Shown one piece after another: positions 1 through 64,000 of a stretch of 64,000 bases of DNA. The position numbers were made by a program, and so were the translations under genes. Where the stretch lies: positions 124,001-188,000 of the forward strand of contig NC_018691.1 of NCBI RefSeq assembly GCF_000300005.1. The letters are read 5' to 3'. The stretch comes from Alloalcanivorax dieselolei B5. Its GTDB lineage: Bacteria > Pseudomonadota > Gammaproteobacteria > Pseudomonadales > Alcanivoracaceae. The notes below the pieces were generated by a model, which saw nothing but the letters and a program-made list of their open reading frames with translations, did no database searches and was not told where the DNA came from. Each line of letters starts with the position of its first letter. Position 1 is the stretch's first letter.

Positions 1-485
1 TGATCCGGCCAGTCGCTTTGCCACTGCTGCCAGAGCCAGTCCGGCAGCGACCAGCGCACCGCGTCGGGGTAGTCGGCGAAGGCGGTGGCGGCGTCAATAC
101 GGCTGGCCTTGCGCAACACCGCGTTGGCCAGGCCACTGGCCCAGCCCGCTTTCAATTTGCGGCACAGGTCCGGATAGGCATTGACCACCGCATGATCGGC
201 GCGGTCGCTGAACCACAGTTCGTAAAGGCCGCACAGTAGCGCCAGCCGCACCGGCTGGGCACTGGGTTTGAGTGGTTTGCTCAGCTGTTGATTGAGCCAG
301 TGATTGAGTGGGCGCAGGTAGCGGCAGACACCAAAGCAGAGGTCGCGCATCAGGCCGCCGGCGGCGCCATCCAGGGCCTGGGCGCGCAGCACCTCGCGCA
401 GACTGGCGCCGTCGCCGCTGCCGGGCAGCACACGATTGAGGGCGCGTACCGCCGCCAGACGGGGGTTGGGGGCGGCCTCAGCCAA
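1..485 (-). CDS. rsmB: 16S rRNA m5C967 methyltransferase RsmB, N-terminal part (cut by window edge)
   Basis: The minus strand from 485 down to 1 translates without a stop into the NusB-like RNA-binding N-terminal domain of RsmB (Sun), with typical segments such as RDLCFGVCRYLRPLNHWL and HAVVNAYPDL. RsmB methylates C967 of 16S rRNA using S-adenosylmethionine; its catalytic Rossmann domain lies outside the window. The likely start is a TTG at 485-483 that overlaps the last codons of fmt, so the two genes are probably translationally coupled in the usual def-fmt-rsmB order. The exact start is uncertain because no ATG is available near the overlap. Family assignment is firm. Confidence 0.88.
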   Translation of the reverse strand, partial: MAEAAPNPRLAAVRALNRVLPGSGDGASLREVLRAQALDGAAGGLMRDLCFGVCRYLRPLNHWLNQQLSKPLKPSAQPVRLALLCGLYELWFSDRADHAVVNAYPDLCRKLKAGWASGLANAVLRKASRIDAATAFADYPDAVRWSLPDWLWQQWQSDWPD

Positions 486-1443
486 GATGGTCGCCCCGCG
501 CGAACAGATCCGGGTGGCCGCGCAGTATCTCGGCCACGCTCATCGGCTTCTTGCCCGGCAACTGGATTCGTTGCAGCCGCAACGCGATGTCGCCGCAGGC
601 CACCACCACGCCGTCGGCATCGGCGGTGATGATGTCGCCCGGCTCCTGCAGGGTGGTGTCGGCGTCGCACTCCTGGGCTTCCCATACCCGCACCGCCTTG
701 CCATCCAGATCAAACCAGCACACCGGCCAGGGATTGAACGCGCGAATGCGACAGCTCAGGGCCCGCGCCGGCAGGCGGAAGTCCAGGCGGGCTTCTTCCT
801 TGCTCAGCTTGTGGGCGTAGGTGACGCCGTCGTCCGGTTGCGGCTGGGCCCGCTGTAAATGGCCGGGCAGATCCTCCAGCACCGTGACCAGCAGGCGCGC
901 GCCTTGCCCGGCCAGCCGGTCGTGCAGTTCTCCGCCAGTTTCATGGTCGCCGATGTCCAGCGCTTCGGCGAGCAGCATGGGGCCAGTATCGAGGCCGGCG
1001 TCCATGCGCATGATGGTGGTGCCGCTTTGCCGGTCACCGGCCATGATGGCGCGCTGGATCGGCGCCGCGCCACGCCAGCGCGGCAGCAGTGAAGCGTGCA
1101 CGTTGACGCAGGCGAGCCGGGGGATATCCAGCACCGCCTGGGGGATGATCAGGCCGTAGGCGACCACGATCAGCGCATCCAGCCCGAGATCGCGAAGTTG
1201 GGTCTGGATCGCTTCGTCCTTAAGGGTGGTGGGTTGCAGAACCGGGATGCCGGCGCTTTCCGCCAGTGCTTTGACCGGCCCCGGCTTGACCTTCTTGCCG
1301 CGACCGGCGCCACGGTCCGGCTGCGTCAGCACGGCGACAACGTCGTGAGGGCTGTCCAGCAGCGCCTGCAGGCAGCTCGCGGCGAAGTCCGGCGTGCCGG
1401 CGAAGGCCAGCCGTAAGGGAGAAGACTGTTCGGAATGGGCCAC
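478..1443 (-). CDS. fmt: Methionyl-tRNA formyltransferase
   Basis: This 321-residue protein transfers a formyl group from 10-formyl-THF to Met-tRNAfMet for initiation. The N-terminal formyltransferase fold shows AFAGTPDFAA (about 13-22) and the family signature VNVHASLLPRWRGAAPI. From these, N114, H116 and D152 (in GLDTG) correspond to the catalytic Asn-His-Asp triad. The C-terminal oligonucleotide-binding domain follows from about residue 210. Length is normal for the family. The gene lies 83 bp downstream of def and overlaps rsmB, the standard operon. The ATG at 1443 gives the expected N-terminus. Confidence 0.97.
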   Translation of the reverse strand: MAHSEQSSPLRLAFAGTPDFAASCLQALLDSPHDVVAVLTQPDRGAGRGKKVKPGPVKALAESAGIPVLQPTTLKDEAIQTQLRDLGLDALIVVAYGLIIPQAVLDIPRLACVNVHASLLPRWRGAAPIQRAIMAGDRQSGTTIMRMDAGLDTGPMLLAEALDIGDHETGGELHDRLAGQGARLLVTVLEDLPGHLQRAQPQPDDGVTYAHKLSKEEARLDFRLPARALSCRIRAFNPWPVCWFDLDGKAVRVWEAQECDADTTLQEPGDIITADADGVVVACGDIALRLQRIQLPGKKPMSVAEILRGHPDLFARGDHLG

Positions 1444-1526
1444 GATGGTGATCCGTCTCCAGGAAACGGGGCGGTGCTGCCGCCCCGGGGGAATGGATGT
1501 CAGAGTCTGCGCGCGCTGTCAGGCGC

Positions 1527-2033
1527 TCAGGCTTGCTGGCGGTGGATCTTCTGCAGTTTCTTCTTGATGCGGTCACGCTTGAGCCGTGATACGTAATCCA
1601 CGAACAGCTTGCCGTCCAGATGATCGATCTCATGCTGGATGCAAGTGGCGAGCAGGCCATCGGCCTCCATCTCAAACGGATTTCCGTCCCGGTCCAGGGC
1701 CTTGATCATCACCCGCGCCGGCCGCTCCACCTGCTCGTAGAAACCGGGCACCGACAGGCAGCCCTCCTCATAGGGGGCAAGATCCCCGGTGAGCGGGGTG
1801 ATCTCCGGGTTGATGAACACCAGCGGTTGATCCCGCTCCTCGGAGACATCGATCACCAGCAAACGCTGATGCACGTTCACCTGGGTGGCCGCCAGGCCGA
1901 TGCCGGACGCTTCATACATGGTTTCGATCATATCGTCGATCAGTTTGCGAAGCGCGTCATCCACCTGTTCCACCGGTTTTGCTACGGTGCGGAGTCGGGG
2001 GTCGGGGAATTCAAGTATTTCCAGTTTGGCCAT
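1527..2033 (-). CDS. def: Peptide deformylase
   Basis: This 168-residue metalloenzyme removes the N-formyl group from nascent proteins. All three PDF motifs are visible: GIGLAATQV (44-52), EEGCLSVP (89-96) and QHEIDHLDG (133-141). The metal ligands are therefore C92, H134 and H138. The C-terminal Lys/Arg-rich tail is typical of type I enzymes. It is the first gene of the minus-strand def-fmt-rsmB operon and is divergent from the LysM gene, with about 150 bp of shared upstream DNA. Confidence 0.98.
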
Positions 2034-2183
2034 TTGGGGTCCCGGCTAGTCTGCTATTGCCAGACTACTTTAGATTTGGTTGCTAACTCTATGATCACGT
2101 TGCTAGTATCGAGAATCGGCTCACGCCGATTTGGGGGATGCATCCACAACGTGGGTGCTCATAATCATAAAAGGAAACCACTG

Positions 2184-3254
2184 ATGATCAAAACGCTCCG
2201 GCGCCTGGCGGCGGCGTGCGCGATGCTGGTGGTGGCCGCCGGCGTTTCCGCCGTAACCCTGCGCGATAATCACCCGGACGTCTACTACGTCAAAAAAGAC
2301 GATACTCTCTGGGACATCAGCGGGCGTTTCCTGGAACATCCCTGGCAATGGCCCGAGATCTGGCACGTCAATCCCGCCATCAAGAACCCGCATCTGATTT
2401 TCCCCGGTGACGCCATTCGTCTGTCCTGGGTGGACGGCGAACCGCGGCTGGAACTGGATCGCGCCAGCGGTGAGCAGAGCCGGTTGCCCGACGGCACCGT
2501 GAAGCTGTCGCCAAGGGTACGGGAAATGAGCCGTGAGGACGCCATTCCCGCGATTCCGATGAACGCCATCCAGAGCTATCTCAAGCAGGCCCTGGTATTG
2601 GAGCGCGCGGACATTGCCGCCGCGCCCTATGTGCTCGGCGGGCAGGATCGCCGCGTCATCTTTGGCGGCGGCGACACCGTCCACGCCCGTGACCCGGAAC
2701 AGCGCTGGGCAAACGCCGAACAGCGCTATGGGCTGTATCGCGTGGGCGAGGAATACGTGGATCCGGTCACCGATGAAGTGCTGGGCTACGAGGCCCGTCA
2801 GGTGGGTCTGGCCTCGGTGGAGCGTATCGAGGAAGACATGGCCACCCTGCAGGTGTTGCGCTCTTCCGAGGATCTGCGGGTGGATGATCGGCTGTTCCCG
2901 CAACCGGATCAACGCGTGCGCGCCTTGCTGTATCCGCACGCGCCGGATGAAAAAGTGGAAGGCCGTATCATCCGCTTCTTCGACCGGATCAGCAGCGTCG
3001 CCCGCAACGACGTGGTGGTGATCAATCGCGGTGCCCGGGAAGGCATGGAGGAAGGCCATGTGCTGGATATCTTCCAGCAGGGCGAGCAGGTCCGGGACCG
3101 GCAGCAGGACGAGATGGTGCGCCTGCCCCGCACCCGCGCCGGTTCCCTGGTGTTGTTCCGGGTGTTCGAGAAAGTCAGCTACGGGCTGATCATGGAGTCC
3201 CAACGCCCGGTTTACATGAACGACGTGGTGGAAAGCCCGGAGGGCAGCTACTAG
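2184..3254 (+). CDS. Secreted LysM peptidoglycan-binding protein
   Basis: The chosen ATG at 2184 follows an AAGGAAA ribosome-binding site and starts a 356-residue protein with a clear signal peptide (hydrophobic core about 8-23, ending VSA). An open frame extends upstream but overlaps the divergent def gene and is not used. Residues about 33-82 form a LysM domain (YYVKKDDTLWDISGRFL, then NPHLIFPGDAIRL), which binds peptidoglycan glycan. The rest is a long region of unknown function. This gene commonly sits between def and dprA in gammaproteobacteria. The specific role is unknown; cell-wall attachment or sensing is inferred from LysM only. Confidence 0.9.
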   Translation: MIKTLRRLAAACAMLVVAAGVSAVTLRDNHPDVYYVKKDDTLWDISGRFLEHPWQWPEIWHVNPAIKNPHLIFPGDAIRLSWVDGEPRLELDRASGEQSRLPDGTVKLSPRVREMSREDAIPAIPMNAIQSYLKQALVLERADIAAAPYVLGGQDRRVIFGGGDTVHARDPEQRWANAEQRYGLYRVGEEYVDPVTDEVLGYEARQVGLASVERIEEDMATLQVLRSSEDLRVDDRLFPQPDQRVRALLYPHAPDEKVEGRIIRFFDRISSVARNDVVVINRGAREGMEEGHVLDIFQQGEQVRDRQQDEMVRLPRTRAGSLVLFRVFEKVSYGLIMESQRPVYMNDVVESPEGSY

Positions 3255-3311
3255 CCGCGGCGTCAGGCCGATCAACAGAGTCCATAACGCGCACAGGGAG
3301 GTGCGTTTTTT

Positions 3312-4382
3312 ATGCGAGACCAGCTTGCGCGCCTGGCGTTGGCCAAGGCGTTCGACCCCGCTTCCATGCAGCTCGGCGAGGCCCTGCGTCGCCGGCCCAT
3401 CGACGAAACCCCTCTGACCCGGTATGCCGAGGCCCTGCCCGGGCGCTTGCCGAATCCGAGCGAACGCCGGCGCTGGCTGACGGCCCCGGAATCCCTCGAG
3501 CCGCAGTGGCGACCGCTGGCCGCTCAGGGCTGGCGCTGGCTGGCCCTGGGGGACGAGGATTATCCGCCGCTGCTGGCGGATCTGCCGGACGCGCCGGGGG
3601 TGCTGGCGGTACTGGGCGAGGTGTCCGCGCTGGCGCGGCCTCAAATCGCCATGGTCGGGGCCCGTGGCGCCTCCGCCGAAGGGGAGGCCAACGCCTATCG
3701 TTTCAGCCGCTGTCTGGCCGCGGCGGGATTCGCCGTCACCAGCGGGCTGGCCCTGGGCGTGGACGGCGCCGCCCACCGTGGCGCCTTGGCCGCCCCCGGG
3801 ATCACCCTGGCGGTGCTGGGGCACGGTCCCGGCGAGCTCTACCCGCCACGCCATCGCCGGCTGGCCGGGGAGATCGTCGCCGCCGGCGGCGCCCTGGTCA
3901 GTGAGTTCGCCCCGGGGCGCCCGCCTTCCCGGCGCTCCTTCCCACAACGCAACCGCCTCATCAGCGGCCTGAGCCTGGGTGTCGTGGTGGTGGAGGCGGC
4001 GCTGCGCAGTGGCTCCCTGATCACCGCCCGCTGTGCCGCCGAGCAGGGGCGGGAAGTGTTCGCCATTCCCGGTTCCATTCATAACCCGCTCAGCAAAGGC
4101 TGCCATAAATTGCTGCGGGAAGGGGCCAACTGGCTGGAATGTACCGACGATGTGCTGGCGGCGTTCGAGGACTTTCATCGCACCGTGGCGCACAGCCCTT
4201 CGCTTGTTGAAACGCCGCCGCCGTTGCTGCGGTATTTCATCGGCGGCGTGAATACCCTGGACCAACTTTGCGAGCGCTCCGGGCTGGCGCCGCCGGAGCT
4301 GACCGCGACCTTGCTGGAGCTGGAGCGGGAGGGGTACATCGAACGGGTCGGTGGCGGCTATATGAGCCGTCCGCCGGGTTGA
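3312..4382 (+). CDS. dprA: DNA-processing protein DprA/Smf
   Basis: This 356-residue protein loads RecA on incoming single-stranded DNA during transformation; in non-competent species its role is less clear. The Rossmann-like DNA_processg_A domain shows MVGARGAS, TSGLALGVDGAAHRGAL, SEFAPGRPPSRRSFPQRNRLI and VVVEAALRSGSLITA, which are the family's core motifs. A C-terminal winged-helix (DprA_WH) occupies about the last 65 residues. It starts 57 bp after the LysM gene and precedes tsaC, a conserved order. The ATG at 3312 gives a normal-length protein. Confidence 0.96.
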   Translation: MRDQLARLALAKAFDPASMQLGEALRRRPIDETPLTRYAEALPGRLPNPSERRRWLTAPESLEPQWRPLAAQGWRWLALGDEDYPPLLADLPDAPGVLAVLGEVSALARPQIAMVGARGASAEGEANAYRFSRCLAAAGFAVTSGLALGVDGAAHRGALAAPGITLAVLGHGPGELYPPRHRRLAGEIVAAGGALVSEFAPGRPPSRRSFPQRNRLISGLSLGVVVVEAALRSGSLITARCAAEQGREVFAIPGSIHNPLSKGCHKLLREGANWLECTDDVLAAFEDFHRTVAHSPSLVETPPPLLRYFIGGVNTLDQLCERSGLAPPELTATLLELEREGYIERVGGGYMSRPPG

Positions 4383-4497
4383 CCCGCCAAGGCTGTCGGG
4401 CAGCAATCCGTCCGGTGCTGGCGGGATGGCCGCTACAACGGGTATCCTACTTGCCGACCGGAGAGGCTCTCCCCATTCGTCCCGACGCGCTTTTTAA

Positions 4498-6800
<2,303 letters not shown>

Positions 6801-6804
<4 letters not shown>

Positions 6805-7787
6805 TGACTCAGATGCAGAAAATGGTCCTTGGTGCCGGTCTTTCCCTCGTGAGCGTATGTGGCGCGGACACGTTCGGGTTCGCCTGGGATAACGATCTGT
6901 TTGTTGGTCTGGACAAGAATTACACCAATGGCCTGCGCATCAGCTGGGTCGGCGATGGCCATGGCAAGTGCGATGACAACGGCGGGGTGACCTGCGCGGT
7001 GGCACGGACTCTGGACCCGCTGCCGGGAGTGTCCGCGGCGGATGAGCGTCATGCGCTGACGGTCAGTTTGGAACAGATCATGGTGACGCCCGACGATATC
7101 GAGCGTTCCACGCCGGACTACACGGACGTGCCCTATGTGGGCTACAGCAATCTGGAGCTGGGGCTGTTCAGTTGGGACGCCCGTAACCTGTACGGCTATG
7201 GTGTGCGGGTCGGCGTGGTAGGGCCGGACTCCGGCGCCGAGGAAAGCCAGAAGATCGTTCACAGGGTCACCGGTTCCACCCGGCCGAGGGGCTGGGACAA
7301 CCAGCTTGGCCCGGATCTCATCGGCGGGGTTTATTTCCTGCACGCCCATCGCTTTCTCAAGCGGGAATACGACAGCGGCTACCAGCTGGAGCTGGGTGGT
7401 GCCTGGGGCGTTGACGTCAATAATTTCGACGGCAATGCGCAGAGCGGAGGGTTCATCCGTTTCGGCCGCAACCTGCCTGGCAACTTCATTCCGGATTACG
7501 CGGGCATCGGTACCGCCGGGTCTCTGGTGGGGCTGTTCGATAACCCCGGGTTCGGCTGGGAGCTGTTCCTGGGGTCATCCGTGCAATACAACGGTTATTC
7601 CTACATCGAGCGCAAAGGCGGGGATTACAACATCGACAAGGAAGACTGGACCGTCACCGTGATTGGAGGAGCGGGTATCCGCAATGATCGCTTCAGCTTC
7701 ACCGTGACCTTGCAGCATTCCACGTCACCGATCCGCGACAGCGACCCGATCAGTTTCGGCAACATGTCGTTCATGTGGGCGATCTGA
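6801..7787 (+). CDS. LpxR-like outer-membrane lipid A deacylase family protein
   Basis: This 328-residue protein is read from the ATG at 6801, which overlaps the aroE stop (ATGA); upstream in-frame codons belong to aroE sequence. A signal peptide (about 1-22) is followed by [23 protein letters not shown], the hallmark N-terminus of the LpxR/DUF2219 family. That stretch carries the N-D pair (N31, D32) used in catalysis in characterised members. Alternating beta strands and the terminal hydrophobic/aromatic strand ([12 protein letters not shown]) fit a 12-stranded barrel. LpxR removes the 3'-acyloxyacyl group of lipid A; activity here is inferred from family. It is odd as an apparent fourth member of a housekeeping operon. 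Confidence 0.82.
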
Positions 7788-7796
7788 CCAGCGGTC

Positions 7797-7890
7797 GCTA
7801 CAAAGCCGCCGTAGGAGCCAGCCTTGCTGGCGAATGGGCTTCAGGTCAAAAGATTCGCCAGCAGGGCTGGCTCCTACGGCGGCTGCGTAG
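7797..7890. repeat. REP-like inverted element A
   Basis: Two inverted copies of a roughly 35-nt unit (core GTAGGAGCCAGCC...GGCGAAT) face each other across a 15-20 nt centre, forming a long hairpin between two convergent gene ends. The same unit recurs at 10607, 34945 and 42434. It is a BIME/REP-type repeat and has no coding content. Confidence 0.85.
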
Positions 7891-7918
7891 TCCGGTCCGC
7901 GATTCCTCTCCGGCGAAT

Positions 7919-8452
7919 TTATTCCTGCGCCAGATACTGATCCTTCAGCTTCACGTAATTGCCCGCCACATAGGGCAGGAACGCCAGCTCCTCCTCGGTC
8001 AGCCGGCGCGCCGGTTTGGCCGGGCTGCCCCGGTACAGCCAACCGCTTTCCAGACGTTTGCCGGGGCTGACCAGGGTGCCGGCGGCGATCATCACGTCGT
8101 CTTCCACCACCGCGCCGTCCATGATCATCGCCTGCATGCCCACCATCACCCGGTTGCCCACGGTGCAACCGTGCAGCATGGCCTGGTGGCCAAGAGTGAC
8201 ATCCTCGCCGATGCTCAGCGGAAAGCCGTCCGGGTTGAAACGGGAGGCGTGGGTAATGTGCAGCACGGCGTTGTCCTGGACGCTGGTGCGGGCGCCAATG
8301 CGGATACGATGCATATCGCCGCGGACCACCGCCCCCGGCCAGATTGAACAGTCCTCGCCCAGGGCCACGTCACCGATCACGGTGGCGGCGGCATCCACAT
8401 ATACCCGTTCGCCCAGTTGCGGTACCTTGTCTTCGAAGCGACGAATCCCCAT
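7919..8452 (-). CDS. Gamma-carbonic anhydrase family protein (YrdA-like)
   Basis: The open frame runs far upstream, but the real start is the ATG at 8452 (MGIRRFEDKVPQLG), because the upstream part is antisense to the oligopeptidase gene. The 177-residue product is a left-handed beta-helix of hexapeptide repeats (GEDCSIWPGAVVRGDMHRI, VQDNAVLHIT, LGHQAMLHGCTVGNRVMVGMQ). His residues sit at the positions that bind metal in gamma-class carbonic anhydrases, followed by a C-terminal helix. It is divergent from prlC. Whether it is an active carbonic anhydrase or another metal-binding trimer is not decided. Confidence 0.9.
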   Translation of the reverse strand: MGIRRFEDKVPQLGERVYVDAAATVIGDVALGEDCSIWPGAVVRGDMHRIRIGARTSVQDNAVLHITHASRFNPDGFPLSIGEDVTLGHQAMLHGCTVGNRVMVGMQAMIMDGAVVEDDVMIAAGTLVSPGKRLESGWLYRGSPAKPARRLTEEELAFLPYVAGNYVKLKDQYLAQE

Positions 8453-8497
8453 CTCTTTCTCCCAATCAGGTGAATTCCGTTTATAACGAGAGGCCCC

Positions 8498-10531
8498 ATG
8501 AGTCACAACCCGTTGATCGACTACCCGGATCTGCCCCCCTTCTCCGAGATCCGTCCCGAGCACGTAAAACCGGCGGTGGAGCAGCTGATCGCGGATGGCC
8601 GCCAGCGTATCGAAACGGTGCTGAAAGCCGGTGACGTGGGTTACCAGGCGCTGGTGGCCGCGCTTGATGAAGAGGACGACCGCCTTGGCAAGGCCTTTGG
8701 CCCGGTCGGGCATCTTAACGCGGTGGCCCAGAACGAGGCGCTGCGGGAAGCTTACAACGCCTGCCTGCCGCTGCTCAGCGAATACGGCACCGAAGTGGGA
8801 CAGAACAGTGCCTTGTTCGCGGCCTATCAGGCGCTCCACGACAGCGCCGAATTCGCCACTCTCAATGAAGCCCAGCGTAAGGATATTGATAATACCCTGC
8901 GTGATTTCCGTTTGTCCGGCGTCGCCCTCGGGGAAGAAGACAAGCGCCGTTACATGGAGAACGCCAAACGCCTCTCCGAACTGACCACACAGTATGAAAA
9001 CCAGCTTCTGGACGCCACCCAGAACTGGAAAAAACACGTTACCGATGAGCAGGAACTGGACGGCCTGCCGGAAACCGCGCTGGCTGGCACCGCCGATCGC
9101 GCCAGGGCCGAGGGACTGGACGGCTGGCTGTTGACGCTGGATTTCCCGGTCTATCTGGCGGTCATGAGCCATGCCCGTAATCGTGCCCTGCGCGAGGAAA
9201 TGTATCGCGCCTTCACCTCTCGGGCCTCTGATCAAGGACCGGACGCCGGCCGTTTCGACAATGGACCCGTCATGGGCGAGATTCTGGCGTTGCGTGATGC
9301 CCAGGCCAAACTGCTCGGGTTCGGGAGCTATGCGGAAAAATCGCTGGCCACCAAGATGGCGCGCAGCGTCGATGAGGTGATGCACTTCCTTCATGATCTG
9401 GCGCTCAAAGCCAAACCGCAGGCAGAGAAGGAACTGCAGGAATTACAGGACTTCGCCGCGGAACAGGGCGCCACGGATCTGCAGCCCTGGGACATTGGAT
9501 TCTGGAGCGAGCGTCTGCGTGAAGCCCGTTACGATCTTTCCGACGAGGCACTTCGCCCCTGGTTCCCGGCGGAAAAAGTCATCGATGGCATGTTCGCCGT
9601 GGTCGGCAAACTGTTTGGTATCCGCTTCCGTCAGCGTGATGACGTGGACACCTGGCATGCGGATGTCCGTTTCTTCGAGTTGGTGGACGATGACGGCGGT
9701 GTCCGCGCCGCCTTCTACCTGGACATGTACGCGCGCACCGGCAAGCGTGGCGGCGCCTGGATGGATGATGCCCGTATTCGCCGCCGCCGGCTGGACGGGT
9801 CCCTGCAAACCCCGGTCGCCTATCTGACCTGTAATTTCGCGCCGCCGGCCGGGGGCAAGCCGGGCCTGCTGACCCACGATGAGGTGGTGACGCTGTTCCA
9901 TGAGTTCGGTCATGGCCTGCACCATATGCTGACCGAGCAGGAAGTGTCCGGGATTTCCGGCATCAACGGTGTTGCCTGGGACGCGGTGGAGCTGCCCAGC
10001 CAGTTCCTGGAAAACTGGTGCTGGACCGAAGAAGGGCTGGCGATGATCTCCGGTCACTATGAAACCGGCGAACCGCTGCCCAAAGCGATGCTGGACAAGA
10101 TGCTGGCGGCGAAAAATTTCCAAAGCGCCATGGGCATGATGCGACAGCTGGAGTTCTCCCTGTTCGACATGCGCCTGCACGCGGAGTACACGCCGGAGCT
10201 GAGTATTCAGAAAGTGCTGGATGAGGTCCGTGACGAGGTGGCGGTGATCAAACCTCCGGCGTTCAATCGCTTCCAGAACGGTTTCTCACACATTTTCGCC
10301 GGTGGCTACGCCGCGGGTTACTACAGCTACAAATGGGCGGAAGTGCTTTCCAGCGACGCGTACTCGCGGTTCGAGGAGGAAGGCACGTTCAATGAGGACA
10401 CCGGCCGCGCTTTCCGTGACAACATCCTTGCCCTGGGTGGCAGCCGGGAGCCGATGGAACTGTTCAAGGCGTTCCGTGGCCGGGAGCCGAGCGTGGAGCC
10501 GTTGTTGCGGCATAGTGGTATCGACGTCTAG
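8498..10531 (+). CDS. prlC: Oligopeptidase A (M3 family)
   Basis: This 677-residue cytosolic zinc metallopeptidase degrades signal peptides and short peptides. The HEFGHGLHH zinc motif is at about 468-476 (H468, E469, H472), with the downstream Glu ligand in the WDAVELPSQF region. Typical C-terminal text such as HIFAGGYAAGYYSYKWAEVLSSDAYSRF is present. The length matches E. coli OpdA/PrlC (about 680). It is divergent from the YrdA-like gene; the start at 8498 follows a GAGAGG-type ribosome-binding site. Downstream lies REP element B. Confidence 0.97.
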   Translation: MSHNPLIDYPDLPPFSEIRPEHVKPAVEQLIADGRQRIETVLKAGDVGYQALVAALDEEDDRLGKAFGPVGHLNAVAQNEALREAYNACLPLLSEYGTEVGQNSALFAAYQALHDSAEFATLNEAQRKDIDNTLRDFRLSGVALGEEDKRRYMENAKRLSELTTQYENQLLDATQNWKKHVTDEQELDGLPETALAGTADRARAEGLDGWLLTLDFPVYLAVMSHARNRALREEMYRAFTSRASDQGPDAGRFDNGPVMGEILALRDAQAKLLGFGSYAEKSLATKMARSVDEVMHFLHDLALKAKPQAEKELQELQDFAAEQGATDLQPWDIGFWSERLREARYDLSDEALRPWFPAEKVIDGMFAVVGKLFGIRFRQRDDVDTWHADVRFFELVDDDGGVRAAFYLDMYARTGKRGGAWMDDARIRRRRLDGSLQTPVAYLTCNFAPPAGGKPGLLTHDEVVTLFHEFGHGLHHMLTEQEVSGISGINGVAWDAVELPSQFLENWCWTEEGLAMISGHYETGEPLPKAMLDKMLAAKNFQSAMGMMRQLEFSLFDMRLHAEYTPELSIQKVLDEVRDEVAVIKPPAFNRFQNGFSHIFAGGYAAGYYSYKWAEVLSSDAYSRFEEEGTFNEDTGRAFRDNILALGGSREPMELFKAFRGREPSVEPLLRHSGIDV

Positions 10532-10606
10532 TCAGGGAGAGATCGCGGTCCACAATACGCTGGTGCGCTTGTATTCGCCGGCCTCGGAGACTTGAATTCA
10601 GAGGTT

Positions 10607-10732
10607 GCTACAAGGTCACTGTAGGAGCTTGCCTTGCAGGCGAATTCTTGGAACGCAGCGCCTTCGCTTGCAGGGCAAGCTCCTACAGCGGCTTCGTAGC
10701 TCTCTCTGTGGGAAGCTGCCTTGGCAGCGAAT
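10607..10732. repeat. REP-like inverted element B with a third half-unit
   Basis: An inverted pair (10607-10700; cores GTAGGAGCTTGCC and its complement) is followed directly by a further half-unit at about 10706-10732 (GTGGGAAGCTGCC...GGCAGCGAAT). This fills most of the 275-bp gap after prlC. It is the same family as the elements at 7797, 34945 and 42434. Confidence 0.85.
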
Positions 10733-10806
10733 CAGATGTGGGCATGTCAGTGTGTGGTGGCCATGATATGGCCTCGGAATCTGGAAATTGTTCAACGAGT
10801 AAGATT

Positions 10807-11001
10807 ATGAAACGTCAATTTATCGCCGGTGCCACCTGTCCGGAATGCGGAAAGATGGACAAGATCCAACGTGTTATCGATGATGACAGGCAATGGATGG
10901 AATGCGTCGCCTGCGGTCTGGTGCGTGATCTGGACGCGGAACCACAGGCGACGGATGCGAATGTGCAGAAGGTGGATTTACGTCCACCCGGGAAGCATTA
11001 G
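10807..11001 (+). CDS. YheV-like small zinc-ribbon protein
   Basis: This 64-residue protein starts at the ATG at 10807; the longer frame upstream runs through REP sequence and is rejected. It contains two CxxC knuckles (CPECG and CVACG), typical of the YheV/DUF2387 putative metal-binding family that often follows prlC. Function is unknown. Its TAG overlaps the stop codon of the convergent TonB receptor gene by three bases. Confidence 0.85.
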   Translation: MKRQFIAGATCPECGKMDKIQRVIDDDRQWMECVACGLVRDLDAEPQATDANVQKVDLRPPGKH

Positions 11002-13121
11002 AAGTTCAGACGATAGCCCACCGTCAAGGTGCGTCCTCTGCCGGTGAAATAACGGTCGTTATTGGCCAGGGCGCTTTGTGAGTAATAGGTGACGTACTGC
11101 TTGTTCAGGAGATTGGAAAGCGCCACGCTGAGTTGCCCTTTGGGCAACTGGTAGCCAATGGCAGCATCCACCAGCAGATAGCCGTCGAAGTCCATGTCAT
11201 CGCCCTTCACGCTTTTATCGAAGTTCTTATCGAAAGCGTAGTTGGCTTGCACGAATGAGCTCAACTTGGAGGACCAGCGCGCCGACCAGCTGGTGATCAG
11301 GCGATCCGGTGCCACATTCAGGCCATTCAGCCGTGCATCCAGAGTACCATCGTCGTTGCTGTCATAGCGTCCACGCATGTGGGAGTAGGCCAGTTTGCCA
11401 CTGTGCTTCGGTGTGAACTGGTAGCCCAGGGTTCCTTCGATGCCATCGATCTTTGTTTTCTCCCGCCGCATCACAAAAGCATCGTTTTCACGTTCGACGC
11501 GGCTGCCGTAGTCCGAAGACGAGACGTAGTAGCTTACCTCGGCGCTGAACGGACCGTCCGTATAGCGGACACCGCCTTCGATGTTGTCGGTGACGATGGG
11601 GCGCAGATTATCGAAATCATCCACGGACTGGCCTTCTTCCTCGATACCGCGCAAGGCTCGACCCACATCAGGAATGGAGAAGCCTTCGGAATAGTTGGCG
11701 AACAGGTTCCAGTTGTCTTGCGGCGCCCAGACCAGGCCCACGTTGTACAGGGTCTCGTTGAAACTGGGGTCGCCGCCTTCCACATGAACGCTGTTTCGGG
11801 CCGCTACCGTGGTATAGCTGTCGATGTTCAGTTCAGCGTATTCATAGCGGGCGCCGGCGGAGATCGTCAGGGAGTCGATGGGTTTCAGTTCGATCTGAAT
11901 GAAGGGCGAGAGATTGGTGTATTCCACTTCCGGCACATAGGTGCGATTGGTCTGCCAGAGATACTGCTCGGTGTTATCAAACAGTGTGTCGAAGCCGCCG
12001 GTGAGTTTGAGCCGGCCATTCCAGAGGCCGTCCTTGGTCAGGGAAACCTTGGTGCCATACTTGGTGGTTTCCGCCATGGTCTGATCGTAGAGCCTGCCAG
12101 GCGCCGGGACGATGGCCGGGTCCTGGAAAGAATTGGAATCAGTAGCGCCAAACAGAGACTCGTAATCCTGATAGAACGCCAAAGCGTTGAGCTGCATACC
12201 CGCCAGATTGTAGTGATCGTAGCTCAGGCCGGTGGTCCAGACTTCGTTGTAAGGTGCGTCGCCTTCAGGGGTGCCTGGAGTGGAGGTAGTGGGCACACCT
12301 TTGTCCCGCTTGCCGCTAACACTGACGTACTCGTTCAGTCCCTTGATCCGATACCGGTTCACACTCAACTGCAAACGCTGATTGTCATCCAACCAGTAGG
12401 CCAGTTTCCCCATGGCGTCATAACTGCGTGAATTCATCAGATCGCCCTGGGTGTTGTCCACACCGATCAAATGATTGTCGCCGTCCAGGAACATGCCCTG
12501 CTCCTCGTAACCGAGCGAGAAGAGATAGTCGACGTTCCCGGCGTTGCCGCTCACCCCGTAATGAGTCTTGTAGCTCAGCGTCTCTGACTTCAATTCAGAG
12601 GTGGGCGTGGTGACCTGTACGTCGATGTTTTGATTCAGGGAGCCCGGTTCGGGTCTTTTGGTGATCAGGTTGATGACCCCGCCGGTGGCGCCCAGACCGT
12701 TGGTGGCGTTGGCGCCCTGGATCACCTCGATACGTTCCACCATGGCGAAGTCGATGGTGTGCATTTCCCGCCCGGTGGGCCGCAGCGGGTTGGACTGGGG
12801 AATGCCGTCGATCATCACCAGTGGCGTCCGGCCACGCAGGGTCTCGCCGCTGCCGCTCATTTTCTGACGGCTGGGAGAAAAGGAGGGCAACAGATTACTC
12901 AGGATCTGAGAGGAGTCCGAGGTGATCTGGCGCTGCTCTTCGATTTCCTCTTTCTTGATGACCCGGATCACCTCCGGCGTGTCGTGTTCAGTGGCGCCGG
13001 TTCGGGACGCACTGACGACCACCGGTTCGAGAACATGATCCTGGGTTTGTTCGGCGCCATACGCCGGGCATACCAATGCCAGCCCGATGGCCGATACCGG
13101 CCAGAGCAGTCGATGATGCAT
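10998..13121 (-). CDS. TonB-dependent siderophore receptor, IutA-like
   Basis: This 707-residue outer-membrane receptor has a signal peptide (1-22, ending AYGA) and a TonB-box-like region (EPVVVSASR). An N-terminal plug domain (about 40-155) includes RTPLVMIDGIPQSNPLR and GANATNGLGATGGVINLITKRP. A 22-stranded barrel follows, ending in the aromatic residue of GYRLNF. The plug text most resembles aerobactin/hydroxamate receptors of the IutA type, though substrate cannot be settled by eye. No siderophore synthesis or ABC importer gene is adjacent. A Fur-box-like sequence 83 bp upstream supports iron control. Confidence 0.9.
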   Translation of the reverse strand: MHHRLLWPVSAIGLALVCPAYGAEQTQDHVLEPVVVSASRTGATEHDTPEVIRVIKKEEIEEQRQITSDSSQILSNLLPSFSPSRQKMSGSGETLRGRTPLVMIDGIPQSNPLRPTGREMHTIDFAMVERIEVIQGANATNGLGATGGVINLITKRPEPGSLNQNIDVQVTTPTSELKSETLSYKTHYGVSGNAGNVDYLFSLGYEEQGMFLDGDNHLIGVDNTQGDLMNSRSYDAMGKLAYWLDDNQRLQLSVNRYRIKGLNEYVSVSGKRDKGVPTTSTPGTPEGDAPYNEVWTTGLSYDHYNLAGMQLNALAFYQDYESLFGATDSNSFQDPAIVPAPGRLYDQTMAETTKYGTKVSLTKDGLWNGRLKLTGGFDTLFDNTEQYLWQTNRTYVPEVEYTNLSPFIQIELKPIDSLTISAGARYEYAELNIDSYTTVAARNSVHVEGGDPSFNETLYNVGLVWAPQDNWNLFANYSEGFSIPDVGRALRGIEEEGQSVDDFDNLRPIVTDNIEGGVRYTDGPFSAEVSYYVSSSDYGSRVERENDAFVMRREKTKIDGIEGTLGYQFTPKHSGKLAYSHMRGRYDSNDDGTLDARLNGLNVAPDRLITSWSARWSSKLSSFVQANYAFDKNFDKSVKGDDMDFDGYLLVDAAIGYQLPKGQLSVALSNLLNKQYVTYYSQSALANNDRYFTGRGRTLTVGYRLNF

Positions 13122-13203
13122 GGGGGGATTCTCCCTTACCTCGAAAAACGGAATACAGGTGACGCGTTCTCTGTAAAGGCCAGAAAAAGGTCTAATTACG
13201 AAT

Positions 13204-13222
13204 GAAAACGATTATCATATCA
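13204..13222 (-). promoter_or_regulatory. Fur-box-like operator of the TonB receptor
   Basis: GAAAACGATTATCATATCA matches the 19-bp Fur consensus (GATAATGATAATCATTATC) at about 13 of 19 positions, including the central GAT-ATCAT. It lies upstream of the receptor start and downstream of nothing else, so iron repression of the receptor is the natural reading. Confidence 0.65.
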
Positions 13223-13403
13223 TGTAAGCAATGTAAGTCAACGAAGGCCGCTGGCATGCGGATGGACGGGTTGGCTTTGGTGAATAAATAGCGAGTGTTC
13301 GTAAAAGAATGACACCAAAGCGTTATTCAACGGAGATAACGCTGGTCATCGTGAGTGGTCCTTATGTATATAAACGCAATCCCCTCATACAAAGGACTGC
13401 ACG

Positions 13404-14096
13404 ATGAACAAATATATAGCGGAATGTTTTGGGACTTTCTGGCTCGTTCTCGGTGGCTGCGGCAGCGCGGTACTGGCCGCCACCTTCCCGGAAACCGGAA
13501 TCGGTTTCGCCGGTGTGGCGCTGGCCTTTGGCCTGACCGTGCTCACCATGGCCTATGCCATTGGTCATATCTCCGGCTGCCATCTGAATCCCGCGGTATC
13601 GGTGGGGTTGTGGGTGGGGGGGCGTTTCCCCGGCGGGCAAGTGATCCCCTATATTCTGGCTCAGGTGATCGGCGCGGTCATCGCCGGCGGCGTGCTTTAC
13701 CTGATCGCCACCGGTAAGGCGGGCTTCGATGTGAGCGCTGGTTTCGCCTCCAATGGTTATGGTGAGCATTCTCCCGGCGGTTATTCGTTAATGGCCGCGG
13801 CCCTGACCGAAGTGGTCATGACCATGATGTTCCTGATTATTATCATGGGTGCCACCGATGGGCGTGCGCCCCAAGGCTTCGCCCCCATCGCCATCGGCTT
13901 GGGATTGACCCTGATCCATCTGATCAGCATCCCGGTCACCAACACCTCGGTGAACCCGGCACGCAGTACCGGTGTGGCGCTATACGTCGGAGACTGGGCC
14001 ACCGCGCAACTCTGGCTGTTCTGGGTGGCGCCAATGGTGGGCGGAGCTTCGGGGGCGCTCATTTACCGTGCGCTACTTACCAGAAATAATGAATAG
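13404..14096 (+). CDS. aqpZ: Aquaporin Z
   Basis: This 230-residue inner-membrane water channel has six transmembrane segments and two re-entrant NPA loops: NPAVSVG after TM2 and NPARSTG after TM5. The sequence has the AqpZ-type start ([24 protein letters not shown]) and the conserved Arg after the second NPA. A His in TM2-loop ([10 protein letters not shown]) and the small/aromatic filter suit a water-selective aquaporin rather than GlpF. It stands alone, divergent from the TonB receptor, with a 282-bp shared upstream region. Confidence 0.95.
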
Positions 14097-14245
14097 AGAA
14101 ATTAATATAAATCAATGTATTGATATAAACTTCTAAAATGGGGCAATGGAGCTGATATTTATCCGTCTATCAGGGAAATGTAAAATATTCCGTGATTAGG
14201 TTCCCTCCGACATGCACTGTGCTAGCTTGGAAATGGGTATTGTTT

Positions 14246-14261
14246 TGTGATGCCCATCACA
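14246..14261 (+). promoter_or_regulatory. CRP/Vfr-type binding site upstream of the fimbrial operon
   Basis: TGTGATGCCCATCACA is a perfect match to the TGTGA-N6-TCACA core of CRP/Vfr operators. It ends 44 bp before the pilin ATG, in an otherwise AT-rich promoter region (14097-14305). Class II or class I activation depends on where transcription starts, which was not determined. Confidence 0.75.
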
Positions 14262-14305
14262 ACAGTGCGATTATTCCAAATAGGACTGTTAGAGGGAACT
14301 GAACG

Positions 14306-14845
14306 ATGCGCACTTCCAACCTGATCGTGGTGCTAGCCGCCACGCTTTCCACTTCCGCCTTCGCCAATACCGGTGAGGTGTTCTTCAACGGGGTAGTTAC
14401 GGATACCACTTGTACGGTGGATGTGGCGCAGAATGGTGTTCTGCAAGCCGACAACACCGTAACACTGGATCCGATAGCCACCGCCGACTTCGTCGCGGCG
14501 GACACACCTTACTCACCAGCGGCCTTCTCCCTGGTCGCCACCGATGCTGGCAGTGCAACCTGTGACCTCACTGGTCTTGGAGCCACGGTTCTATGGACCG
14601 GGCAGGCCTACGCCGGACACAACATTCTCGAAAATATCGCCGCGGACCCCGCTACCTCCGTCGGCGTGATATTGCTGGAGCAGGATGGCACCACACCCGT
14701 GCAGATCAATGGCGCTTCGGTAAGTATTGTTGATGCATCATCCGGTGAACTTCAGTTCAACGCTGCCTATGGGGCAACGGACACGGCTACCGTGACGGCG
14801 GGTCACGTTCGCGCCGTGGCCAACTATTCGGTGGTGTTCAACTAA
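14306..14845 (+). CDS. Fimbrial major subunit (chaperone-usher pilin)
   Basis: This 179-residue protein has a signal peptide (1-20, ...SAFA) and then the classical pilin opening NTGEVFFNGVVTDTTCTVDV. Two Cys (C36 and one in SATCDLTG) can form the Ig-fold disulfide, and the C-terminal strand (VRAVANYSVVFN) ends in the penultimate aromatic pattern needed for chaperone recognition. It is the first gene of a pilin-usher-chaperone-adhesin operon. Exact fimbrial type is unknown. Confidence 0.88.
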   Translation: MRTSNLIVVLAATLSTSAFANTGEVFFNGVVTDTTCTVDVAQNGVLQADNTVTLDPIATADFVAADTPYSPAAFSLVATDAGSATCDLTGLGATVLWTGQAYAGHNILENIAADPATSVGVILLEQDGTTPVQINGASVSIVDASSGELQFNAAYGATDTATVTAGHVRAVANYSVVFN

Positions 14846-14907
14846 ATACCGAACCGGAAGGGGAATTGTGATTTCCCTGTCCCATTGCTTGACTGATCTG
14901 GTGCGCT

Positions 14908-17424
14908 ATGACCCCAAGGAGTGGGTGGGTAGGCGCGTGCCTGATGGGTGCGGTACTGCTTGTCGGCGCGACGACCATGGTACGGGCCGAAGACTTGGAT
15001 CGGACACCGGAGCCGGGGTTGGACGAGAGTACGCTCGCCTTCAACCCCCACTTTCTGTCTCTGCAAGGCGGGCAATCCGCTGTTGGTCTTCAGTCTCTGG
15101 CTCGTGATCGGGAGCTGCCCGCCGGTGAATACCAGGTTGATGTGCTGGTAAATGGCCACCCCGTGGGGCGGATGCCGGTTACCTTCAACGAATCGGAGAG
15201 ATCTTCCGATCTGACGCCGTGCTTTTCCGCTCAGAGCGCGGAGTGGCTTGATATTAATCCGGCTTATCTGTCAGCCCGGGGCCTGCCGCCGGAATATGGT
15301 GGCTGCGATCTGCTCGATTTTCTGGAACAGGCCGAGGCCCGCTTCCATCCGGATCGGCTGGTGCTTGAAGTCAGCATTCCGCAGGCGGCTCTGCGGCGTC
15401 GTGCCGGTGATTACATCGACCCGGATGAGTGGGATCGGGGTATCACCGCGCTACGTCTGGATTACACCATTAATAACGCCTGGAACGAGGAGGCCGGTGG
15501 GGGGCGCTACCGCGATCAATACGGAGATTTCCGCTTGGGGGTGGATTGGCGAGGCTGGCACCTGCGCAGCAGCCATGTTTATCGTCGCGATTCGCGCGAA
15601 CAGGGTCAGTGGGAGGATCGGGAAATGTACGCCTATCGTGCCTTACCCGGAATACGGGGAGAGCTGACGCTAGGCGAGAGCTTTACTCGAAGTCGTATCA
15701 ACGAAAGTCTTCCCTATACCGGTATTCAGTTGCGTTCCGATACTGCTATGTTGCCGGTTTCCCAACAAGGCTTCTCTCCGGTGATTCGTGGCATCGCGCG
15801 CGGTAATGCGCGGGTCGTGGTGCGTCAGAATGGTTTCGTGATCTATAGCACCTATGTCCCGCCGGGCGCCTTTTCCATCGATGATTTGCCGTCCTTGAGC
15901 AACGGTGATCTGGAAGTCGAAATTCAGGAACAGGATGGCGAGATACGCCGGTTCATTCAGCCCTATAGCCTGGTGCCGAATCTGGTGCGTGAAGGGTTCT
16001 GGGAGTACAGCCTGGTGGCGGGCCGTTACCGTAGCAATAGTGGCGACGATCTCGGCTTTGTACAAACCGAGCTAAGCCATGGCCTGCCGGGAAATATAAC
16101 CGCCTATGGTTCATTCACGATCAGCGAGGACTATTACAATAGTCTGCTCGGGGCGGGTTTGAACCTGGGACGGCTGGGTAGTGTATCCGCTGATATTACC
16201 CACGCGCGGACCCGCGCATGGGACGAGAGCACCTGGCATGGGCAAAGTTACCGTCTGCTGTATGCCAAGGGATTAGGGACGGGAACCAACTTTCAGTTAC
16301 TCGGTTACCGTTATTCCTCGGAGCGTTTTCGTACTTTCAATGAGGCGGTTTTGATGCGGGATCCTGGCGCCATTTCGGCGCCGGGCAGAAAACAGCGAAT
16401 GGAAGCAACGGTATCTCAAAGCCTGGGGCGATACGGGTCGGCCTATGTTTCCGCCAGCCGGGAAAGCTATTGGCATGATAGTGATCGTCAAAGTCTGCTT
16501 TCTCTGGGATATAACGGAAATGTCGGATCCCTGAGCTTCGGATTGACGGTCACAGACAGTCGTTACCAAGGTATGGATCGCGAACGTCTGTATATGCTGT
16601 CCTTGAGCTTGCCAATGGATACCCCGGCCAGTCGTGGCTACGTCGATTACCGGCTGACCGTTGATGAGGAAGGCAATGCCGATCACGGCGTTGGCACCAG
16701 CGGAGTCCTGAACGAGCACCCTGAATGGTCCTACGGTATTCGGGCCGGGCACCAGGAGGAACCGAACAGAAACAACGGCAACGCGCAGCTGGCTTATGCC
16801 GGTGACCGTATTGGACTGTCCGCTGGAGCGGCCTTCGATGGCGACAGCCGAAGACAATACTTGCAGGCACAGGGTTCGGCGATTGTTCATCAAGGTGGGC
16901 TGACATTCGGGCGGGGTGTTGGTGAAACCGCGCTGTTGGCTCATGTGTCCGAAATAGCGGGGGCCAGCTTTGCCGGCGGCGCGGCGCCAGTGCGGACTAA
17001 CTCCAAGGGATATGCGTTGTTGCCCTATGCCCAGCCGTATCGGCCCAATCGCTTGCGGGTTGGTATGGAATCATTGGATTACGATGTGGAGGTGCCAGGC
17101 CGGTCCCGATCAGTGGTGCCGGAACGAGGGGCGATCGCCAGAGTGGCATTCCCGGCGTACCGTGTTAAGCGGTTCCTTGTCGCTTTGGAATGGCCCGGCG
17201 GCCACGGCTTGCCGTTGGGTGCTGAAGTTTTGAATGAACAGTCGGATGTTGTCGGCATGGTGGCAGAGAACAGCCGGGCGATGATCACCGTGAAGTCGAC
17301 GGATAAAAGCCTGTTCCATATACACACGGATGAAGGTGTTTGCCGATTCGAGATTACTCGGGAACGACTGGGGGCGGCAACGAACAGAGCCGTGGAGACG
17401 ATTTCGAAGCAGTGCGAACGCTAA
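14908..17424 (+). CDS. Fimbrial outer-membrane usher (FimD/PapC family)
   Basis: This 838-residue usher has a signal peptide (1-27, ending MVRA) and a PapC N-terminal domain (FNPHFLSLQGGQSAVGLQSLARDRELPAGEYQVDVLVNG). A 24-stranded translocation pore with a plug domain follows (AVVRQNG...YSTYVPPGAFSIDDL-type text around 300-340), then two C-terminal domains with a Cys pair (GVCRFEI and SKQCER). Length is typical. The start at 14908 gives the best signal peptide; 14944 is an alternative. It secretes and polymerises pilins with the downstream chaperone. Confidence 0.95.
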   Translation: MTPRSGWVGACLMGAVLLVGATTMVRAEDLDRTPEPGLDESTLAFNPHFLSLQGGQSAVGLQSLARDRELPAGEYQVDVLVNGHPVGRMPVTFNESERSSDLTPCFSAQSAEWLDINPAYLSARGLPPEYGGCDLLDFLEQAEARFHPDRLVLEVSIPQAALRRRAGDYIDPDEWDRGITALRLDYTINNAWNEEAGGGRYRDQYGDFRLGVDWRGWHLRSSHVYRRDSREQGQWEDREMYAYRALPGIRGELTLGESFTRSRINESLPYTGIQLRSDTAMLPVSQQGFSPVIRGIARGNARVVVRQNGFVIYSTYVPPGAFSIDDLPSLSNGDLEVEIQEQDGEIRRFIQPYSLVPNLVREGFWEYSLVAGRYRSNSGDDLGFVQTELSHGLPGNITAYGSFTISEDYYNSLLGAGLNLGRLGSVSADITHARTRAWDESTWHGQSYRLLYAKGLGTGTNFQLLGYRYSSERFRTFNEAVLMRDPGAISAPGRKQRMEATVSQSLGRYGSAYVSASRESYWHDSDRQSLLSLGYNGNVGSLSFGLTVTDSRYQGMDRERLYMLSLSLPMDTPASRGYVDYRLTVDEEGNADHGVGTSGVLNEHPEWSYGIRAGHQEEPNRNNGNAQLAYAGDRIGLSAGAAFDGDSRRQYLQAQGSAIVHQGGLTFGRGVGETALLAHVSEIAGASFAGGAAPVRTNSKGYALLPYAQPYRPNRLRVGMESLDYDVEVPGRSRSVVPERGAIARVAFPAYRVKRFLVALEWPGGHGLPLGAEVLNEQSDVVGMVAENSRAMITVKSTDKSLFHIHTDEGVCRFEITRERLGAATNRAVETISKQCER

Positions 17425-17443
17425 TAGTGCAAAGGAGAGAACT

Positions 17444-18160
17444 ATGAGTATGGTGGCGCGCAGCGGAATAGTGGCTGTTCTGATGTGGGTGTTTGCCTCA
17501 CCCACCCATGCCGCCTTCGTACTGGGAAGTACCCGGATCGTTTTCAATGAGGGCGATCGGGATGTCAGCCTGGTGGTGACTAACACCTCATCGGTGGCTT
17601 ATGCCGGTCAGGTCTGGCTGGACCCTCTCCCCGTTGGCACGAAAGACGGAGGAGCCCCCCTCTCGTTTTTCGCGGTAACCCCGCCTCTGTTCCGATTGGA
17701 GAGTGGAAAGGAACAATTGCTGCGTTTTTTTCGTGCGGAGGGCACGTTACCGGAAGAGAAAGAAAGTGTGTTCTGGCTTAACGTTCAAGAAATCCCGCCT
17801 CAGGCGAAAGGGAAAAATGTTGTTCAGTTTGCCCAGAGGATACGGATCAAACTGTTCTATCGCCCAGAGAGTTTGCAGGATGCGGACTCGAGAGAGGCGG
17901 CCAGAAAACTCACCGCCACTTTTAAAGGAGGGCGGTTGTCTCTATCGAATAGCAGCCCATTCTCCATCTCCTTTCTCGAAGTGGTGGTTAGAAAGGGCGA
18001 GCAGGAATGGCAGCTGAAAAGCCCGGTCATGATATTGCCCGGCGATGTGGGGTCAGTGTCGTTGCCCTCCGCGATTACACCCCCATTCCAGGTTCGCTAC
18101 CGTTATATCAGTGATTATGGTGGTCATCATGATGGCCCAGCGCTCGAGGTGACCCGGTGA
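17444..18160 (+). CDS. Periplasmic fimbrial chaperone (FimC/PapD family)
   Basis: The start is the ATG at 17444 behind AAAGGAGAGA, giving 238 residues with a signal peptide (1-22, PTHA). It has the two-domain Ig fold: STRIVFNEGDRDVSLVVTNTS at the N-terminus, the subunit-capping G1 strand region FRLESGKEQLLRFF, then the FWLNVQEIPP motif and the conserved RIKLFYRP. It shuttles pilins to the usher. The gene order usher-before-chaperone is less common than chaperone-before-usher. Its stop overlaps the next gene's GTG start. Confidence 0.95.
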   Translation: MSMVARSGIVAVLMWVFASPTHAAFVLGSTRIVFNEGDRDVSLVVTNTSSVAYAGQVWLDPLPVGTKDGGAPLSFFAVTPPLFRLESGKEQLLRFFRAEGTLPEEKESVFWLNVQEIPPQAKGKNVVQFAQRIRIKLFYRPESLQDADSREAARKLTATFKGGRLSLSNSSPFSISFLEVVVRKGEQEWQLKSPVMILPGDVGSVSLPSAITPPFQVRYRYISDYGGHHDGPALEVTR

Positions 18161-19257
18161 GAGCCTTTCAATGGGCCATGGGGTTCATGATGTGTCTGGT
18201 GCTGTTGCCGGAATCGGCCAGCGCAATCGGGTTTTGCAATGGTGGGCCTTATACGCAGACGGTCACCTTCCAAAGGGATAGCCTTTCCGTGCGCGTGCCT
18301 CAGGACGACGCGGGTCAACATGTCCTGGTCATCCAGCAGGATTCCACCTATACCGGTTGTACCAGCCTGGGGCTGTTACCTTCCGTATCCAGTACCATAA
18401 ACAGCAGCTTCGGCAATGGCGGGAGCAGTACCGCCCCGGCGGCGGCGGGTTTGCCCGCGGGGTTCAGCGGCGTCAGTGCCCGCCGCTTTCAGGTCACCGG
18501 TGGGATCTACATTCAGAATTTTTTTCAGATCATCAGCGGTGGGGACAATGTCTACTGCGGCCTCACCGGCGGGTTATGTGACCTCAGCCTGATTGGATTA
18601 CAGATTGGAGCCTCGGTCACATTCCGCACCTATACGGTGCTGGTAATCAGTGGCATCAACAGCCTCATTGGTACCACACAGTCGGTTTCCAGCTCCCTGG
18701 GACGCTTGACCGTTACCCAAGGCCTTCTGGGATCGATCTATGTGGATGTGAATGCGGGCCTGAACTATGTATTTGACCGCGCCAGTTGCGACCTCCTGGA
18801 TGTCAATCAGGTGGTCAATTTACCGACGGTGGGCACCGTCGATATCACCACCGGCGGCTTTGCGGGAAGTACGGATTTTGACATTCGTCTGAACAACTGC
18901 GTGGTACCCCGGTCATTATCCACCAGCACCAATACGTTTGCCAGTTCGCTGATTCGCATGACATTCCTGCCCTCTTCGGGGCAGTTGGTTTCGGGCAGCA
19001 CCACGGACCTGTTGCCGGCGGATGCCGGACTGCCGGGTGTGGCCGGTGGCGTGGCGTTTCAGATTCGCCAGCGCGCCAACGACTCTCCAGTAGTGTTGGA
19101 CGGCGCCACCGAAATCACTGCGCCGTTTGGTACCCGTGCGGCGGTTGAGACCACCGAAACTTATCAGTTCAAGGTCGGGCTGGTTCCGGTGACCGGGGAA
19201 AGCGTGACCCCCGGTCTGGTCACTGGTGCGGTGACTTTCGAGGTGGAATACCGATAG
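18157..19257 (+). CDS. Fimbrial tip adhesin-like subunit
   Basis: This 366-residue secreted protein starts at a GTG at 18157 that overlaps the chaperone stop (GTGA). A signal peptide (about 1-23, SASA) is followed by an N-terminal region rich in Gly/Ser and Cys (about 24-200) that resembles nothing specific. The C-terminal pilin-like domain ends in GAVTFEVEYR, the alternating hydrophobic strand recognised by chaperones. Its place as last gene of the operon, its size (twice a pilin) and two-domain shape make a tip adhesin the best guess; the receptor is unknown. Confidence 0.75.
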   Translation: MRAFQWAMGFMMCLVLLPESASAIGFCNGGPYTQTVTFQRDSLSVRVPQDDAGQHVLVIQQDSTYTGCTSLGLLPSVSSTINSSFGNGGSSTAPAAAGLPAGFSGVSARRFQVTGGIYIQNFFQIISGGDNVYCGLTGGLCDLSLIGLQIGASVTFRTYTVLVISGINSLIGTTQSVSSSLGRLTVTQGLLGSIYVDVNAGLNYVFDRASCDLLDVNQVVNLPTVGTVDITTGGFAGSTDFDIRLNNCVVPRSLSTSTNTFASSLIRMTFLPSSGQLVSGSTTDLLPADAGLPGVAGGVAFQIRQRANDSPVVLDGATEITAPFGTRAAVETTETYQFKVGLVPVTGESVTPGLVTGAVTFEVEYR

Positions 19258-19269
19258 GGAGGTACGTCG

Positions 19270-19854
19270 TTATCCCGCCACCATGACAAACCGAACGGTG
19301 AGACCGGCCGCGATCAGCGTCAATCCGAACAGGGAAACCGAGACGATGCCCAGAACCATGCCAAGCGTGGTGGTACCGCGGCTGCTTTGATCCGCGCCGT
19401 GGACGCGCATGGCACGTAAGTCCTGAGCCCCTACCATCCAGGCAACAATGCCCAGAGGCTGAAACAGCAACAAGGCAATGCTGCCCATCAAAACCAGTTC
19501 TTTTGCTTGTGCTTCACGAGGCTGCCTCCCGCATGTGCGTGACGCGGCTCGGCCAACGAACGCCGCGCAGATCAACAAGGCGTAACCCCCCATGGTCAGG
19601 CTCTGAGTTATGGCGCCGTCGACGAGTATGAATAATTCCAGGTTGGGATCACGAGAGCCGATCAGACCGGCACCCAGCGCCAGGTCCACCGACAGGGAAT
19701 AAAGGGCATTCAGCCAGAGCAACAAGGCGGCCGCGATCATCAACAAGGCGGGTTTGCGAAAACGGCGAAAATACAGGCCGCTGGCAATCAACGCCATGAT
19801 CGCCGGCAAGAATGTCGGCCCCGCGCTCAGCAGAGCATGCAATAAACTCAGCAT
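19270..19854 (-). CDS. Membrane protein with DUF4190-like module (paralogue 1)
   Basis: This 194-residue protein has about five predicted transmembrane segments. The last third holds the module shared with its two neighbours: a transmembrane segment ending in FQPLGIVAWMVGAQDLRAMR, a polar linker, then TLGMVLGIVSVSLFGLTL. This is the pattern of DUF4190-type proteins. It is the most divergent of the set: the usual MREGR is MRVHG. It is convergent with the fimbrial adhesin gene, 12 bp apart. Function unknown. Confidence 0.7.
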   Translation of the reverse strand: MLSLLHALLSAGPTFLPAIMALIASGLYFRRFRKPALLMIAAALLLWLNALYSLSVDLALGAGLIGSRDPNLELFILVDGAITQSLTMGGYALLICAAFVGRAASRTCGRQPREAQAKELVLMGSIALLLFQPLGIVAWMVGAQDLRAMRVHGADQSSRGTTTLGMVLGIVSVSLFGLTLIAAGLTVRFVMVAG

Positions 19855-19958
19855 CGGTAAGCTCCGGATCGGGCAGGTTCCAGATGGCCGCCATCAACGT
19901 TCCCGTGGGTATGAATGGAAACGACTCTTCTCAAGGTAACGCTCCTGTTGCCACCGGA

Positions 19959-21134
19959 TCAGTGAAAAGGTCGATAATGCTCGACGAAGTGCGTAACGGT
20001 GAAAGCCAGCACGGCCAGCGCCAACAGGAACAACAGAACGGCGATGACGCCCATTACCGTGCCGGCGAGAGTGGCGGTGCGGCCTGCCGGATCCAGGCGG
20101 CCTTCGCGCATGGCACGCAGGTCCTGGACGCCGAGCACCCAGGGCGCGATTCCCAATGGCTGGATTGCCAGCAATGAAACCAGGCCCAGGGCGAGTACCG
20201 GTGAGCCGTGATGGTGGGTGGGCCGCGGGATCTCCTCCTCGGCTGAGCCTGGAGAAGGGTGTCGGCGTCCGGCAAAGGCCGCGCCGATCAGAAGAAGCAA
20301 CAGGGAAAGGGTAAGCACGCCCAAGACGCTGCCGCTGATCAGGGCCAGATCCGGCACCGGGCCTCCGGGCGGCAACCAAAGGCTGATGATGAAGCCGTAA
20401 GCCACCGGCAAGAGCACCAGAATGCTGGCGATGAACATGAGCAGCGCGGCTTTGCGGTTACGCCACAACAGCAGCACCGCGAAAGTGATACCGACACCAA
20501 ACTGAACCAGGGTCCGCAAGCCGGATGGCACGGAGAGCATGGTTGAGCTCGAAATACCGAGAATGAAACAACCCGCCGTGAGCAGAGCCAGAACGAAGAC
20601 GGTACTGACGATGATGCCGAGGATCATGCCAACCAGGGTACTGTCCCTCCCCGTTGTTGCCATGCGGCCTTCGCGCATGGCGCGCAGATCCCGGGCGCCA
20701 AGGATCCAGGCGAAGACGCCCACTGGTGGAAGCAGCAAGGAAACCAGACCAAGCGTCACTGTCAGAGCGCCCCGATGAGCGGATACCGGGGATGTCCGGT
20801 CCGCCTCCAGAGTGCCGGTTACTGGCGGGTGGCCACGGCTGACGAAAACGGCGGACATCAGCAACAGAACGGTACAGGCGCCGAGCACGCTATGGATACT
20901 GTTGTTGATAAAAACGCCGGTGATCGACGGGAGTCTGAAAAACGACAGTGCCGGGCCAAGAGCGCCGTAGCCCATATCCAGGAGCATCAGAACGCTGGCG
21001 ATGAGAACCAGAAGGGCGGGCACGCGATAAGGCCGCATGTGTTTTGCGCTCAGCGAGACCCCGACCAGGAAAGGGATCAGCAGTTGCAGGAGATTGAGAG
21101 CGGTGAGAATCGACAGATCTGAACCGGATGGCAT
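19959..21134 (-). CDS. Membrane protein with two tandem DUF4190-like modules (paralogue 2)
   Basis: The 391-residue protein is an internal duplication. Residues about 1-195 and 196-391 each have two N-terminal transmembrane segments, a polar stretch, and the module LGLVSLL...PxGxxAWxLGxxDLRAMREGR followed by a glycine-rich transmembrane helix. Both halves keep DLRAMREGR, so both may be under constraint. It looks like two ancestral single-module genes fused head to tail. It is in the same orientation as its paralogues on either side. Function unknown. Confidence 0.72.
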   Translation of the reverse strand: MPSGSDLSILTALNLLQLLIPFLVGVSLSAKHMRPYRVPALLVLIASVLMLLDMGYGALGPALSFFRLPSITGVFINNSIHSVLGACTVLLLMSAVFVSRGHPPVTGTLEADRTSPVSAHRGALTVTLGLVSLLLPPVGVFAWILGARDLRAMREGRMATTGRDSTLVGMILGIIVSTVFVLALLTAGCFILGISSSTMLSVPSGLRTLVQFGVGITFAVLLLWRNRKAALLMFIASILVLLPVAYGFIISLWLPPGGPVPDLALISGSVLGVLTLSLLLLLIGAAFAGRRHPSPGSAEEEIPRPTHHHGSPVLALGLVSLLAIQPLGIAPWVLGVQDLRAMREGRLDPAGRTATLAGTVMGVIAVLLFLLALAVLAFTVTHFVEHYRPFH

Positions 21135-21222
21135 GGAGTTCCTTCTCCTGAAAACAATAAAATCCAGGTTTCAATGCAATATTAACGGGGCGCCGTGGCG
21201 GCGCCCGCGTTAACGGGCCCGC

Positions 21223-21867
21223 TCAATAGCTCCAATTGGTGTTGGCCAGAGCGGCGATGAAGAATCCTATCGCGATCAAACCGAGCACGAAAAGCACGAT
21301 GGCGATGATGCCCAGGACCATGCCCGCCAGGGTGGTGCTACGGCCTTCCGGGTCCATACGGCCTTCGCGCATGGCCCGCAGATCCTGCACGCCGATCACC
21401 CAGGGGGCGATACCCAGAGGCTGGAACACCAGCAAGGAGATCAGGCCGAGCGTCAGCACAAGCGCACCGCGATGATTCGGTGCCTGGGCCAGTTGGGGCG
21501 GAACGTGGGAAAGCCCCGCGTCGGCGTCTTGATAGGCAGCGGCTGTCTGGCTTTTTTCACGGCCGACGAAAGCGGCGGAGATCAACAAGATGGTGGCGGA
21601 CAGCGTGAGGATGGCGTACACGCCGCCATTGATGGCTCCGAACACCTCCCAGGACTCGGCACCGCTTATCAGAGGCATGATGAAGAGCTGAGAAACAACG
21701 TTGTATCCCCCTTCCAGGAACAGCAAGACACTGGCGATGATGACCAGAACCGCCGCTTTTCGCGCCCGCTGCATGTTGATGGCGCCGAGAACGACACCGA
21801 TGATAGCGGGTATAAGCAGGGGCAGCGCATACATAAGCGCGACCAGCGCCTGGCCTGGATCGGACAT
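21223..21867 (-). CDS. Membrane protein with DUF4190-like module (paralogue 3)
   Basis: This 214-residue protein has two N-terminal transmembrane helices and one middle helix. It then carries the cleanest module of the family: LTLGLISLLVFQPLGIAPWV, IGVQDLRAMREGRMDPEGRS, and TLAGMVLGIIAIVLFVLGLI. In other bacteria such modules occur in uncharacterised inner-membrane proteins. It is the upstream-most gene of the three, so a promoter shared by all three could lie at 21868-22013, a 146-bp gap divergent from the MarR gene. Confidence 0.74.
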   Translation of the reverse strand: MSDPGQALVALMYALPLLIPAIIGVVLGAINMQRARKAAVLVIIASVLLFLEGGYNVVSQLFIMPLISGAESWEVFGAINGGVYAILTLSATILLISAAFVGREKSQTAAAYQDADAGLSHVPPQLAQAPNHRGALVLTLGLISLLVFQPLGIAPWVIGVQDLRAMREGRMDPEGRSTTLAGMVLGIIAIVLFVLGLIAIGFFIAALANTNWSY

Positions 21868-22013
21868 GGGAGCTCCTTCTCGTTGCAGCGGACAATGAGC
21901 GTGATGATCGCATAGGAGTGTGGATAGGTGCCAATGTCGCCGCCGTGGACGCTGCTTGACTTACGCCGGTTGTTCGCCGGTAGTATTCACGGCATCTGTT
22001 TTGGAAGCCGTTT

Positions 22014-22481
22014 ATGGTTATCGACCGGAAAATCAACACCGCCTCCAGTAGCATGAAGTCGCTGCACGAACTGGATGTGGCGCTGGAACTGCTGCATTTC
22101 GGCTTTCGTGGCCTGACCGTGGAGGCGGATCGCTATCTTGCCACCCTGGGTCTTTCGCGTGTGCATCACAGGGTGTTGTATGTGATTGCCCGTGCCGAAA
22201 AGATTACCGTGGGCGAGTTGGCCGCCACCCTGGGCATCAGCAAGCAGGCGTTGCACCGGCCGCTGACGCTGCTTGCCAGTCGGGGCCATGTGTTGCACAC
22301 CCGTGATCCCGAACGCCATCGTTATAAATGCCTGTCGCTGACCCGCAGCGGTGCGGAGATCGAGCAACAGGCCACGGCGCATGAACATACCGCCATAGGC
22401 ACGGCACTGGAGAAGGTGTCCGGCGAAGGTAAAGAGGCCTGGTATGAGGTGATGCGTTCACTGGCCGAGCGTCTCAACTGA
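22014..22481 (+). CDS. MarR-family transcriptional regulator
   Basis: The 155-residue protein has a winged-helix core: VHHRVLYVIARAEKITVGELAATLGISKQALHRPLTLLASRGHVLHTRDPERHRYKCLSLT. The recognition helix is about residues 76-92 and the wing carries DPERHRYK. N- and C-terminal helices for dimerisation are present. The ATG at 22014 is used. It converges with the thioesterase gene with an 8-bp overlap of 3' ends. A role in controlling the neighbouring thioesterase or DUF4190 genes is possible but not shown. Confidence 0.88.
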   Translation: MVIDRKINTASSSMKSLHELDVALELLHFGFRGLTVEADRYLATLGLSRVHHRVLYVIARAEKITVGELAATLGISKQALHRPLTLLASRGHVLHTRDPERHRYKCLSLTRSGAEIEQQATAHEHTAIGTALEKVSGEGKEAWYEVMRSLAERLN

Positions 22482-22929
22482 CGCTTTCGGCCTTGATCAT
22501 CAGCGTCGCCGTGGCCCGGGCGTAAAGCTTGCCACCCTTGTCACGGATATCCGCATCGCAGATCGCCAGACTGCGGGTACGTTCCACCAGCCAGCCCTCC
22601 ACGTTGTACGCCGCCTCGGGTTGCAGGGGGCGCACATATTTTATCGCCAGATCCACCGTGGAGTATTGGTCGGTGGCGTCCAGGGTGGAAAACAGGGCCA
22701 GTGCCGCCGCGCCATCCAGACAGGTGGCCGCGAAGCCGCCATGTACCATGCCCAATGGGTTGAGATGTCTGTCATCCGGCCGCGCTTCAATCTGAATACG
22801 CCCCCGTTCGGCCGCCACCGCGATCATGCCCATGGTCCTCCCAATGGAAGAGCCGTGGCTGCGATGCTTGACCAGTTGCTGCAATACGTTCAGACTGGAA
22901 GTCGGAGATGTTTGAGAGTCCTGCGTCAT
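22474..22929 (-). CDS. PaaI-like hotdog-fold thioesterase
   Basis: This 151-residue protein starts at the ATG at 22929 (MTQDSQTSP) behind GGAAAGGG; an extension upstream to 22968 would lack a ribosome-binding site. The hotdog core carries LNPLGMVHGGFAATCLDGAAALALFSTL, where HGG and the following Asp are the usual catalytic features of the PaaI/YbgC-like family. It hydrolyses an acyl- or aryl-CoA; substrate unknown. A 7-bp palindrome sits just upstream of its start. Confidence 0.85.
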   Translation of the reverse strand: MTQDSQTSPTSSLNVLQQLVKHRSHGSSIGRTMGMIAVAAERGRIQIEARPDDRHLNPLGMVHGGFAATCLDGAAALALFSTLDATDQYSTVDLAIKYVRPLQPEAAYNVEGWLVERTRSLAICDADIRDKGGKLYARATATLMIKAESVS

Positions 22930-22938
22930 GGTTAATGC

Positions 22939-22958
22939 CCTTTCCTGTGAAGGAAAGG
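22939..22958 (-). promoter_or_regulatory. Palindrome overlapping the thioesterase ribosome-binding site
   Basis: CCTTTCC-TGTGAA-GGAAAGG is a 7-bp inverted repeat with a 6-nt centre, placed 9 bp upstream of the thioesterase ATG. It overlaps its AGGAAAGG Shine-Dalgarno. It could be an operator (for example for the neighbouring MarR protein) or an mRNA hairpin that masks the ribosome-binding site. Confidence 0.5.
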
Positions 22959-23026
22959 ATGTTTGCACGACGACATTTACACGTCAACAATATTGATTTG
23001 AAGAAGGCGGTATGACCTGGATCTCT

Positions 23027-26000
23027 TCACCAGCGCACGGAGATCCCCGCCTGGCCCAGATGCTCGTTCCCTTGATCATCCACCCGGCCCTGATAATCCA
23101 GGGTCAGGTGGATGCGCGGGCTCAGTTGCACGGCGGCGCCCAGGCGAGCTTGCAAGCGCGGGTCGTCACGATCCGCCCCGTACACGGTGAAGGCTTCGCC
23201 AGCGTCGACGAATCGGGCGTCCTGTTCGCTCTGGGTATCGCCGAACGGCTGGATCCCGGCCAGTCCGGCGTGCACCCGGGCCCGACGTGCGCCGGCCTGG
23301 AAGGTGCGTCCCATATCCACACCGATCTCCGCCTCGCCCCTCTCCAGCGTGGTGTCCGTCACCTCCAGGTTCGCCGCACCGGCACCGTCTTCATGGAAGC
23401 CGTCCCGCTTCAACCGGGTCCAGGCCACCTGAGCATAAGGGCGGACCCGTTGAGCGCCGGCGGTTAGCTCAAAGCCGCTTTCCAAGGCCAGCCGGGAGGT
23501 CTCAATGGTGCTGGAGGAACGGGCCCGGGTGCCGTTCTCGAAGCGGCGTTTGTGATCGTGGTCGGTTTCGCCGTAGCTCAGATCCGCGCGCACGTAGAGA
23601 GTGTCGGTCAGATCGCGGCGGCCATAGGCGCCCACGAACCAGCCGTCCAGATCGCCGTCGGCCCGGCGCCGGTCGAAGCCCAGACGCCCCTGGGCCCGGC
23701 CCACGGCCAGTCCGGCACGGCTCTTTTCCAGCGTCCGGTCCAGCCCCAGGGTCAGATGCTCCCCTTTCAGTTCGTAGCCGGCATTACCGGTGTAGCCGTT
23801 GCGTTCTTCCTCGCTGTCCAGGGCGCCGGTTTGCAGCCACAGGCCATTGTCCGCAGTGCCGGCCAGGGTGCGCTGATCACCGGCGGCCTCTTGCGCCCGG
23901 TCGCGCTGACGCAGACGTTCACCGAACTGGCCGATCAGCCGGTCGGTGGCGCCCAGCCCGGCCACCAGGGAGTCGCCGCTGTAGCGGTCGAAGGCGGCGG
24001 GGGCGGTGTCGTGCTCCAGGGTGACGATGTCCTGGTACACCGCGTGATCCGGCGCCAGGGTTTCCACGGCACCGGCCACGGCGCGCTGGTTGCGGGTCAG
24101 GGCGACGCTGTCAAAGGTGATGTCATTGCGGGTCAGTTCCAGCAGGACATCGTTGTCCCCGTAGTCCAGACCGGCATCAAGAAAAGCGAAGCGGGATCGG
24201 ACCGCTTCGAACTGGCCGAGGATCCCCCCATCGGCGCTTAAAATCGTGTACTCGGTGAAGGGCTGATAGTCGCCGTCGTTGCCCACATGCAGCACCGAGC
24301 CAGCCAGGGTGGCGCTACCGGTGACGTGGACAAGATCGCTGTCGGTATTGTCCGGACTGACTTCCACGTCATAGGCCGAACCGGCCTCGAACACCAGGTC
24401 GCCGTCCACGGTGAGGGTGCCGACACTGTTGCCCGGCGCCAGCGTGCCGCCGCTGGCCACGGTGGTGTCGCCGACGATACCGTCGCCACCGAGGGTGCCG
24501 CCGTCGTCCACCAGAACCTCGCCGCCCAGGCGACCGCTGACGCTCAATCGGCCCGCCGCTACCTGCGTGGTGCCACCGAAGCCGCTGTTGCCACCGCTCA
24601 GTTGCAAATCACCGCTGCCGGTTTTACGCAGGGTGCCGGTACCCGAGAGCTGTCCCAGGTACTCGCCGTCCTGCTGCTGGTCGAAGGTGGCGTGGCCGTC
24701 GGCCAGCAGAGCGAGATCGCCGGTGAAGCGCTCGGCGGCGGTCACCAGTTCCCCGTCATGAACGGACCAGTCCAGGGTCGAAGTGCCGGTTAGCGTGAGT
24801 GCGCCCTCGCCGTTTTTGATCAGGGTGCCGTCGGTACCGTCGAAGCCGCTGATGTCGCCGGCGAAAGTGCCGTCGCTGTCCTGTTCGAACACCACGTTGC
24901 CGGCGTTGGTCAGATGGCCGCTGATCGAGGTGGCACTGCCGAACAGGCGGCCCGCCTCGACGAAGGTGTTGCCATAGTTGTTGTCGCCGCGCAGATGCAG
25001 AATGCCCTCGCCCCGTTTGATCAGATCACCGGTGCCGTTCAGATCCTGGTTGACGATAAATTGCTGCAAGCCCTCGGCGATATCAAAACCACCGCCCTGC
25101 TCGCCCCAGGTGATCGAGCGCTGGGTCGAGAGGGAAAGAAAACCGGGATCGGTGACGCGCAACACGCCGCCGTTGAACGTCAGCCCGCTGTTGGCATCAC
25201 CGAGATGGCTGTCGCCGGCCACCGAGAGCACGCCGCCATTCAGGGTGGTGCCGCCGGTGTAGCTGTTGTCACCGGTGAGCACCAGGGTGCCGGCACCGGT
25301 TTTGTTCAGGCCGTCCTGGCCGGCGATAACGTTGTTGATGGTGGCGGTGTAATCCGTGCTGTCGCCGCTGCCATCGCCGACGCGGATTTCACCGTCGCCG
25401 TCCACCAGACTCAACGCGTCGCCTTGCAACACATAGCCGTTGCCGGCGAATTGCAGGCCGGTGGCCTGAATCCCGCCGTCGGTGTCATCCAGTGTGACGG
25501 TGCCCGCGTTACCACCGAAAATCGCGAAGCCGGGTTGTGGCTGCATGGGTGCGGTGAGGGTGCCGTCGGCGTCGGTCCAACTGGCGCTGTCGTTGGACCA
25601 CACACCATCGCCGCCACCCTGGCCGTCACCGTTCCAGAGGTTCAGGGTCATGCCAGCGGTGTTGAGCAGATTGATGTGGCCCTGATCGTCGAGGAACTGC
25701 AGGCTCATCCCCTGTGGCTCATCGGCCAGCAACAGGCCGCCATTGTTTTGTGTCAGAGTGCCGCTGTAATCGAACAGCCGGTACAGGCCCACGCCAAAGT
25801 CGCCGTCGTCGACGATGTTAAGCGTGCTGCCGTTGAGGGCCAGATCACCATTGACGGTGACGGTGACGCTGTCGCTTTGGCCCAAGGTATTGAAATCCCC
25901 CCCCGGGGTGCCGAACTCGAAGTCCAGCAGTGAGCCTTGCGCCAGGGTGAGGTCGCCGTCCACGGTGAGGTGGCCGAGGCTGTTGCCCGGTGCCAGCGTG

Positions 26001-29000
26001 CCGCCGCTGGCTACGGTGGTGCTACCCACCGTGCCGTCACCACCGAGGGCGGCGCCGTCGTTGACAGTGACCGTGCCGCCCAGGATGTCGTTGACCTTGA
26101 GGGTGCCACCATTGATTTGAGTAATGCCGGTGAACCCCGAGCTGTCACCAGTCAGCATCGTGGTGCCGGCATAGTGATTGATGCCGTGAGCGCCGGACCC
26201 CGTGCTGGCGAGCGCGGCGGCAAACACATAATTGTCTTCGTTATGGTTGAAATTGAGTGTCGCGATCCCGTCGCCGAACTCGACACGCGCGCTTTCCAGC
26301 GTGCCGGCGCTCACGGCCTGTTCGGTTGCGGCCGCGCCGATATTCAACGTACCGGAGGACTCCGTTGAATCCGCCAGGCGCACGAAGTCCCAATCCGAGG
26401 AGGTGACGCCTGTTTGCAACCGCCCGCCGCTGGAAAGCGTCAGATGCCCATCCGCCCCGTCATAACCGCCGACGATCACCGCGCCGTCATTTACCCACGA
26501 ACCGCCATTGCGGAGGGAAACCGCCCCGGCGGAGTCATAGTACCGAGCGATCTGCCCCGTCATCCAACTCGTGTCGACATGGGACGTCACGGTGGCGCCG
26601 TCATCGATCACCAGCGTGCCGTTGCCCGCGTATCCCACCTCGATTTCGCCTTGCGTCTCCCAATGGCTTGTCGAGCCGGTGACGGTGACGTTACCGGCGG
26701 CGCCCGCGCCATAGCCGATCCGTGCGGTGCCGCTTTCAACGCGCCCGCCATTCTCGACCCGCAATTCCCCTTCGCCGGACTGCCCGGAGCCCCCCACATA
26801 CAGGGTGCCGGTGTTGCGCCACAGGGACCCCTGGTCCTGGATAATGGCGATGGCCTGGGAGTTCGGGGAGCGGCCGAGGTAGCCGTTGCCGTTTTCCAGA
26901 ACGGCGCCGTCACTGATGCGTAATTCGGCATCGCTGTTGTTGTCGCCGATCAGCACGTTGTTGCTGAAGGTGGCATGGGTAGTCTCGCCGGTCAGTGCCA
27001 GCACGCCCCGGCCATTGACGCCGCCCAGGTGCAGATAGCTGCCGGTGAGCCGCGCGCCGTCGCTTAGCAGCAGGGTGCCGCCGTCCTTTTGCTCGCCCCA
27101 AGGAGTGCCGGAACCCCGGCCGATATAGAGGCGACCGATCTGCTGCTCGCCAGTGACGGTAAGGGTGCCGGCCCCCTCCTTGATCAGGTGGCCCTGGCCG
27201 GTGAGAGCGCCGCTATAGTGGGCGTCGTTCGCCTCCTCGAAGGTGACGGAGGCGCCGTTGCCGATGGCGATGTCGCCGGTGAATCGGTCGGCGGAGGTAA
27301 TCAGGCCGCCGCCGTCCACCGACCAATCCAGGGAGGAAACACCGTTGAGAGTCAGATCGCCGGCGCCGCGTTTGATCATGGTGCCATCAGCCTCCCCCAG
27401 GCCAGTGACGTTGCCCGCGAAGGCGGCATCGCCGGCTTGTTCGAACACCACGGTGCCGGCATTGGCGATATCACCGTGAAGGGACCCGGTATCGCCGATC
27501 AAGGTGCCGGCCTCCACGGTGGTGCCGCCGGTGTAGGTATTGGCGCCGCCGAGCACCAGGGTGCCGGAGCCGGCTTTGCGCAGGCCGTCGGTGCCGGTGA
27601 TATCGCTGTTAATGGTGGCGGTGTAATCGCGGCTGCCGGCGCCGCCGTCACCGACGCGGATCGCCACTGGCGCCGGGTGGTCGTCATCCGCCACCAGAGT
27701 CAGTGCATCGCCTTCGAGTACATAGCCGTCGCTGACGAACTGCAGGCCGGTGGCCTGAATCCCGCCATCGGTATCGTCCAACGCCACCGTGCCCGCCTCG
27801 CCGCCAAAAATGGCGAAGCCCGGTTGCGGCTGCATGGCGCCGGTGACGGTGCCGTCGGCGTCGGCCCACACCGCCGACGTATTGGACCAGGAGCCATCGC
27901 CGCCACCGAGCTGGTTTTCGTTGGCCAGGCCGTTGGCGTTCCAGAAGTTCAATACCATGCCGGCGGTGTTGAGCAGATTGATCTGGCCGTCGTCCGTCAG
28001 GTATTGCACGGCAAGATCTTCGGCGTTGTTTTCCAATACCAGGCCATCGTTGTTTTGTGCCAGGGCGCCGCTGTAGTCGAATAACCGGTACAGGCCGGGC
28101 CCCATGTCGCCGGTGTCGGTAACGTTCAAAGTGGTACCGTTGAGCGCCAGATCGCCGTCGACGGTGACGCTGTCGCCTTGGCCCAAGGTATTGAAATCCC
28201 CACCTGGGGCGCCGAACTCGAAGTCCAGCAGTGAGCCTTGCGCCAGGGTGAGATCGCCGTCCACGGTGAGAGTGCCGATGCCGCCATCACCCGGTGCCAG
28301 CGTGCCGTCGCTGTCAATGGTGGTGGTGCCGACACTGCCGCCGCCGCTAAGGGCGCCGCCGCCGTTGACAGTGACGGTACTGGCAAGCCCTCCATTCACC
28401 TGCAGAGTGCCGCCCTCCACCTGGGTAAGGCCGGTAAAGCTGCTGGTGCCGGTGAGCACCGTGGTGCCGGCGTGGTGCTCGATGGCGCCGTTGCCGGTGA
28501 TATCGGGGGTAAATTCGTAGCCGCCGCTGGTGTCGGTGTGGTTGAAGACGATCCGGCCGGAGGCATTGGCATCGGGGTTCGAGGATACCCGGCCCATTTC
28601 GATTTCGGTGGTGTTAGCGAAGCCGGGCGCGGCAGCAGGGTCGCCGGCGGCCGCGCCGATCACCAGAGTGCCGAGGGCGGATGGGCCTCCACTCTCTCCC
28701 AGAATAATGCGATTGCCGACACCGCTGACGTTGAGAGCGCCGCCGTCGGCGAGGATCAGGGTGCTGCTGGAGTTGCGGCTAATAAGGACCCCCCAATCTT
28801 CATGGGTGACCTCCGCATCCCAGGCAGAACCGGTGCCAGTGATGGTCAGGGTAGCAGGATTAATGTTCCAACCGATGGCGTGATAGCTGCCGGAGCTGGT
28901 GAGACTGCCGCTGTTTTGGATGATCAGAGGCCCGCTATACAGGATCAGCCTGCCGGATTCCGCCGCCTGCCCGTTGATCGTGATGGCGCTATCATCTCCG

Positions 29001-29281
29001 CCAAAAATGTTAACGTCATCGCCGCTCGCTGGGATACCGCCAGTACAACCGCCTGACGAGCATATCCAGTTGTCGGGGTCGAACCAGTCTTCTGTTAAAC
29101 CGTTCCATTGATAGGAATCTGCCCAGGCCGCCCCGCCGGGGAGTATTCCCAGAGCGGTCAACAGTGCCGTCAAGGCAGCGGCCCGGGGGACGGAAGCCCT
29201 GCCCTGCCTTTTGGTGAACTCGGGCACAGCCTGCCATGTCCCGGTGCGGCGGTTGAAAAGGGTGCGGTAAATGCGGTTCAT
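23027..29281 (-). CDS. Giant type Va autotransporter adhesin-like protein
   Basis: This 2084-residue protein has an extended ESPR-type signal peptide (MNRIYRTLFNRRTGTWQAV..., cleavage near A54). A passenger of beta-helix PATR-type repeats follows (TLAPGNSLGHLTVDGDL, GANTYTGGTTVEAGTL and similar), and the C-terminus (about 1800-2084) is an autotransporter barrel ending in an aromatic residue (GISVRW). Residues about 290-690 and 1065-1540 are near-copies of each other: both contain MQPQPGFAIFGG, DDTDGGIQATGLQF, GLYRLFDYSG and LDWSV. A single Cys pair (ICSSGGC) lies near the mature N-terminus. It is monocistronic, with a 426-bp upstream region. Ligand unknown. Confidence 0.92.
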   Translation of the reverse strand: MNRIYRTLFNRRTGTWQAVPEFTKRQGRASVPRAAALTALLTALGILPGGAAWADSYQWNGLTEDWFDPDNWICSSGGCTGGIPASGDDVNIFGGDDSAITINGQAAESGRLILYSGPLIIQNSGSLTSSGSYHAIGWNINPATLTITGTGSAWDAEVTHEDWGVLISRNSSSTLILADGGALNVSGVGNRIILGESGGPSALGTLVIGAAAGDPAAAPGFANTTEIEMGRVSSNPDANASGRIVFNHTDTSGGYEFTPDITGNGAIEHHAGTTVLTGTSSFTGLTQVEGGTLQVNGGLASTVTVNGGGALSGGGSVGTTTIDSDGTLAPGDGGIGTLTVDGDLTLAQGSLLDFEFGAPGGDFNTLGQGDSVTVDGDLALNGTTLNVTDTGDMGPGLYRLFDYSGALAQNNDGLVLENNAEDLAVQYLTDDGQINLLNTAGMVLNFWNANGLANENQLGGGDGSWSNTSAVWADADGTVTGAMQPQPGFAIFGGEAGTVALDDTDGGIQATGLQFVSDGYVLEGDALTLVADDDHPAPVAIRVGDGGAGSRDYTATINSDITGTDGLRKAGSGTLVLGGANTYTGGTTVEAGTLIGDTGSLHGDIANAGTVVFEQAGDAAFAGNVTGLGEADGTMIKRGAGDLTLNGVSSLDWSVDGGGLITSADRFTGDIAIGNGASVTFEEANDAHYSGALTGQGHLIKEGAGTLTVTGEQQIGRLYIGRGSGTPWGEQKDGGTLLLSDGARLTGSYLHLGGVNGRGVLALTGETTHATFSNNVLIGDNNSDAELRISDGAVLENGNGYLGRSPNSQAIAIIQDQGSLWRNTGTLYVGGSGQSGEGELRVENGGRVESGTARIGYGAGAAGNVTVTGSTSHWETQGEIEVGYAGNGTLVIDDGATVTSHVDTSWMTGQIARYYDSAGAVSLRNGGSWVNDGAVIVGGYDGADGHLTLSSGGRLQTGVTSSDWDFVRLADSTESSGTLNIGAAATEQAVSAGTLESARVEFGDGIATLNFNHNEDNYVFAAALASTGSGAHGINHYAGTTMLTGDSSGFTGITQINGGTLKVNDILGGTVTVNDGAALGGDGTVGSTTVASGGTLAPGNSLGHLTVDGDLTLAQGSLLDFEFGTPGGDFNTLGQSDSVTVTVNGDLALNGSTLNIVDDGDFGVGLYRLFDYSGTLTQNNGGLLLADEPQGMSLQFLDDQGHINLLNTAGMTLNLWNGDGQGGGDGVWSNDSASWTDADGTLTAPMQPQPGFAIFGGNAGTVTLDDTDGGIQATGLQFAGNGYVLQGDALSLVDGDGEIRVGDGSGDSTDYTATINNVIAGQDGLNKTGAGTLVLTGDNSYTGGTTLNGGVLSVAGDSHLGDANSGLTFNGGVLRVTDPGFLSLSTQRSITWGEQGGGFDIAEGLQQFIVNQDLNGTGDLIKRGEGILHLRGDNNYGNTFVEAGRLFGSATSISGHLTNAGNVVFEQDSDGTFAGDISGFDGTDGTLIKNGEGALTLTGTSTLDWSVHDGELVTAAERFTGDLALLADGHATFDQQQDGEYLGQLSGTGTLRKTGSGDLQLSGGNSGFGGTTQVAAGRLSVSGRLGGEVLVDDGGTLGGDGIVGDTTVASGGTLAPGNSVGTLTVDGDLVFEAGSAYDVEVSPDNTDSDLVHVTGSATLAGSVLHVGNDGDYQPFTEYTILSADGGILGQFEAVRSRFAFLDAGLDYGDNDVLLELTRNDITFDSVALTRNQRAVAGAVETLAPDHAVYQDIVTLEHDTAPAAFDRYSGDSLVAGLGATDRLIGQFGERLRQRDRAQEAAGDQRTLAGTADNGLWLQTGALDSEEERNGYTGNAGYELKGEHLTLGLDRTLEKSRAGLAVGRAQGRLGFDRRRADGDLDGWFVGAYGRRDLTDTLYVRADLSYGETDHDHKRRFENGTRARSSSTIETSRLALESGFELTAGAQRVRPYAQVAWTRLKRDGFHEDGAGAANLEVTDTTLERGEAEIGVDMGRTFQAGARRARVHAGLAGIQPFGDTQSEQDARFVDAGEAFTVYGADRDDPRLQARLGAAVQLSPRIHLTLDYQGRVDDQGNEHLGQAGISVRW

Positions 29282-29707
29282 TGGTATTCCCCTGCAAAGC
29301 GCTGAAAATACAGCGGCGCGGCCCCGGCGGGCTGTTATGCGATTCGGAGCACATTATTGGGGTAAGGAGAGAGAGGGCGTTATGCGAGGCGTCTCAGGGT
29401 ATTTGCAGGACGTCTCATAGAGGCACTTGGAAGGAAAAAATCTTTATTAAGCGGTTGATTGGTAAGAGAGCGGTTCGCTCTTCTATTTAAAAGGTATGGG
29501 AATAATGGCTTGCAAAACAGAGGAAATTTGCGCCATAGTTTGAATCGACATTCGGGGATATTGCGTTCCCGCATGTCGGTTTCATGATTTGGTTTTCATA
29601 GCTTTCTTCATTTTTCCTTCCGGCTCTGCCGGGCCCGGCCGGACGGCCCCAGGATGGGGCCTCCGGTTCGGTGTTTTCAACACGCCTCCAGGGTTTCACG
29701 ATAATCA
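29282..29707. other. Long AT-richer intergenic region upstream of the autotransporter
   Basis: No gene is visible in these 426 bp. It contains two direct CGTCTCA copies at 29390 and 29411 (21 bp apart, two helical turns), a small GAGCG-GTT-CGCTC hairpin at about 29467-29479 and a GC-rich CCGG-rich block at 29622-29655. It separates the autotransporter start from the end of the toxin-antitoxin operon and is markedly lower in GC than its surroundings. Confidence 0.5.
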
Positions 29708-30073
29708 TCAGTGATCATCGGAGAGCGTCAAAGCGCCACCTTTATTCAGCGTCTCGGCGATTTCGCCGGCGGTTTTGCCGTCGAATCCTTCTTCTCCGGC
29801 GGACAGCCGCAGGCTGCCGGTGTCGATGACACTCTGCAAGAAAGGTGAAGTCAACAAGTAACCCTCCACGGACAGATGGATTTGTTGGCCCACCCGGTCA
29901 CGGGTGAAATCGGCCAGGGTTTGCCGGCTTTCCGGATCGAGCGTGATATCAATCACGTCCCGGGTTGTATCAGGCGACGTTCTCTTCTCCGCGCTTTCCA
30001 CCTGCAGGGTTACCGTTTCAGCCTGTAGGCTGGTGGACAACAACAGCAACGGAAGGCATTTCAGGATACGCAT
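29708..30073 (-). CDS. Periplasmic SecD P1-head-like protein
   Basis: This 121-residue protein has a signal peptide (1-18, SLQA) and no further membrane segment. The mature part (LADFTRDRVGQQIHLSVEGYLLTSPFLQSVIDTGSLRLS...FDGKTAGEIAETLNKGGAL) reads like the periplasmic head of the SecD P1 domain as found in small stand-alone homologues. It is the last gene of a minus-strand set and starts only 3 nt after the zeta-type kinase stop, so it is almost certainly co-transcribed. Its role beside a toxin-antitoxin pair is unknown. Confidence 0.7.
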   Translation of the reverse strand: MRILKCLPLLLLSTSLQAETVTLQVESAEKRTSPDTTRDVIDITLDPESRQTLADFTRDRVGQQIHLSVEGYLLTSPFLQSVIDTGSLRLSAGEEGFDGKTAGEIAETLNKGGALTLSDDH

Positions 30074-30076
30074 GGT

Positions 30077-30679
30077 CTAGTCGTCCTCCTGGCCGAACAG
30101 CAAGGTGTCGACCCAATCGGGTTGTATATCGGTAAGAGGAATGTAGTGCCCTTCCTCCACATAACCCACTCGCAGAAGCGGTGTTTCCGCGCTGCTGTTA
30201 TCGATTAGATGCGCTTGATCGCAAAGCGGCAGGGCCAGGTGCACATGCCTGAACGTGCGAGGCAAACGAGCGTGGATCTTATCGGCCGGCACATGATGTC
30301 CGCCTTCCTCGGTGCGCTGATGGACACGGGCCTGATTGAGTTGCGGATCGTCCAGGTGAATAAAAACCAGGATCACCTGATAACCTCTGGCTTTGGCCTG
30401 GGCGATGAAGTCGATTTTGGAAGGGTGTGAAAATACCGTTTCGTAGCAAAAACTTTGCCCCTGATGAATCAGCATATCGCGCAGTTGCCGGGCCAGGGCG
30501 GCGGCCTGATAGCTATGCGCTTCCGGGGCCTGGGGAAAGCGTTGCCGGGCGATCACATCCGCATTGACGAACGGTAGGCCGGCATTCTGCAGGGCTTCCC
30601 GGTAGAAAGTGCTTTTGCCGGCACCGTTGCCGCCCACCAGAATCCACAGTTGCTTTTCCGATGGGGGGTGCGAGGCCAT
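30077..30679 (-). CDS. Zeta-toxin-like P-loop kinase
   Basis: This 200-residue protein has the Walker A GGNGAGKST at 16-24, followed by FVNADVIARQ (N39/D41 region). The YETVFSHPSK motif follows, with E80 as the likely catalytic/base residue, and then a basic QARVHQRTEEGGHHV helix (R118, R122). This layout matches the chromosomal zeta-toxin/AAA-kinase family, whose plasmid relatives phosphorylate UDP-N-acetylglucosamine and block cell-wall synthesis. It follows the ParD-like gene by 3 nt, the normal antitoxin-toxin order. Toxic activity is inferred; some family members may be ordinary small-molecule kinases. Confidence 0.82.
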   Translation of the reverse strand: MASHPPSEKQLWILVGGNGAGKSTFYREALQNAGLPFVNADVIARQRFPQAPEAHSYQAAALARQLRDMLIHQGQSFCYETVFSHPSKIDFIAQAKARGYQVILVFIHLDDPQLNQARVHQRTEEGGHHVPADKIHARLPRTFRHVHLALPLCDQAHLIDNSSAETPLLRVGYVEEGHYIPLTDIQPDWVDTLLFGQEDD

Positions 30680-30682
30680 GAT

Positions 30683-31087
30683 TCAGTTCTCGGCGATGAA
30701 AGTGCCGTCAACGAATCGCCCCACGCGGATCTCTCCGGAGGCGCTGATCTGTTCCAGGCGGCCTGGATGGCGGCGCGAAGCCTGATAGCGCACTGCACTG
30801 GCGGATATCTGCCGGGCCAGGGTGCCGGAGGCGCGGCGGGCTTCCAGATTGCTGAACACGGTCTCTGACGCCACCGGTTTGGACACCGTCCGCTCCACGC
30901 GCAGAGTGGCGATACCCGCCGTGATTTCCAGGATGTCCTGCGGACTGAGCCGTGGTGCCAGGGTCCGGCCCAGATCGGCCCATTGCTCTATCTGCTCCGC
31001 CGCGCTGCGGTGAAGTAACTCGCCGTAGGTCTTGGCGGCATCCATCAACTCCGATTGCAGCCGTACCGGTGAGGCGGATTTGCCCAT
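30683..31087 (-). CDS. ParD-like antitoxin
   Basis: This 134-residue protein starts at the ATG at 31087 behind an AGGAG site. The N-terminus SPVRLQSELMDAAKTYGELLHRSAAEQIEQWADLGR has the ribbon-helix-helix pattern of the ParD_like (PF11903-type) antitoxin family. The C-terminal half (about 90-134) is basic and likely unstructured until it binds the toxin. It is the first gene of the operon with the zeta-like kinase. A palindrome in the promoter spacer just upstream suggests it represses its own operon. Confidence 0.82.
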   Translation of the reverse strand: MGKSASPVRLQSELMDAAKTYGELLHRSAAEQIEQWADLGRTLAPRLSPQDILEITAGIATLRVERTVSKPVASETVFSNLEARRASGTLARQISASAVRYQASRRHPGRLEQISASGEIRVGRFVDGTFIAEN

Positions 31088-31116
31088 GAGCGTCTCCTGA
31101 TCGTGACATTTTTTGA

Positions 31117-31145
31117 TTTGTAGCATTTTGCTACACCGGCTGCAA
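31117..31145 (-). promoter_or_regulatory. Promoter of the antitoxin-toxin operon with embedded palindromic operator
   Basis: On the minus strand TTGCAG (31145-31140) and TACAAA (31122-31117) are separated by 17 nt and form a fair sigma70 promoter. TGTAGCA-TTT-TGCTACA (31119-31135 on plus) is a perfect 7-bp inverted repeat that covers the -10 and most of the spacer, ideal for autorepression by a ribbon-helix-helix antitoxin. Confidence 0.65.
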
Positions 31146-31174
31146 TGGCGAATATCGCCGGTTTTGTAGACGGG

Positions 31175-31204
31175 GCTGTGAGAGCTGCCTTGGCAGCGAA
31201 TTGG
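31175..31204. repeat. Single REP-like half-unit
   Basis: GCTGTGAGAGCTGCC...GGCAGCGAATTGG matches half of the REP-like elements found elsewhere in the window (compare 10706-10732). It is solitary and lies between the antitoxin promoter and the end of the BCCT gene. Confidence 0.6.
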
Positions 31205-31261
31205 TGTATAGACGTACCGGCATATGTAAGAGTGCCCGCGAGTTGTGGGCAGCATAACGGC

Positions 31262-32794
31262 TCAGCTTTCCGATTCGACTTGGACACTTTGCCTGGTGGC
31301 TTCCACCAGCATCAGAATCAAACTGCCGGCGCTGCCGAGCACGATGATCAAGCCGGGCAAGCCGGCCAGGTTGGCGAGCATTTTGATGCCGTCCACGCCC
31401 AGGTAGGTGGCGCTGCCCCACCCCACGGCGCCGATAATGGCCCCCCAGAGCAGTTTGATGGCGAACGGCGATGTCATGTCCTCGGCGGTCACTGCCCGGG
31501 TACACAGGCCGCCGATGGCGTCCGTGTTGGAGTCGGCGGCGGTGATGAAGGAAATCAGACAGGCGAAGATAAAAAACAGGCCGAGGGTAAAGCTGCCGGG
31601 CAGATAGCTGAACAATTGATAGGAGATGGCCGCCAGTCCCTCGTCTTTATAGACCTGGTACAAGGCGCCGTGGTCCTGGATGTCGAAATACAATGCGGAG
31701 GCACCGAAGGCGGAGAACCAGAGAATGCCGAACGCCGACGGCAGCACCAGATTGACCAGAATGAACTGGCGCACCGTGTAACCCTGGGCGATTTTGCCGA
31801 GGAACAGGCAGGACAGAGGCGCCCAGGCGAACCAACTGGCGAAGAAGGCGGTGGTCCACTTGGCGGACCACTGGCTGTTGGCCGGCTCGCGGGTCATCAA
31901 ATGGCGCGGGAAAAAATCACTCAGATAGGTCACCAGGGCGTCGCCGCCCGCGCGGAGAATAAAGCCGCCCGGCCCCACCAGCAGCAGGTAGAGCATCAGG
32001 GCGATAAACAGCACGGCATTCATGCGGGCAAGCAATTGGATGCCGCCGCGCAGGCCGGTGGCCGCGGATAACAACGCCACGGCGATAATGCACGACGCGG
32101 CCAGGGCGTAGATCATGCTGCTCTTGGGGATATCGAACAATACCCGCAGGCCATCCCCGATCAGCAGAAGGCCGCCGCTCAATACCGCGGACATACCCAC
32201 CACAACGGAAAACAAAACCAACCCGTCCACCAACTCGCCGAACCGCCCCTGAAAACGGTCGCCGAACAGCGGGCGCAGTAAAGCGCGGATGGAAAAGCCG
32301 TAACCGTGATTGTGAAAGCCGAGCGCGAAGGTCAGAGCCGCCACGGTATAAATGGCGTAAGGAGCCAGCGTCCAGTGAACCAACACGGAGGACAGGGCGA
32401 ATCGCAGGGCGCCGTCACTGCCGGGGCGGGCGCCGGAAAAAGCCGGCGGTTCATGGAAATGCACCACCGGTTCCGCCACCGCCCAGAACAGAATGCCCAT
32501 GGCGATGACCGTGGTCAGGGATACCGAAAACCAGCGAAACGGCGAATAGATCGGCTCGGCCGTCGCGCCGCCGATGCGCACCTTGCCCAGGGGGGAAACG
32601 AAGGCCACGAGACACAACAATAACAGACCCAGGGCCGAGTAAAGGAATACCGGTGACAAGGTATGGATTAGTACGGCGTTGAGTGCGGTGGTGAAGTCGA
32701 TGAAGCGCTGTTGGTCGATGGCGATCAGCGTCAACGCCGCCAGCATGGCCGTCAGGGCTGGCCAGAAGGCGATGGGTTTGAGCCGCCGTTTCAT
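31262..32794 (-). CDS. BCCT-family betaine/choline/carnitine-type transporter
   Basis: This 510-residue inner-membrane protein has about 12 transmembrane helices. Family features include the NWTxAPYAxYT-like VHWTLAPYAIYTV, the substrate-site region FFASWFAWAPLSCLFLGKIAQGYTVRQFI (equivalent to the FWxAWxxSWSPFVG segment), and FITAADSNTDA. The ATG at 32794 overlaps the AraC stop (ATGA), so both are coupled; the longer frame upstream is AraC in another frame. It may bring in compatible solutes or quaternary amines; the missing long cytosolic C-tail argues against strong osmosensing. Confidence 0.88.
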   Translation of the reverse strand: MKRRLKPIAFWPALTAMLAALTLIAIDQQRFIDFTTALNAVLIHTLSPVFLYSALGLLLLCLVAFVSPLGKVRIGGATAEPIYSPFRWFSVSLTTVIAMGILFWAVAEPVVHFHEPPAFSGARPGSDGALRFALSSVLVHWTLAPYAIYTVAALTFALGFHNHGYGFSIRALLRPLFGDRFQGRFGELVDGLVLFSVVVGMSAVLSGGLLLIGDGLRVLFDIPKSSMIYALAASCIIAVALLSAATGLRGGIQLLARMNAVLFIALMLYLLLVGPGGFILRAGGDALVTYLSDFFPRHLMTREPANSQWSAKWTTAFFASWFAWAPLSCLFLGKIAQGYTVRQFILVNLVLPSAFGILWFSAFGASALYFDIQDHGALYQVYKDEGLAAISYQLFSYLPGSFTLGLFFIFACLISFITAADSNTDAIGGLCTRAVTAEDMTSPFAIKLLWGAIIGAVGWGSATYLGVDGIKMLANLAGLPGLIIVLGSAGSLILMLVEATRQSVQVESES

Positions 32795-33849
32795 CGGAGT
32801 CGATGTTGTTGACGGAGGTCGCGGGGGCGCATACCGAAGCGGCGGCGAAACAGGCGGCTGAAACTGGTGCTGTCGACAAAGCCGCAACGGGCGGCGATGT
32901 CGGCGATGGTTTGATGGGCGGGCGCCCCCCGCAGCAGGCGCCATACCCGGCGCAGGCGGACTTCGCGTAGATAGCCGGCCACGGTCAGATCTTGATCGGC
33001 GAAGGCACGGTAGAGGGTGGCGCGGGAGCAGCTCAGCCGCTGGGCCAGGGTGCTGGCGTCCAGGTCCGGATCACCCAGGTGGCGGTGGATCAGTTGCCGG
33101 GCCAGGGCAAACAGCAAGGTGGGCCGTTCCTTTTCCGGCCGCCGGCCGATGGTGTTCAACGTGGCAAGCGCCAAATCGATGATTTGATCCAGGATCAGGC
33201 TCTGATGTTTGATATCCAGAGTGGCGCCATGGTGGGCCAGGAGCCGAAGTTGGTCATGTAGGAACGGGAAGAGCGGGCTGTGGTGCAGGGTTTGTATCAA
33301 CTCGCTGGGGGGCGGCGGATCACCACCCAAGGCCTGACACACCGCGTCCCGGTCCAGGGAAAGATGTAATCCCTGATGGGGGCCCCAAGCGACTCGGGAT
33401 GGATGGGCGGGATCATAGAACAGCAACTCGCCGGGGCCCGAGCGCAATGCCCGGTCGCCGTCCTGCTCATGGCATCTTTCGCCGGCCAGCACCAGCCCCA
33501 GGTTCACCAGCCCGCGCTCTTCCCGCCGGCAATGGTTCTGGCGGCGCCGGCCGGAGACGGGATCCGACTGGTACCAATACACATCCCCGCGTGGGGCAAT
33601 CAGTGCCGAAGCCCGGGCCTGGAAGCCATCGCGCTGAACAGGGCTGGGGGTATCGGCCTCGAAGTCGTAAAACACGGTTTCCCGCCAGAAATCGTAGGCG
33701 TCCCGTGGGCGCAGAGTATCCGTGGAAAGGGACAGAAACACACAGTCCTTGGGGCGTCCATACTCTGGGGACCAACGTCCCCGTTCCGGCGTCCACTCCC
33801 AGATGTCCGGTGCCCAATCCCATTGCACTGCTGAACGCGGCTCGTCCAA
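32791..33849 (-). CDS. AraC-family regulator (AraC-binding-like N-terminal domain)
   Basis: The 352-residue protein has an N-terminal sensor of the AraC-binding-like type (DAYDFWRETVFYDFEAD, then EERGLVNLGLVLAGE and LRSGPGELLFYDPAHPSRV). The C-terminal double helix-turn-helix spans about 250-350: LDASTLAQRLSCSRATLYRAFADQ and TIADIAARCGFVDSTSFSRLFRRRFGMRP. It overlaps the downstream BCCT gene by 4 nt, so it most likely controls that transporter in response to its substrate or product. The start at 33849 is the first convincing ATG; shorter starts are possible. Confidence 0.87.
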   Translation of the reverse strand: MDEPRSAVQWDWAPDIWEWTPERGRWSPEYGRPKDCVFLSLSTDTLRPRDAYDFWRETVFYDFEADTPSPVQRDGFQARASALIAPRGDVYWYQSDPVSGRRRQNHCRREERGLVNLGLVLAGERCHEQDGDRALRSGPGELLFYDPAHPSRVAWGPHQGLHLSLDRDAVCQALGGDPPPPSELIQTLHHSPLFPFLHDQLRLLAHHGATLDIKHQSLILDQIIDLALATLNTIGRRPEKERPTLLFALARQLIHRHLGDPDLDASTLAQRLSCSRATLYRAFADQDLTVAGYLREVRLRRVWRLLRGAPAHQTIADIAARCGFVDSTSFSRLFRRRFGMRPRDLRQQHRLR

Positions 33850-33961
33850 ATTTCCCCCGCTGCATGACTTTATTCTGGTCTTTGCTCATGTATGCCGTGG
33901 GGAAGAGCGAAAATCAACCCGGGGCATGGTCCGGTCCGGGGCAAGCGGGATCAACGCCCGT

Positions 33962-34831
33962 TCATGGACCGGTAAACGCAAGCAGGTCACCGTCGCGGAA
34001 GACGAATAGATCGTTTGATAGCGAATAGGGTGACTCCGCCGCCATATCGGTGGCGACCTGGCGAAGTTTGCCGAGACCCTCTTTATCTTCGCTGCCACAG
34101 ATCATCAGCCTGTCGCGGGCGGGAATGGCCAGAACCGGTTCGCCGGCCACCTCCAACCGCTCACGCCAGTGTTCGAACAACAGCGCCATGCTGGCTTCGT
34201 AGTTCGTGTCCAGAGTCACGAAGTAACGGCCGTCACCGCCTTTCAACTGAAGATGGGGCAGCCACTGCCGCTGCAGGTTGTCGAGGGCAAGCCGGTGCAG
34301 GGCCTCCCGATCACCGCCGAATTTTTCCAGCACTTCGCCGCCGACAAAGCGCATCTGTTCGCCGCTATCTTCCACATAAGTGATCAGCAGTTCGTCGTTG
34401 CTCAGAGGGCGGGTGAGGAAAGGCATCTGATCGGGGGTGGCGTCAGGAAACGCCTGGCGCATCTGCTCCAGGGAGGCGTCGAGCCAAGCGCGGGTCTTGA
34501 TGACCGGCAGGACCACGGCCTCGTCTTGGGTTTGCGTCGCCTGATCCTGGTTGCGGATATAGGTGTGGATGATCTGATCGAGGTTGTCCGGATCGCGCCG
34601 ATAGGTGTCATAGGCGTTGTCCAGGAAATGGCAGATTTCCCAGCCGCCTTCACTGTCCCAGCGCACCGAGAAGCGATTGGTGTCATCGGATTGGATACGC
34701 ACTTCGGCGGGACCGAGAAGCTCCTTCACCGTGGCGGCATAGCGTTGCGCGAACGCTTTCGCATCAAGCAGGTTACCGTTACCGGAAGAGGGGGTCGGTT
34801 TCTTGCCGAAAAGACGGCGAAGCAATTCCAT
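33962..34831 (-). CDS. DUF1444 family protein
   Basis: This 289-residue cytosolic protein matches the uncharacterised DUF1444 (YtpQ-like) family in pattern: an N-terminal FAQRYAATVKELLG helix, a central VLPVIKTRAWLDASLEQ segment and a C-terminal AIPARDRLMICGSED segment. There is no signal peptide, no membrane helix and no catalytic motif that can be named. It stands alone, between the AraC gene and the hairpin-rich region after fpr. Function unknown. Confidence 0.75.
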   Translation of the reverse strand: MELLRRLFGKKPTPSSGNGNLLDAKAFAQRYAATVKELLGPAEVRIQSDDTNRFSVRWDSEGGWEICHFLDNAYDTYRRDPDNLDQIIHTYIRNQDQATQTQDEAVVLPVIKTRAWLDASLEQMRQAFPDATPDQMPFLTRPLSNDELLITYVEDSGEQMRFVGGEVLEKFGGDREALHRLALDNLQRQWLPHLQLKGGDGRYFVTLDTNYEASMALLFEHWRERLEVAGEPVLAIPARDRLMICGSEDKEGLGKLRQVATDMAAESPYSLSNDLFVFRDGDLLAFTGP

Positions 34832-34944
34832 GCCCTGACTCCTTTACCCTTGGCGGGATTGTCATCCTGTGGAGTGGACAGCATACGCCAAGAACAGTGG
34901 TGATGGAGCCCTCTGCCTGCCTCTCCGCCATGAACCCAGAGATC

Positions 34945-35056
34945 GCTACGAAGCCGCTGTGGGAGCCAGCTTGCTGGCGAATACGGTCCTTCGGTGTTGG
35001 GATATTCGCTTGCAAGCGGAGCGCCGCCCGGCAAGCTTCCCACAGCGGCTTCGTGA
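34945..35056. repeat. REP-like inverted element C
   Basis: Inverted pair with outer arms GCTACGAAGCCGCTGTGGGAGC and its near complement around a longer centre. The flank ATGAACCCAGAG is shared with element D at 42421. It occupies part of the 405-bp gap 34832-35236. Confidence 0.85.
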
Positions 35057-35085
35057 TTCAGTCTGTTGTGTCCCCGATGGAGGGT

Positions 35086-35207
35086 GACCGCCGTGGACGG
35101 CGGTCATAAAAAATCGTCGGAAACGATTTTTAACGTCACTCCAGTGACGGCCCGGAGGGTGACCCGCCATGGATGGCGGTCATAAAAAACCCCGCGCGAG
35201 GCGGGGT
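35086..35207. repeat. Array of five back-to-back stem-loops downstream of fpr
   Basis: Five inverted repeats lie end to end: 35086-35105 (8-bp stem), 35109-35131 (9-bp stem), 35134-35149 (7-bp), 35164-35179 (7-bp) and 35189-35207 (7-bp). Stems 2 and 5 are followed on the minus strand by T-tracts. The first and fourth are related: each is part of a longer direct repeat (GAGGGTGAC...GGCGGTCATAAAAAA, about 36 nt, at 35080 and 35154). The block looks like a duplicated terminator module. Confidence 0.75.
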
Positions 35208-35216
35208 CAAAAAAAC
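35184..35216 (-). terminator. Rho-independent terminator of fpr
   Basis: On the minus strand CCCCGC-CTCGC-GCGGGG is followed by a TTTTTT run, 21-50 nt after the fpr stop codon. It is a textbook intrinsic terminator. It is the proximal of two T-tract hairpins in the array. Confidence 0.9.
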
Positions 35217-35236
35217 AGATTCAGCGCTTGTAGCCA

Positions 35237-36013
35237 TTACTTTTCCACGAATGCCCGCTCGATCACGTACTCGTGGATATGGCCGCCGCGGCTCTCACGG
35301 AAGCCCCAGCCATCCAGCAGGCGGGTGAGGTCCTTGAGCATGGCCGGGCTGCCGCACAGCATGAAACGGTCTTCTTCCAGGTTGGGTTGGGGCAGACCCA
35401 GATCCTCGAAGATTTTCCCGGAGTCCATCAGATTGGTGAGCCGGCCCTGGTTACGGAACGGTTCCCGGGTGACGGTCGGGTAGTACTTCAGCTTGCCCTG
35501 GATCATGTCACCGAAGAACTCGTTGTTGGGCAACTCGTCCTGGATCATGTCCTGATAGGCCAGCTCGGAAACGAAGCGCACACCGTGAGTCAGGATCACC
35601 TGGTCAAAGCGCTCATAGATCTCCGGATCCTTGATGATGCTCAGGAACGGCGCCAAACCGGTGCCGGTGGATAGCAGCCACAGGCGTTTGCCCGGCAGCA
35701 GATGGTCCGCCACCAGGGTCCCGGTGGGTTTGCGGCTCACATAGATTTTGTCGCCCGGCTTGATTTTCTGCAGCTGGGAAGTGAGCGGGCCATCCGGCAC
35801 CTTGATGCTGAAGAACTCCAGCTCTTCCTCATGGTTGGCGCTGGCGATGGAATAGGCGCGCAGCAGAGGACGACCGTTGTCCTGTTCCAGACCGATCATG
35901 GTGAAATGACCGTTCTTGAAGCGGAAGCCCGGGTCGCGGCTGGTGGTAAAACTGAACAACGTGTCGTTCCAGTGCCGAACACTGGTGACCGTTTCGGTAT
36001 TCAGATTCGACAT
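35237..36013 (-). CDS. fpr: Ferredoxin/flavodoxin--NADP+ reductase
   Basis: This 258-residue FAD enzyme moves electrons between NADPH and ferredoxin or flavodoxin. FAD-binding RAYSIAS (74-80 region), NADP-binding STGTGLAPFLSI and VILTHGVR, and the C-terminal VIERAFVEK typical of bacterial Fpr (subclass ending near EK) are visible. Length equals that of Pseudomonas Fpr. It is divergent from a finR-like LysR gene; in Pseudomonas FinR activates fpr under redox stress, and the shared 111-bp region holds a LysR-type dyad. A strong terminator follows. Confidence 0.96.
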   Translation of the reverse strand: MSNLNTETVTSVRHWNDTLFSFTTSRDPGFRFKNGHFTMIGLEQDNGRPLLRAYSIASANHEEELEFFSIKVPDGPLTSQLQKIKPGDKIYVSRKPTGTLVADHLLPGKRLWLLSTGTGLAPFLSIIKDPEIYERFDQVILTHGVRFVSELAYQDMIQDELPNNEFFGDMIQGKLKYYPTVTREPFRNQGRLTNLMDSGKIFEDLGLPQPNLEEDRFMLCGSPAMLKDLTRLLDGWGFRESRGGHIHEYVIERAFVEK

Positions 36014-36072
36014 AAGCTAATACGCCTTTATTCCAAAATACTTTAGTTGATGAGAATGTAACCGTTTCGCCG

Positions 36073-36100
36073 ATATCGGTAAAATGGGTTGTACCGATAT
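36073..36100. promoter_or_regulatory. LysR-type dyad between fpr and finR-like gene
   Basis: ATATCGGTA and TACCGATAT form a perfect 9-bp inverted repeat with a 10-nt centre. They sit between the two divergent starts (fpr at 36013, regulator at 36125), with a further GATATCGA copy at about 36103. This is where the LysR-type regulator would be expected to bind. Confidence 0.7.
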
Positions 36101-36124
36101 TTGATATCGACTTTGGTGATAACA

Positions 36125-37009
36125 ATGAGATACACCCTGCGACAACTGGAGGTGTTCCTCGCCGTGGCCCATCACGAGAACGTGAGCCGGGCGGCGCGGG
36201 ATCTGAACATGTCTCAGTCCGCCGCCTCCGGCGCTCTCAAGGAGCTGGAAACCCAGTTCGACATCAAACTGTTCGAACGCGCCGGTAAAAAGCTGCGGCT
36301 CAACGAACTGGGACGTCAGCTTTGGCCCAGAGCGGAAGCTCTGTTGGGGCAGGCCCGGGATCTGGAGTCCGGTTTGCAGGCTCACCAGGAGTTGGGGCGC
36401 CTCAAGGTCGGGGCCACACTGACCATCGGTAATTACCTGGCGGTGAATATCATGGCTCGGTATATGGCGGAGCAGCCCGGAGCCCAGGTGAAACTGGAGG
36501 TGGCGAATACCGCCACGATTGTCGACCGGGTGCTGGCCTTCGATCTGGATTTGGGGTTGATCGAAGGGGAAATCAACCACACCGACCTGGAGCTGCTGCC
36601 CTGGCGAGAGGACGAACTGGTGGTGTTCTGCGCCCCTGATCACCCCCTGGCGAAACAGAAAGTGCTATCCGGCGACGATCTTTTGGCCGCCACCTGGATC
36701 GTACGCGAAACCGGTTCGGGAACGCGACAGACCTTCGAGCGGGCTATGCATGGCCTTTTACCCGGTCTGAAACTGTTGCTCGAACTGGAACACACCGAAG
36801 CGATCAAACGGGCGGTGGAGGCCGGGCTGGGGATCAGTTGCCTGTCCCGGGTGTCACTGCGCGAGGCGTTTCGGCGCGGTTCCCTGGTGCCTTTGGCCGT
36901 GCCGGGGCGGGATTTCAGCCGTGAGTTCTATTTCGTATTGCACCGGCAGAAATACCGCAGCCCCGGCGTTGAGCGCTGGTTGGAGCTATGCCGGCAATCG
37001 CCCGAGTAA
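36125..37009 (+). CDS. finR: LysR-family regulator, FinR-like
   Basis: The 294-residue protein has an N-terminal winged-helix (MRYTLRQLEVFLAVAHHENVSRAARDLNMSQSAASGALKELE) and a type 2 periplasmic-binding-like effector domain from about residue 90. The start at 36125 gives the normal LysR N-terminus; the earlier in-frame start would put extra residues in the operator. Its divergent position next to fpr matches Pseudomonas finR, which gives the tentative name. No redox Cys pattern can be assigned by eye. Confidence 0.85.
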   Translation: MRYTLRQLEVFLAVAHHENVSRAARDLNMSQSAASGALKELETQFDIKLFERAGKKLRLNELGRQLWPRAEALLGQARDLESGLQAHQELGRLKVGATLTIGNYLAVNIMARYMAEQPGAQVKLEVANTATIVDRVLAFDLDLGLIEGEINHTDLELLPWREDELVVFCAPDHPLAKQKVLSGDDLLAATWIVRETGSGTRQTFERAMHGLLPGLKLLLELEHTEAIKRAVEAGLGISCLSRVSLREAFRRGSLVPLAVPGRDFSREFYFVLHRQKYRSPGVERWLELCRQSPE

Positions 37010-37017
37010 AATAGTGA

Positions 37018-37839
37018 TCAGGGCCGGTAGCGCTCTTGAATCAGACCCTCCAGTTTGGTCCAGGGCACGGTCAGTTCCGGTTGGCCCATGGCGTAGGGGG
37101 CGATGCTGTAAACATTGTAGAGCAGCGCCACGCCCTGGTCGGTGACATGGAAATCGCCGGTTTGCAGGAAGGGCCAGGTGTCGCGAAAGTCCTTGTCGGC
37201 TTCGATGTCATTCGCCAGCCATTGTTGATGCACCTCGGCGGCGGCTTTCCAGAAAGCGTCTTCCCGACCCGGTTGTAACACGTCCTGCAGTGTGGCGCGC
37301 CGTTGTTCCCGGCGGTCCCAGTTCAATAATTGCACCACCGGCATGCCATGGGCCCCGCCGGTGATCTCATAGCTGTCGAGCTGCAAGGTGACCAGCCCGG
37401 CGCGCTCCCCCAGCAGCGAAACTTTTGCGTTGAGCTCCCAGCCCATGCTCTCCATCTCCGCCGCTTCCCTGGCATCGAACAGGAAGCCGTCCGCCACCGC
37501 CGCGAAAGACGAGGCTCCGTCATCGGCGCCATTGCTTAACTGCTCAAGCAGGGTGCTTTCCAAGGCCCGGGTAAGGGAGGTGTCTTCGGGGAAGGTGAGC
37601 CACTGCAACGCCACCTTGGAACAAGGGTCGTCCGGACAGGACTCGCTTTCGCGGGTCAGAGTTTGCGATTTCGAGGTCAGCGGTGCGTCATTGGGCTGCT
37701 CGACGGGCGGCGTGGGCTGGTCCGGATTGGCTGCCCCGGTGTCCTGGCCGGATGCCGTACCGGATTGAGTGGGGGCATCGCTGTCGCCGCAGCCGGCGAG
37801 TAACAGTGCGAGTGTCACGGTGGAGAGCAGGAGGCGCAT
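37018..37839 (-). CDS. Lipoprotein with DUF3298/DUF4163-like domain
   Basis: Starting at the ATG at 37839, the 273-residue protein has a lipobox (LLLAGCGDS, Cys20). A Pro/Gln/Asn-rich linker (about 25-65) is followed by a domain with the pattern LVTLQLDSYEITGGAHGMPVVQLLNWD near its middle and a C-terminal DVTDQGVALLYNVYSIAPYAMGQPELTVPW segment. This resembles the DUF3298 C-terminal part of RsiV/PdaC-like proteins. The open frame further upstream overlaps the divergent gene's promoter and is rejected. Probably periplasmic, function unknown. Confidence 0.8.
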   Translation of the reverse strand: MRLLLSTVTLALLLAGCGDSDAPTQSGTASGQDTGAANPDQPTPPVEQPNDAPLTSKSQTLTRESESCPDDPCSKVALQWLTFPEDTSLTRALESTLLEQLSNGADDGASSFAAVADGFLFDAREAAEMESMGWELNAKVSLLGERAGLVTLQLDSYEITGGAHGMPVVQLLNWDRREQRRATLQDVLQPGREDAFWKAAAEVHQQWLANDIEADKDFRDTWPFLQTGDFHVTDQGVALLYNVYSIAPYAMGQPELTVPWTKLEGLIQERYRP

Positions 37840-38005
37840 AACCGGGTCCTTGGTTGTGATGGCGGAAGCCTCAGTGTGCCGCAATGCGGTAAGAGGGAAA
37901 AGACGAGCGCGGCGGCGTAGAGATCGTAAACAGGCTCTTACAGTCTTTTGCACGAAAGGGCTACGCAAAAGGGCACAATGGGGGCTGTGCTATAGGAGAG
38001 TTTTT

Positions 38006-38506
38006 ATGCGTCATTCCCTGTTGATGGCGGCGACGTTGATGGTGGCGACGACCTCGCTGAGCTGGGCGCAAAGCGACACCACCGAAGGCGTCCCCAATGT
38101 GAAGCAGGCTGACCAGGAGAACGTTCAGGCGCAGTTGAACGACACCTGGCAGGAAATCCGCAACTACGGCGTGGAGCAAAAGGAACGTGCTCTTGAGGCG
38201 GCTCGCCAGGGTCTCGACATGCTGGACGAGAACATCGATGAGCTGCAGAAAGACATGGACGAGGGCTGGGACTCACTGTCCGAGCAGGCCCGCGCGAACA
38301 AGGAGCAGGCGTTGGAGAACCTGAAGAAACAGCGCGAGGAACTGGGCAAGGAATACAGCCAACTTCAGGAAGCCACCCGCGGAAACTGGGAGGCGGCGAA
38401 GAGCCGTTTTGGTCAGGCGTGGGAGGCCGCCAAGGACGGTTGGCGGGAACTGACCAAGCCGGCGGAAAAAAGCGACGCCGGGGATGACGGCACTATTTCC
38501 ATCTAA
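38006..38506 (+). CDS. Secreted coiled-coil protein of unknown function
   Basis: From the ATG at 38006 (behind TAGGAGAG), 166 residues with a signal peptide (1-21, LSWA) are followed by a long, Glu/Lys/Gln-rich alpha-helical region (about 30-145) with heptad-like spacing. There are repeated WxxxxQ-type tryptophans (NDTWQEIRNYG, RGNWEAAKSRFG, QAWEAAKDGW). It has no recognised domain. It is convergent with recG, whose 3' end lies 5 bp away. Role unknown; a periplasmic structural or envelope-stress role would be a guess. Confidence 0.75.
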   Translation: MRHSLLMAATLMVATTSLSWAQSDTTEGVPNVKQADQENVQAQLNDTWQEIRNYGVEQKERALEAARQGLDMLDENIDELQKDMDEGWDSLSEQARANKEQALENLKKQREELGKEYSQLQEATRGNWEAAKSRFGQAWEAAKDGWRELTKPAEKSDAGDDGTISI

Positions 38507-38511
38507 GCGCC

Positions 38512-40584
38512 CTAAATATCCGCGTAGTCCTCGCCGCCGTTGAGCCAGCGGCGCAGTAAACGTTCCACCCGCCCCGGGTGGCGTTCCAGCAGTATCTCGG
38601 CCAACTCGCGGGCCGGTTCCATCAGGGCTTCGTCGCGAACCAGATCGGCGATCCGGAAGGCCAGCTCCCCGGTCTGCCGGGTACCGAGCCATTCGCCGGG
38701 CCCACGCAATTTCAGATCTTCCTCGGCGATGACGAAGCCGTCGGTGGTCTCCCGCATCACCGCCAGTCGCCGCTTGGCGGTCTGCGACAGCGGGATCTGA
38801 TACAGCAGCAGGCAATAGCTCTGGCCGCCACCCCGGCCCACCCGGCCACGGAGCTGGTGTAACTGCGCCAGCCCCAGACGTTCCGCGTTCTCCATCACCA
38901 TCAGCGTGGCATTGGGCACGTCCACGCCCACCTCGATAACCGTGGTGGCGACGAGAAGGTGCGCTTCGCCGGCGGCGAAGCGGGCCATGCGCTGCGCCTT
39001 GTCCTTTGCCTTCAGGCGGCCGTGCACAAGCTCCACGTTGAGCTCCGGCAGCGCTTCGCGTAGCGCCTCGAAGGCCGCTTCCGCCGCCTGAGCCTGCAAC
39101 TCATCGGATTCCTCGATCAGGGTGCACACCCAGTAGGCCTGGGCGCCCTCCAGACAGGCGGAACGAATCCGGGCAATCACATCATCACGGCGTGAAACGG
39201 GGAGGACCAGGGTTTGAATCGGCTTGCGTCCCGGCGGCATCTCATCAATTACCGAGGTGTCCAGATCGCCGTAGACGCTCATCGCCAGAGTACGGGGAAT
39301 CGGCGTGGCGGTGAGGGTGAGCTGGTGCGGCACCTGATTGCCGAAACGGCCTTTCTCCCGCAGCGCCAGCCGCTGCTGAACGCCGAAGCGGTGCTGTTCG
39401 TCGATGATGATCAGCCCGAGCCGCTGGAAGGCCACCGCGTCCTGGAATAACGCGTGCGTGCCCACCACCATGGAGGCACTGCCATCGGCCAGGGCGGCCA
39501 GATTTTCCCGGCGCGCTTTTTGGCCCAGGCTGCCCGCCAGCCAGTGCACCGGAATCCCCAGCGGCGCCAGCCAGTGCTCGAAGTTGGCCCGGTGTTGTTC
39601 CGCCAGCAGCTCGGTGGGTGCCATCAGGGCCACCTGATAGCCCGACTCGATGGCGGTCAGCGCCGCCGCCGCCGCCACCAGAGTCTTGCCCGAGCCCACG
39701 TCGCCTTGCAGTAACCGCAGCATGGGATGATCCCGGCGCAGATCGGCGCCGATTTCATCGATCACCCGGTTCTGCGCGCCGGTGAGAGCGAACGGCAGGC
39801 TGAGCAGCAGCTTCCGCAGCAGGCGATCGCCATCGAGAACCGGCGCCGCCAGGGTCTTCTGTCCGGCTCGTTTGGACAGCATGCCCAACTGGTGCGCCAC
39901 CATTTCTTCCATCACCAGACGCTTCACCGCCGGATGGTTGCCGTCCAGCAGTAGATCCACCGGGTCATCGGGACCGGGGTGATGCAGCATTTCCAGGGCA
40001 TTGGCGAGACTGGGCAGGTGGCGTTGATCCAGCAGATCGGGAGGAATCAGCTCCTCGGGAAGGTGCTGGCGCAGGATATCCAGCGCCTGGCCGGCCAGAT
40101 TGCGCAGTTGCCGTTGGCTGACGCCCTCGGTGGTGGGATAGACCGGGGTCAGCGCCCGCTCCAGCGGTGGCAGGTCCGGGCCGAGTTGATACTCGGGGTG
40201 ATAGAACTCCAGGCCGGCGGCGCCCGGGCGGGGCTCGCCATAGACCCGGATCGGGCGGCCTTTTTCCAGGTTGTTCTTTTGCGCGGCGCTGAAGTGATAA
40301 AAGCGCAGGGACACCAGGCCGGTGCCGTCGGCCACCTTGCACAGCAGCGAGCGACGTTTGCCGAACACCACATCGGCGGCGAGGATCTCGCCCTCGATCA
40401 CCACGCCCTGTTCCGGGCGCAGAGCGCCGATGGGTGTGATACGGGTACGGTCCTCGTAACGGAACGGCAAATGGAAGAGCACGTCTTCCACCGTGCTCAA
40501 GCCCAGACGTTCCAGTTTTTCCGCGGCTCTGGGGCCAACCCCCTTGAGCCGGGACAGGCCCATCTCCGCCAGTGATACCGCCAT
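38512..40584 (-). CDS. recG: ATP-dependent DNA helicase RecG
   Basis: This 690-residue branch-migration helicase processes stalled forks and Holliday junctions. It has an N-terminal wedge/OB domain (PIGALRPEQGVVIEGEILAADVVFG), then helicase motifs: I (LQGDVGSGKTLVAAAAAL), II DEQH (IIIDEQHRFGVQQR), III (TATPIPRTLA), and V/VI (TTVIEVGVDVPNATLM; QLRGRVGRG). Length matches E. coli RecG (693). It lies beside oxyR on the same strand, an arrangement known from Pseudomonas. Confidence 0.98.
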   Translation of the reverse strand: MAVSLAEMGLSRLKGVGPRAAEKLERLGLSTVEDVLFHLPFRYEDRTRITPIGALRPEQGVVIEGEILAADVVFGKRRSLLCKVADGTGLVSLRFYHFSAAQKNNLEKGRPIRVYGEPRPGAAGLEFYHPEYQLGPDLPPLERALTPVYPTTEGVSQRQLRNLAGQALDILRQHLPEELIPPDLLDQRHLPSLANALEMLHHPGPDDPVDLLLDGNHPAVKRLVMEEMVAHQLGMLSKRAGQKTLAAPVLDGDRLLRKLLLSLPFALTGAQNRVIDEIGADLRRDHPMLRLLQGDVGSGKTLVAAAAALTAIESGYQVALMAPTELLAEQHRANFEHWLAPLGIPVHWLAGSLGQKARRENLAALADGSASMVVGTHALFQDAVAFQRLGLIIIDEQHRFGVQQRLALREKGRFGNQVPHQLTLTATPIPRTLAMSVYGDLDTSVIDEMPPGRKPIQTLVLPVSRRDDVIARIRSACLEGAQAYWVCTLIEESDELQAQAAEAAFEALREALPELNVELVHGRLKAKDKAQRMARFAAGEAHLLVATTVIEVGVDVPNATLMVMENAERLGLAQLHQLRGRVGRGGGQSYCLLLYQIPLSQTAKRRLAVMRETTDGFVIAEEDLKLRGPGEWLGTRQTGELAFRIADLVRDEALMEPARELAEILLERHPGRVERLLRRWLNGGEDYADI

Positions 40585-40637
40585 CGCTCGCTATGTCGTC
40601 GCAGTGAATGGGGGGCGGCGGCGCGCAGAGCCCGGTC

Positions 40638-41540
40638 TCAGGCCGCCAGACCTTCGCGGGGTACCGCGTGGCGCAGCACTTCAATGGCTTTGGGCCGGGG
40701 GAAGCTGTCCCGCCAGACCAGAGCAATGGTGCGTGACGGCACCGGTGCCGTGAACGGACGCACGGCAAACGTGCTTTTGTCGTAGCCGTGCTGATACAAC
40801 GCGGAATCCGGCAGCACCGTGATGCCCAGCCCGGAAGCGACCATGTGACGCAGGGTTTCCAGGGAGCCACCCTCGATCTGCACCAGATTGCGCTGACGCT
40901 CGGAATTGATCGCCGGGCACAACTCCAGCACCTGATCGCGGAAGCAGTGGCCTTCGCCGAGCAGCAGCAGGGTTTCGTCCAGCAACTGCTCCGGGCGAAT
41001 GTGTTGCTGCTTGGTCCAGGAATGGTTCGCCGGCAGCAGCACGGAGAAGGATTCCTCGTACATCTTGGCCCGCACCAGGCCGCCGCCGGAGAACGGCAGG
41101 GCGACGATGATGGCGTCCAATTCACCGCGTTCCAGTTTGCCGCGCAGCACGTGGGTGTAGTTTTCCTCGATGAACAGCGGCATTTCCGGCGCTTCCGCGT
41201 GCACTTGCGGCACCAGGGTCGGGAACAGATAAGGCGCCACGGTGAAAATGGCCCCCACCCGCAGCGGCGAACCGAGCTGGTCGCGCTGGCTCATCGCCAT
41301 CTGCTCCAGCAAATCGGCCTGTTCCAGTACCCGCTGTGCCTGGGCCACAATAGGCTCCGCTTGGGGAGTGACCACCACTTCCCGCGGGCGGCGCTCGAAC
41401 AGGGGCATGCCCAGCTGCTCCTCAAGCTTCTTGATGGCGGCGCTGAGCGTGGGCTGACTGACATTGCACAACTGGGCCGCGTGACCGAAGTGCCGTTCAC
41501 GAGCCAAAGCGACCAGATAGCGAAGTTCTGTTAGCGTCAT
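40638..41540 (-). CDS. oxyR: Peroxide-sensing LysR regulator OxyR
   Basis: The 300-residue protein begins at the ATG at 41540. The N-terminal helix-turn-helix (TLTELRYLVALARERHFGHAAQLCNVSQPTLSAAIKKLE) is OxyR-type. The effector domain carries GEGHCFRDQVLELC with the redox Cys at 199 and 208, exactly the E. coli OxyR positions, so peroxide sensing by C199-C208 disulfide formation is well supported. It precedes recG on the same strand with a 53-bp gap. The longer upstream frame is not used because it runs into the divergent gene. Confidence 0.96.
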   Translation of the reverse strand: MTLTELRYLVALARERHFGHAAQLCNVSQPTLSAAIKKLEEQLGMPLFERRPREVVVTPQAEPIVAQAQRVLEQADLLEQMAMSQRDQLGSPLRVGAIFTVAPYLFPTLVPQVHAEAPEMPLFIEENYTHVLRGKLERGELDAIIVALPFSGGGLVRAKMYEESFSVLLPANHSWTKQQHIRPEQLLDETLLLLGEGHCFRDQVLELCPAINSERQRNLVQIEGGSLETLRHMVASGLGITVLPDSALYQHGYDKSTFAVRPFTAPVPSRTIALVWRDSFPRPKAIEVLRHAVPREGLAA

Positions 41541-41590
41541 GGCAATAATATGTAGAGGCAATTGTGACCATTGTGCCCAAGAGGAAACCG

Positions 41591-42418
41591 ATGAGCCATA
41601 TCCTAATTGCCGGATTGGGAGATCTGGGCGGCGGTCTGGCGCAGGCACTGAGTGACGAGGGTCACGGCATCAGTGCCATTCGCCGGAGTCCGCGGGCCCC
41701 CCGCGGGGTCCAAGTGTATGCCCAGGACCTGGTTCGCGATACCCCCTTGCTGCCGCCGGAGCCGGTGGATCTGCTGGTGATCGTGATGACGCCGTCGGAA
41801 TACTCCGAGGCCGGCTATCAGGCCGCGTATTTGACCGCCCCAGGCCGGTTGTTGGACGCCCTGGCACAGCGCCAGCCGTTGCCGCCGACTCTGTTTGTCT
41901 CCAGCACGGCGGTTTATGGCGATCTGCAGGGCGACGTGGACGAGGACACCTCGCCGGCCCCGCGGCGCTATAACGGGCAGGTGATGCTGGCGGCGGAAGA
42001 AGCCATCAGCGCCCGGGCGCCGTCCACGGCGGTACGCTTCTCTGGTATTTACGGACCGGGCCGCACCCGTCTGCTGCGCAAGGTGGAACAGCTTAGCCAG
42101 GGACAGGAAGCGCCGCCGGCGCCGGTGTGGACCAACCGTATTCACCGGGACGATTGTGTCGGCCTGCTGCACACCCTGGCCAGGCGCTGGCTGGCCGGGC
42201 AGACGGTGTCGCCGGTGGTGCTGGGCACCGACAATCATCCGGTCAGCAACCTGACGGTTTACCGCTATCTGGCCGAATTGCACGGCTGGCCGCTGACACT
42301 GGAGGAGAGCCCGCCCAGCGGCAAGCGGCTGTTCAGCCGGTTTATCGCCGAAGGCGGCTACCGCCTGCGTTATCCCGATTATCGGGCGGGGTATCGGGGG
42401 CTTTCCCAGGTCTTGTAG
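41591..42418 (+). CDS. NAD(P)-binding epimerase-like protein (YeeZ-like)
   Basis: The 275-residue protein uses the ATG at 41591 behind GAGGAAA. The Rossmann motif is unusual, ILIAGLGDLGGGLAQAL, of the GxGxxG type used by YeeZ-like SDRs. FVSSTAVYGDLQGDVDEDT and ISGIYGPGRTRLL (with the S/T-x-Y active-site region) follow. YeeZ proteins are extended SDRs of unknown substrate. It is divergent from oxyR with a short shared promoter region, so OxyR control is possible. A REP-like element follows. Confidence 0.85.
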   Translation: MSHILIAGLGDLGGGLAQALSDEGHGISAIRRSPRAPRGVQVYAQDLVRDTPLLPPEPVDLLVIVMTPSEYSEAGYQAAYLTAPGRLLDALAQRQPLPPTLFVSSTAVYGDLQGDVDEDTSPAPRRYNGQVMLAAEEAISARAPSTAVRFSGIYGPGRTRLLRKVEQLSQGQEAPPAPVWTNRIHRDDCVGLLHTLARRWLAGQTVSPVVLGTDNHPVSNLTVYRYLAELHGWPLTLEESPPSGKRLFSRFIAEGGYRLRYPDYRAGYRGLSQVL

Positions 42419-42433
42419 GCATGAATCCAGAGG

Positions 42434-42530
42434 TCACTACGAAGCCGCTGTAGGAGCTTGCCTGCAAGCGAATTGGCTCCCGTTGCCCAAGAATTCGCTT
42501 GCAGGCAAGCTCCTACAGCGGCTTCGTAGC
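42434..42530. repeat. REP-like inverted element D
   Basis: The cleanest copy: arms ACTACGAAGCCGCTGTAGGA and TCCTACAGCGGCTTCGTAG complement each other, with inner CTTGCCTGCAAGCGAAT arms also pairing. The loop is about 20 nt. It lies in the 360-bp gap between the YeeZ-like gene and purE; the rest of that gap (42540-42778) is GC-rich purE leader with a GGAGCCC/GGGCTCC inverted repeat at 42705 and 42733. Confidence 0.87.
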
Positions 42531-42778
42531 AATCTCTGTTGGAGCTGTCCGTGAGGCCCGGTCCACGGTGTAGAATGGCCCCCGCGTGGCGCCGGTTCTT
42601 GCGCGCCGCCGCGGAATCAGTAGAGTGTGCGCCTTCCGGGCCTGAAAGCGGGCCCTTGGGGGCGTCGGGCAGGCCGTTCAGGGTGCGCCGGCGTCTCTCT
42701 AATCGGAGCCCAGGCACGGTCACGCCGGGAGCGGGCTCCACAATGGTCGGCCGATGACCGCCGGCGCATGGGAGTGAA

Positions 42779-43273
42779 ATGATGACCGTACCCGTAGCTG
42801 TTGTAATGGGGTCTCAGTCCGACTGGGACACCATGAAAGAGGCCTGTGACGCCCTTAGCCAATTCGCGGTGGGCTGGAAAGCCCAGGTGGTGTCCGCCCA
42901 CCGCACACCAGAGCGCCTGTTTGAGTTTTCCCGCAATGCCGCCGATGAGGGGTATCGCATTATCATCGCCGGTGCCGGCGGTGCCGCCCATCTGCCGGGC
43001 ATGATTGCTTCCATGACGCCGCTGCCGGTGCTGGGCGTGCCGGTGCAGAGCCGTGCTCTGTCCGGTCTCGACAGTCTTCTGTCCATCGTGCAAATGCCCA
43101 AGGGCGTGGCGGTGGGCACCCTGGCCATCGGTACCGCGGGGGCCTATAACGCCGGCCTGCTGGCGGCACAGATGCTGGGCAGCCACGATGACGCGCTGCG
43201 CCAGCGCATCGCCGAGTGGAAAGCCGCCCGCGCCGATGAAGTACTGGCCAACGCGGATCTGGGGCAAGGCTGA
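42779..43273 (+). CDS. purE: N5-carboxyaminoimidazole ribonucleotide mutase
   Basis: This 164-residue class I PurE converts N5-CAIR to CAIR in purine synthesis. It shows [16 protein letters not shown], the HRTPERL motif with the catalytic His, and [25 protein letters not shown]. The ATG at 42782 has the better spacing from GGAG; 42779 is the first of two adjacent ATGs. The last base of its stop overlaps the purK ATG, giving tight coupling. Confidence 0.97.
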
Positions 43274-44376
43274 TGAATCGGGTACTGGTATTGGGTGGAG
43301 GCCAATTGGGCCTGATGATGGCGGAAGCCGGAGCCCGTCTGGGGCTGGTGGTGGATCGTTATGACCCGGAGCGGGCATTGTTGCTGCCCGGCACTTCCGA
43401 CCTGCCGGTACCCATCGATCTGCAGACCTGCCTGGAACGCTATCCGGTGATCACCGTGGAACGGGAAGCCTTTCCCGCTAGCGGTCTGTCCGCCGAACTG
43501 GCCAGCAGCGACCGCTGTGTGGCCCGGGGTGCCCTGAAGGTAATTCCGGACCGCTTCGACCAGAAAAGCATGCTGGACAAGCTGGGCATCCCCACCGCCG
43601 AGTGGATGAACCTGGATCGCGCCGGAGATCTGGATACCGCCATTCAACGTTTTGGCGGGGTGGTGGTGAAAGCCCGCAGCGGCGGCTATGACGGCCGCGG
43701 CACCTGGATCCTGAATGCCGGCGACGACACCTCGGTGGTGCCGGTGGCGGAACTGGCCGGCCAGGCCATCATCGAGCGGAAAGTGCCATTCCGGCGTGAG
43801 CTTTCCATCGTTGGAGCCCGCAATCTGCAGGGCGATACGCTGTTCTATCCGCTGACCCGCAACTGGCACGTGGATGGCATTCTGCGCCTGAGCCTGGCTC
43901 CTGCCCGCGCTTGCCAGGCGCTGCAAAAACCCGCTGAAGCCATGCTCAAGGGCATCATGGAAGAACTGGATTATGCCGGCGTGATGGCGGTGGAGTTCTT
44001 CGAGGAAGACGGCCAACTGGTGGTCAACGAGATTGCCCCGCGTGTGCATAATTCCGGCCACTGGACCCATGAAGGCGCCGACTGGTCGCAGTTCGACTTA
44101 CACGTGCATGCCCTCGCCGGCGTGCCGTTGCACGCGGTGAACGTGCACGGTCCCACCGCCATGGTGAACCTGATCGGTACGCCGTTTGACCAGGCCTGGC
44201 TGCAACATCCGGGGGTGGTGCATTGGTACGGCAAATCCGTGCGTCCCGGACGTAAACTGGGGCACGCCAATCTGGTGGCCGACACCTTGGAGGAACTGCG
44301 CGAAGGGCTGCGTGCCTGGGCCGATGTGCTGCCGGAAGGGTTCGAGGCGGTGCTGGATTCGGAACTGGGCCTGTAA
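43273..44376 (+). CDS. purK: N5-carboxyaminoimidazole ribonucleotide synthase
   Basis: This 367-residue ATP-grasp enzyme uses AIR, ATP and bicarbonate to make N5-CAIR for PurE. It has an N-terminal GGGQLGLMMAEAGARLGL preATP-grasp domain, the ATP-grasp core with VVVKARSGGYDGRGTW and the metal-binding EFFEEDGQLVVNEIAPRVHNSGHWT, then a C-terminal PurK domain with HWYGKSVRPGRKLGHANL. Length is normal. It directly overlaps purE; a strong hairpin without T-tract follows. Confidence 0.97.
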   Translation: MNRVLVLGGGQLGLMMAEAGARLGLVVDRYDPERALLLPGTSDLPVPIDLQTCLERYPVITVEREAFPASGLSAELASSDRCVARGALKVIPDRFDQKSMLDKLGIPTAEWMNLDRAGDLDTAIQRFGGVVVKARSGGYDGRGTWILNAGDDTSVVPVAELAGQAIIERKVPFRRELSIVGARNLQGDTLFYPLTRNWHVDGILRLSLAPARACQALQKPAEAMLKGIMEELDYAGVMAVEFFEEDGQLVVNEIAPRVHNSGHWTHEGADWSQFDLHVHALAGVPLHAVNVHGPTAMVNLIGTPFDQAWLQHPGVVHWYGKSVRPGRKLGHANLVADTLEELREGLRAWADVLPEGFEAVLDSELGL

Positions 44377-44379
44377 GAC

Positions 44380-44414
44380 GTTTCACCCTCTCCCTTGAGG
44401 GGAGAGGGTGAAAC
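44380..44414. terminator. Strong hairpin between purK and the first esterase gene
   Basis: GTTTCACCCTCTCCC pairs almost perfectly with GGGAGAGGGTGAAAC around a TTGAG loop. It lies between convergent gene ends, so it may end transcription from both sides, but no T-tract follows on either strand; a rho-dependent or RNA-stability role is equally possible. Confidence 0.5.
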
Positions 44415-44442
44415 AAATGTCGAGATGATCACCCGCCTGCCA

Positions 44443-46272
44443 TCAGGGCGTTGGCCAGGGGCTCTGGCTGGCGAAATGTCGCACGGCGTTCTTCTCCCCT
44501 TCGTCGTAAGCGCTGATCGCCGCTTCCCGGTCCTCCTCGACGCTTTCCAGTGTCAGCGCTTCGCCGGACATCTCTATGTGGGCCTGTTCAAGGTCGGCAT
44601 CGAGTACGATGACGGTGTCGCTGCCCTCGCCGCTCCATGGCATCCAGCGTGGTGGACAACCCTCGTCACAACCACCACTGGGATCCCCTTGGCGAAGGAA
44701 GTGCTTCACATAGGTCATCATCGCGTCTTGCAGATCGCGTCGCCCCGCTTCGTTGTCCGCGGTGAACGGGTAACCGAACAGACCCTCTTCCCTGCCATGG
44801 AAGAATGAAATTTCCGCGGAGTGTCCGGCGCCATAAATGAAGTCGAAAGGTTCGGGCCCGGAACCGGGGCCGCCCCAGCGGAAATCATAGGCGAAAACGT
44901 CTTCCTGCCGTTGTGCCAGCGCCGCCGCCAGTTCGTCCACATACTTGGCGCGCCACGCGCGGCTGCCATGATAGCCGGCAAGCTCGTAGATCGTCCGGTC
45001 CCGCTCCGTGGGCAGCACGTCGTCCAGGGTGAACGGAGAGCCGTCTGCTTTCGATTCCCCTTCCATCACATCCTTCAGATTGAGCCAGGTGTAGTCTCCG
45101 GAAGGCTGGTCATACAGTGCTTTCACCAGGGCGCCATAAAGGGGCATGAAGGCCTTTTGCTCATATTCGTTGGCGCCGATGATCAAAGGCACGGAGTTGT
45201 ATTCGCCAGCACGAATGGCCGGCATCCAGCCGCCGCTGGGCACCACCACACCGTCCTCCGTGGCGCCGTAGGCGGACAGGCTGGTGTAGGCCAGGACGGC
45301 GGCGTAGTAGTCATGGGCCGGGATCTGGAACAGATATTCATCCAGGGTGCCATCGTCGACCATCTGCTGGCGCAGGGCGGCGGCTTCGCTGGCCTCTCCG
45401 GCATCACCCCGGTAGCGCAACAGATAGTCGATCTGTTCGTTGGTGAAGGCCTCGGCCTCCGCCGGCGAGCGGGTCGCCATGGCCGGGCTTTGTGCCATGG
45501 CCTTGTGGAACAGGCCTTGTGCTTGCGGTGACACCAGCAGTGTCATCACGTTGTGACCCCCGGCGGACTCGCCGGCAATGGTGATCTGATCGGGATCGCC
45601 GCCGAAGGCCGCGGCATTGTCACGTACCCATCGCAGGGCCTGTATCTGATCCAGATTGCCGAAATTGCCGGAATCGGACAGCGGGTCGGCACCGCCGGTC
45701 TGGACTTCCGGTTGGAAGAACCAGCCCAGTGGCCCCAGCCGGTACTGGATCACCACGACCACCGCGTCGGCGTGCAGGGCCAGGTTGCCGCCATCGTAAT
45801 CCATGGCGGTGCCGAAGTTATTGGAACCACCGTGAATCCAGACATAAACCGGCAATTGCTCCTGCTGCCAGTCAGCACGGCTGGGCCGGTAGATATCCAG
45901 GTACAGGCAGTCTTCGTCGCCGATGATGTTCTGTGTGCGTACCCAGTGAAGGGTGGTTTCCGCCTGTACGCAACGGGATGCCGGCTCGGTGGCGTCGCGC
46001 ACGCCGCTCCAGCTTTCCGGCGGTTGCGGTGCGCGCCAGCGTAGGTCGTCCACTGGCGGGCGGGCATAAGGTATTCCCCACCACACCAGCAGGGTGCCAT
46101 CGACAGTGGCGTTTTCCGGTGCCCGTTCCTGGCCGGCGACCTCGCCTTGCAGCGTGGTCGCGGTCACAGGGGGCGGTGGGGATGGCCGGTCATTGCTGCT
46201 GTCACTGCCGCAGCCGGTCAGGATCAGGCTGAACAGGGCCAGCAGTCCCAGGGATTTGCCATGGGGGAACAT
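44443..46272 (-). CDS. Secreted lipoprotein carboxylesterase (type B family)
   Basis: The 609-residue protein has a lipobox (SLILTGC, Cys21), a Pro-rich linker and a type B carboxylesterase fold. GIPYARPPVDDLRWRAPQP, EDCLYLDIYRP, the oxyanion loop WIHGGS and the nucleophile elbow GESAGG (Ser236) are all present. The Glu/Asp and His of the triad should lie in the second half; the C-terminal IYGAGHSAEI segment likely gives the His. It is anchored to the envelope and probably cleaves a bulky or hydrophobic ester. It is the first of three same-strand lipoprotein hydrolases. Confidence 0.88.
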   Translation of the reverse strand: MFPHGKSLGLLALFSLILTGCGSDSSNDRPSPPPPVTATTLQGEVAGQERAPENATVDGTLLVWWGIPYARPPVDDLRWRAPQPPESWSGVRDATEPASRCVQAETTLHWVRTQNIIGDEDCLYLDIYRPSRADWQQEQLPVYVWIHGGSNNFGTAMDYDGGNLALHADAVVVVIQYRLGPLGWFFQPEVQTGGADPLSDSGNFGNLDQIQALRWVRDNAAAFGGDPDQITIAGESAGGHNVMTLLVSPQAQGLFHKAMAQSPAMATRSPAEAEAFTNEQIDYLLRYRGDAGEASEAAALRQQMVDDGTLDEYLFQIPAHDYYAAVLAYTSLSAYGATEDGVVVPSGGWMPAIRAGEYNSVPLIIGANEYEQKAFMPLYGALVKALYDQPSGDYTWLNLKDVMEGESKADGSPFTLDDVLPTERDRTIYELAGYHGSRAWRAKYVDELAAALAQRQEDVFAYDFRWGGPGSGPEPFDFIYGAGHSAEISFFHGREEGLFGYPFTADNEAGRRDLQDAMMTYVKHFLRQGDPSGGCDEGCPPRWMPWSGEGSDTVIVLDADLEQAHIEMSGEALTLESVEEDREAAISAYDEGEKNAVRHFASQSPWPTP

Positions 46273-46343
46273 CGCTCTCTCCTTGCATTGTTGTTATGGC
46301 ATGCGTTGTTAAGACCCGCGCCCAGACAGGGGCGAGGCGGATC

Positions 46344-46364
46344 ACGGAGGGCATGGCCCTCCGT
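46344..46364. other. Perfect 9-bp palindrome between two hydrolase genes
   Basis: ACGGAGGGC-ATG-GCCCTCCGT could fold as a hairpin 3' of the 46388-47809 gene. An A-run on the plus strand means a T-run precedes, not follows, it on the transcribed strand, so it is not a standard intrinsic terminator. Confidence 0.45.
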
Positions 46365-46387
46365 AAAAAAAGCAAACAAGACTCGAA

Positions 46388-47809
46388 TCAAGGGCAGGCG
46401 GGCAGGCCCGGACGATCCTCACTGGTGAACTGACAACCGTAGTTGGGATCGGCCACCGCTGCCGGGTCGAGAATCTCATCCCCCGCCGGTTTCACCGAGT
46501 TCTGCTCCCAGTTGATCATATCGGCGAAGGCCGTTTCCTGCTCCTCCTGGGTGAAATCACAGTGCCCGGGAGAGCGCAGCGCCCGCTGCACCAGCCAGGT
46601 GTCGCTGCCGTTGGCCGCGGCACGTTCGCGGTAGACCTGCGCGTGCCGGAACGGCACATACAGATCCCCCAGCCCTTGCAGACTGACCACCGGGATGGTG
46701 AATTCGCCGTTGACCACCGGAATCCAGCGCAGACCATCGCTGCGCGGGCCGTTGGCGGCCGGATTCTCCTCCACCCTCAGGATGGTGTCGTTGAAGGCCT
46801 GTTCCTCGGCGGTGAGGGCAGGATCGTTATCGAACTGATAGGTGACGCCGGCGTTGCCGGTGAGGTTGTCGGCGAGGATGCCGTTGACGGTACCGTCGCG
46901 CCCGCCGGTGCCCATCACCACACCCCAGTAGTAGGTACGAAAGCCGATATCCGCGATGGGCCGTTCGCCGCCGGACAGATTGCGGGAGATCGCCATCATC
47001 TTCTCGCCCTCCGCCGTGGGTGTGCCCAGTGCGCTGGGGGTGGGGACCTCGTCCCACAATACCGCGTTGATGGCGTCGGTATCGAAGTTGGTGGCCGGCA
47101 TACTTTCCAGCGGCGGCACGCTGTTGTCCGCGCTGTGCGCCAGATGCTGGGCGGCCATGGTGAACCAGGCCAGATAGTTGAACTCGAGCGTGTCCGCCAC
47201 CACACCGCACATGGGCACGGCGCCGTCGTAGTGCACGACGTTGTTGGCGGTGTTGTAGGTTTCCTGCTCGATGGCGGCGGCGGTGACGTGGCCGCCCATG
47301 GAATGGCCGGTGATATAGATCCTGGACGGTTCGGCCAGTTCCTCGCCGTTTTCAGCGGCGATTTCGTTGAACGCCAACGCCAGTTCGTTGGTGTCCTCCA
47401 CGCCGGTCCGTACGTCATAGTAGTTGGTGGAGTAGCTTGATGCCGCCCAGGCGTAGCCGTTGTCCAGGAACCAGGCCCGCAGGCTCGGGCTGGAAACGGT
47501 CAGGGCCTGGCCCTCGCCGCGATAACCGTGGGCGTACATCACCAGTTTGCCGTTCCAGTTTTCCGGCACTTCCATCCGATAACCGGCGCCGCTGGGCCGC
47601 ACGCCCCACCAGCGGCTGGCATTTTCGTGCCCCTCCAGGGCCTCGAACGGCAGGCTGGCTTCATCCGCCGTGAAAGTGCGCTGATCCTGGACGTGGCTGG
47701 GGTCGCTCGGTGCCGGATCCCGGTCGCTGTCACTGCCGCAGGCGGCGATGCTGGCGGCGAGCAAGCCTATGGCCAGGGGTTTAAAAGATATAACGGAATG
47801 CGAGTCCAT
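46388..47809 (-). CDS. Secreted lipoprotein alpha/beta hydrolase
   Basis: The 473-residue protein has a lipobox-like signal (AASIAAC, Cys24) and an alpha/beta-hydrolase core: LVMYAHGYRGEGQAL, then the GHSMGG elbow (Ser170). A later QGLGDLYVPFRHAQVY stretch holds a likely acid Asp and ALRSPGHCDF a likely catalytic His. The family is not recognised by name; general shape is near to secreted esterases/tannase-like enzymes. Its own promoter may lie in the AT-rich 47810-47930 stretch. Confidence 0.8.
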   Translation of the reverse strand: MDSHSVISFKPLAIGLLAASIAACGSDSDRDPAPSDPSHVQDQRTFTADEASLPFEALEGHENASRWWGVRPSGAGYRMEVPENWNGKLVMYAHGYRGEGQALTVSSPSLRAWFLDNGYAWAASSYSTNYYDVRTGVEDTNELALAFNEIAAENGEELAEPSRIYITGHSMGGHVTAAAIEQETYNTANNVVHYDGAVPMCGVVADTLEFNYLAWFTMAAQHLAHSADNSVPPLESMPATNFDTDAINAVLWDEVPTPSALGTPTAEGEKMMAISRNLSGGERPIADIGFRTYYWGVVMGTGGRDGTVNGILADNLTGNAGVTYQFDNDPALTAEEQAFNDTILRVEENPAANGPRSDGLRWIPVVNGEFTIPVVSLQGLGDLYVPFRHAQVYRERAAANGSDTWLVQRALRSPGHCDFTQEEQETAFADMINWEQNSVKPAGDEILDPAAVADPNYGCQFTSEDRPGLPACP

Positions 47810-48047
47810 CTGGTGTCTCCCTGTCTTTATTGGTGTTATATAAATAATTTTTTATGGTGTTTCGCTGTGCGGAATAGTCTTTCTATAAAACGAAACGCAC
47901 TCAATATGAGAGGCGGTCACGGTGACGTCAACCTGTGAAAGGGAGGAGGTGGGATCTGCATCGCAAAGCGTCGCCGAATCACAAGCGGCGGGTCGGGATC
48001 GACGTGAAGGGGGCGGCTGAGCACCCCCTCCGCGAACCGGCTTTAAG

Positions 48048-49826
48048 TTAGAAATCCACGCGTTGCATCGCCAGATCGGTGATCTGAACGGTGCCGGCGG
48101 CGGTTTGGTCGAACACCAGCTCCACCGCGTTGAGGTTGGTGAAGTCCACGCCCTCGAAGGCCGTCAACGGGATATCGACGGCGTTCAGGGTGGTTTTTTG
48201 CGAGCCGTGATTGGCATCGTCATAGAAGGTGTGACCCGGCGGATAGAACAGCCCGTCGCTGTAATCGCTGGCGACCACGGCGGCGCGGTTGCCGTCCATG
48301 TCCTCAAGCACCACCTGGAAGTCCTGACCGTCCGTATTGTCAGTGTCGCCGTGGGAAATGCCCACGCGTACCGATAACACCTGATAGTCCGTGGCGTCGG
48401 TACCCAGCAGCTCCGAGCGGTAGGTGGCGGCGGTGTCCCAGACCATGAACAGTTGCTCGGCGATATTGAAGGTCGGCGTGGCCACGTCACAGCCCTCGCC
48501 GGGGCGGCCGTTGGTCTGGCAGATGCCGAATCTGGAGAAGCCGTCGAACAAAACCGCGCCCCCGAGATTGTTGGTGGTCAGGCTGGCGGGATCCAGGGTG
48601 TCGTCGATGATCAGTCGTTGCCCGGCGGGGGCGTGGACGCTGAGCAGGAAGCGGTCGTCGCAGGAAGTCTCGCCGGCCGGGCAGAGCGTTTCCGGCACCG
48701 GCGTCTGGCCATTCCAGTAGGCGCCGAACGCCTCCTCGCCGCCGATGAAGTAGCGGAAGAAGGAGGCGATGAAAAACAGCCCGTGGGCTTGCTGCATCTC
48801 CGGCGTGTCGCGGCCGTTGTCGGCGGCGTTCTCGCCACACCAGGGATCATCGCCGTCACCGTCCAGGATGGTCCAGTCATCCGGGCGGGTATCGGTGGTC
48901 CAGACGGTATTGTAATAGTTGTGGTTGGCGCCCATCGGAATCAGTTGGAATTTGGCGTAGGGGTCGTTGTCCACGGCGTAGCGGCTGGTGTCGTAGGCGA
49001 AGTTGCCCATCAGATCTTCCACGTCGCCGTCGCAATACCCGGCCAGGGACAGGAAGGTCACGTTGCTGACGGTCTGAGTGTTGTAATCGGTGGGGGCCAG
49101 GGCGAACACCGCCGTGATGTTGTGAGGCTCGGGTTGAGCGCGGTTGTACAGCACGGTCTGATTGACCCCCTCGCCGCCACGGGAGTGCCCCATGATGCCG
49201 ATCCGGCTCATGTCCAGCTTGCCCGTCAGGTTGTCCAGGCCGTTACCGCCGGACTGATTGATGGTGCGAAACTCATCCAGATGGCGGACCACCAGCATGG
49301 CTCGCGCCAGGGCACCGGTGTCGCCGTTGCTTGGGCTGCTGTCATGGTCGTTAATGTCATTGGCGTCCACGGAAATGACCGCGTAGCCGTGGCTGGCCAG
49401 ATTTTCGGAGATGTACTGGTAACCACGATAGCTGGGAATCGGGTTATCGCAGTCGTCATCGTCGATGCCGCGGCCGTCGTAACAGGTGCCATGGCGGCCA
49501 TGCAGGAACAGCACCACCGGGAACGGGCCGGCTTCGTCCTCGGGGTACTGAATATAACCGTGAATATCGGTTTCGTAGCTGTCGCCATTCTTGTTGTCCA
49601 CGACGGTCATGCGGCCGAACTGGTATTCATTCTCCGACACGCCATGGGCGCCGGTGGCGGCGGCATCGGCGGCCACCGTGTTGGTGATCGGATCCGGTTC
49701 GGTGTTGGCTACCGGAGGTGGGTTGTCGGAGGAGCTGTCGCCACCACAACCACTAAGAATCAAAGAGATGAAAAGATAAAGTGCTCCCGCACCCTTGGAT
49801 GACAAGGGCGACATGCTGATGCTCAT
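48048..49826 (-). CDS. Secreted lipoprotein alpha/beta hydrolase, PET-hydrolase/PAF-AH-like
   Basis: The 592-residue protein has a lipobox (LILSGC, Cys27). The core shows VVLFLHGRHGTCYDGRG, then the GHSRGG elbow (Ser215) and an LIPMGANHNYYNT segment with the probable His. The N-terminal half looks like the platelet-activating-factor-acetylhydrolase/poly-ester hydrolase superfamily; the C-terminal 200 residues form an extra beta-rich domain (LLSVHAPAGQRLIIDDTLD onward) of unknown role. Together with the two neighbours it forms a cluster of envelope-exposed esterases. Confidence 0.8.
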   Translation of the reverse strand: MSISMSPLSSKGAGALYLFISLILSGCGGDSSSDNPPPVANTEPDPITNTVAADAAATGAHGVSENEYQFGRMTVVDNKNGDSYETDIHGYIQYPEDEAGPFPVVLFLHGRHGTCYDGRGIDDDDCDNPIPSYRGYQYISENLASHGYAVISVDANDINDHDSSPSNGDTGALARAMLVVRHLDEFRTINQSGGNGLDNLTGKLDMSRIGIMGHSRGGEGVNQTVLYNRAQPEPHNITAVFALAPTDYNTQTVSNVTFLSLAGYCDGDVEDLMGNFAYDTSRYAVDNDPYAKFQLIPMGANHNYYNTVWTTDTRPDDWTILDGDGDDPWCGENAADNGRDTPEMQQAHGLFFIASFFRYFIGGEEAFGAYWNGQTPVPETLCPAGETSCDDRFLLSVHAPAGQRLIIDDTLDPASLTTNNLGGAVLFDGFSRFGICQTNGRPGEGCDVATPTFNIAEQLFMVWDTAATYRSELLGTDATDYQVLSVRVGISHGDTDNTDGQDFQVVLEDMDGNRAAVVASDYSDGLFYPPGHTFYDDANHGSQKTTLNAVDIPLTAFEGVDFTNLNAVELVFDQTAAGTVQITDLAMQRVDF

Positions 49827-50061
49827 GCTGTTTTTCCCCTTTAACTGATAACGGCAAGCGTCCCAGGAGGACCAGACGAATAAGGCAATAGAGATGCCAT
49901 TTTCTGGACAGCGTCAGGGAGAACAAACTGAGGAGTAGGTAAGATTTTGTTTTAAAAGTGGATTCCGGTTTCGAAAAAACCGCAGGTGCCGTTTATCAAC
50001 GAGATGGGAGCGGGCGGGGGAAAACTAATCACGGTACAAGCCGGTGCGGCGGAACTGGAAA

Positions 50062-50083
50062 GGGGCATCCGGTAAGATGCCCC
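50062..50083 (-). terminator. Hairpin terminator after ridA
   Basis: GGGGCATC-CGGTAA-GATGCCCC is a perfect 8-bp stem 39-60 nt downstream of the ridA stop, followed on the minus strand by TTTCC. It is a plausible intrinsic terminator with a short T-tract. Confidence 0.7.
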
Positions 50084-50121
50084 TGATTAAAAGCGGTGCG
50101 GGAATGTTGCCTCTAAATCGA

Positions 50122-50508
50122 TCAGGCGATATCCATGATGCCGTCCATTTCCACCCCGGCACCTTTCGGCAGGGCGGCCACGCCGATGGCGGCGCGGGCG
50201 GGGTAGGGCTGCTGGAAGTAACTGGCCATGACCTCATTGACCAAAGCGAAATGGCTGAGGTCGGTAAGGAAGATATTGAGTTTGACGATGTCCTGCAGGC
50301 CGCCGCCAGCGGCTTCGCAGACCGCCGCCAGATTGTCGAACACACGGCGGATCTGGGCTTCCATGTCGCCTTCCACCAACGTCATGGTGGTGGGGTCCAG
50401 CGGAATCTGGCCGGACAGGTACACCGTGGAACCGGCCTTGATGGCCTGGGAATAGGTGCCGATGGCCGCCGGCGCCCGGTCGGTATTGATTACGGAACGA
50501 TTGGACAT
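50122..50508 (-). CDS. ridA: Reactive intermediate/imine deaminase RidA
   Basis: This 128-residue trimeric enzyme hydrolyses 2-aminoacrylate and related imines. It has [34 protein letters not shown] and [22 protein letters not shown]. Arg105, the substrate-carboxylate ligand in this family, is conserved. In Pseudomonas-type genomes ridA directly follows spoT; here a foreign-looking block (50682-54541) lies between them. The C-terminus (MDGIMDIA) is slightly variant. Confidence 0.95.
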
Positions 50509-50681
50509 GGTAGTTCAGTACTTGAGTGTGAATGACGGCGCCCCCGATTGCCCGGTGACGCGCAGGAAGAAGCTATGCTGGCACGGGGGGCCAGGGTACG
50601 CAATAGACCGTGGCGTCCCCATCGGGGGTGCGGATCCATTATAATGTGTCTCTTATCGCCGCAATTCCGGTTCGCTACCCC

Positions 50682-51134
50682 ATGTCGCCTTGTCCCTGCC
50701 AATCCGGCCTCGAGTACTCGCGCTGCTGCCAGCCTTTCCACCAGGGCGAGCCGGCACCGACGCCGGAAGCCTTGATGCGCTCCCGCTACAGCGCTTTCGT
50801 CCTCAATGACACCGCCTACGCAAAGGCGTCCTGGCATCCGGCTACCCGGCCGGCGTCGTTGACGCTGGACGACGGTGAGCAGTGGTGCGCTCTGAGGGTG
50901 TTGGGCAGTGGCGTACAGGGTGATCAGGGCTGGGTGCACTTTCATGCGGTGGCAAGAGAGGCGGATGGTTTCGTGGTACTGGAGGAGCGCTCCCGGTTTG
51001 TGGCCGAGTCGGGTCGTTGGTTCTATCTGAACGGGGAACATGAGATACGGCCCCTGAAACCCGGCCGCAATGACCCTTGCCCATGCGGCAGCGGCAAGAA
51101 GTTCAAGAAGTGTTGCGCCGTTCGTAACGTTTGA
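50682..51134 (+). CDS. YchJ-like SEC-C motif protein
   Basis: Starting at the ATG at 50682, the 150-residue protein has [13 protein letters not shown] near the N-terminus and the C-terminal SEC-C zinc motif [17 protein letters not shown] middle domain (about 25-110) carries [10 protein letters not shown], the UPF0225/YchJ signature. Function of YchJ is unknown. It is the only plus-strand gene inside the aau-ridA interval. Confidence 0.9.
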
Positions 51135-51232
51135 GCCATGGCGTTGCCTCCGGTCCGGCAAAGGCCCGAATGCCCGCACGGCGAAGGCCACGCAATTCGA
51201 TGATGGCGGTGAAAAAATTCTGACGGGGGAAA

Positions 51233-51673
51233 TCAGGGCCAGGGGTAGGTGGCTACGGGCAGCCCCCGCTCACGTAATGCCTTGACCACCTCGCGCCGGT
51301 ACCCGACAACGTCCTCCAGGACATCGGCGCGGAGTGTGCGCACTTCTTGTTCGCTGAGCAGGCCGCTGGCTTCGATGTGCTCCGGCTGGCCCCAGGTGGT
51401 GAGAACGTAGTTCATCACCTCGGTGAGGCGCCGGTCGCTGAGTCCGGAGCCGATCACGCCGGGCACCTGAAGAATGTAGTGGCGCCCCTCCGGCGTCATC
51501 AGGAAGGAGGAGACATAGCCGCGAAAATCAGGAATACCGCCCACCTCGGTGCCGGCACCGTCGGGGCGATGGCAGCCGCTGCAATGCAGCAGAAAGTCGT
51601 TACGCGGGTCGGCCTGGGCCGGTGGGATGATCAGCCCGCCCAGTGCCATCAGCATAGTAAAGATGATGCGCAT
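51233..51673 (-). CDS. Small mono-haem c-type cytochrome, aau-associated
   Basis: This 146-residue periplasmic protein has a signal peptide (1-22, PAQA) and one CSGCH haem-binding motif just after it (residues 31-35). A likely axial Met lies in the SFLMTPEGRHYIL region. It is the last gene of the aromatic-amine-dehydrogenase set, 9 bp after aauA. It could accept electrons from the dehydrogenase or be the haem protein needed for cofactor maturation; which of the two is not known. Confidence 0.82.
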   Translation of the reverse strand: MRIIFTMLMALGGLIIPPAQADPRNDFLLHCSGCHRPDGAGTEVGGIPDFRGYVSSFLMTPEGRHYILQVPGVIGSGLSDRRLTEVMNYVLTTWGQPEHIEASGLLSEQEVRTLRADVLEDVVGYRREVVKALRERGLPVATYPWP

Positions 51674-51682
51674 GCGCCGGTG

Positions 51683-52234
51683 TCAGCCCTGATCGTCCAA
51701 TACCCCAACCAGCATGGCCACGGTGCAGTGATACCCTTGAGAGGTGTTGGCCATGCACCAGTTGATGTCATTGTGCACACCCATCTGATAGCCGGGACGT
51801 TCCCGCTCACTGGTCACGCAGAAGGTGCCGTTGCACTCGGCCCGCCCGCAGCAGTCGTTATAGGAGACCAGGTAATCGCGGCCGTCATTGGGGTTGTGGC
51901 AGGTGCCGACCCAGGCCACCTTGGACGCTTCGGAGCCCGGCGGACAACTGGTCAGAGAGCCGCCGCAGTCGTTGCAGAGATTGCCGTCGAGGGCGCAATA
52001 GCGCCAGTACTCGCATTCGTTGGGGTCGTCGTCCTGGCCGTCGAGGATGGCATCGGCCCAGGCCCGGTTGCTTTGATTGTAGGGTAGTACCGGCAACAGT
52101 GAGCCGCCGACGAAGGCCATGCCCATTTTACTGATGAAGCTCCGTCGACTGACCCGTTGGGCCACGCGCCGGCTGAACGATTCCGCGCCGCCATCCATTT
52201 TCCCTAACAGCAAATCGAATAACGCTTTCATCAC
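51683..52234 (-). CDS. aauA: Aromatic amine dehydrogenase light (TTQ) chain
   Basis: The 183-residue protein has a Tat signal (SRRSFISKMGMAFVGGSLLP) and a Cys-rich mature part with the amine-dehydrogenase beta-chain pattern CEYWRYCALDGNLC, CPPG, HNPNDGRDYLVSYNDCCG. The two Trp that form tryptophan tryptophylquinone are W108 and W159, and the catalytic Asp is D127. The segment ERERPGY...HNDINWCMAN is of the aromatic (AADH) rather than methylamine type. Substrates would be tyramine, phenylethylamine or tryptamine. It lies between aauD and a cytochrome gene. Confidence 0.92.
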   Translation of the reverse strand: MMKALFDLLLGKMDGGAESFSRRVAQRVSRRSFISKMGMAFVGGSLLPVLPYNQSNRAWADAILDGQDDDPNECEYWRYCALDGNLCNDCGGSLTSCPPGSEASKVAWVGTCHNPNDGRDYLVSYNDCCGRAECNGTFCVTSERERPGYQMGVHNDINWCMANTSQGYHCTVAMLVGVLDDQG

Positions 52235-52264
52235 ACTGTCTCCTTTACGCGATCTTCGAGCCGC

Positions 52265-52855
52265 TCACGGCTGCGTCTTTTCCAGGTAGCCCTGGATCGA
52301 TTCCACGTCCATGTCGTGGGCATTGAACAGACTTTCCAGCTGCTCGCGGTTATTCACCAGCCCTTTGGCGCTGACCACGCCGGTGCGGCCGATCACCACC
52401 GCGAACGGGAGCCGGGAGACTCGATAAGCCAAACCCAGTTCGGTGGAAAGCACGTAGTCGAATTCTCCCAGGGCCGCGGTATGAATGAAGCGCTGGTGGC
52501 GCTCCGGCTCGCCGTCACTGGCCAGGGTGATGTCGAGCCAGCGTCTCTCGCTGTCCTTGATGGACTTGAGTACCGGCAGCAGCTTCTTGCAGATCGGGCA
52601 CGTCGGTGAGAGGAAAAACAGAAGCTGCGCTTTTTCCCGGTGCTGTCCCACTTCCACCGCGCCGCCGGTGAGACTGGTCAGCGAGAAGGCGGGTGAGGTA
52701 TCACCAACCTTGGGCCCGGAATCGTTCATCAGCGCCCCCATCGGCGCGATACGTTCGAACAAGATGCCGGTCTGTCTGGCCAGTGCCAGGAACGCCACCC
52801 CCAGTGTCAGAACGGCTAGCGTTAGAAAGGCCAGTAAGAAGTAGATCAGCGTCAT
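52265..52855 (-). CDS. aauD: Amine dehydrogenase accessory protein MauD/AauD
   Basis: The 196-residue protein has one N-terminal transmembrane helix (about 3-27) and a periplasmic thioredoxin-like domain with the CPIC active site (SPTCPICKKLLPVL). MauD-type proteins are required for disulfide formation in the six-disulfide beta chain. It follows aauE by 10 bp and precedes aauA, the standard mau/aau order (B-E-D-A). Confidence 0.93.
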   Translation of the reverse strand: MTLIYFLLAFLTLAVLTLGVAFLALARQTGILFERIAPMGALMNDSGPKVGDTSPAFSLTSLTGGAVEVGQHREKAQLLFFLSPTCPICKKLLPVLKSIKDSERRWLDITLASDGEPERHQRFIHTAALGEFDYVLSTELGLAYRVSRLPFAVVIGRTGVVSAKGLVNNREQLESLFNAHDMDVESIQGYLEKTQP

Positions 52856-52865
52856 GATCAGACCC

Positions 52866-53399
52866 TCATGAAAGCCGGGAAGGCGGTGGAATCCGCAGAC
52901 GATTGCTGTTGATTTGCTCCAACAACACGAACAGCAACAGGGTCACCAGCGCGGCGGGAAATACCACCGCCGCCTGGTCCAGCCCACTGAGTGGTTGCAG
53001 CCAGGCGACGGCGGTCAGGGCGGCGATCACCAGGATCGCGTTGCGTAGTACCAGCGAGTGGTGCAGCGGTTGTGGGATGCCCCCGCAGCCGCATTCCACA
53101 CGAGTGCGGCCGCGCAGCAGATTGACTCCCATGGCTGCGGCATAAAGCGACAGCAGGGCAGCGGCCAGATAGAGAGCAAAGGCACGGCTGGGATTGAACA
53201 GCAGGCCGATCACTATCAGAGCTTCCAGCACCAGTAACAGCACGGAAGCCGGTGTCACCAGGGTGTGCGGCAGAAGCCGGTAGTCGGCGACAAAGCCCTG
53301 GAATTCCGTAAAGTCGGACACCTTGTGCAACAGCGCGCGCAGGAAGATGAACAACATAAACAAGGATAAAGTATTGGTAAGTAGTGCCGCCATGATCAC
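52866..53399 (-). CDS. aauE: Amine dehydrogenase accessory membrane protein MauE/AauE
   Basis: The 177-residue protein has about four transmembrane helices and the DoxX/MauE pattern (LRALLHKVSDFTEFQGFVADYRLLP near the N-terminus, then a VECGCGGIPQPLHHSLVLRN loop with a Cys pair). MauE is needed for processing or transport of the beta subunit, probably as the redox partner of MauD. Its ATG overlaps the aauB stop (ATGA). Confidence 0.92.
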   Translation of the reverse strand: MIMAALLTNTLSLFMLFIFLRALLHKVSDFTEFQGFVADYRLLPHTLVTPASVLLLVLEALIVIGLLFNPSRAFALYLAAALLSLYAAAMGVNLLRGRTRVECGCGGIPQPLHHSLVLRNAILVIAALTAVAWLQPLSGLDQAAVVFPAALVTLLLFVLLEQINSNRLRIPPPSRLS

Positions 53400-54541
53400 T
53401 CTCCCACGGTCAGCAGGGACGATGCCCAGCCGGATTTGTCGTCGCTGCCCGCCGCCTTGAACACAAACTTGGTGTTGTCCAGCAAAGCGAAACGCTCGAT
53501 GGTTTCGTCTTCATCGGTGGTGCCGAACAGCACGGGTTCCTGACCTTGGCTGACGGCCAGGGCGATCAATCCTTCGGCGTGGCTGCGGCCGATCACCTTT
53601 GCGCTTTTCATGTCCACGCTCCAGATTTCCTCCGAAGGATCCTTATGGCTGCCCTCGTAAGCGTCCGGGTGCATCAGCACGAACATCATGTTGGTGGCGG
53701 GGCTATAGGCCATCACCACATAACCGCCCGGTGCCCAATCACCGTTCACACCCTTGGTCAATGGCACGGTGCCCAGCAGCTTGGCGGTGGCGTCACCGTC
53801 ATCGACCAGATAGAGCGTGCCGTTAAAGGAGAGGAACACCAGCCGGCCATCAGCGGTGCGTTGGGCCTGAACGTACAAAGGGTCCTGCTCGGGGCTGAAT
53901 AACGATATCGACGTGGTGTCATACTGGTCGCCGTTGACGCTGTAGGTTTTCAGATCACCGGCGCCGCACAGGGTGGAGAAACGATTGTCCCGTGGTGCGG
54001 GAAAGACGCCGTAGCAGCCTGGAGTGGGCACCTCGAGCACGGCTTCTCCAGCTTGCAGATCCACCACGGTGACCGAGGTGGCCGGAGTCGCGTTCTGCAC
54101 ATAGAGGTAGCGTCCGTCGGCGCTCTGTTCCAGCAGCTGGGCCATGCCAATGGCCTTGACCGCCTTATTGGGAATGACGATCTCGCGCTTGAGACTGAGG
54201 GTGGCGATATCGTATTCCTCGATCACGCTTTCCACCGGGCCACGGGTCAGCCGTTTCATGTAATCGGAGAGCGTGTACAGCGTTTTTTGGTCGCGGCCAA
54301 GCAGGATCTGGCTGGTCAGCCCCACCGACACCGACCCTTTATAACTCAGGTCCTGTTGCCCATAGACATGAATTTTACTGGCGCCGGCCCATTCCGCTTG
54401 ATTCACCAGCACGTTGGAGCCGGGGTCGATGGCCGGCTTTACCGAGATGGTTTCTGGTTTGAAGGCCTGGGCGGAGGCGCACAGGAACAGGCCGAACACG
54501 GTGAAGAGAGTGGCCGTCTTTGGCCATTGTGCTGCAATCAT
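53396..54541 (-). CDS. aauB: Aromatic amine dehydrogenase heavy chain
   Basis: Starting at the ATG at 54541 (GGAAGGG ribosome-binding site 7 nt upstream; an ATG at 54568 is less likely), this 381-residue protein has a signal peptide (about 1-26, SAQA). A seven-bladed beta-propeller of the MADH heavy-chain type follows: HVYGQQDLS, TLYTLSDYMKRLTRGPVE, GYFPAPRDN-like VFPAPRDNRFSTLCGAGDL and PDAYEGSHKDPSEEIWSVD are visible. The chain forms an alpha2beta2 complex with AauA. It opens the aau operon directly downstream of spoT. Confidence 0.9.
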   Translation of the reverse strand: MIAAQWPKTATLFTVFGLFLCASAQAFKPETISVKPAIDPGSNVLVNQAEWAGASKIHVYGQQDLSYKGSVSVGLTSQILLGRDQKTLYTLSDYMKRLTRGPVESVIEEYDIATLSLKREIVIPNKAVKAIGMAQLLEQSADGRYLYVQNATPATSVTVVDLQAGEAVLEVPTPGCYGVFPAPRDNRFSTLCGAGDLKTYSVNGDQYDTTSISLFSPEQDPLYVQAQRTADGRLVFLSFNGTLYLVDDGDATAKLLGTVPLTKGVNGDWAPGGYVVMAYSPATNMMFVLMHPDAYEGSHKDPSEEIWSVDMKSAKVIGRSHAEGLIALAVSQGQEPVLFGTTDEDETIERFALLDNTKFVFKAAGSDDKSGWASSLLTVGE

Positions 54542-54591
54542 GGGGAAGCCCTTCCATTCCATCTGCATGGGAAGGGTTAAGCAAAAAATAT

Positions 54592-54604
54592 ACCCAAACT
54601 GGGT
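54592..54604 (-). promoter_or_regulatory. Dyad upstream of aauB
   Basis: ACCCA-AAC-TGGGT sits 51 bp upstream of the aauB start next to an A/T-rich tract (AAAAAATATA). It lies within the 80-bp gap after spoT, where a new promoter for the aau genes would have to be. It is short, so regulatory use is tentative. Confidence 0.4.
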
Positions 54605-54622
54605 CGAGGTTGTCGTCGGGGC

Positions 54623-56728
54623 TTAGAGACGGTGAATGCGAACGATGTTATCCAGCACACGCAGGCGTTTGATAATGCGCGCCAGGTGGATTCGATCCTT
54701 CACCGTGAGGGTGACATTGAGAAGGGATAACGTGGGGTCCTTATCGGACATCTCGATGGTATCGATGTTGGAACCCAGCTCGGTGACGCTGTTGGCCAGA
54801 GTGGCGAGGACACCGCGTTTGTTGACCAGTTCGATGCGCAGGCCGGCGGTGAATTCCTGCTCCGCCTGCCGCTCCCAGCTCAGGGCGATGCATTTCTCCG
54901 GTGCGTTGCGCATCTCCGCCAGCAGGTTCTTGCATGTGTCCCGGTGCACTACAATGCCGCGCCCGGCACTGAGATGCCCCAGGATGGTGTCGCCCGGTAG
55001 CGGGTAGCAGCATTTGGCGTAGGCGACAATCAGACCCTCGCTGCCGCTGATCGCCAATGGCCGGCGATCATCCTCGTGTCGGGCCTCGCCGTGGTTGCCC
55101 ATCATTTTGCGCGCCACCAGCGGCGCCAGCCGGTTGCCCATGCCGATATCTTCCAGCAGCTCATCCAGATTGCCCTGGTCGTTGCTGTCCAGCTCGGCGC
55201 GGATCGCCGCTTCGGGCAGATGCTCGAGGCTGCTTTCGTAGGCCGCCAGGGCTTTGTCCAAGAGTCTCTGTCCCAGTTCGCGGGCGTCTTCCCGGCGCTG
55301 CTGCTTGAGAAAGTGGCGAATGTTGGAACGGGCCTTGCCGGTGACGACAAAGTTGAGCCAGGCCGGATTGGGGGTGGCGTTGGGGGCGGTGATGATCTTC
55401 ACCGTTTGCCCGGACTCCAGCGGCGTGGACAGCGCCGCCAGCTTGCCGTCCACCCGGGCCGCCACGCAGCGGGTGCCCACCTTGGTGTGCACCGCGTAGG
55501 CGAAGTCCACTGGCGTGGCGCCGGCGGGGAGTTCCTTGATGTCGCCTTTGGGGGTGAACACGTAGGCTTCGTCGGGGAACAGGTCGACTTTGACGTTCTC
55601 GATGAACTCCATCGAGTTGCCGGCCTTCTGCTGCATCTCCAGCAGCCTCTGCATCCAGGATTGGGCCCGGGTGTGGGTCGGCGAGCCGGGCTTCTCCTCG
55701 GTCTTGTACAGCCAGTGGGCGGCGATGCCATTGTTGGCCATCGCTTCCATTTCCTCGGTGCGGATCTGGATTTCCAGCGGAATCCCGGAGTGGGCCTTCA
55801 GAGTGGTATGCAGGGACTGGTAGCCGTTGGCCTTGGGAATGGCTACGTAATCCTTGAACCGGCCCGGAATGGGAATGAAATAGTTGTGCACCGCGCCGAG
55901 CACCCGGTAGCAGGTGTCCACGCGGTCGACGATGATGCGGAAGCCAAACACGTCCATGATTTCCGAGAACGGTTTGTGCTGCTCCTTCATCTTGTTGTAG
56001 ATGCTGTAAAGGTGCTTCTCGCGCCCCAGCACCCGGGCCTCGATACCTTCCTGCTGTAGGCAGTGTTCGATGCTGGTCTTGATCGACGAGAGGATTTCCT
56101 TGCGGTTGCCCCGGGCGGAGCGCACGGCCTGGCCGATCAGCCGGGCCCGCATCGGATGGATGGCGTGGAAGGCCAGATCCTCGTACTCCACGCGCATGTT
56201 GTACATGCCCAGGCGAAAGGCGATCGGTGCGTAGATCTCCAGGGTTTCGGTGGCGATGCGGCGTCGCTTGTCGGGATTCATAACATGCAGCGTGCGCATG
56301 TTATGCAGGCGGTCGGCGAGCTTCACCAGGACCACGCGGATGTCCCGCGTCATCGCCAGGATCATCTTGCGCAGGTTCTCCGCCTGTTGCTCCGCCTTGG
56401 ATTCGAACTTGATCTGGGTGATTTTGGAGACGCCGTCGACCAGCTCCGCCACTTCCTCGCTGAACTCCGTCGCCAGCTGCTCCTTGGAGACGCCGGTGTC
56501 CTCGATCACGTCGTGCAGCATGGCCGCCATCAGAGAGGCGTGGTCCATATGCATATCGGTGAGAATGTTGGCCACCGCCAGCGGATGCGTGATGTACGGG
56601 TCCCCGGTCCGTCGATACTGGCCCTCGTGGGCGGTCTCGGCGAAATAGTAGGCGCGCACTACCGGGGCGATCTGCTCGTCCGTCAGGTAGCTGCGCAAAC
56701 GTTTTTCCAGGTTATGGATGGTGGACAA
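54623..56728 (-). CDS. spoT: Bifunctional (p)ppGpp synthetase/hydrolase SpoT
   Basis: This 701-residue protein makes and degrades (p)ppGpp. The N-terminal HD hydrolase domain carries LMAAMLHDVIEDT and VKLADRLHNMRTL. The synthetase domain holds FGFRIIVDRVDTCYRVLGAVH with the YQSLHTTL motif, followed by a TGS domain (VFTPKGDIKELPAGATPVDFAYAVHTKVG) and a C-terminal zinc-finger/ACT region (YAKCCYPLPGD; RIELVNKRGVLATLAN). Length equals E. coli SpoT. It follows rpoZ after a 250-bp gap that has no gene. Confidence 0.98.
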   Translation of the reverse strand: MSTIHNLEKRLRSYLTDEQIAPVVRAYYFAETAHEGQYRRTGDPYITHPLAVANILTDMHMDHASLMAAMLHDVIEDTGVSKEQLATEFSEEVAELVDGVSKITQIKFESKAEQQAENLRKMILAMTRDIRVVLVKLADRLHNMRTLHVMNPDKRRRIATETLEIYAPIAFRLGMYNMRVEYEDLAFHAIHPMRARLIGQAVRSARGNRKEILSSIKTSIEHCLQQEGIEARVLGREKHLYSIYNKMKEQHKPFSEIMDVFGFRIIVDRVDTCYRVLGAVHNYFIPIPGRFKDYVAIPKANGYQSLHTTLKAHSGIPLEIQIRTEEMEAMANNGIAAHWLYKTEEKPGSPTHTRAQSWMQRLLEMQQKAGNSMEFIENVKVDLFPDEAYVFTPKGDIKELPAGATPVDFAYAVHTKVGTRCVAARVDGKLAALSTPLESGQTVKIITAPNATPNPAWLNFVVTGKARSNIRHFLKQQRREDARELGQRLLDKALAAYESSLEHLPEAAIRAELDSNDQGNLDELLEDIGMGNRLAPLVARKMMGNHGEARHEDDRRPLAISGSEGLIVAYAKCCYPLPGDTILGHLSAGRGIVVHRDTCKNLLAEMRNAPEKCIALSWERQAEQEFTAGLRIELVNKRGVLATLANSVTELGSNIDTIEMSDKDPTLSLLNVTLTVKDRIHLARIIKRLRVLDNIVRIHRL

Positions 56729-56946
56729 GGGCTCTCATCACGCCGCCAGGGCGAATCCATGTATGCAAAGGACGCTTCATGCATCCGCGCTGATCTCGCG
56801 GTATGCGGTATACAGTCCTAGCTTAAGGTTTGCCGCGACAATTTGTCTACGTTATTGCCGTGAGTCATTGAAAAGGCAAAGTTTTTTGCCTTGATAGGCT
56901 GAGACTATGAAAAAGCGGGCAAAGACAGGGGCGAAGAGAAGGGCGC

Positions 56947-56966
56947 GGCCGGGTCCGTGCCCGGCC
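56947..56966 (-). other. GC-rich hairpin after rpoZ
   Basis: GGCCGGG-TCCGTG-CCCGGCC is a 7-bp stem 13-32 nt downstream of the rpoZ stop. No T-tract follows, so attenuation or mRNA stabilisation between rpoZ and spoT is more likely than full termination. Confidence 0.5.
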
Positions 56967-56978
56967 GGAGCGGCGGCG

Positions 56979-57242
56979 TTATTCGCCGAAGGAACGGGTC
57001 AATAGCGCCAGGTCATCGACCTCGCTGTCGTGTTCCAGGGCGGCGGCGTCCAGGCTCTCGCCGGTCACGTGACCATCGGCGATCTCGCGCAGGGCCACCA
57101 CGGTGGGCTTGTCGTTCTCCCAGGCCACCCGCGGCTCTTTGCCGCCGGTCTGCAGCTGACGGGCGCGCCGGCTGGATACCAGTACCAGCTCAAAGCGGTT
57201 GTCCAGCTTTTCCAGGCAATCTTCTACAGTTACACGGGCCAC
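56979..57242 (-). CDS. rpoZ: RNA polymerase omega subunit
   Basis: This 87-residue protein has the omega signature: [39 protein letters not shown], then [15 protein letters not shown]. Omega assists RNA polymerase assembly and forms part of a ppGpp site. It sits between gmk and spoT, the conserved stringent-response operon. Length is normal. Confidence 0.98.
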
Positions 57243-57292
57243 GGTGTTCTCCTCCGGTTGGTCTCAATCGACCAGACATAAGGGCGGGGATT

Positions 57293-58006
<714 letters not shown>

Positions 58007-58059
58007 TTATAGGAGCAAAGTCGGTGGTCCGTCATGGGCGCCCGGCACGAGGAGAGCCT

Positions 58060-59076
58060 ATGTCGTATCTGCCAGATAGCCCGATCAGCGCTACCGTGGA
58101 CTACCACCGTGACGGTGTGCAGCATGGATTTCTCAAGCTGCCGCACTCCCATGATGACTCCGCCTGGGGCAGTCTGATGATCCCCATCGCCGTGGTGCGC
58201 AATGGCACGGGCCCCACGGTGCTGCTCACCGGAGGCAATCACGGCGACGAGTACGAGGGGATTACCGCCCTGATCAAGCTGGCCAACCGGCTGCGGGCCG
58301 GGGACATCACCGGCCGTGTCATCATCGTGCCGATGATGAACCATCCGGCGGCGCTGAACGGCACCCGTACCTCACCCATCGACAAAGGCAATCTCAACCG
58401 CGCCTTCCCCGGTGACCCGTGCGGTACGCTGACCGAGCGCATCGCCGATTACTTCACCCGTTATCTGGTGCCGTTGAGTGACGTGGTGCTGGATATCCAT
58501 TCCGGCGGCCGCACCCTGGATCTGCTGCCGTTCGCCGCCACCCACCGGCTGCCGGACCAGGACCTGGCCCGCCGTTGTCTGGAAGGCGCCCTTGCCTTCG
58601 GCGCGCCCAATACGCTGTTGATGGCGGAGCTGGAGGGAGCGGCGCTGTTCGACACCGTGGTCGAGAATCAGGGCAAGGTCTTTATCAGCACCGAACTGCG
58701 TGGTGGCGGCACGTCCACACCGGAGAGCGTGGCGCTGGCGGAGCGGGGTGTCGAGAACGTCCTTCGTTATGCCGGCGTCCTGGCCGGAGAGCCGCACCCG
58801 CCGGTGCCCGCCAGCAGAATGCTGGAGATCCCCGATAACGACCACTATCTGCAAAGCGAGCACGCCGGTTTGCTGGAGTTTTGCGTCGGCCTTGGAGATG
58901 AAATCCGCGCCGGTGATGTAATGGCCCGGGTCTACAGCATGGAACGCACCGGCGCCGCGCCGGTGGAATACCGGGCGCCAGTGAGCGGCATTCTGATCGG
59001 CCGCCGCCATCCGGCCAAGGTTGCCATGGGGGATACCTTCGCGGTGCTGGCGGTGGCGCTGAAGAACTTCGATTGA
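58060..59076 (+). CDS. DoeB-like deacylase (succinylglutamate desuccinylase/aspartoacylase family)
   Basis: From the ATG at 58060 behind GGAGAG, the 338-residue protein has a zinc carboxypeptidase-like core: GGNHGDEYEG (H61, E64) and LDIHSGG (H147) are the metal ligands, with a C-terminal beta-barrel. The text VQHGFLKLPHSHDDSAWGSLMIPI and PIDKGNLNRAFPG closely recalls N-acetyl-diaminobutyrate deacetylase DoeB of ectoine degradation. No doeA or ectoine transporter is adjacent in the window, so the substrate stays open. It is convergent with a MocR-type regulator. Confidence 0.82.
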   Translation: MSYLPDSPISATVDYHRDGVQHGFLKLPHSHDDSAWGSLMIPIAVVRNGTGPTVLLTGGNHGDEYEGITALIKLANRLRAGDITGRVIIVPMMNHPAALNGTRTSPIDKGNLNRAFPGDPCGTLTERIADYFTRYLVPLSDVVLDIHSGGRTLDLLPFAATHRLPDQDLARRCLEGALAFGAPNTLLMAELEGAALFDTVVENQGKVFISTELRGGGTSTPESVALAERGVENVLRYAGVLAGEPHPPVPASRMLEIPDNDHYLQSEHAGLLEFCVGLGDEIRAGDVMARVYSMERTGAAPVEYRAPVSGILIGRRHPAKVAMGDTFAVLAVALKNFD

Positions 59077-59109
59077 CCGGCGTGAAGGAACGTCGTGCGG
59101 TTTTAGCGA

Positions 59110-60501
59110 CTACAGGCCGTCGAGCAGGGCGGCCCGGAACGCCGGGTCGTCCAGGTAAGCCACGTTGAGGCGGGTCCAGGGCACGATTTTTGTTCTGTCG
59201 ACGGAAAAGATCGAGCCCGGTGCCAGCATCACCCCTTTGTCCAGACAGTGCCGGGTCAGTTCATTGGCGTCGTCGATACCGGGGAAGCGGGCCCAGACAT
59301 AGAGGCTCTGATCCGGGCGGTGAAACACTTCCGCGCCGAGCTCATCGAGCACCGCCAGGCCCCGTTCGGTGGCTTCCCTGAGCCGCTTCTGCAGACGCGC
59401 CAGGTGCCTCAGGTAGTGACCTTCGCGCAAGATAATATTGACCAGCCTCTCCGAATACTCGGCACTGCTGGTGTGCAACAGCATTTTTACGTCCGCCAGT
59501 TCACTGACCAGTCCTTCATCACCGGCGACGAAGCCGACTCGCAGTGCCGCTGAAACCGGTTTGGAAAAGCTGCCGATATAAAGGGTGCGTTTGAGTTGAT
59601 CCAAGGCAGCCAGTTTTGTGCAGGAACTGAGTTTGAAGTCCGCCATGGCATCGTTTTCCACCACGATCAGATTATGGCGTCTGGCCAACGCCAGAATCCG
59701 TTCCGCCTTGGCGGTGGAAAGATCGGTACCGGTGGGGTTGTGGCCGGCGGACTGCATGAAAAACAGGCGCGGCTTTTCACGGGCCAGCAGCCGGGCCAGC
59801 TGTTCGGTGTCGGGCCCGTCCACCTGGCGGGTAACCGGCAGCATGCGCGCGCCCTGAAGCTGCAGTTTGCCGAACAGCGGGTAATACCCCGGGCTTTCCA
59901 CCAGCACAGGGTCTCCGGGTTTGACGAACCGCCGGATCACCAGGTCCATGCCGTGGTTGGCGCCGAAGGTCGTGGCGATTTGCGCCGTGGTGGTGCTGAT
60001 GCCGTAGCCGGCCAGCTTTCTGACCAGCTGCTGCCGCAAATTGATATTGCCCAGCCGGTCGCCGTAACGGAACAACGTGGCCACGCCGCTGCGCACCACC
60101 TGGCGGCTGAACTTGTCCAGGCGCATATCCATCAGCCACTCCACCGGCGGAAACCCTTCGCCCAAATGGGAATGCCCAGGCTCGCGCACGAACTGCTGAC
60201 GCATCATCCAGATAGTGTCCAGAGCGCGTGCATAAGGCGGTGGTTCGGGACCGGTATCGTCGTCGTTCTCCGGCGGCGCGCAGACAAAAAAGCCCTTGCC
60301 GTGTCTGGCCTCGATAAGCCCCTCCGCGGCGAGGTACTCGTAGGCGGTGATCACGGTGTTCTTGGAATGGCCATGCAGGCGAGTGTACTCGCGCAGGGAG
60401 GGCAGCTTGTCGCCCTGGCGCAGCGCGCCTTCGGCGATCTGCTCGGCGATGCTGGCGGCGACCCGCTGAGCCAGCGTTTGGCGATGTAGGGGAAAGGCCA
60501 C
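59110..60501 (-). CDS. MocR-family (GntR/aminotransferase-like) transcriptional regulator
   Basis: The most likely start is the GTG at 60501 (VAFPLHRQTLAQRVAASIAEQ), giving 463 residues; a TTG at 60624 is possible but would extend across the divergent promoter. An N-terminal GntR winged-helix (KLPSLREYTRLHGHSKNTVITAYEYLAAEGLIEARHGKGFFV) is fused to a type I aminotransferase-like domain. The PLP site is visible as SAGHNPTG, NDAMADF and the Schiff-base Lys in IGSFSKP. It is divergent from the HMG-CoA reductase gene and most likely controls it. Confidence 0.88.
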   Translation of the reverse strand: MAFPLHRQTLAQRVAASIAEQIAEGALRQGDKLPSLREYTRLHGHSKNTVITAYEYLAAEGLIEARHGKGFFVCAPPENDDDTGPEPPPYARALDTIWMMRQQFVREPGHSHLGEGFPPVEWLMDMRLDKFSRQVVRSGVATLFRYGDRLGNINLRQQLVRKLAGYGISTTTAQIATTFGANHGMDLVIRRFVKPGDPVLVESPGYYPLFGKLQLQGARMLPVTRQVDGPDTEQLARLLAREKPRLFFMQSAGHNPTGTDLSTAKAERILALARRHNLIVVENDAMADFKLSSCTKLAALDQLKRTLYIGSFSKPVSAALRVGFVAGDEGLVSELADVKMLLHTSSAEYSERLVNIILREGHYLRHLARLQKRLREATERGLAVLDELGAEVFHRPDQSLYVWARFPGIDDANELTRHCLDKGVMLAPGSIFSVDRTKIVPWTRLNVAYLDDPAFRAALLDGL

Positions 60502-60551
60502 GGGAAATTCCGTTGTTGTTGTACGGGGTTGGGGGAGACTGTTTGCCGTAA

Positions 60552-60574
60552 CTGTACCTTTTTGATGGGTACAG
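60552..60574. promoter_or_regulatory. Dyad between MocR regulator and HMG-CoA reductase genes
   Basis: CTGTACC and GGTACAG form a perfect 7-bp inverted repeat with a 9-nt centre, placed between the two divergent starts. MocR regulators often bind repeats of this size near GGTAC-type cores, so this is the best operator candidate for both promoters. Confidence 0.6.
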
Positions 60575-60664
60575 GTGAAGCTATCGTAACGGTCAATCCG
60601 GCGTATCCGGCTCCGCCAACCCAACGCCGCCCACCTAACAACAACGACGTCACAGAGGTGACCA

Positions 60665-61954
60665 GTGAGCTACAGTTCTTTGCTTCCCGGTTTTCGTAAT
60701 CTCTCCCCCGCCGAGCGATTGGATCATCTGCAATCCCAGCTGGCCCTGTCCGATGAGGAACTGGATCTGCTGCGCAACGCCGGAGCTCTGCCGTTGGAAA
60801 TCGCCGATGGCATGATTGAGAACGTCATCGCCAAGTTCGAGCTGCCTTTGGCGGTTGCCGGGAATTTTCTGGTTAACGGCAAGGAGGTACTGGTGCCCCT
60901 GGCGGTGGAAGAGCCCTCGGTGGTGGCGGCGGCGTCCTTCATGGCAAAGCTGGCGCGTCCGGCGGGCGGGTTTCTGACGTCCTCCAGTACGCCGCTGATG
61001 CGCGCGCAGATCCAGATCATCGGTGTTTCCGATCCGGCCAATGCCCGTCTCAGCCTGCTGCGTCACAAGCAGCGCATCCTCGATCTGGCCAACAGCAAGG
61101 ATCAGCTTCTCAACCAGCTCGGTGGCGGCTGCCGCGACCTGGACATCCATACCTTCGCCGACAGTCCGCGCGGACCGATGGTGGTGGCCCACCTGTTGGT
61201 CGACGTGCGGGACGCCATGGGGGCTAATACCGTCAACACCATGGCCGAGGCCGTGGCACCTTTGATGGAAGAGATCACCGGCGGCACGGTGCGGCTGCGG
61301 ATTCTCTCCAACCTGGCCGATTTGCGGCTCTCCCGTGCCCAGGTGCGCATTGCTCCGGAGCATCTGGATAGCGCGGACTACAAAGGCGAGGATGTAATCG
61401 AGCGTATTATCGACGCCTACGCGTTCGCCGCCGTGGATCCGTACCGGGCGGCCACCCACAACAAAGGCATCATGAATGGCATCGACCCTTTGATCGTCGC
61501 CACCGGTAATGACTGGCGCGCGGTGGAAGCGGGTGCCCATGCCTATGCCTGTCGCGATGGCCATTACGGCTCCCTCTCCACCTGGGAAAAAGATCGGGAC
61601 GGCGCCCTGGTGGGCACCATTGAAATGCCCATGCCGGTGGGGTTGGTGGGCGGCGCCACCAAAACACACCCGCTGGCGCGGCTGGCGCTGAAGATTATGG
61701 GCGTATCCAGTGCCCAGGAGTTGGCGGAAGTGGCGGTGGCCGTGGGGCTGGCGCAGAACCTGGGAGCGCTGCGCGCGTTGGCGACGGAAGGCATTCAGCG
61801 CGGCCATATGGCCCTGCACGCCCGCAATATTGCGCTGTCGGCCGGCGCTCGTGGCGACGAGGTCGCTTACGTGGTGGAGCGCATGGTCAGCGCCCGGGAC
61901 GTGCGCGCCGATCACGCGGAATCCTTGTTGAAAGAGAAACGGCAAAGCGAGTGA
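60665..61954 (+). CDS. mvaA: Degradative class II hydroxymethylglutaryl-CoA reductase
   Basis: This 429-residue protein starts at the GTG at 60665. Class II HMGR features line up by number with the Pseudomonas mevalonii enzyme: E83 (VEEPSV), K267 (THNKG), D283 (GND) and H381 (GH). D146 is in the position linked to NAD specificity, and [14 protein letters not shown] is intact. This class works in the direction mevalonate + CoA + 2 NAD to HMG-CoA, the first step of mevalonate catabolism. It heads an operon with a CoA-transferase and a TRAP protein; no HMG-CoA lyase is inside the window. Confidence 0.93.
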
Positions 61955-61971
61955 GACAGCGTCTATGATCG

Positions 61972-62010
61972 GCTCGCTGGTGGCGCCGATGAGCGGCGCC
62001 GCCAGCGAGC
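61972..62010 (+). other. 16-bp hairpin between HMG-CoA reductase and CoA-transferase genes
   Basis: GCTCGCTGGTGGCGCC pairs at 15 of 16 positions with GGCGCCGCCAGCGAGC around a 7-nt loop. No T-tract follows, so it more likely protects the upstream mRNA or tunes expression of the two genes than ends transcription. Confidence 0.7.
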
Positions 62011-62040
62011 ATCAGAATGACAACAAGACGAGGAGGTCCC

Positions 62041-63270
62041 ATGACCCATCAAACCGATATTCCCGCCACATCAGAAGGTCCGCTCAAGGGCATTGTCATC
62101 CTCGATCTGACCCGGGTTGTGGCCGGCCCATACTGCGCCATGCTACTGGCCGACATGGGGGCGACGGTGATCAAGATCGAGCATCCCCTGGATCCGGACC
62201 TGACGCGGGAATTCCCGCCCTTGCAGGATCAGGATGGCGCGGCGATCAGCGGCTTCTTCGCTCAGTACAACCGCAACAAAATGGCGGTGAGTCTGGATCT
62301 GAAGAAAGCGGAAGGCCGCGAGACCTTTCTGCAAATGGTGGCCAGGGCCCACATCGTCATCGAGAACTTCCGGCCCGGCACGCTCGATAAACTGGGATTG
62401 GGCTACGGCGTTCTGGCCGAGACCAATCCCGCCATTGTTCTCACCTGTATCAGCGGGTTCGGACAGACCGGACCGAACTCGCCACGGCCGGCGTTCGACA
62501 GCAGTGCCCAGGCCACCGGCGGACTGTGGTCCATGAACGGCACGGTGGAAGAGCCAATGCGGGTGGGCACCGTGCTCGGTGATCTGAGCGCGGCCCTGTA
62601 CGGCGCCATTGGCACCCTGGGGGCATTACGTCAGGCGGAGAAAACCGGCATCGGGCAATGCGTGGACATTTCCCAGCAGGACTCCATTATCTCGCTTACC
62701 GAGAACGCCCTGGTGACTTACACCGCCTCCGGCAAGGTCACGGTTCCCGAAGGCAACGGACATCCTTTCGTCAAGCCCTACGGCCGTTACGCTTGCAAGG
62801 ACGGCTATGTGTTCTTCGGCGCCTACACCGATAAATTCTGGCGTGAGGCCTGCATCGTGTTCGGTGACGAACATCTCCTCGATGACCCTGAGATCAACAC
62901 CATGGCCAGGCGTTTTGATCCGGACGTCTATGAGCGTCGGGTGAAACCACTGGTGGAACAATGGTGCGGCCGTCATACCAAGGCGGAACTGGAAAAGATG
63001 ACCGGTGCGCGCTTCCCGTTGTCGCCAATCAAGAGCATCGACGAAGTGGTGGCGGATCCTCATGTGCGGTTACGCGACATGGTGATTCCAGTGCAATACC
63101 GGGGCGTGGATTTTCAGGTGTTCGGCAATCCGGTGAAGCTGTCCGGCGGTACCCGCGAGAAGAACGCGATGGCGCCGGAATTGGGCGAACACAACGAACG
63201 GATCTATCGGGATTGGCTTGGCAAGGACGATGAAGAATTCGAGTTCCTGAAAAAAAACGGGGTCATCTGA
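62041..63270 (+). CDS. CaiB/BaiF-type class III CoA-transferase
   Basis: From the ATG at 62041 (behind GAGGAGG), the 409-residue protein has the class III fold: ILDLTRVVAGPYCAMLLADMGATVIKIEHP, then FFAQYNRNKMAVSLDLK and the IVLTCISGFGQTGPNSPRPAFDSSAQATGGL segment with the active-site Asp in the GPxxxRPAFD stretch. Mammalian SUGCT, which moves CoA to hydroxymethylglutarate, belongs to this class. Beside an HMG-CoA reductase, an HMG- or mevalonate-related transferase is an attractive but unproven assignment. Confidence 0.88.
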   Translation: MTHQTDIPATSEGPLKGIVILDLTRVVAGPYCAMLLADMGATVIKIEHPLDPDLTREFPPLQDQDGAAISGFFAQYNRNKMAVSLDLKKAEGRETFLQMVARAHIVIENFRPGTLDKLGLGYGVLAETNPAIVLTCISGFGQTGPNSPRPAFDSSAQATGGLWSMNGTVEEPMRVGTVLGDLSAALYGAIGTLGALRQAEKTGIGQCVDISQQDSIISLTENALVTYTASGKVTVPEGNGHPFVKPYGRYACKDGYVFFGAYTDKFWREACIVFGDEHLLDDPEINTMARRFDPDVYERRVKPLVEQWCGRHTKAELEKMTGARFPLSPIKSIDEVVADPHVRLRDMVIPVQYRGVDFQVFGNPVKLSGGTREKNAMAPELGEHNERIYRDWLGKDDEEFEFLKKNGVI

Positions 63271-63312
63271 CGCCGTTTCCATCAACTATTAAATAACAAA
63301 GGTGACCACACT

Positions 63313-64000
63313 ATGAAACGCTTGATGATTATGGCATTGGCCATACTCAGCGGGGTGGCTGCGCTCTCCGCCGAGGCAAGAACGTTGCGTTATGCCATTG
63401 GCCATCCTCCCAGTTCGTTCGTCGTGGACGTGGCAAAACAATACGCGGAATCCGTCAGCGAACTATCCGATGGTGATTTGAAAGTCCGGGTCTTTCCCAT
63501 GTCTTTGCTGAACTTCGCCGAGACCTCCGGCGGTCTGCGGGACGGCATGGCGGATATCGGTTTTGTCCTGACGTCCTATTTTCCCGCCGAGTTTCCGCAC
63601 AGCAACGTGGCGGTGGAGTCGTCGATGTTGCTGGGCTTGCTGGGTGACAAGGTGCGCGGCAAGGAAGGCATGGTGTTCATGGGCGCGCTCTCCGAGTTTA
63701 CCTTCTTCCATTGCCCGGAATGCAATCAGGAATTCGCCAAACAAAATCAGGTGTACACCGGCAGCACCGGCGGCTCCTCCTATGGGTTGGTATGCAACCG
63801 GCCCGTGGAAAGTGCCGCGGACCTCAATGGCATGCGACTTAGAGTCGGCGCCGCCAACTGGTCCCGCTGGACCGAAGCGGTAGGTGCCTCACCGGTGACC
63901 ATGTCCGCCAATGAAATGTACGAAGCGTTGAGCCAGGGCGTCGTGGGCTGCATCGTACTGGCTTCTCCGGAGATTCATAATTTCGGGCTCGCGGATGTGG
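63313..64000 (+). CDS. TRAP transporter solute-binding protein (DctP-type), 5' part
   Basis: The frame from the ATG at 63313 stays open to the window edge. It starts with a signal peptide (about 1-23, LSAEA) and continues RTLRYAIGHPPSSFVVDVAKQYAESVSELSDGDLKVRVFPMSLLNF, typical of the DctP/TRAP periplasmic receptor family. The LNGMRLRVG segment, with the Arg that usually binds a carboxylate, is present. An unusual HCPECNQEF stretch near residue 135 adds a Cys pair. It most likely brings in the organic acid used by the two upstream enzymes. Confidence 0.82.
   Translation, partial: MKRLMIMALAILSGVAALSAEARTLRYAIGHPPSSFVVDVAKQYAESVSELSDGDLKVRVFPMSLLNFAETSGGLRDGMADIGFVLTSYFPAEFPHSNVAVESSMLLGLLGDKVRGKEGMVFMGALSEFTFFHCPECNQEFAKQNQVYTGSTGGSSYGLVCNRPVESAADLNGMRLRVGAANWSRWTEAVGASPVTMSANEMYEALSQGVVGCIVLASPEIHNFGLADV

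Follow-up and report, generated by a model that had tools for sequence, protein, structure and literature searches.

We analysed a window of 64,000 nucleotides from Alloalcanivorax dieselolei B5 (NC_018691.1, positions 124,001 to 188,000). Positions 51233-54568 on the minus strand hold an intact aauB-E-D-A operon together with a gene for a c-type cytochrome, and the interval between spoT and ridA in which they lie also contains ychJ on the opposite strand. As position 50682 is the likely start of ychJ, the span 50682-54622 corresponds to ychJ plus the aromatic amine dehydrogenase (AADH) operon. The features are as follows.

aauB, 53396-54568, minus strand: large subunit of a tryptophan tryptophylquinone (TTQ) amine dehydrogenase (PF06433, E 6.6e-28)
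aauE, 52866-53399, minus strand: MauE-like membrane protein (PF07291, E 6.8e-26)
aauD, 52265-52855, minus strand: MauD-like thioredoxin-fold protein (182.7 bits to the MauD model, just below the cut-off of 188.6)
aauA, 51683-52234, minus strand: TTQ-bearing small subunit (PF02975, E 3e-55; 2agl_D, E 3.5e-48)
cluster cytochrome of the Orf2 type, 51233-51673, minus strand: one CxxCH, c552-like fold, putative TTQ-maturation partner
ychJ-like gene, 50682-51134, plus strand: PF17775 and SEC-C
spoT (flank), 54623-56728, minus strand: 951 bits to PRK11092; 98% protein identity to the congeners G006, G007 and G008
ridA (flank), 50122-50508, minus strand: PF01042; 100% protein identity to G006
block departing from G006, 50610-54626, no strand assigned: delimited by BLASTN

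The reading frames of all these genes are open and intact, and the family matches from profile searches agree with the assignments. These results bear out the preliminary description of this DNA, in which a complete aauB-aauE-aauD-aauA set, a cytochrome gene and one opposite-strand gene separated spoT from ridA. The five minus-strand genes are spaced by -4, 10, 30 and 9 bp, which is consistent with a single operon.

The encoded enzyme

Judged by their sequences, AauB and AauA are the subunits of a TTQ amine dehydrogenase, and AauE and AauD belong to the MauE and MauD helper families. AauA scored 185.9 bits against PF02975 (cut-off 25). W108, D127 and W159, which had been noted earlier in AauA, are indeed kept in all 109 aligned small subunits (some rows hold the same gene twice). 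D83 is also kept in AauA, the family Cys pair 89/137 is absent, and the protein begins with a twin-arginine-like leader.

The best solved relatives of both subunits were 2agl and related PDB entries, which we take to be the aromatic (aralkyl)amine dehydrogenase of Alcaligenes faecalis. Both subunits are closer to this enzyme than to methylamine dehydrogenase (MADH). AauA is 57% identical to the A. faecalis small-subunit segment and 44% identical to the MADH of Paracoccus denitrificans, and AauB matched the A. faecalis large subunit at E 5.1e-48 and the best MADH at E 1.3e-21. The TTQ residues are shared with A. faecalis, and the RERPGY...HNDINWCMAN segment of AauA matches its AADH chain (RERPGY...HND(I/V)NWCMAN). 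The A. faecalis cluster presumably also runs in the order aauBEDA, with a monoheme cytochrome close by and none of the mau maturation genes. It differs from the window unit in that the window small subunit lies in a separate clade and lacks the Cys pair, and in that the window unit stands alone at spoT-ridA.

The mau cluster of P. denitrificans (L103) is of the same family, with homologues of B, E, D and A arranged in the same order and with the TTQ residues. In contrast, the window unit has no adjoining genes for MauF, MauG, MauJ, NapG/NapH-like proteins (MauM/N) or amicyanin, and it has a cytochrome type that is absent from MADH clusters (0 of 5 MADH plasmid records; these records were the controls, as the G103-family sample of 295 genomes gave none over the MADH cut-off and five weaker). 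Both subunits scored below the NCBIfam equivalog cut-offs for MADH (158.3 against 196.85 bits, and 103.8 against 454.45 bits). On these scores and the cluster content we rejected an identity as MADH, and the earlier assignment to the aromatic rather than the methylamine type is supported.

A probable foreign block between spoT and ridA

An AADH of the window type was found in none of the 12 congeners; spoT and ridA are adjacent in nine of them, separated by ychJ only in two, and the interval is cut in one. The view of the cluster as a lineage-specific insertion is thus supported. Compared with G006 by BLASTN, homology extends at 96% up to position 50609 on the ridA side and resumes at 92% from position 54627 on the spoT side. 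Within the interval, ychJ has a DNA identity to G006 of about 75%, against 92-96% in the flanks; G006 and G008 are 88% identical throughout. These comparisons suggest that the ychJ allele is part of the foreign block (about 50610-54626), which may therefore have replaced earlier contents of the interval. The suggestion of an insertion between spoT and ridA therefore stands as to absence from the congeners and needs amendment as to what was inserted and into what. The block edges showed no convincing duplications or terminal repeats.

AauA groups with rows from Saccharospirillaceae and Salinisphaera, and its nearest relative is 72% identical. It lies apart from the second copy in its own genome, a deeply different AADH encoded on this chromosome near 554 kb. 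The second locus is larger and catabolic-looking, and close to its AADH genes lie those for an aldehyde dehydrogenase and for a regulator of the AraC type. Because of this second AADH, the window cluster need not be the source of the putative ability to oxidise tyramine/phenylethylamine-like amines that the preliminary description credited to it. Each of the two clusters has one Orf2-type cytochrome.

No protein matched PF03150 (CCP_MauG) at E<=0.001 in this genome, which is a single contig and 99.98% complete, so TTQ would have to be made by something other than a MauG-family protein. None was found in 18 of the 59 other AADH genomes either; 41 of all 60 have one, four congeners among them. 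This genome-wide absence, invisible from the window alone, and the oddness of the cytochrome described below are additions to the earlier reading. Taken jointly, we consider it highly probable from sequence comparison that the window encodes an AADH, that it is of foreign origin and that it is independent of MauG, its genes forming a self-contained cassette that was acquired horizontally and is absent from the sampled congeners.

The cluster cytochrome and its association with AADH

The cluster cytochrome matched no family of Pfam or NCBIfam at E<=0.001 (PF00034 appeared at 0.0054, below its cut-off). It has a single CxxCH, a motif found in 86/86 aligned Orf2-type cytochromes by selection, and no di-heme CCP_MauG domain was found in it. 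By profile, the nearest solved relative is the c552 of Thermus thermophilus (1c52; E 6.9e-23 to 8.9e-23). The predicted structure (pLDDT 92.1) had 1c52 as its sole PDB match at E<=0.001 (TM 0.59/0.65, E 6.7e-4). On the motif and the modelled fold, the protein is a class I cytochrome c of the c552 kind. Scanned against Pfam, 76 Orf2-type members matched two families of cytochrome c, apart from a single stray hit.

Compared with 1c52, the loop before the axial Met is deleted (16 residues are missing), and the window protein has Ile74 at the axial position; a residue elsewhere in the chain may serve as ligand. The axial Met occurs in 17 of 95 Orf2-type proteins, as against all 74 of the Met-type cytochromes that often lie beside them. 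Ten sequences had suggested that the Orf2 family wholly lacks it, which was too strong. Met, His or Lys occurs within the short loop (residues 66-79) in 54 of the 86 aligned Orf2-type proteins, and the alignment has no conserved ligand column. A special distal Arg was also considered: R64, R115 and R126 hardly vary within the family, but Thermus c552 has residues that align with them, so they point to no new function.

Of 101 complete AADH loci, 95 have an Orf2-type cytochrome next to aauA; for the Met-type cytochrome the count is 74 of 103. Both types occur together in 67 loci, and the Orf2 type alone in 28, including that of the window. In 57 relatives the Orf2 type and aauA were equally numerous, at 14 copies each, and the Orf2 type occurred in all 10 genomes with AADH and in no other. 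Since the search profile (A3) drew in part on AADH loci of these relatives, full independence can be claimed for the negative results of this survey only. Among 370 genomes of the class, with at most 10 candidates per genome scored, the same 10 carry AADH and the Orf2 type, and the best other score was 51 bits. Genomes without AADH gave no Orf2-type score above 52 bits (0 of 47 relatives, 0 of 360 class genomes).

The six complete loci without an Orf2-type cytochrome have none elsewhere in their draft genomes either. MauG-like genes lie near three, probably four, of them; L064 and L095 have no MauG-like gene nearby. A strict exclusion between the two was rejected, as the genome of L048 probably has both (judged from a contig end). 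We also looked for another constant neighbour of aauA as a maturase by clustering ORFs of at least 120 aa, and no cluster occurred in more than 38 loci. Judged from their representatives, these clusters were regulators of the AraC type, aldehyde dehydrogenases, and RND-type and porin-like genes, with some antisense artefacts.

Possible roles of the cytochrome

AauA would be exported by Tat and folded in the periplasm with AauD and AauE, and W108 and W159 would become TTQ. The enzyme would oxidise aromatic primary amines, with azurin or soluble c cytochromes as its electron acceptors. We tentatively propose, at somewhat less than an even chance, that the cluster cytochrome acts in TTQ maturation, for which we consider it the most likely factor. 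It would be a relative of c552-type carriers minus the loop before the axial Met, a loss that may give peroxide or oxygen access to the heme, as in the five-coordinate heme of MauG. The common role and the open heme are proposed by analogy only. MauG is a di-heme TTQ maturase; the cluster cytochrome is mono-heme, c552-like and outside CCP_MauG. The fuller reading, that a new mono-heme, MauG-independent TTQ maturase arose from a loop-deleted c552 carrier and that MauG-like di-heme genes are a later substitute in one Sulfuritalea-like lineage, is conceivable but doubtful. The six loci without the Orf2 type (two of them, L064 and L095, also without a MauG-like neighbour), the 17 of 95 proteins with an axial Met, the 54 of 86 with Met, His or Lys in the short loop and the 41 of 60 AADH genomes with CCP_MauG count against a maturation role.

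The constant linkage to AADH also fits electron transfer. The cytochrome could be the first electron acceptor of AADH, with a sixth heme ligand that is variable, or absent without consequence; we regard this as a serious though rather doubtful alternative. It has a class I fold, adjoins the dehydrogenase, often has a potential ligand in the short loop and is the sole one of the two cytochrome types in 28 loci. However, the Met-type cytochrome would be the obvious carrier where both occur, and it is nevertheless the Orf2 type that more loci retain; moreover, the Orf2 type has no conserved ligand column. Azurin is the partner in AADH co-crystals (presumably 2h3x, 2h47 and 2iaa, matched here under AADH only), and this genome encodes an azurin-like protein.

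It is unlikely that TTQ is made by an unlinked enzyme, such as a flavoprotein resembling LodB, GoxB or QhpG, or mostly by autocatalysis, the cytochrome having a different role. Maturation has been described with MauG for MADH and with flavoproteins for CTQ enzymes, and the first hydroxylation of MADH is thought to be autocatalytic (PMC7876137 for the latter two points). QhpG/QhpD maturation likewise yields a tryptophylquinone without MauG (PMC7876137), by a cytoplasmic flavoprotein and radical-SAM route in a different enzyme family. The six loci without the cytochrome would fit such a reading. Against it, the aauBEDA unit recurs with its cytochrome(s) in distant bacteria and on plasmids, and no other gene is constant in the surroundings examined. 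It is very improbable that the copy in the window lies unused and is decaying. It adjoins no regulator, aldehyde dehydrogenase or transporter, a larger locus exists elsewhere and promoter-like sites are no more frequent than chance predicts (1 found against 1.4 expected), but all five genes are intact, the catalytic residues persist although the nearest relative is only 72% identical, and read-through from spoT is possible.

Our literature search, with subscription papers mostly outside it, found no account of TTQ formation in AADH without MauG. Because this single-contig genome has two AADH clusters, each accompanied by one Orf2-type cytochrome, and lacks any MauG-family match, it reduces the question to five genes and a single deletion. 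Should the cytochrome prove to be the maturase, it would represent a minimal heme-based means of forming a protein-derived quinone, and a portable unit for obtaining active AADH in other hosts.

Gene content and enzyme type of the cluster

The interval between spoT and ridA holds the following genes:

54623-56728, minus strand, spoT (flank)
53396-54568, minus strand, aauB
52866-53399, minus strand, aauE
52265-52855, minus strand, aauD
51683-52234, minus strand, aauA
51233-51673, minus strand, small c-type cytochrome gene
50682-51134 (likely), plus strand, ychJ-like gene
50122-50508, minus strand, ridA (flank)

The four aau genes and the cytochrome gene are all intact and closely spaced on the minus strand. 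The gene content bears out the preliminary description of an aauB-E-D-A set with a c-type cytochrome gene and one opposite-strand gene, here ychJ-like, separating spoT from ridA. The assignment to the aromatic amine dehydrogenase (AADH) rather than the methylamine dehydrogenase (MADH) type also stands. The best solved relative of AauB is the A. faecalis AADH (E 5.1e-48), with MADH next (1.3e-21); for AauA, AADH (3.5e-48) precedes MADH chain 3c75 (4.4e-40) and the remaining MADH chains (about 5e-33 and weaker). Both subunits miss the MADH equivalog cut-offs (158.3 vs 196.85 and 103.8 vs 454.45 bits). W108, W159, and D127, previously noted as retained in AauA, are present in all 109 aligned small subunits, and D83 in 105 of them.

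Columns 89 and 137 (window numbering) are jointly Cys in 69 of 108 small subunits, and columns 90 and 134 in 85 of 108; otherwise neither column of a pair is Cys, and none of the 108 rows keeps half of either pair. Judging from this alignment, the two pairs are probably disulfides. The window AauA has only the 90/134 pair, a state found in 19 other AADH rows; among the 103 AADH rows, 64 carry both pairs and 19 carry none, and four of the five MADH rows have only 89/137. The window enzyme adds a member to a known kind, and its arrangement is already known.

Insertion site and phylogeny

In nine of the 12 congeners (G001-G005 and G009-G012), ridA comes about 20-60 bp after spoT. G006 and G008 have ychJ in the gap, and the contig of G007, a genome whose small subunits are all of the other type, stops 180 bp beyond spoT. 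As none of the 12 congeners (two of these genomes being 90% and 86% complete) carries the window cassette and spoT and ridA are directly adjacent in nine, this comparison agrees with the earlier proposal of a lineage-specific insertion. The window and G006 are 96% identical from ridA to 50609 and 92% identical from 54627 into spoT. Because their ychJ genes are only about 75% identical, whereas G006 and G008 share 88% across the whole spoT-ridA region, the simplest reading would be that the block 50610-54626 is wholly foreign, ychJ included; rapid change of ychJ, in place of a foreign allele, is a conceivable alternative. The foreign block may have been acquired through recombination, from a relative whose site was already occupied. 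A search of its edges found no convincing repeats. In G006, a REP-like palindrome recognized by reading lies between ychJ and spoT (locus L139, about 9870-9960) and is absent from the AADH-bearing allele; it is possibly an insertion hot spot.

Since the interval is also occupied in three other genomes of the family (5.4 kb in G019, about 0.7 kb in G024, and about 0.3 kb in G034), it gains insertions repeatedly. The G019 insertion (L150 3598-8997) differs from that of the window and has two other large genes. After ridA, the window has three hydrolase-like genes in a row (44443-49826): a carboxylesterase, a gene with no Pfam match, and a PET-hydrolase-like gene. Among the 11 congeners with a readable interval, the middle gene occurs in all (split in two in G010), the one adjoining ridA in eight, and the carboxylesterase, within the DNA compared, in G006 only.

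We searched 57 genomes, for the most part drafts (the window's own genome, G000, the 12 congeners, and 44 others), and detected a TTQ (tryptophan tryptophylquinone) small subunit in ten; the window AauA is at most 51% identical to the others. G000 has a second AADH copy at about 554.5 kb, of a type also found in six of the 12 congeners (G002, G006, G007, G008, G011, and G012). This locus (C1, about 547-560 kb; L003 3366-15811) comprises aauBEDA and a cytochrome gene, is deeply divergent from the window copy, and lies near genes for an aldehyde dehydrogenase, a porin-like protein, an AraC-type regulator, and two AMP-binding enzymes. In G043, from the same order, four AADH-type small subunits occur (L011, L013, L014, and L015), each adjoined by an Orf2-type cytochrome.

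The small-subunit tree (108 rows, 103 different) has several long branches, including the group of the second G000 copy, and drew a false-join warning from the tool. The window AauA forms a clade of four rows (100/96) with Salinisphaera orenii and two bins, one of Saccharospirillaceae and one labelled Thalassobium, nested within a group (99/89) of 39 alpha-, beta-, and gammaproteobacterial rows; the second copy falls elsewhere. We set aside the pairing with Salinisphaera (99/88 in the main tree) because its support fell to 0.009 in a quick FastTree run. The class labels need nine changes against a minimum of two, which is in line with, and no proof of, frequent transfer.

The cluster cytochrome and its linkage to aauA

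The cluster cytochrome belongs to a family that we provisionally label Orf2 type, after A. faecalis orf-2. The family is related to the Met-type cytochromes often found beside aauA (profile comparison, probability 99.5%), and lacks 16 residues before the axial position. The axial Met is present in 74 of 74 Met-type cytochromes, assigned not by the Met itself but by score against a profile seeded with sequences picked for having a Met, and in 17 of 95 Orf2-type proteins, in which no single column has more than 43 Met. Apart from the His of CxxCH, an 86-member Orf2-type alignment has no well-filled column with a conserved Met, His, or Lys; position 27, directly before CxxCH, is Tyr in 78 and Phe in eight. 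Thermus c552, the only solved structure to match the confident AlphaFold model of the window cytochrome (pLDDT 92.1, pTM 0.83) at E≤0.001, shows the same gap before the axial position in the profile alignment, and its Met69, which we take to be the heme ligand, aligns to Ile74 of the window protein. In 32 of the 86 proteins, including both G000 copies, residues 66-79 are free of Met, His, and Lys; the other 54 have at least one there. An open heme in the window cytochrome is plausible, although a ligand might come from another position, such as Met59, His65, or Met87. In L015 (686-1492), an Orf2-type cytochrome is fused to a second cytochrome c domain with, by reading of the sequence, a likely axial Met.

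In the 57 genomes, Orf2-type matches above 130 bits occurred in exactly the ten with aauA, with as many cytochromes as aauA copies (14 each); below these came 50 bits (a Met-type paralogue in G043) and at most 42 (G054, G044, G011, and G049). These positives are not independent, because the profile (A3) was built partly from their loci. In a class sample of 370 genomes, each at least 90% complete and scored on at most ten candidates, the ten genomes with a TTQ small subunit were, among the matches listed, the same ten with an Orf2-type match of at least 140 bits. Two others had weak matches (best 51 and 39 bits), and G503 had three small subunits and one cytochrome, again among the matches listed. 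With G000, common to both sets, removed, the correspondence was 9/9 genomes (12/12 copies) in the relatives and 9/9 genomes in the class sample.

Among 108 loci (five MADH and 103 AADH type, with some genes represented by two rows, as in L086 and L099), the Orf2 type adjoins aauA in 95. Two AADH loci without it, L027 and L056, are truncated at contig ends, and the other six are complete. In the L056 genome, another contig begins with a 145-bit match; the L027 genome has no Orf2-type match. The cytochrome is absent over the whole length of all five MADH plasmid records. Cytochrome and AauA distances are correlated (Mantel r 0.74, 86 loci; 0 of 2000 permutations as high), as would be expected from linked inheritance. 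On the P. aeruginosa plasmid pF061_1 (L109), aauBEDA and both cytochromes are flanked by two recombinase-family genes, with Tn3-type transposase genes farther out, an arrangement that would fit a self-sufficient unit. Mercury-resistance genes lie some kilobases from the minimal AADH unit.

Candidate routes of cofactor maturation

AauA would be exported through its twin-arginine-like leader, and AauD and AauE, judged by family, would assist disulfides and folding. The enzyme would turn an amine into aldehyde and ammonia. TTQ of MADH forms in the periplasm (PMC7876137), and the same may hold by analogy for AADH. MauG binds peroxide at a five-coordinate heme and oxidizes tryptophans of the precursor over a long distance (PMC6405878); a small cytochrome whose heme had become open, synthesized alongside the precursor, could act similarly. 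A search by title and abstract, with subscription journals mostly outside its coverage, found no literature on AADH cofactor maturation or the Orf2-type cytochrome. We tentatively favour the cluster cytochrome as a TTQ-maturation factor.

That it is instead the electron acceptor is only slightly less likely, with another route of TTQ maturation somewhat less likely again. Electrons would leave to azurin or c cytochromes, and G000 has an azurin-like protein, presumably so from its sequence. In 28 loci the Orf2 type occurs without the Met type, 67 loci have both, and seven (one cut off) have just the Met type. On these counts, the Met type, presumably the electron carrier, is more readily dispensed with than the Orf2 type.

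G000, a single-contig genome 99.98% complete, has no match to PF03150 (CCP_MauG) at E≤0.001; in the same search, two of 14 control genomes matched, E. coli included. Of 60 AADH genomes, mostly of unstated completeness, 41 have a match and 19, counting G000, have none; the latter include four (G000, G006, G007, and G052) of the ten stated to be at least 90% complete. In the class sample, two of the ten AADH genomes, again counting G000, have none. It is thus common for an AADH genome to lack any MauG-family match. The A. faecalis cluster, as Chistoserdov and co-workers (2001) reportedly described it, has no mau maturation genes.

The six complete loci without the Orf2 type (L057, L064, L069, L071, L076, and L095) come from metagenome bins labelled Sulfuritalea, Rhodocyclaceae, or Rhodocyclales, the genomes of which have no Orf2-type match above about 51 bits. 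MauG-like di-heme genes lie within about 10 kb of aauA in L069, L071, and L076; in the L057 genome, a MauG-like pair is followed, 4.4 kb on, by an aauB fragment that ends another contig and is probably the aauB of the locus. L064 and L095 have neither the Orf2 type nor a MauG-like gene nearby. Among L016-L095, none of the 72 Orf2-carrying loci has MauG-like genes (flanks up to 10 kb, often shorter). The L048 genome, however, has the Orf2 type and also a MauG-like pair 1.1 kb short of a contig end, beyond which its aauB may follow. The pattern, which amounts to one or two events, fits gain of the MauG-like pair first and later loss of the Orf2 type in one lineage.

In Sulfuritalea-like drafts, two MauG-like di-heme proteins and a small CxGCH protein are encoded as a module near aauB:

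L076 2972-5783, MauG-like module
L069 2726-5379, MauG-like module
L071 1406-4128, MauG-like module
L191 2869-5524, MauG-like module

In L071, the two MauG-like proteins are fused in one reading frame. The position of the MauG axial Tyr, presumably Tyr294, is Tyr in both halves of the L071 protein, and Phe or His in L069 and L076.

With its separate clade, its isolated site, and a dedicated cytochrome without MauG, the window cluster is a variant worth testing, above all because this cytochrome, with its relaxed axial Met, occurs in a MauG-less genome.
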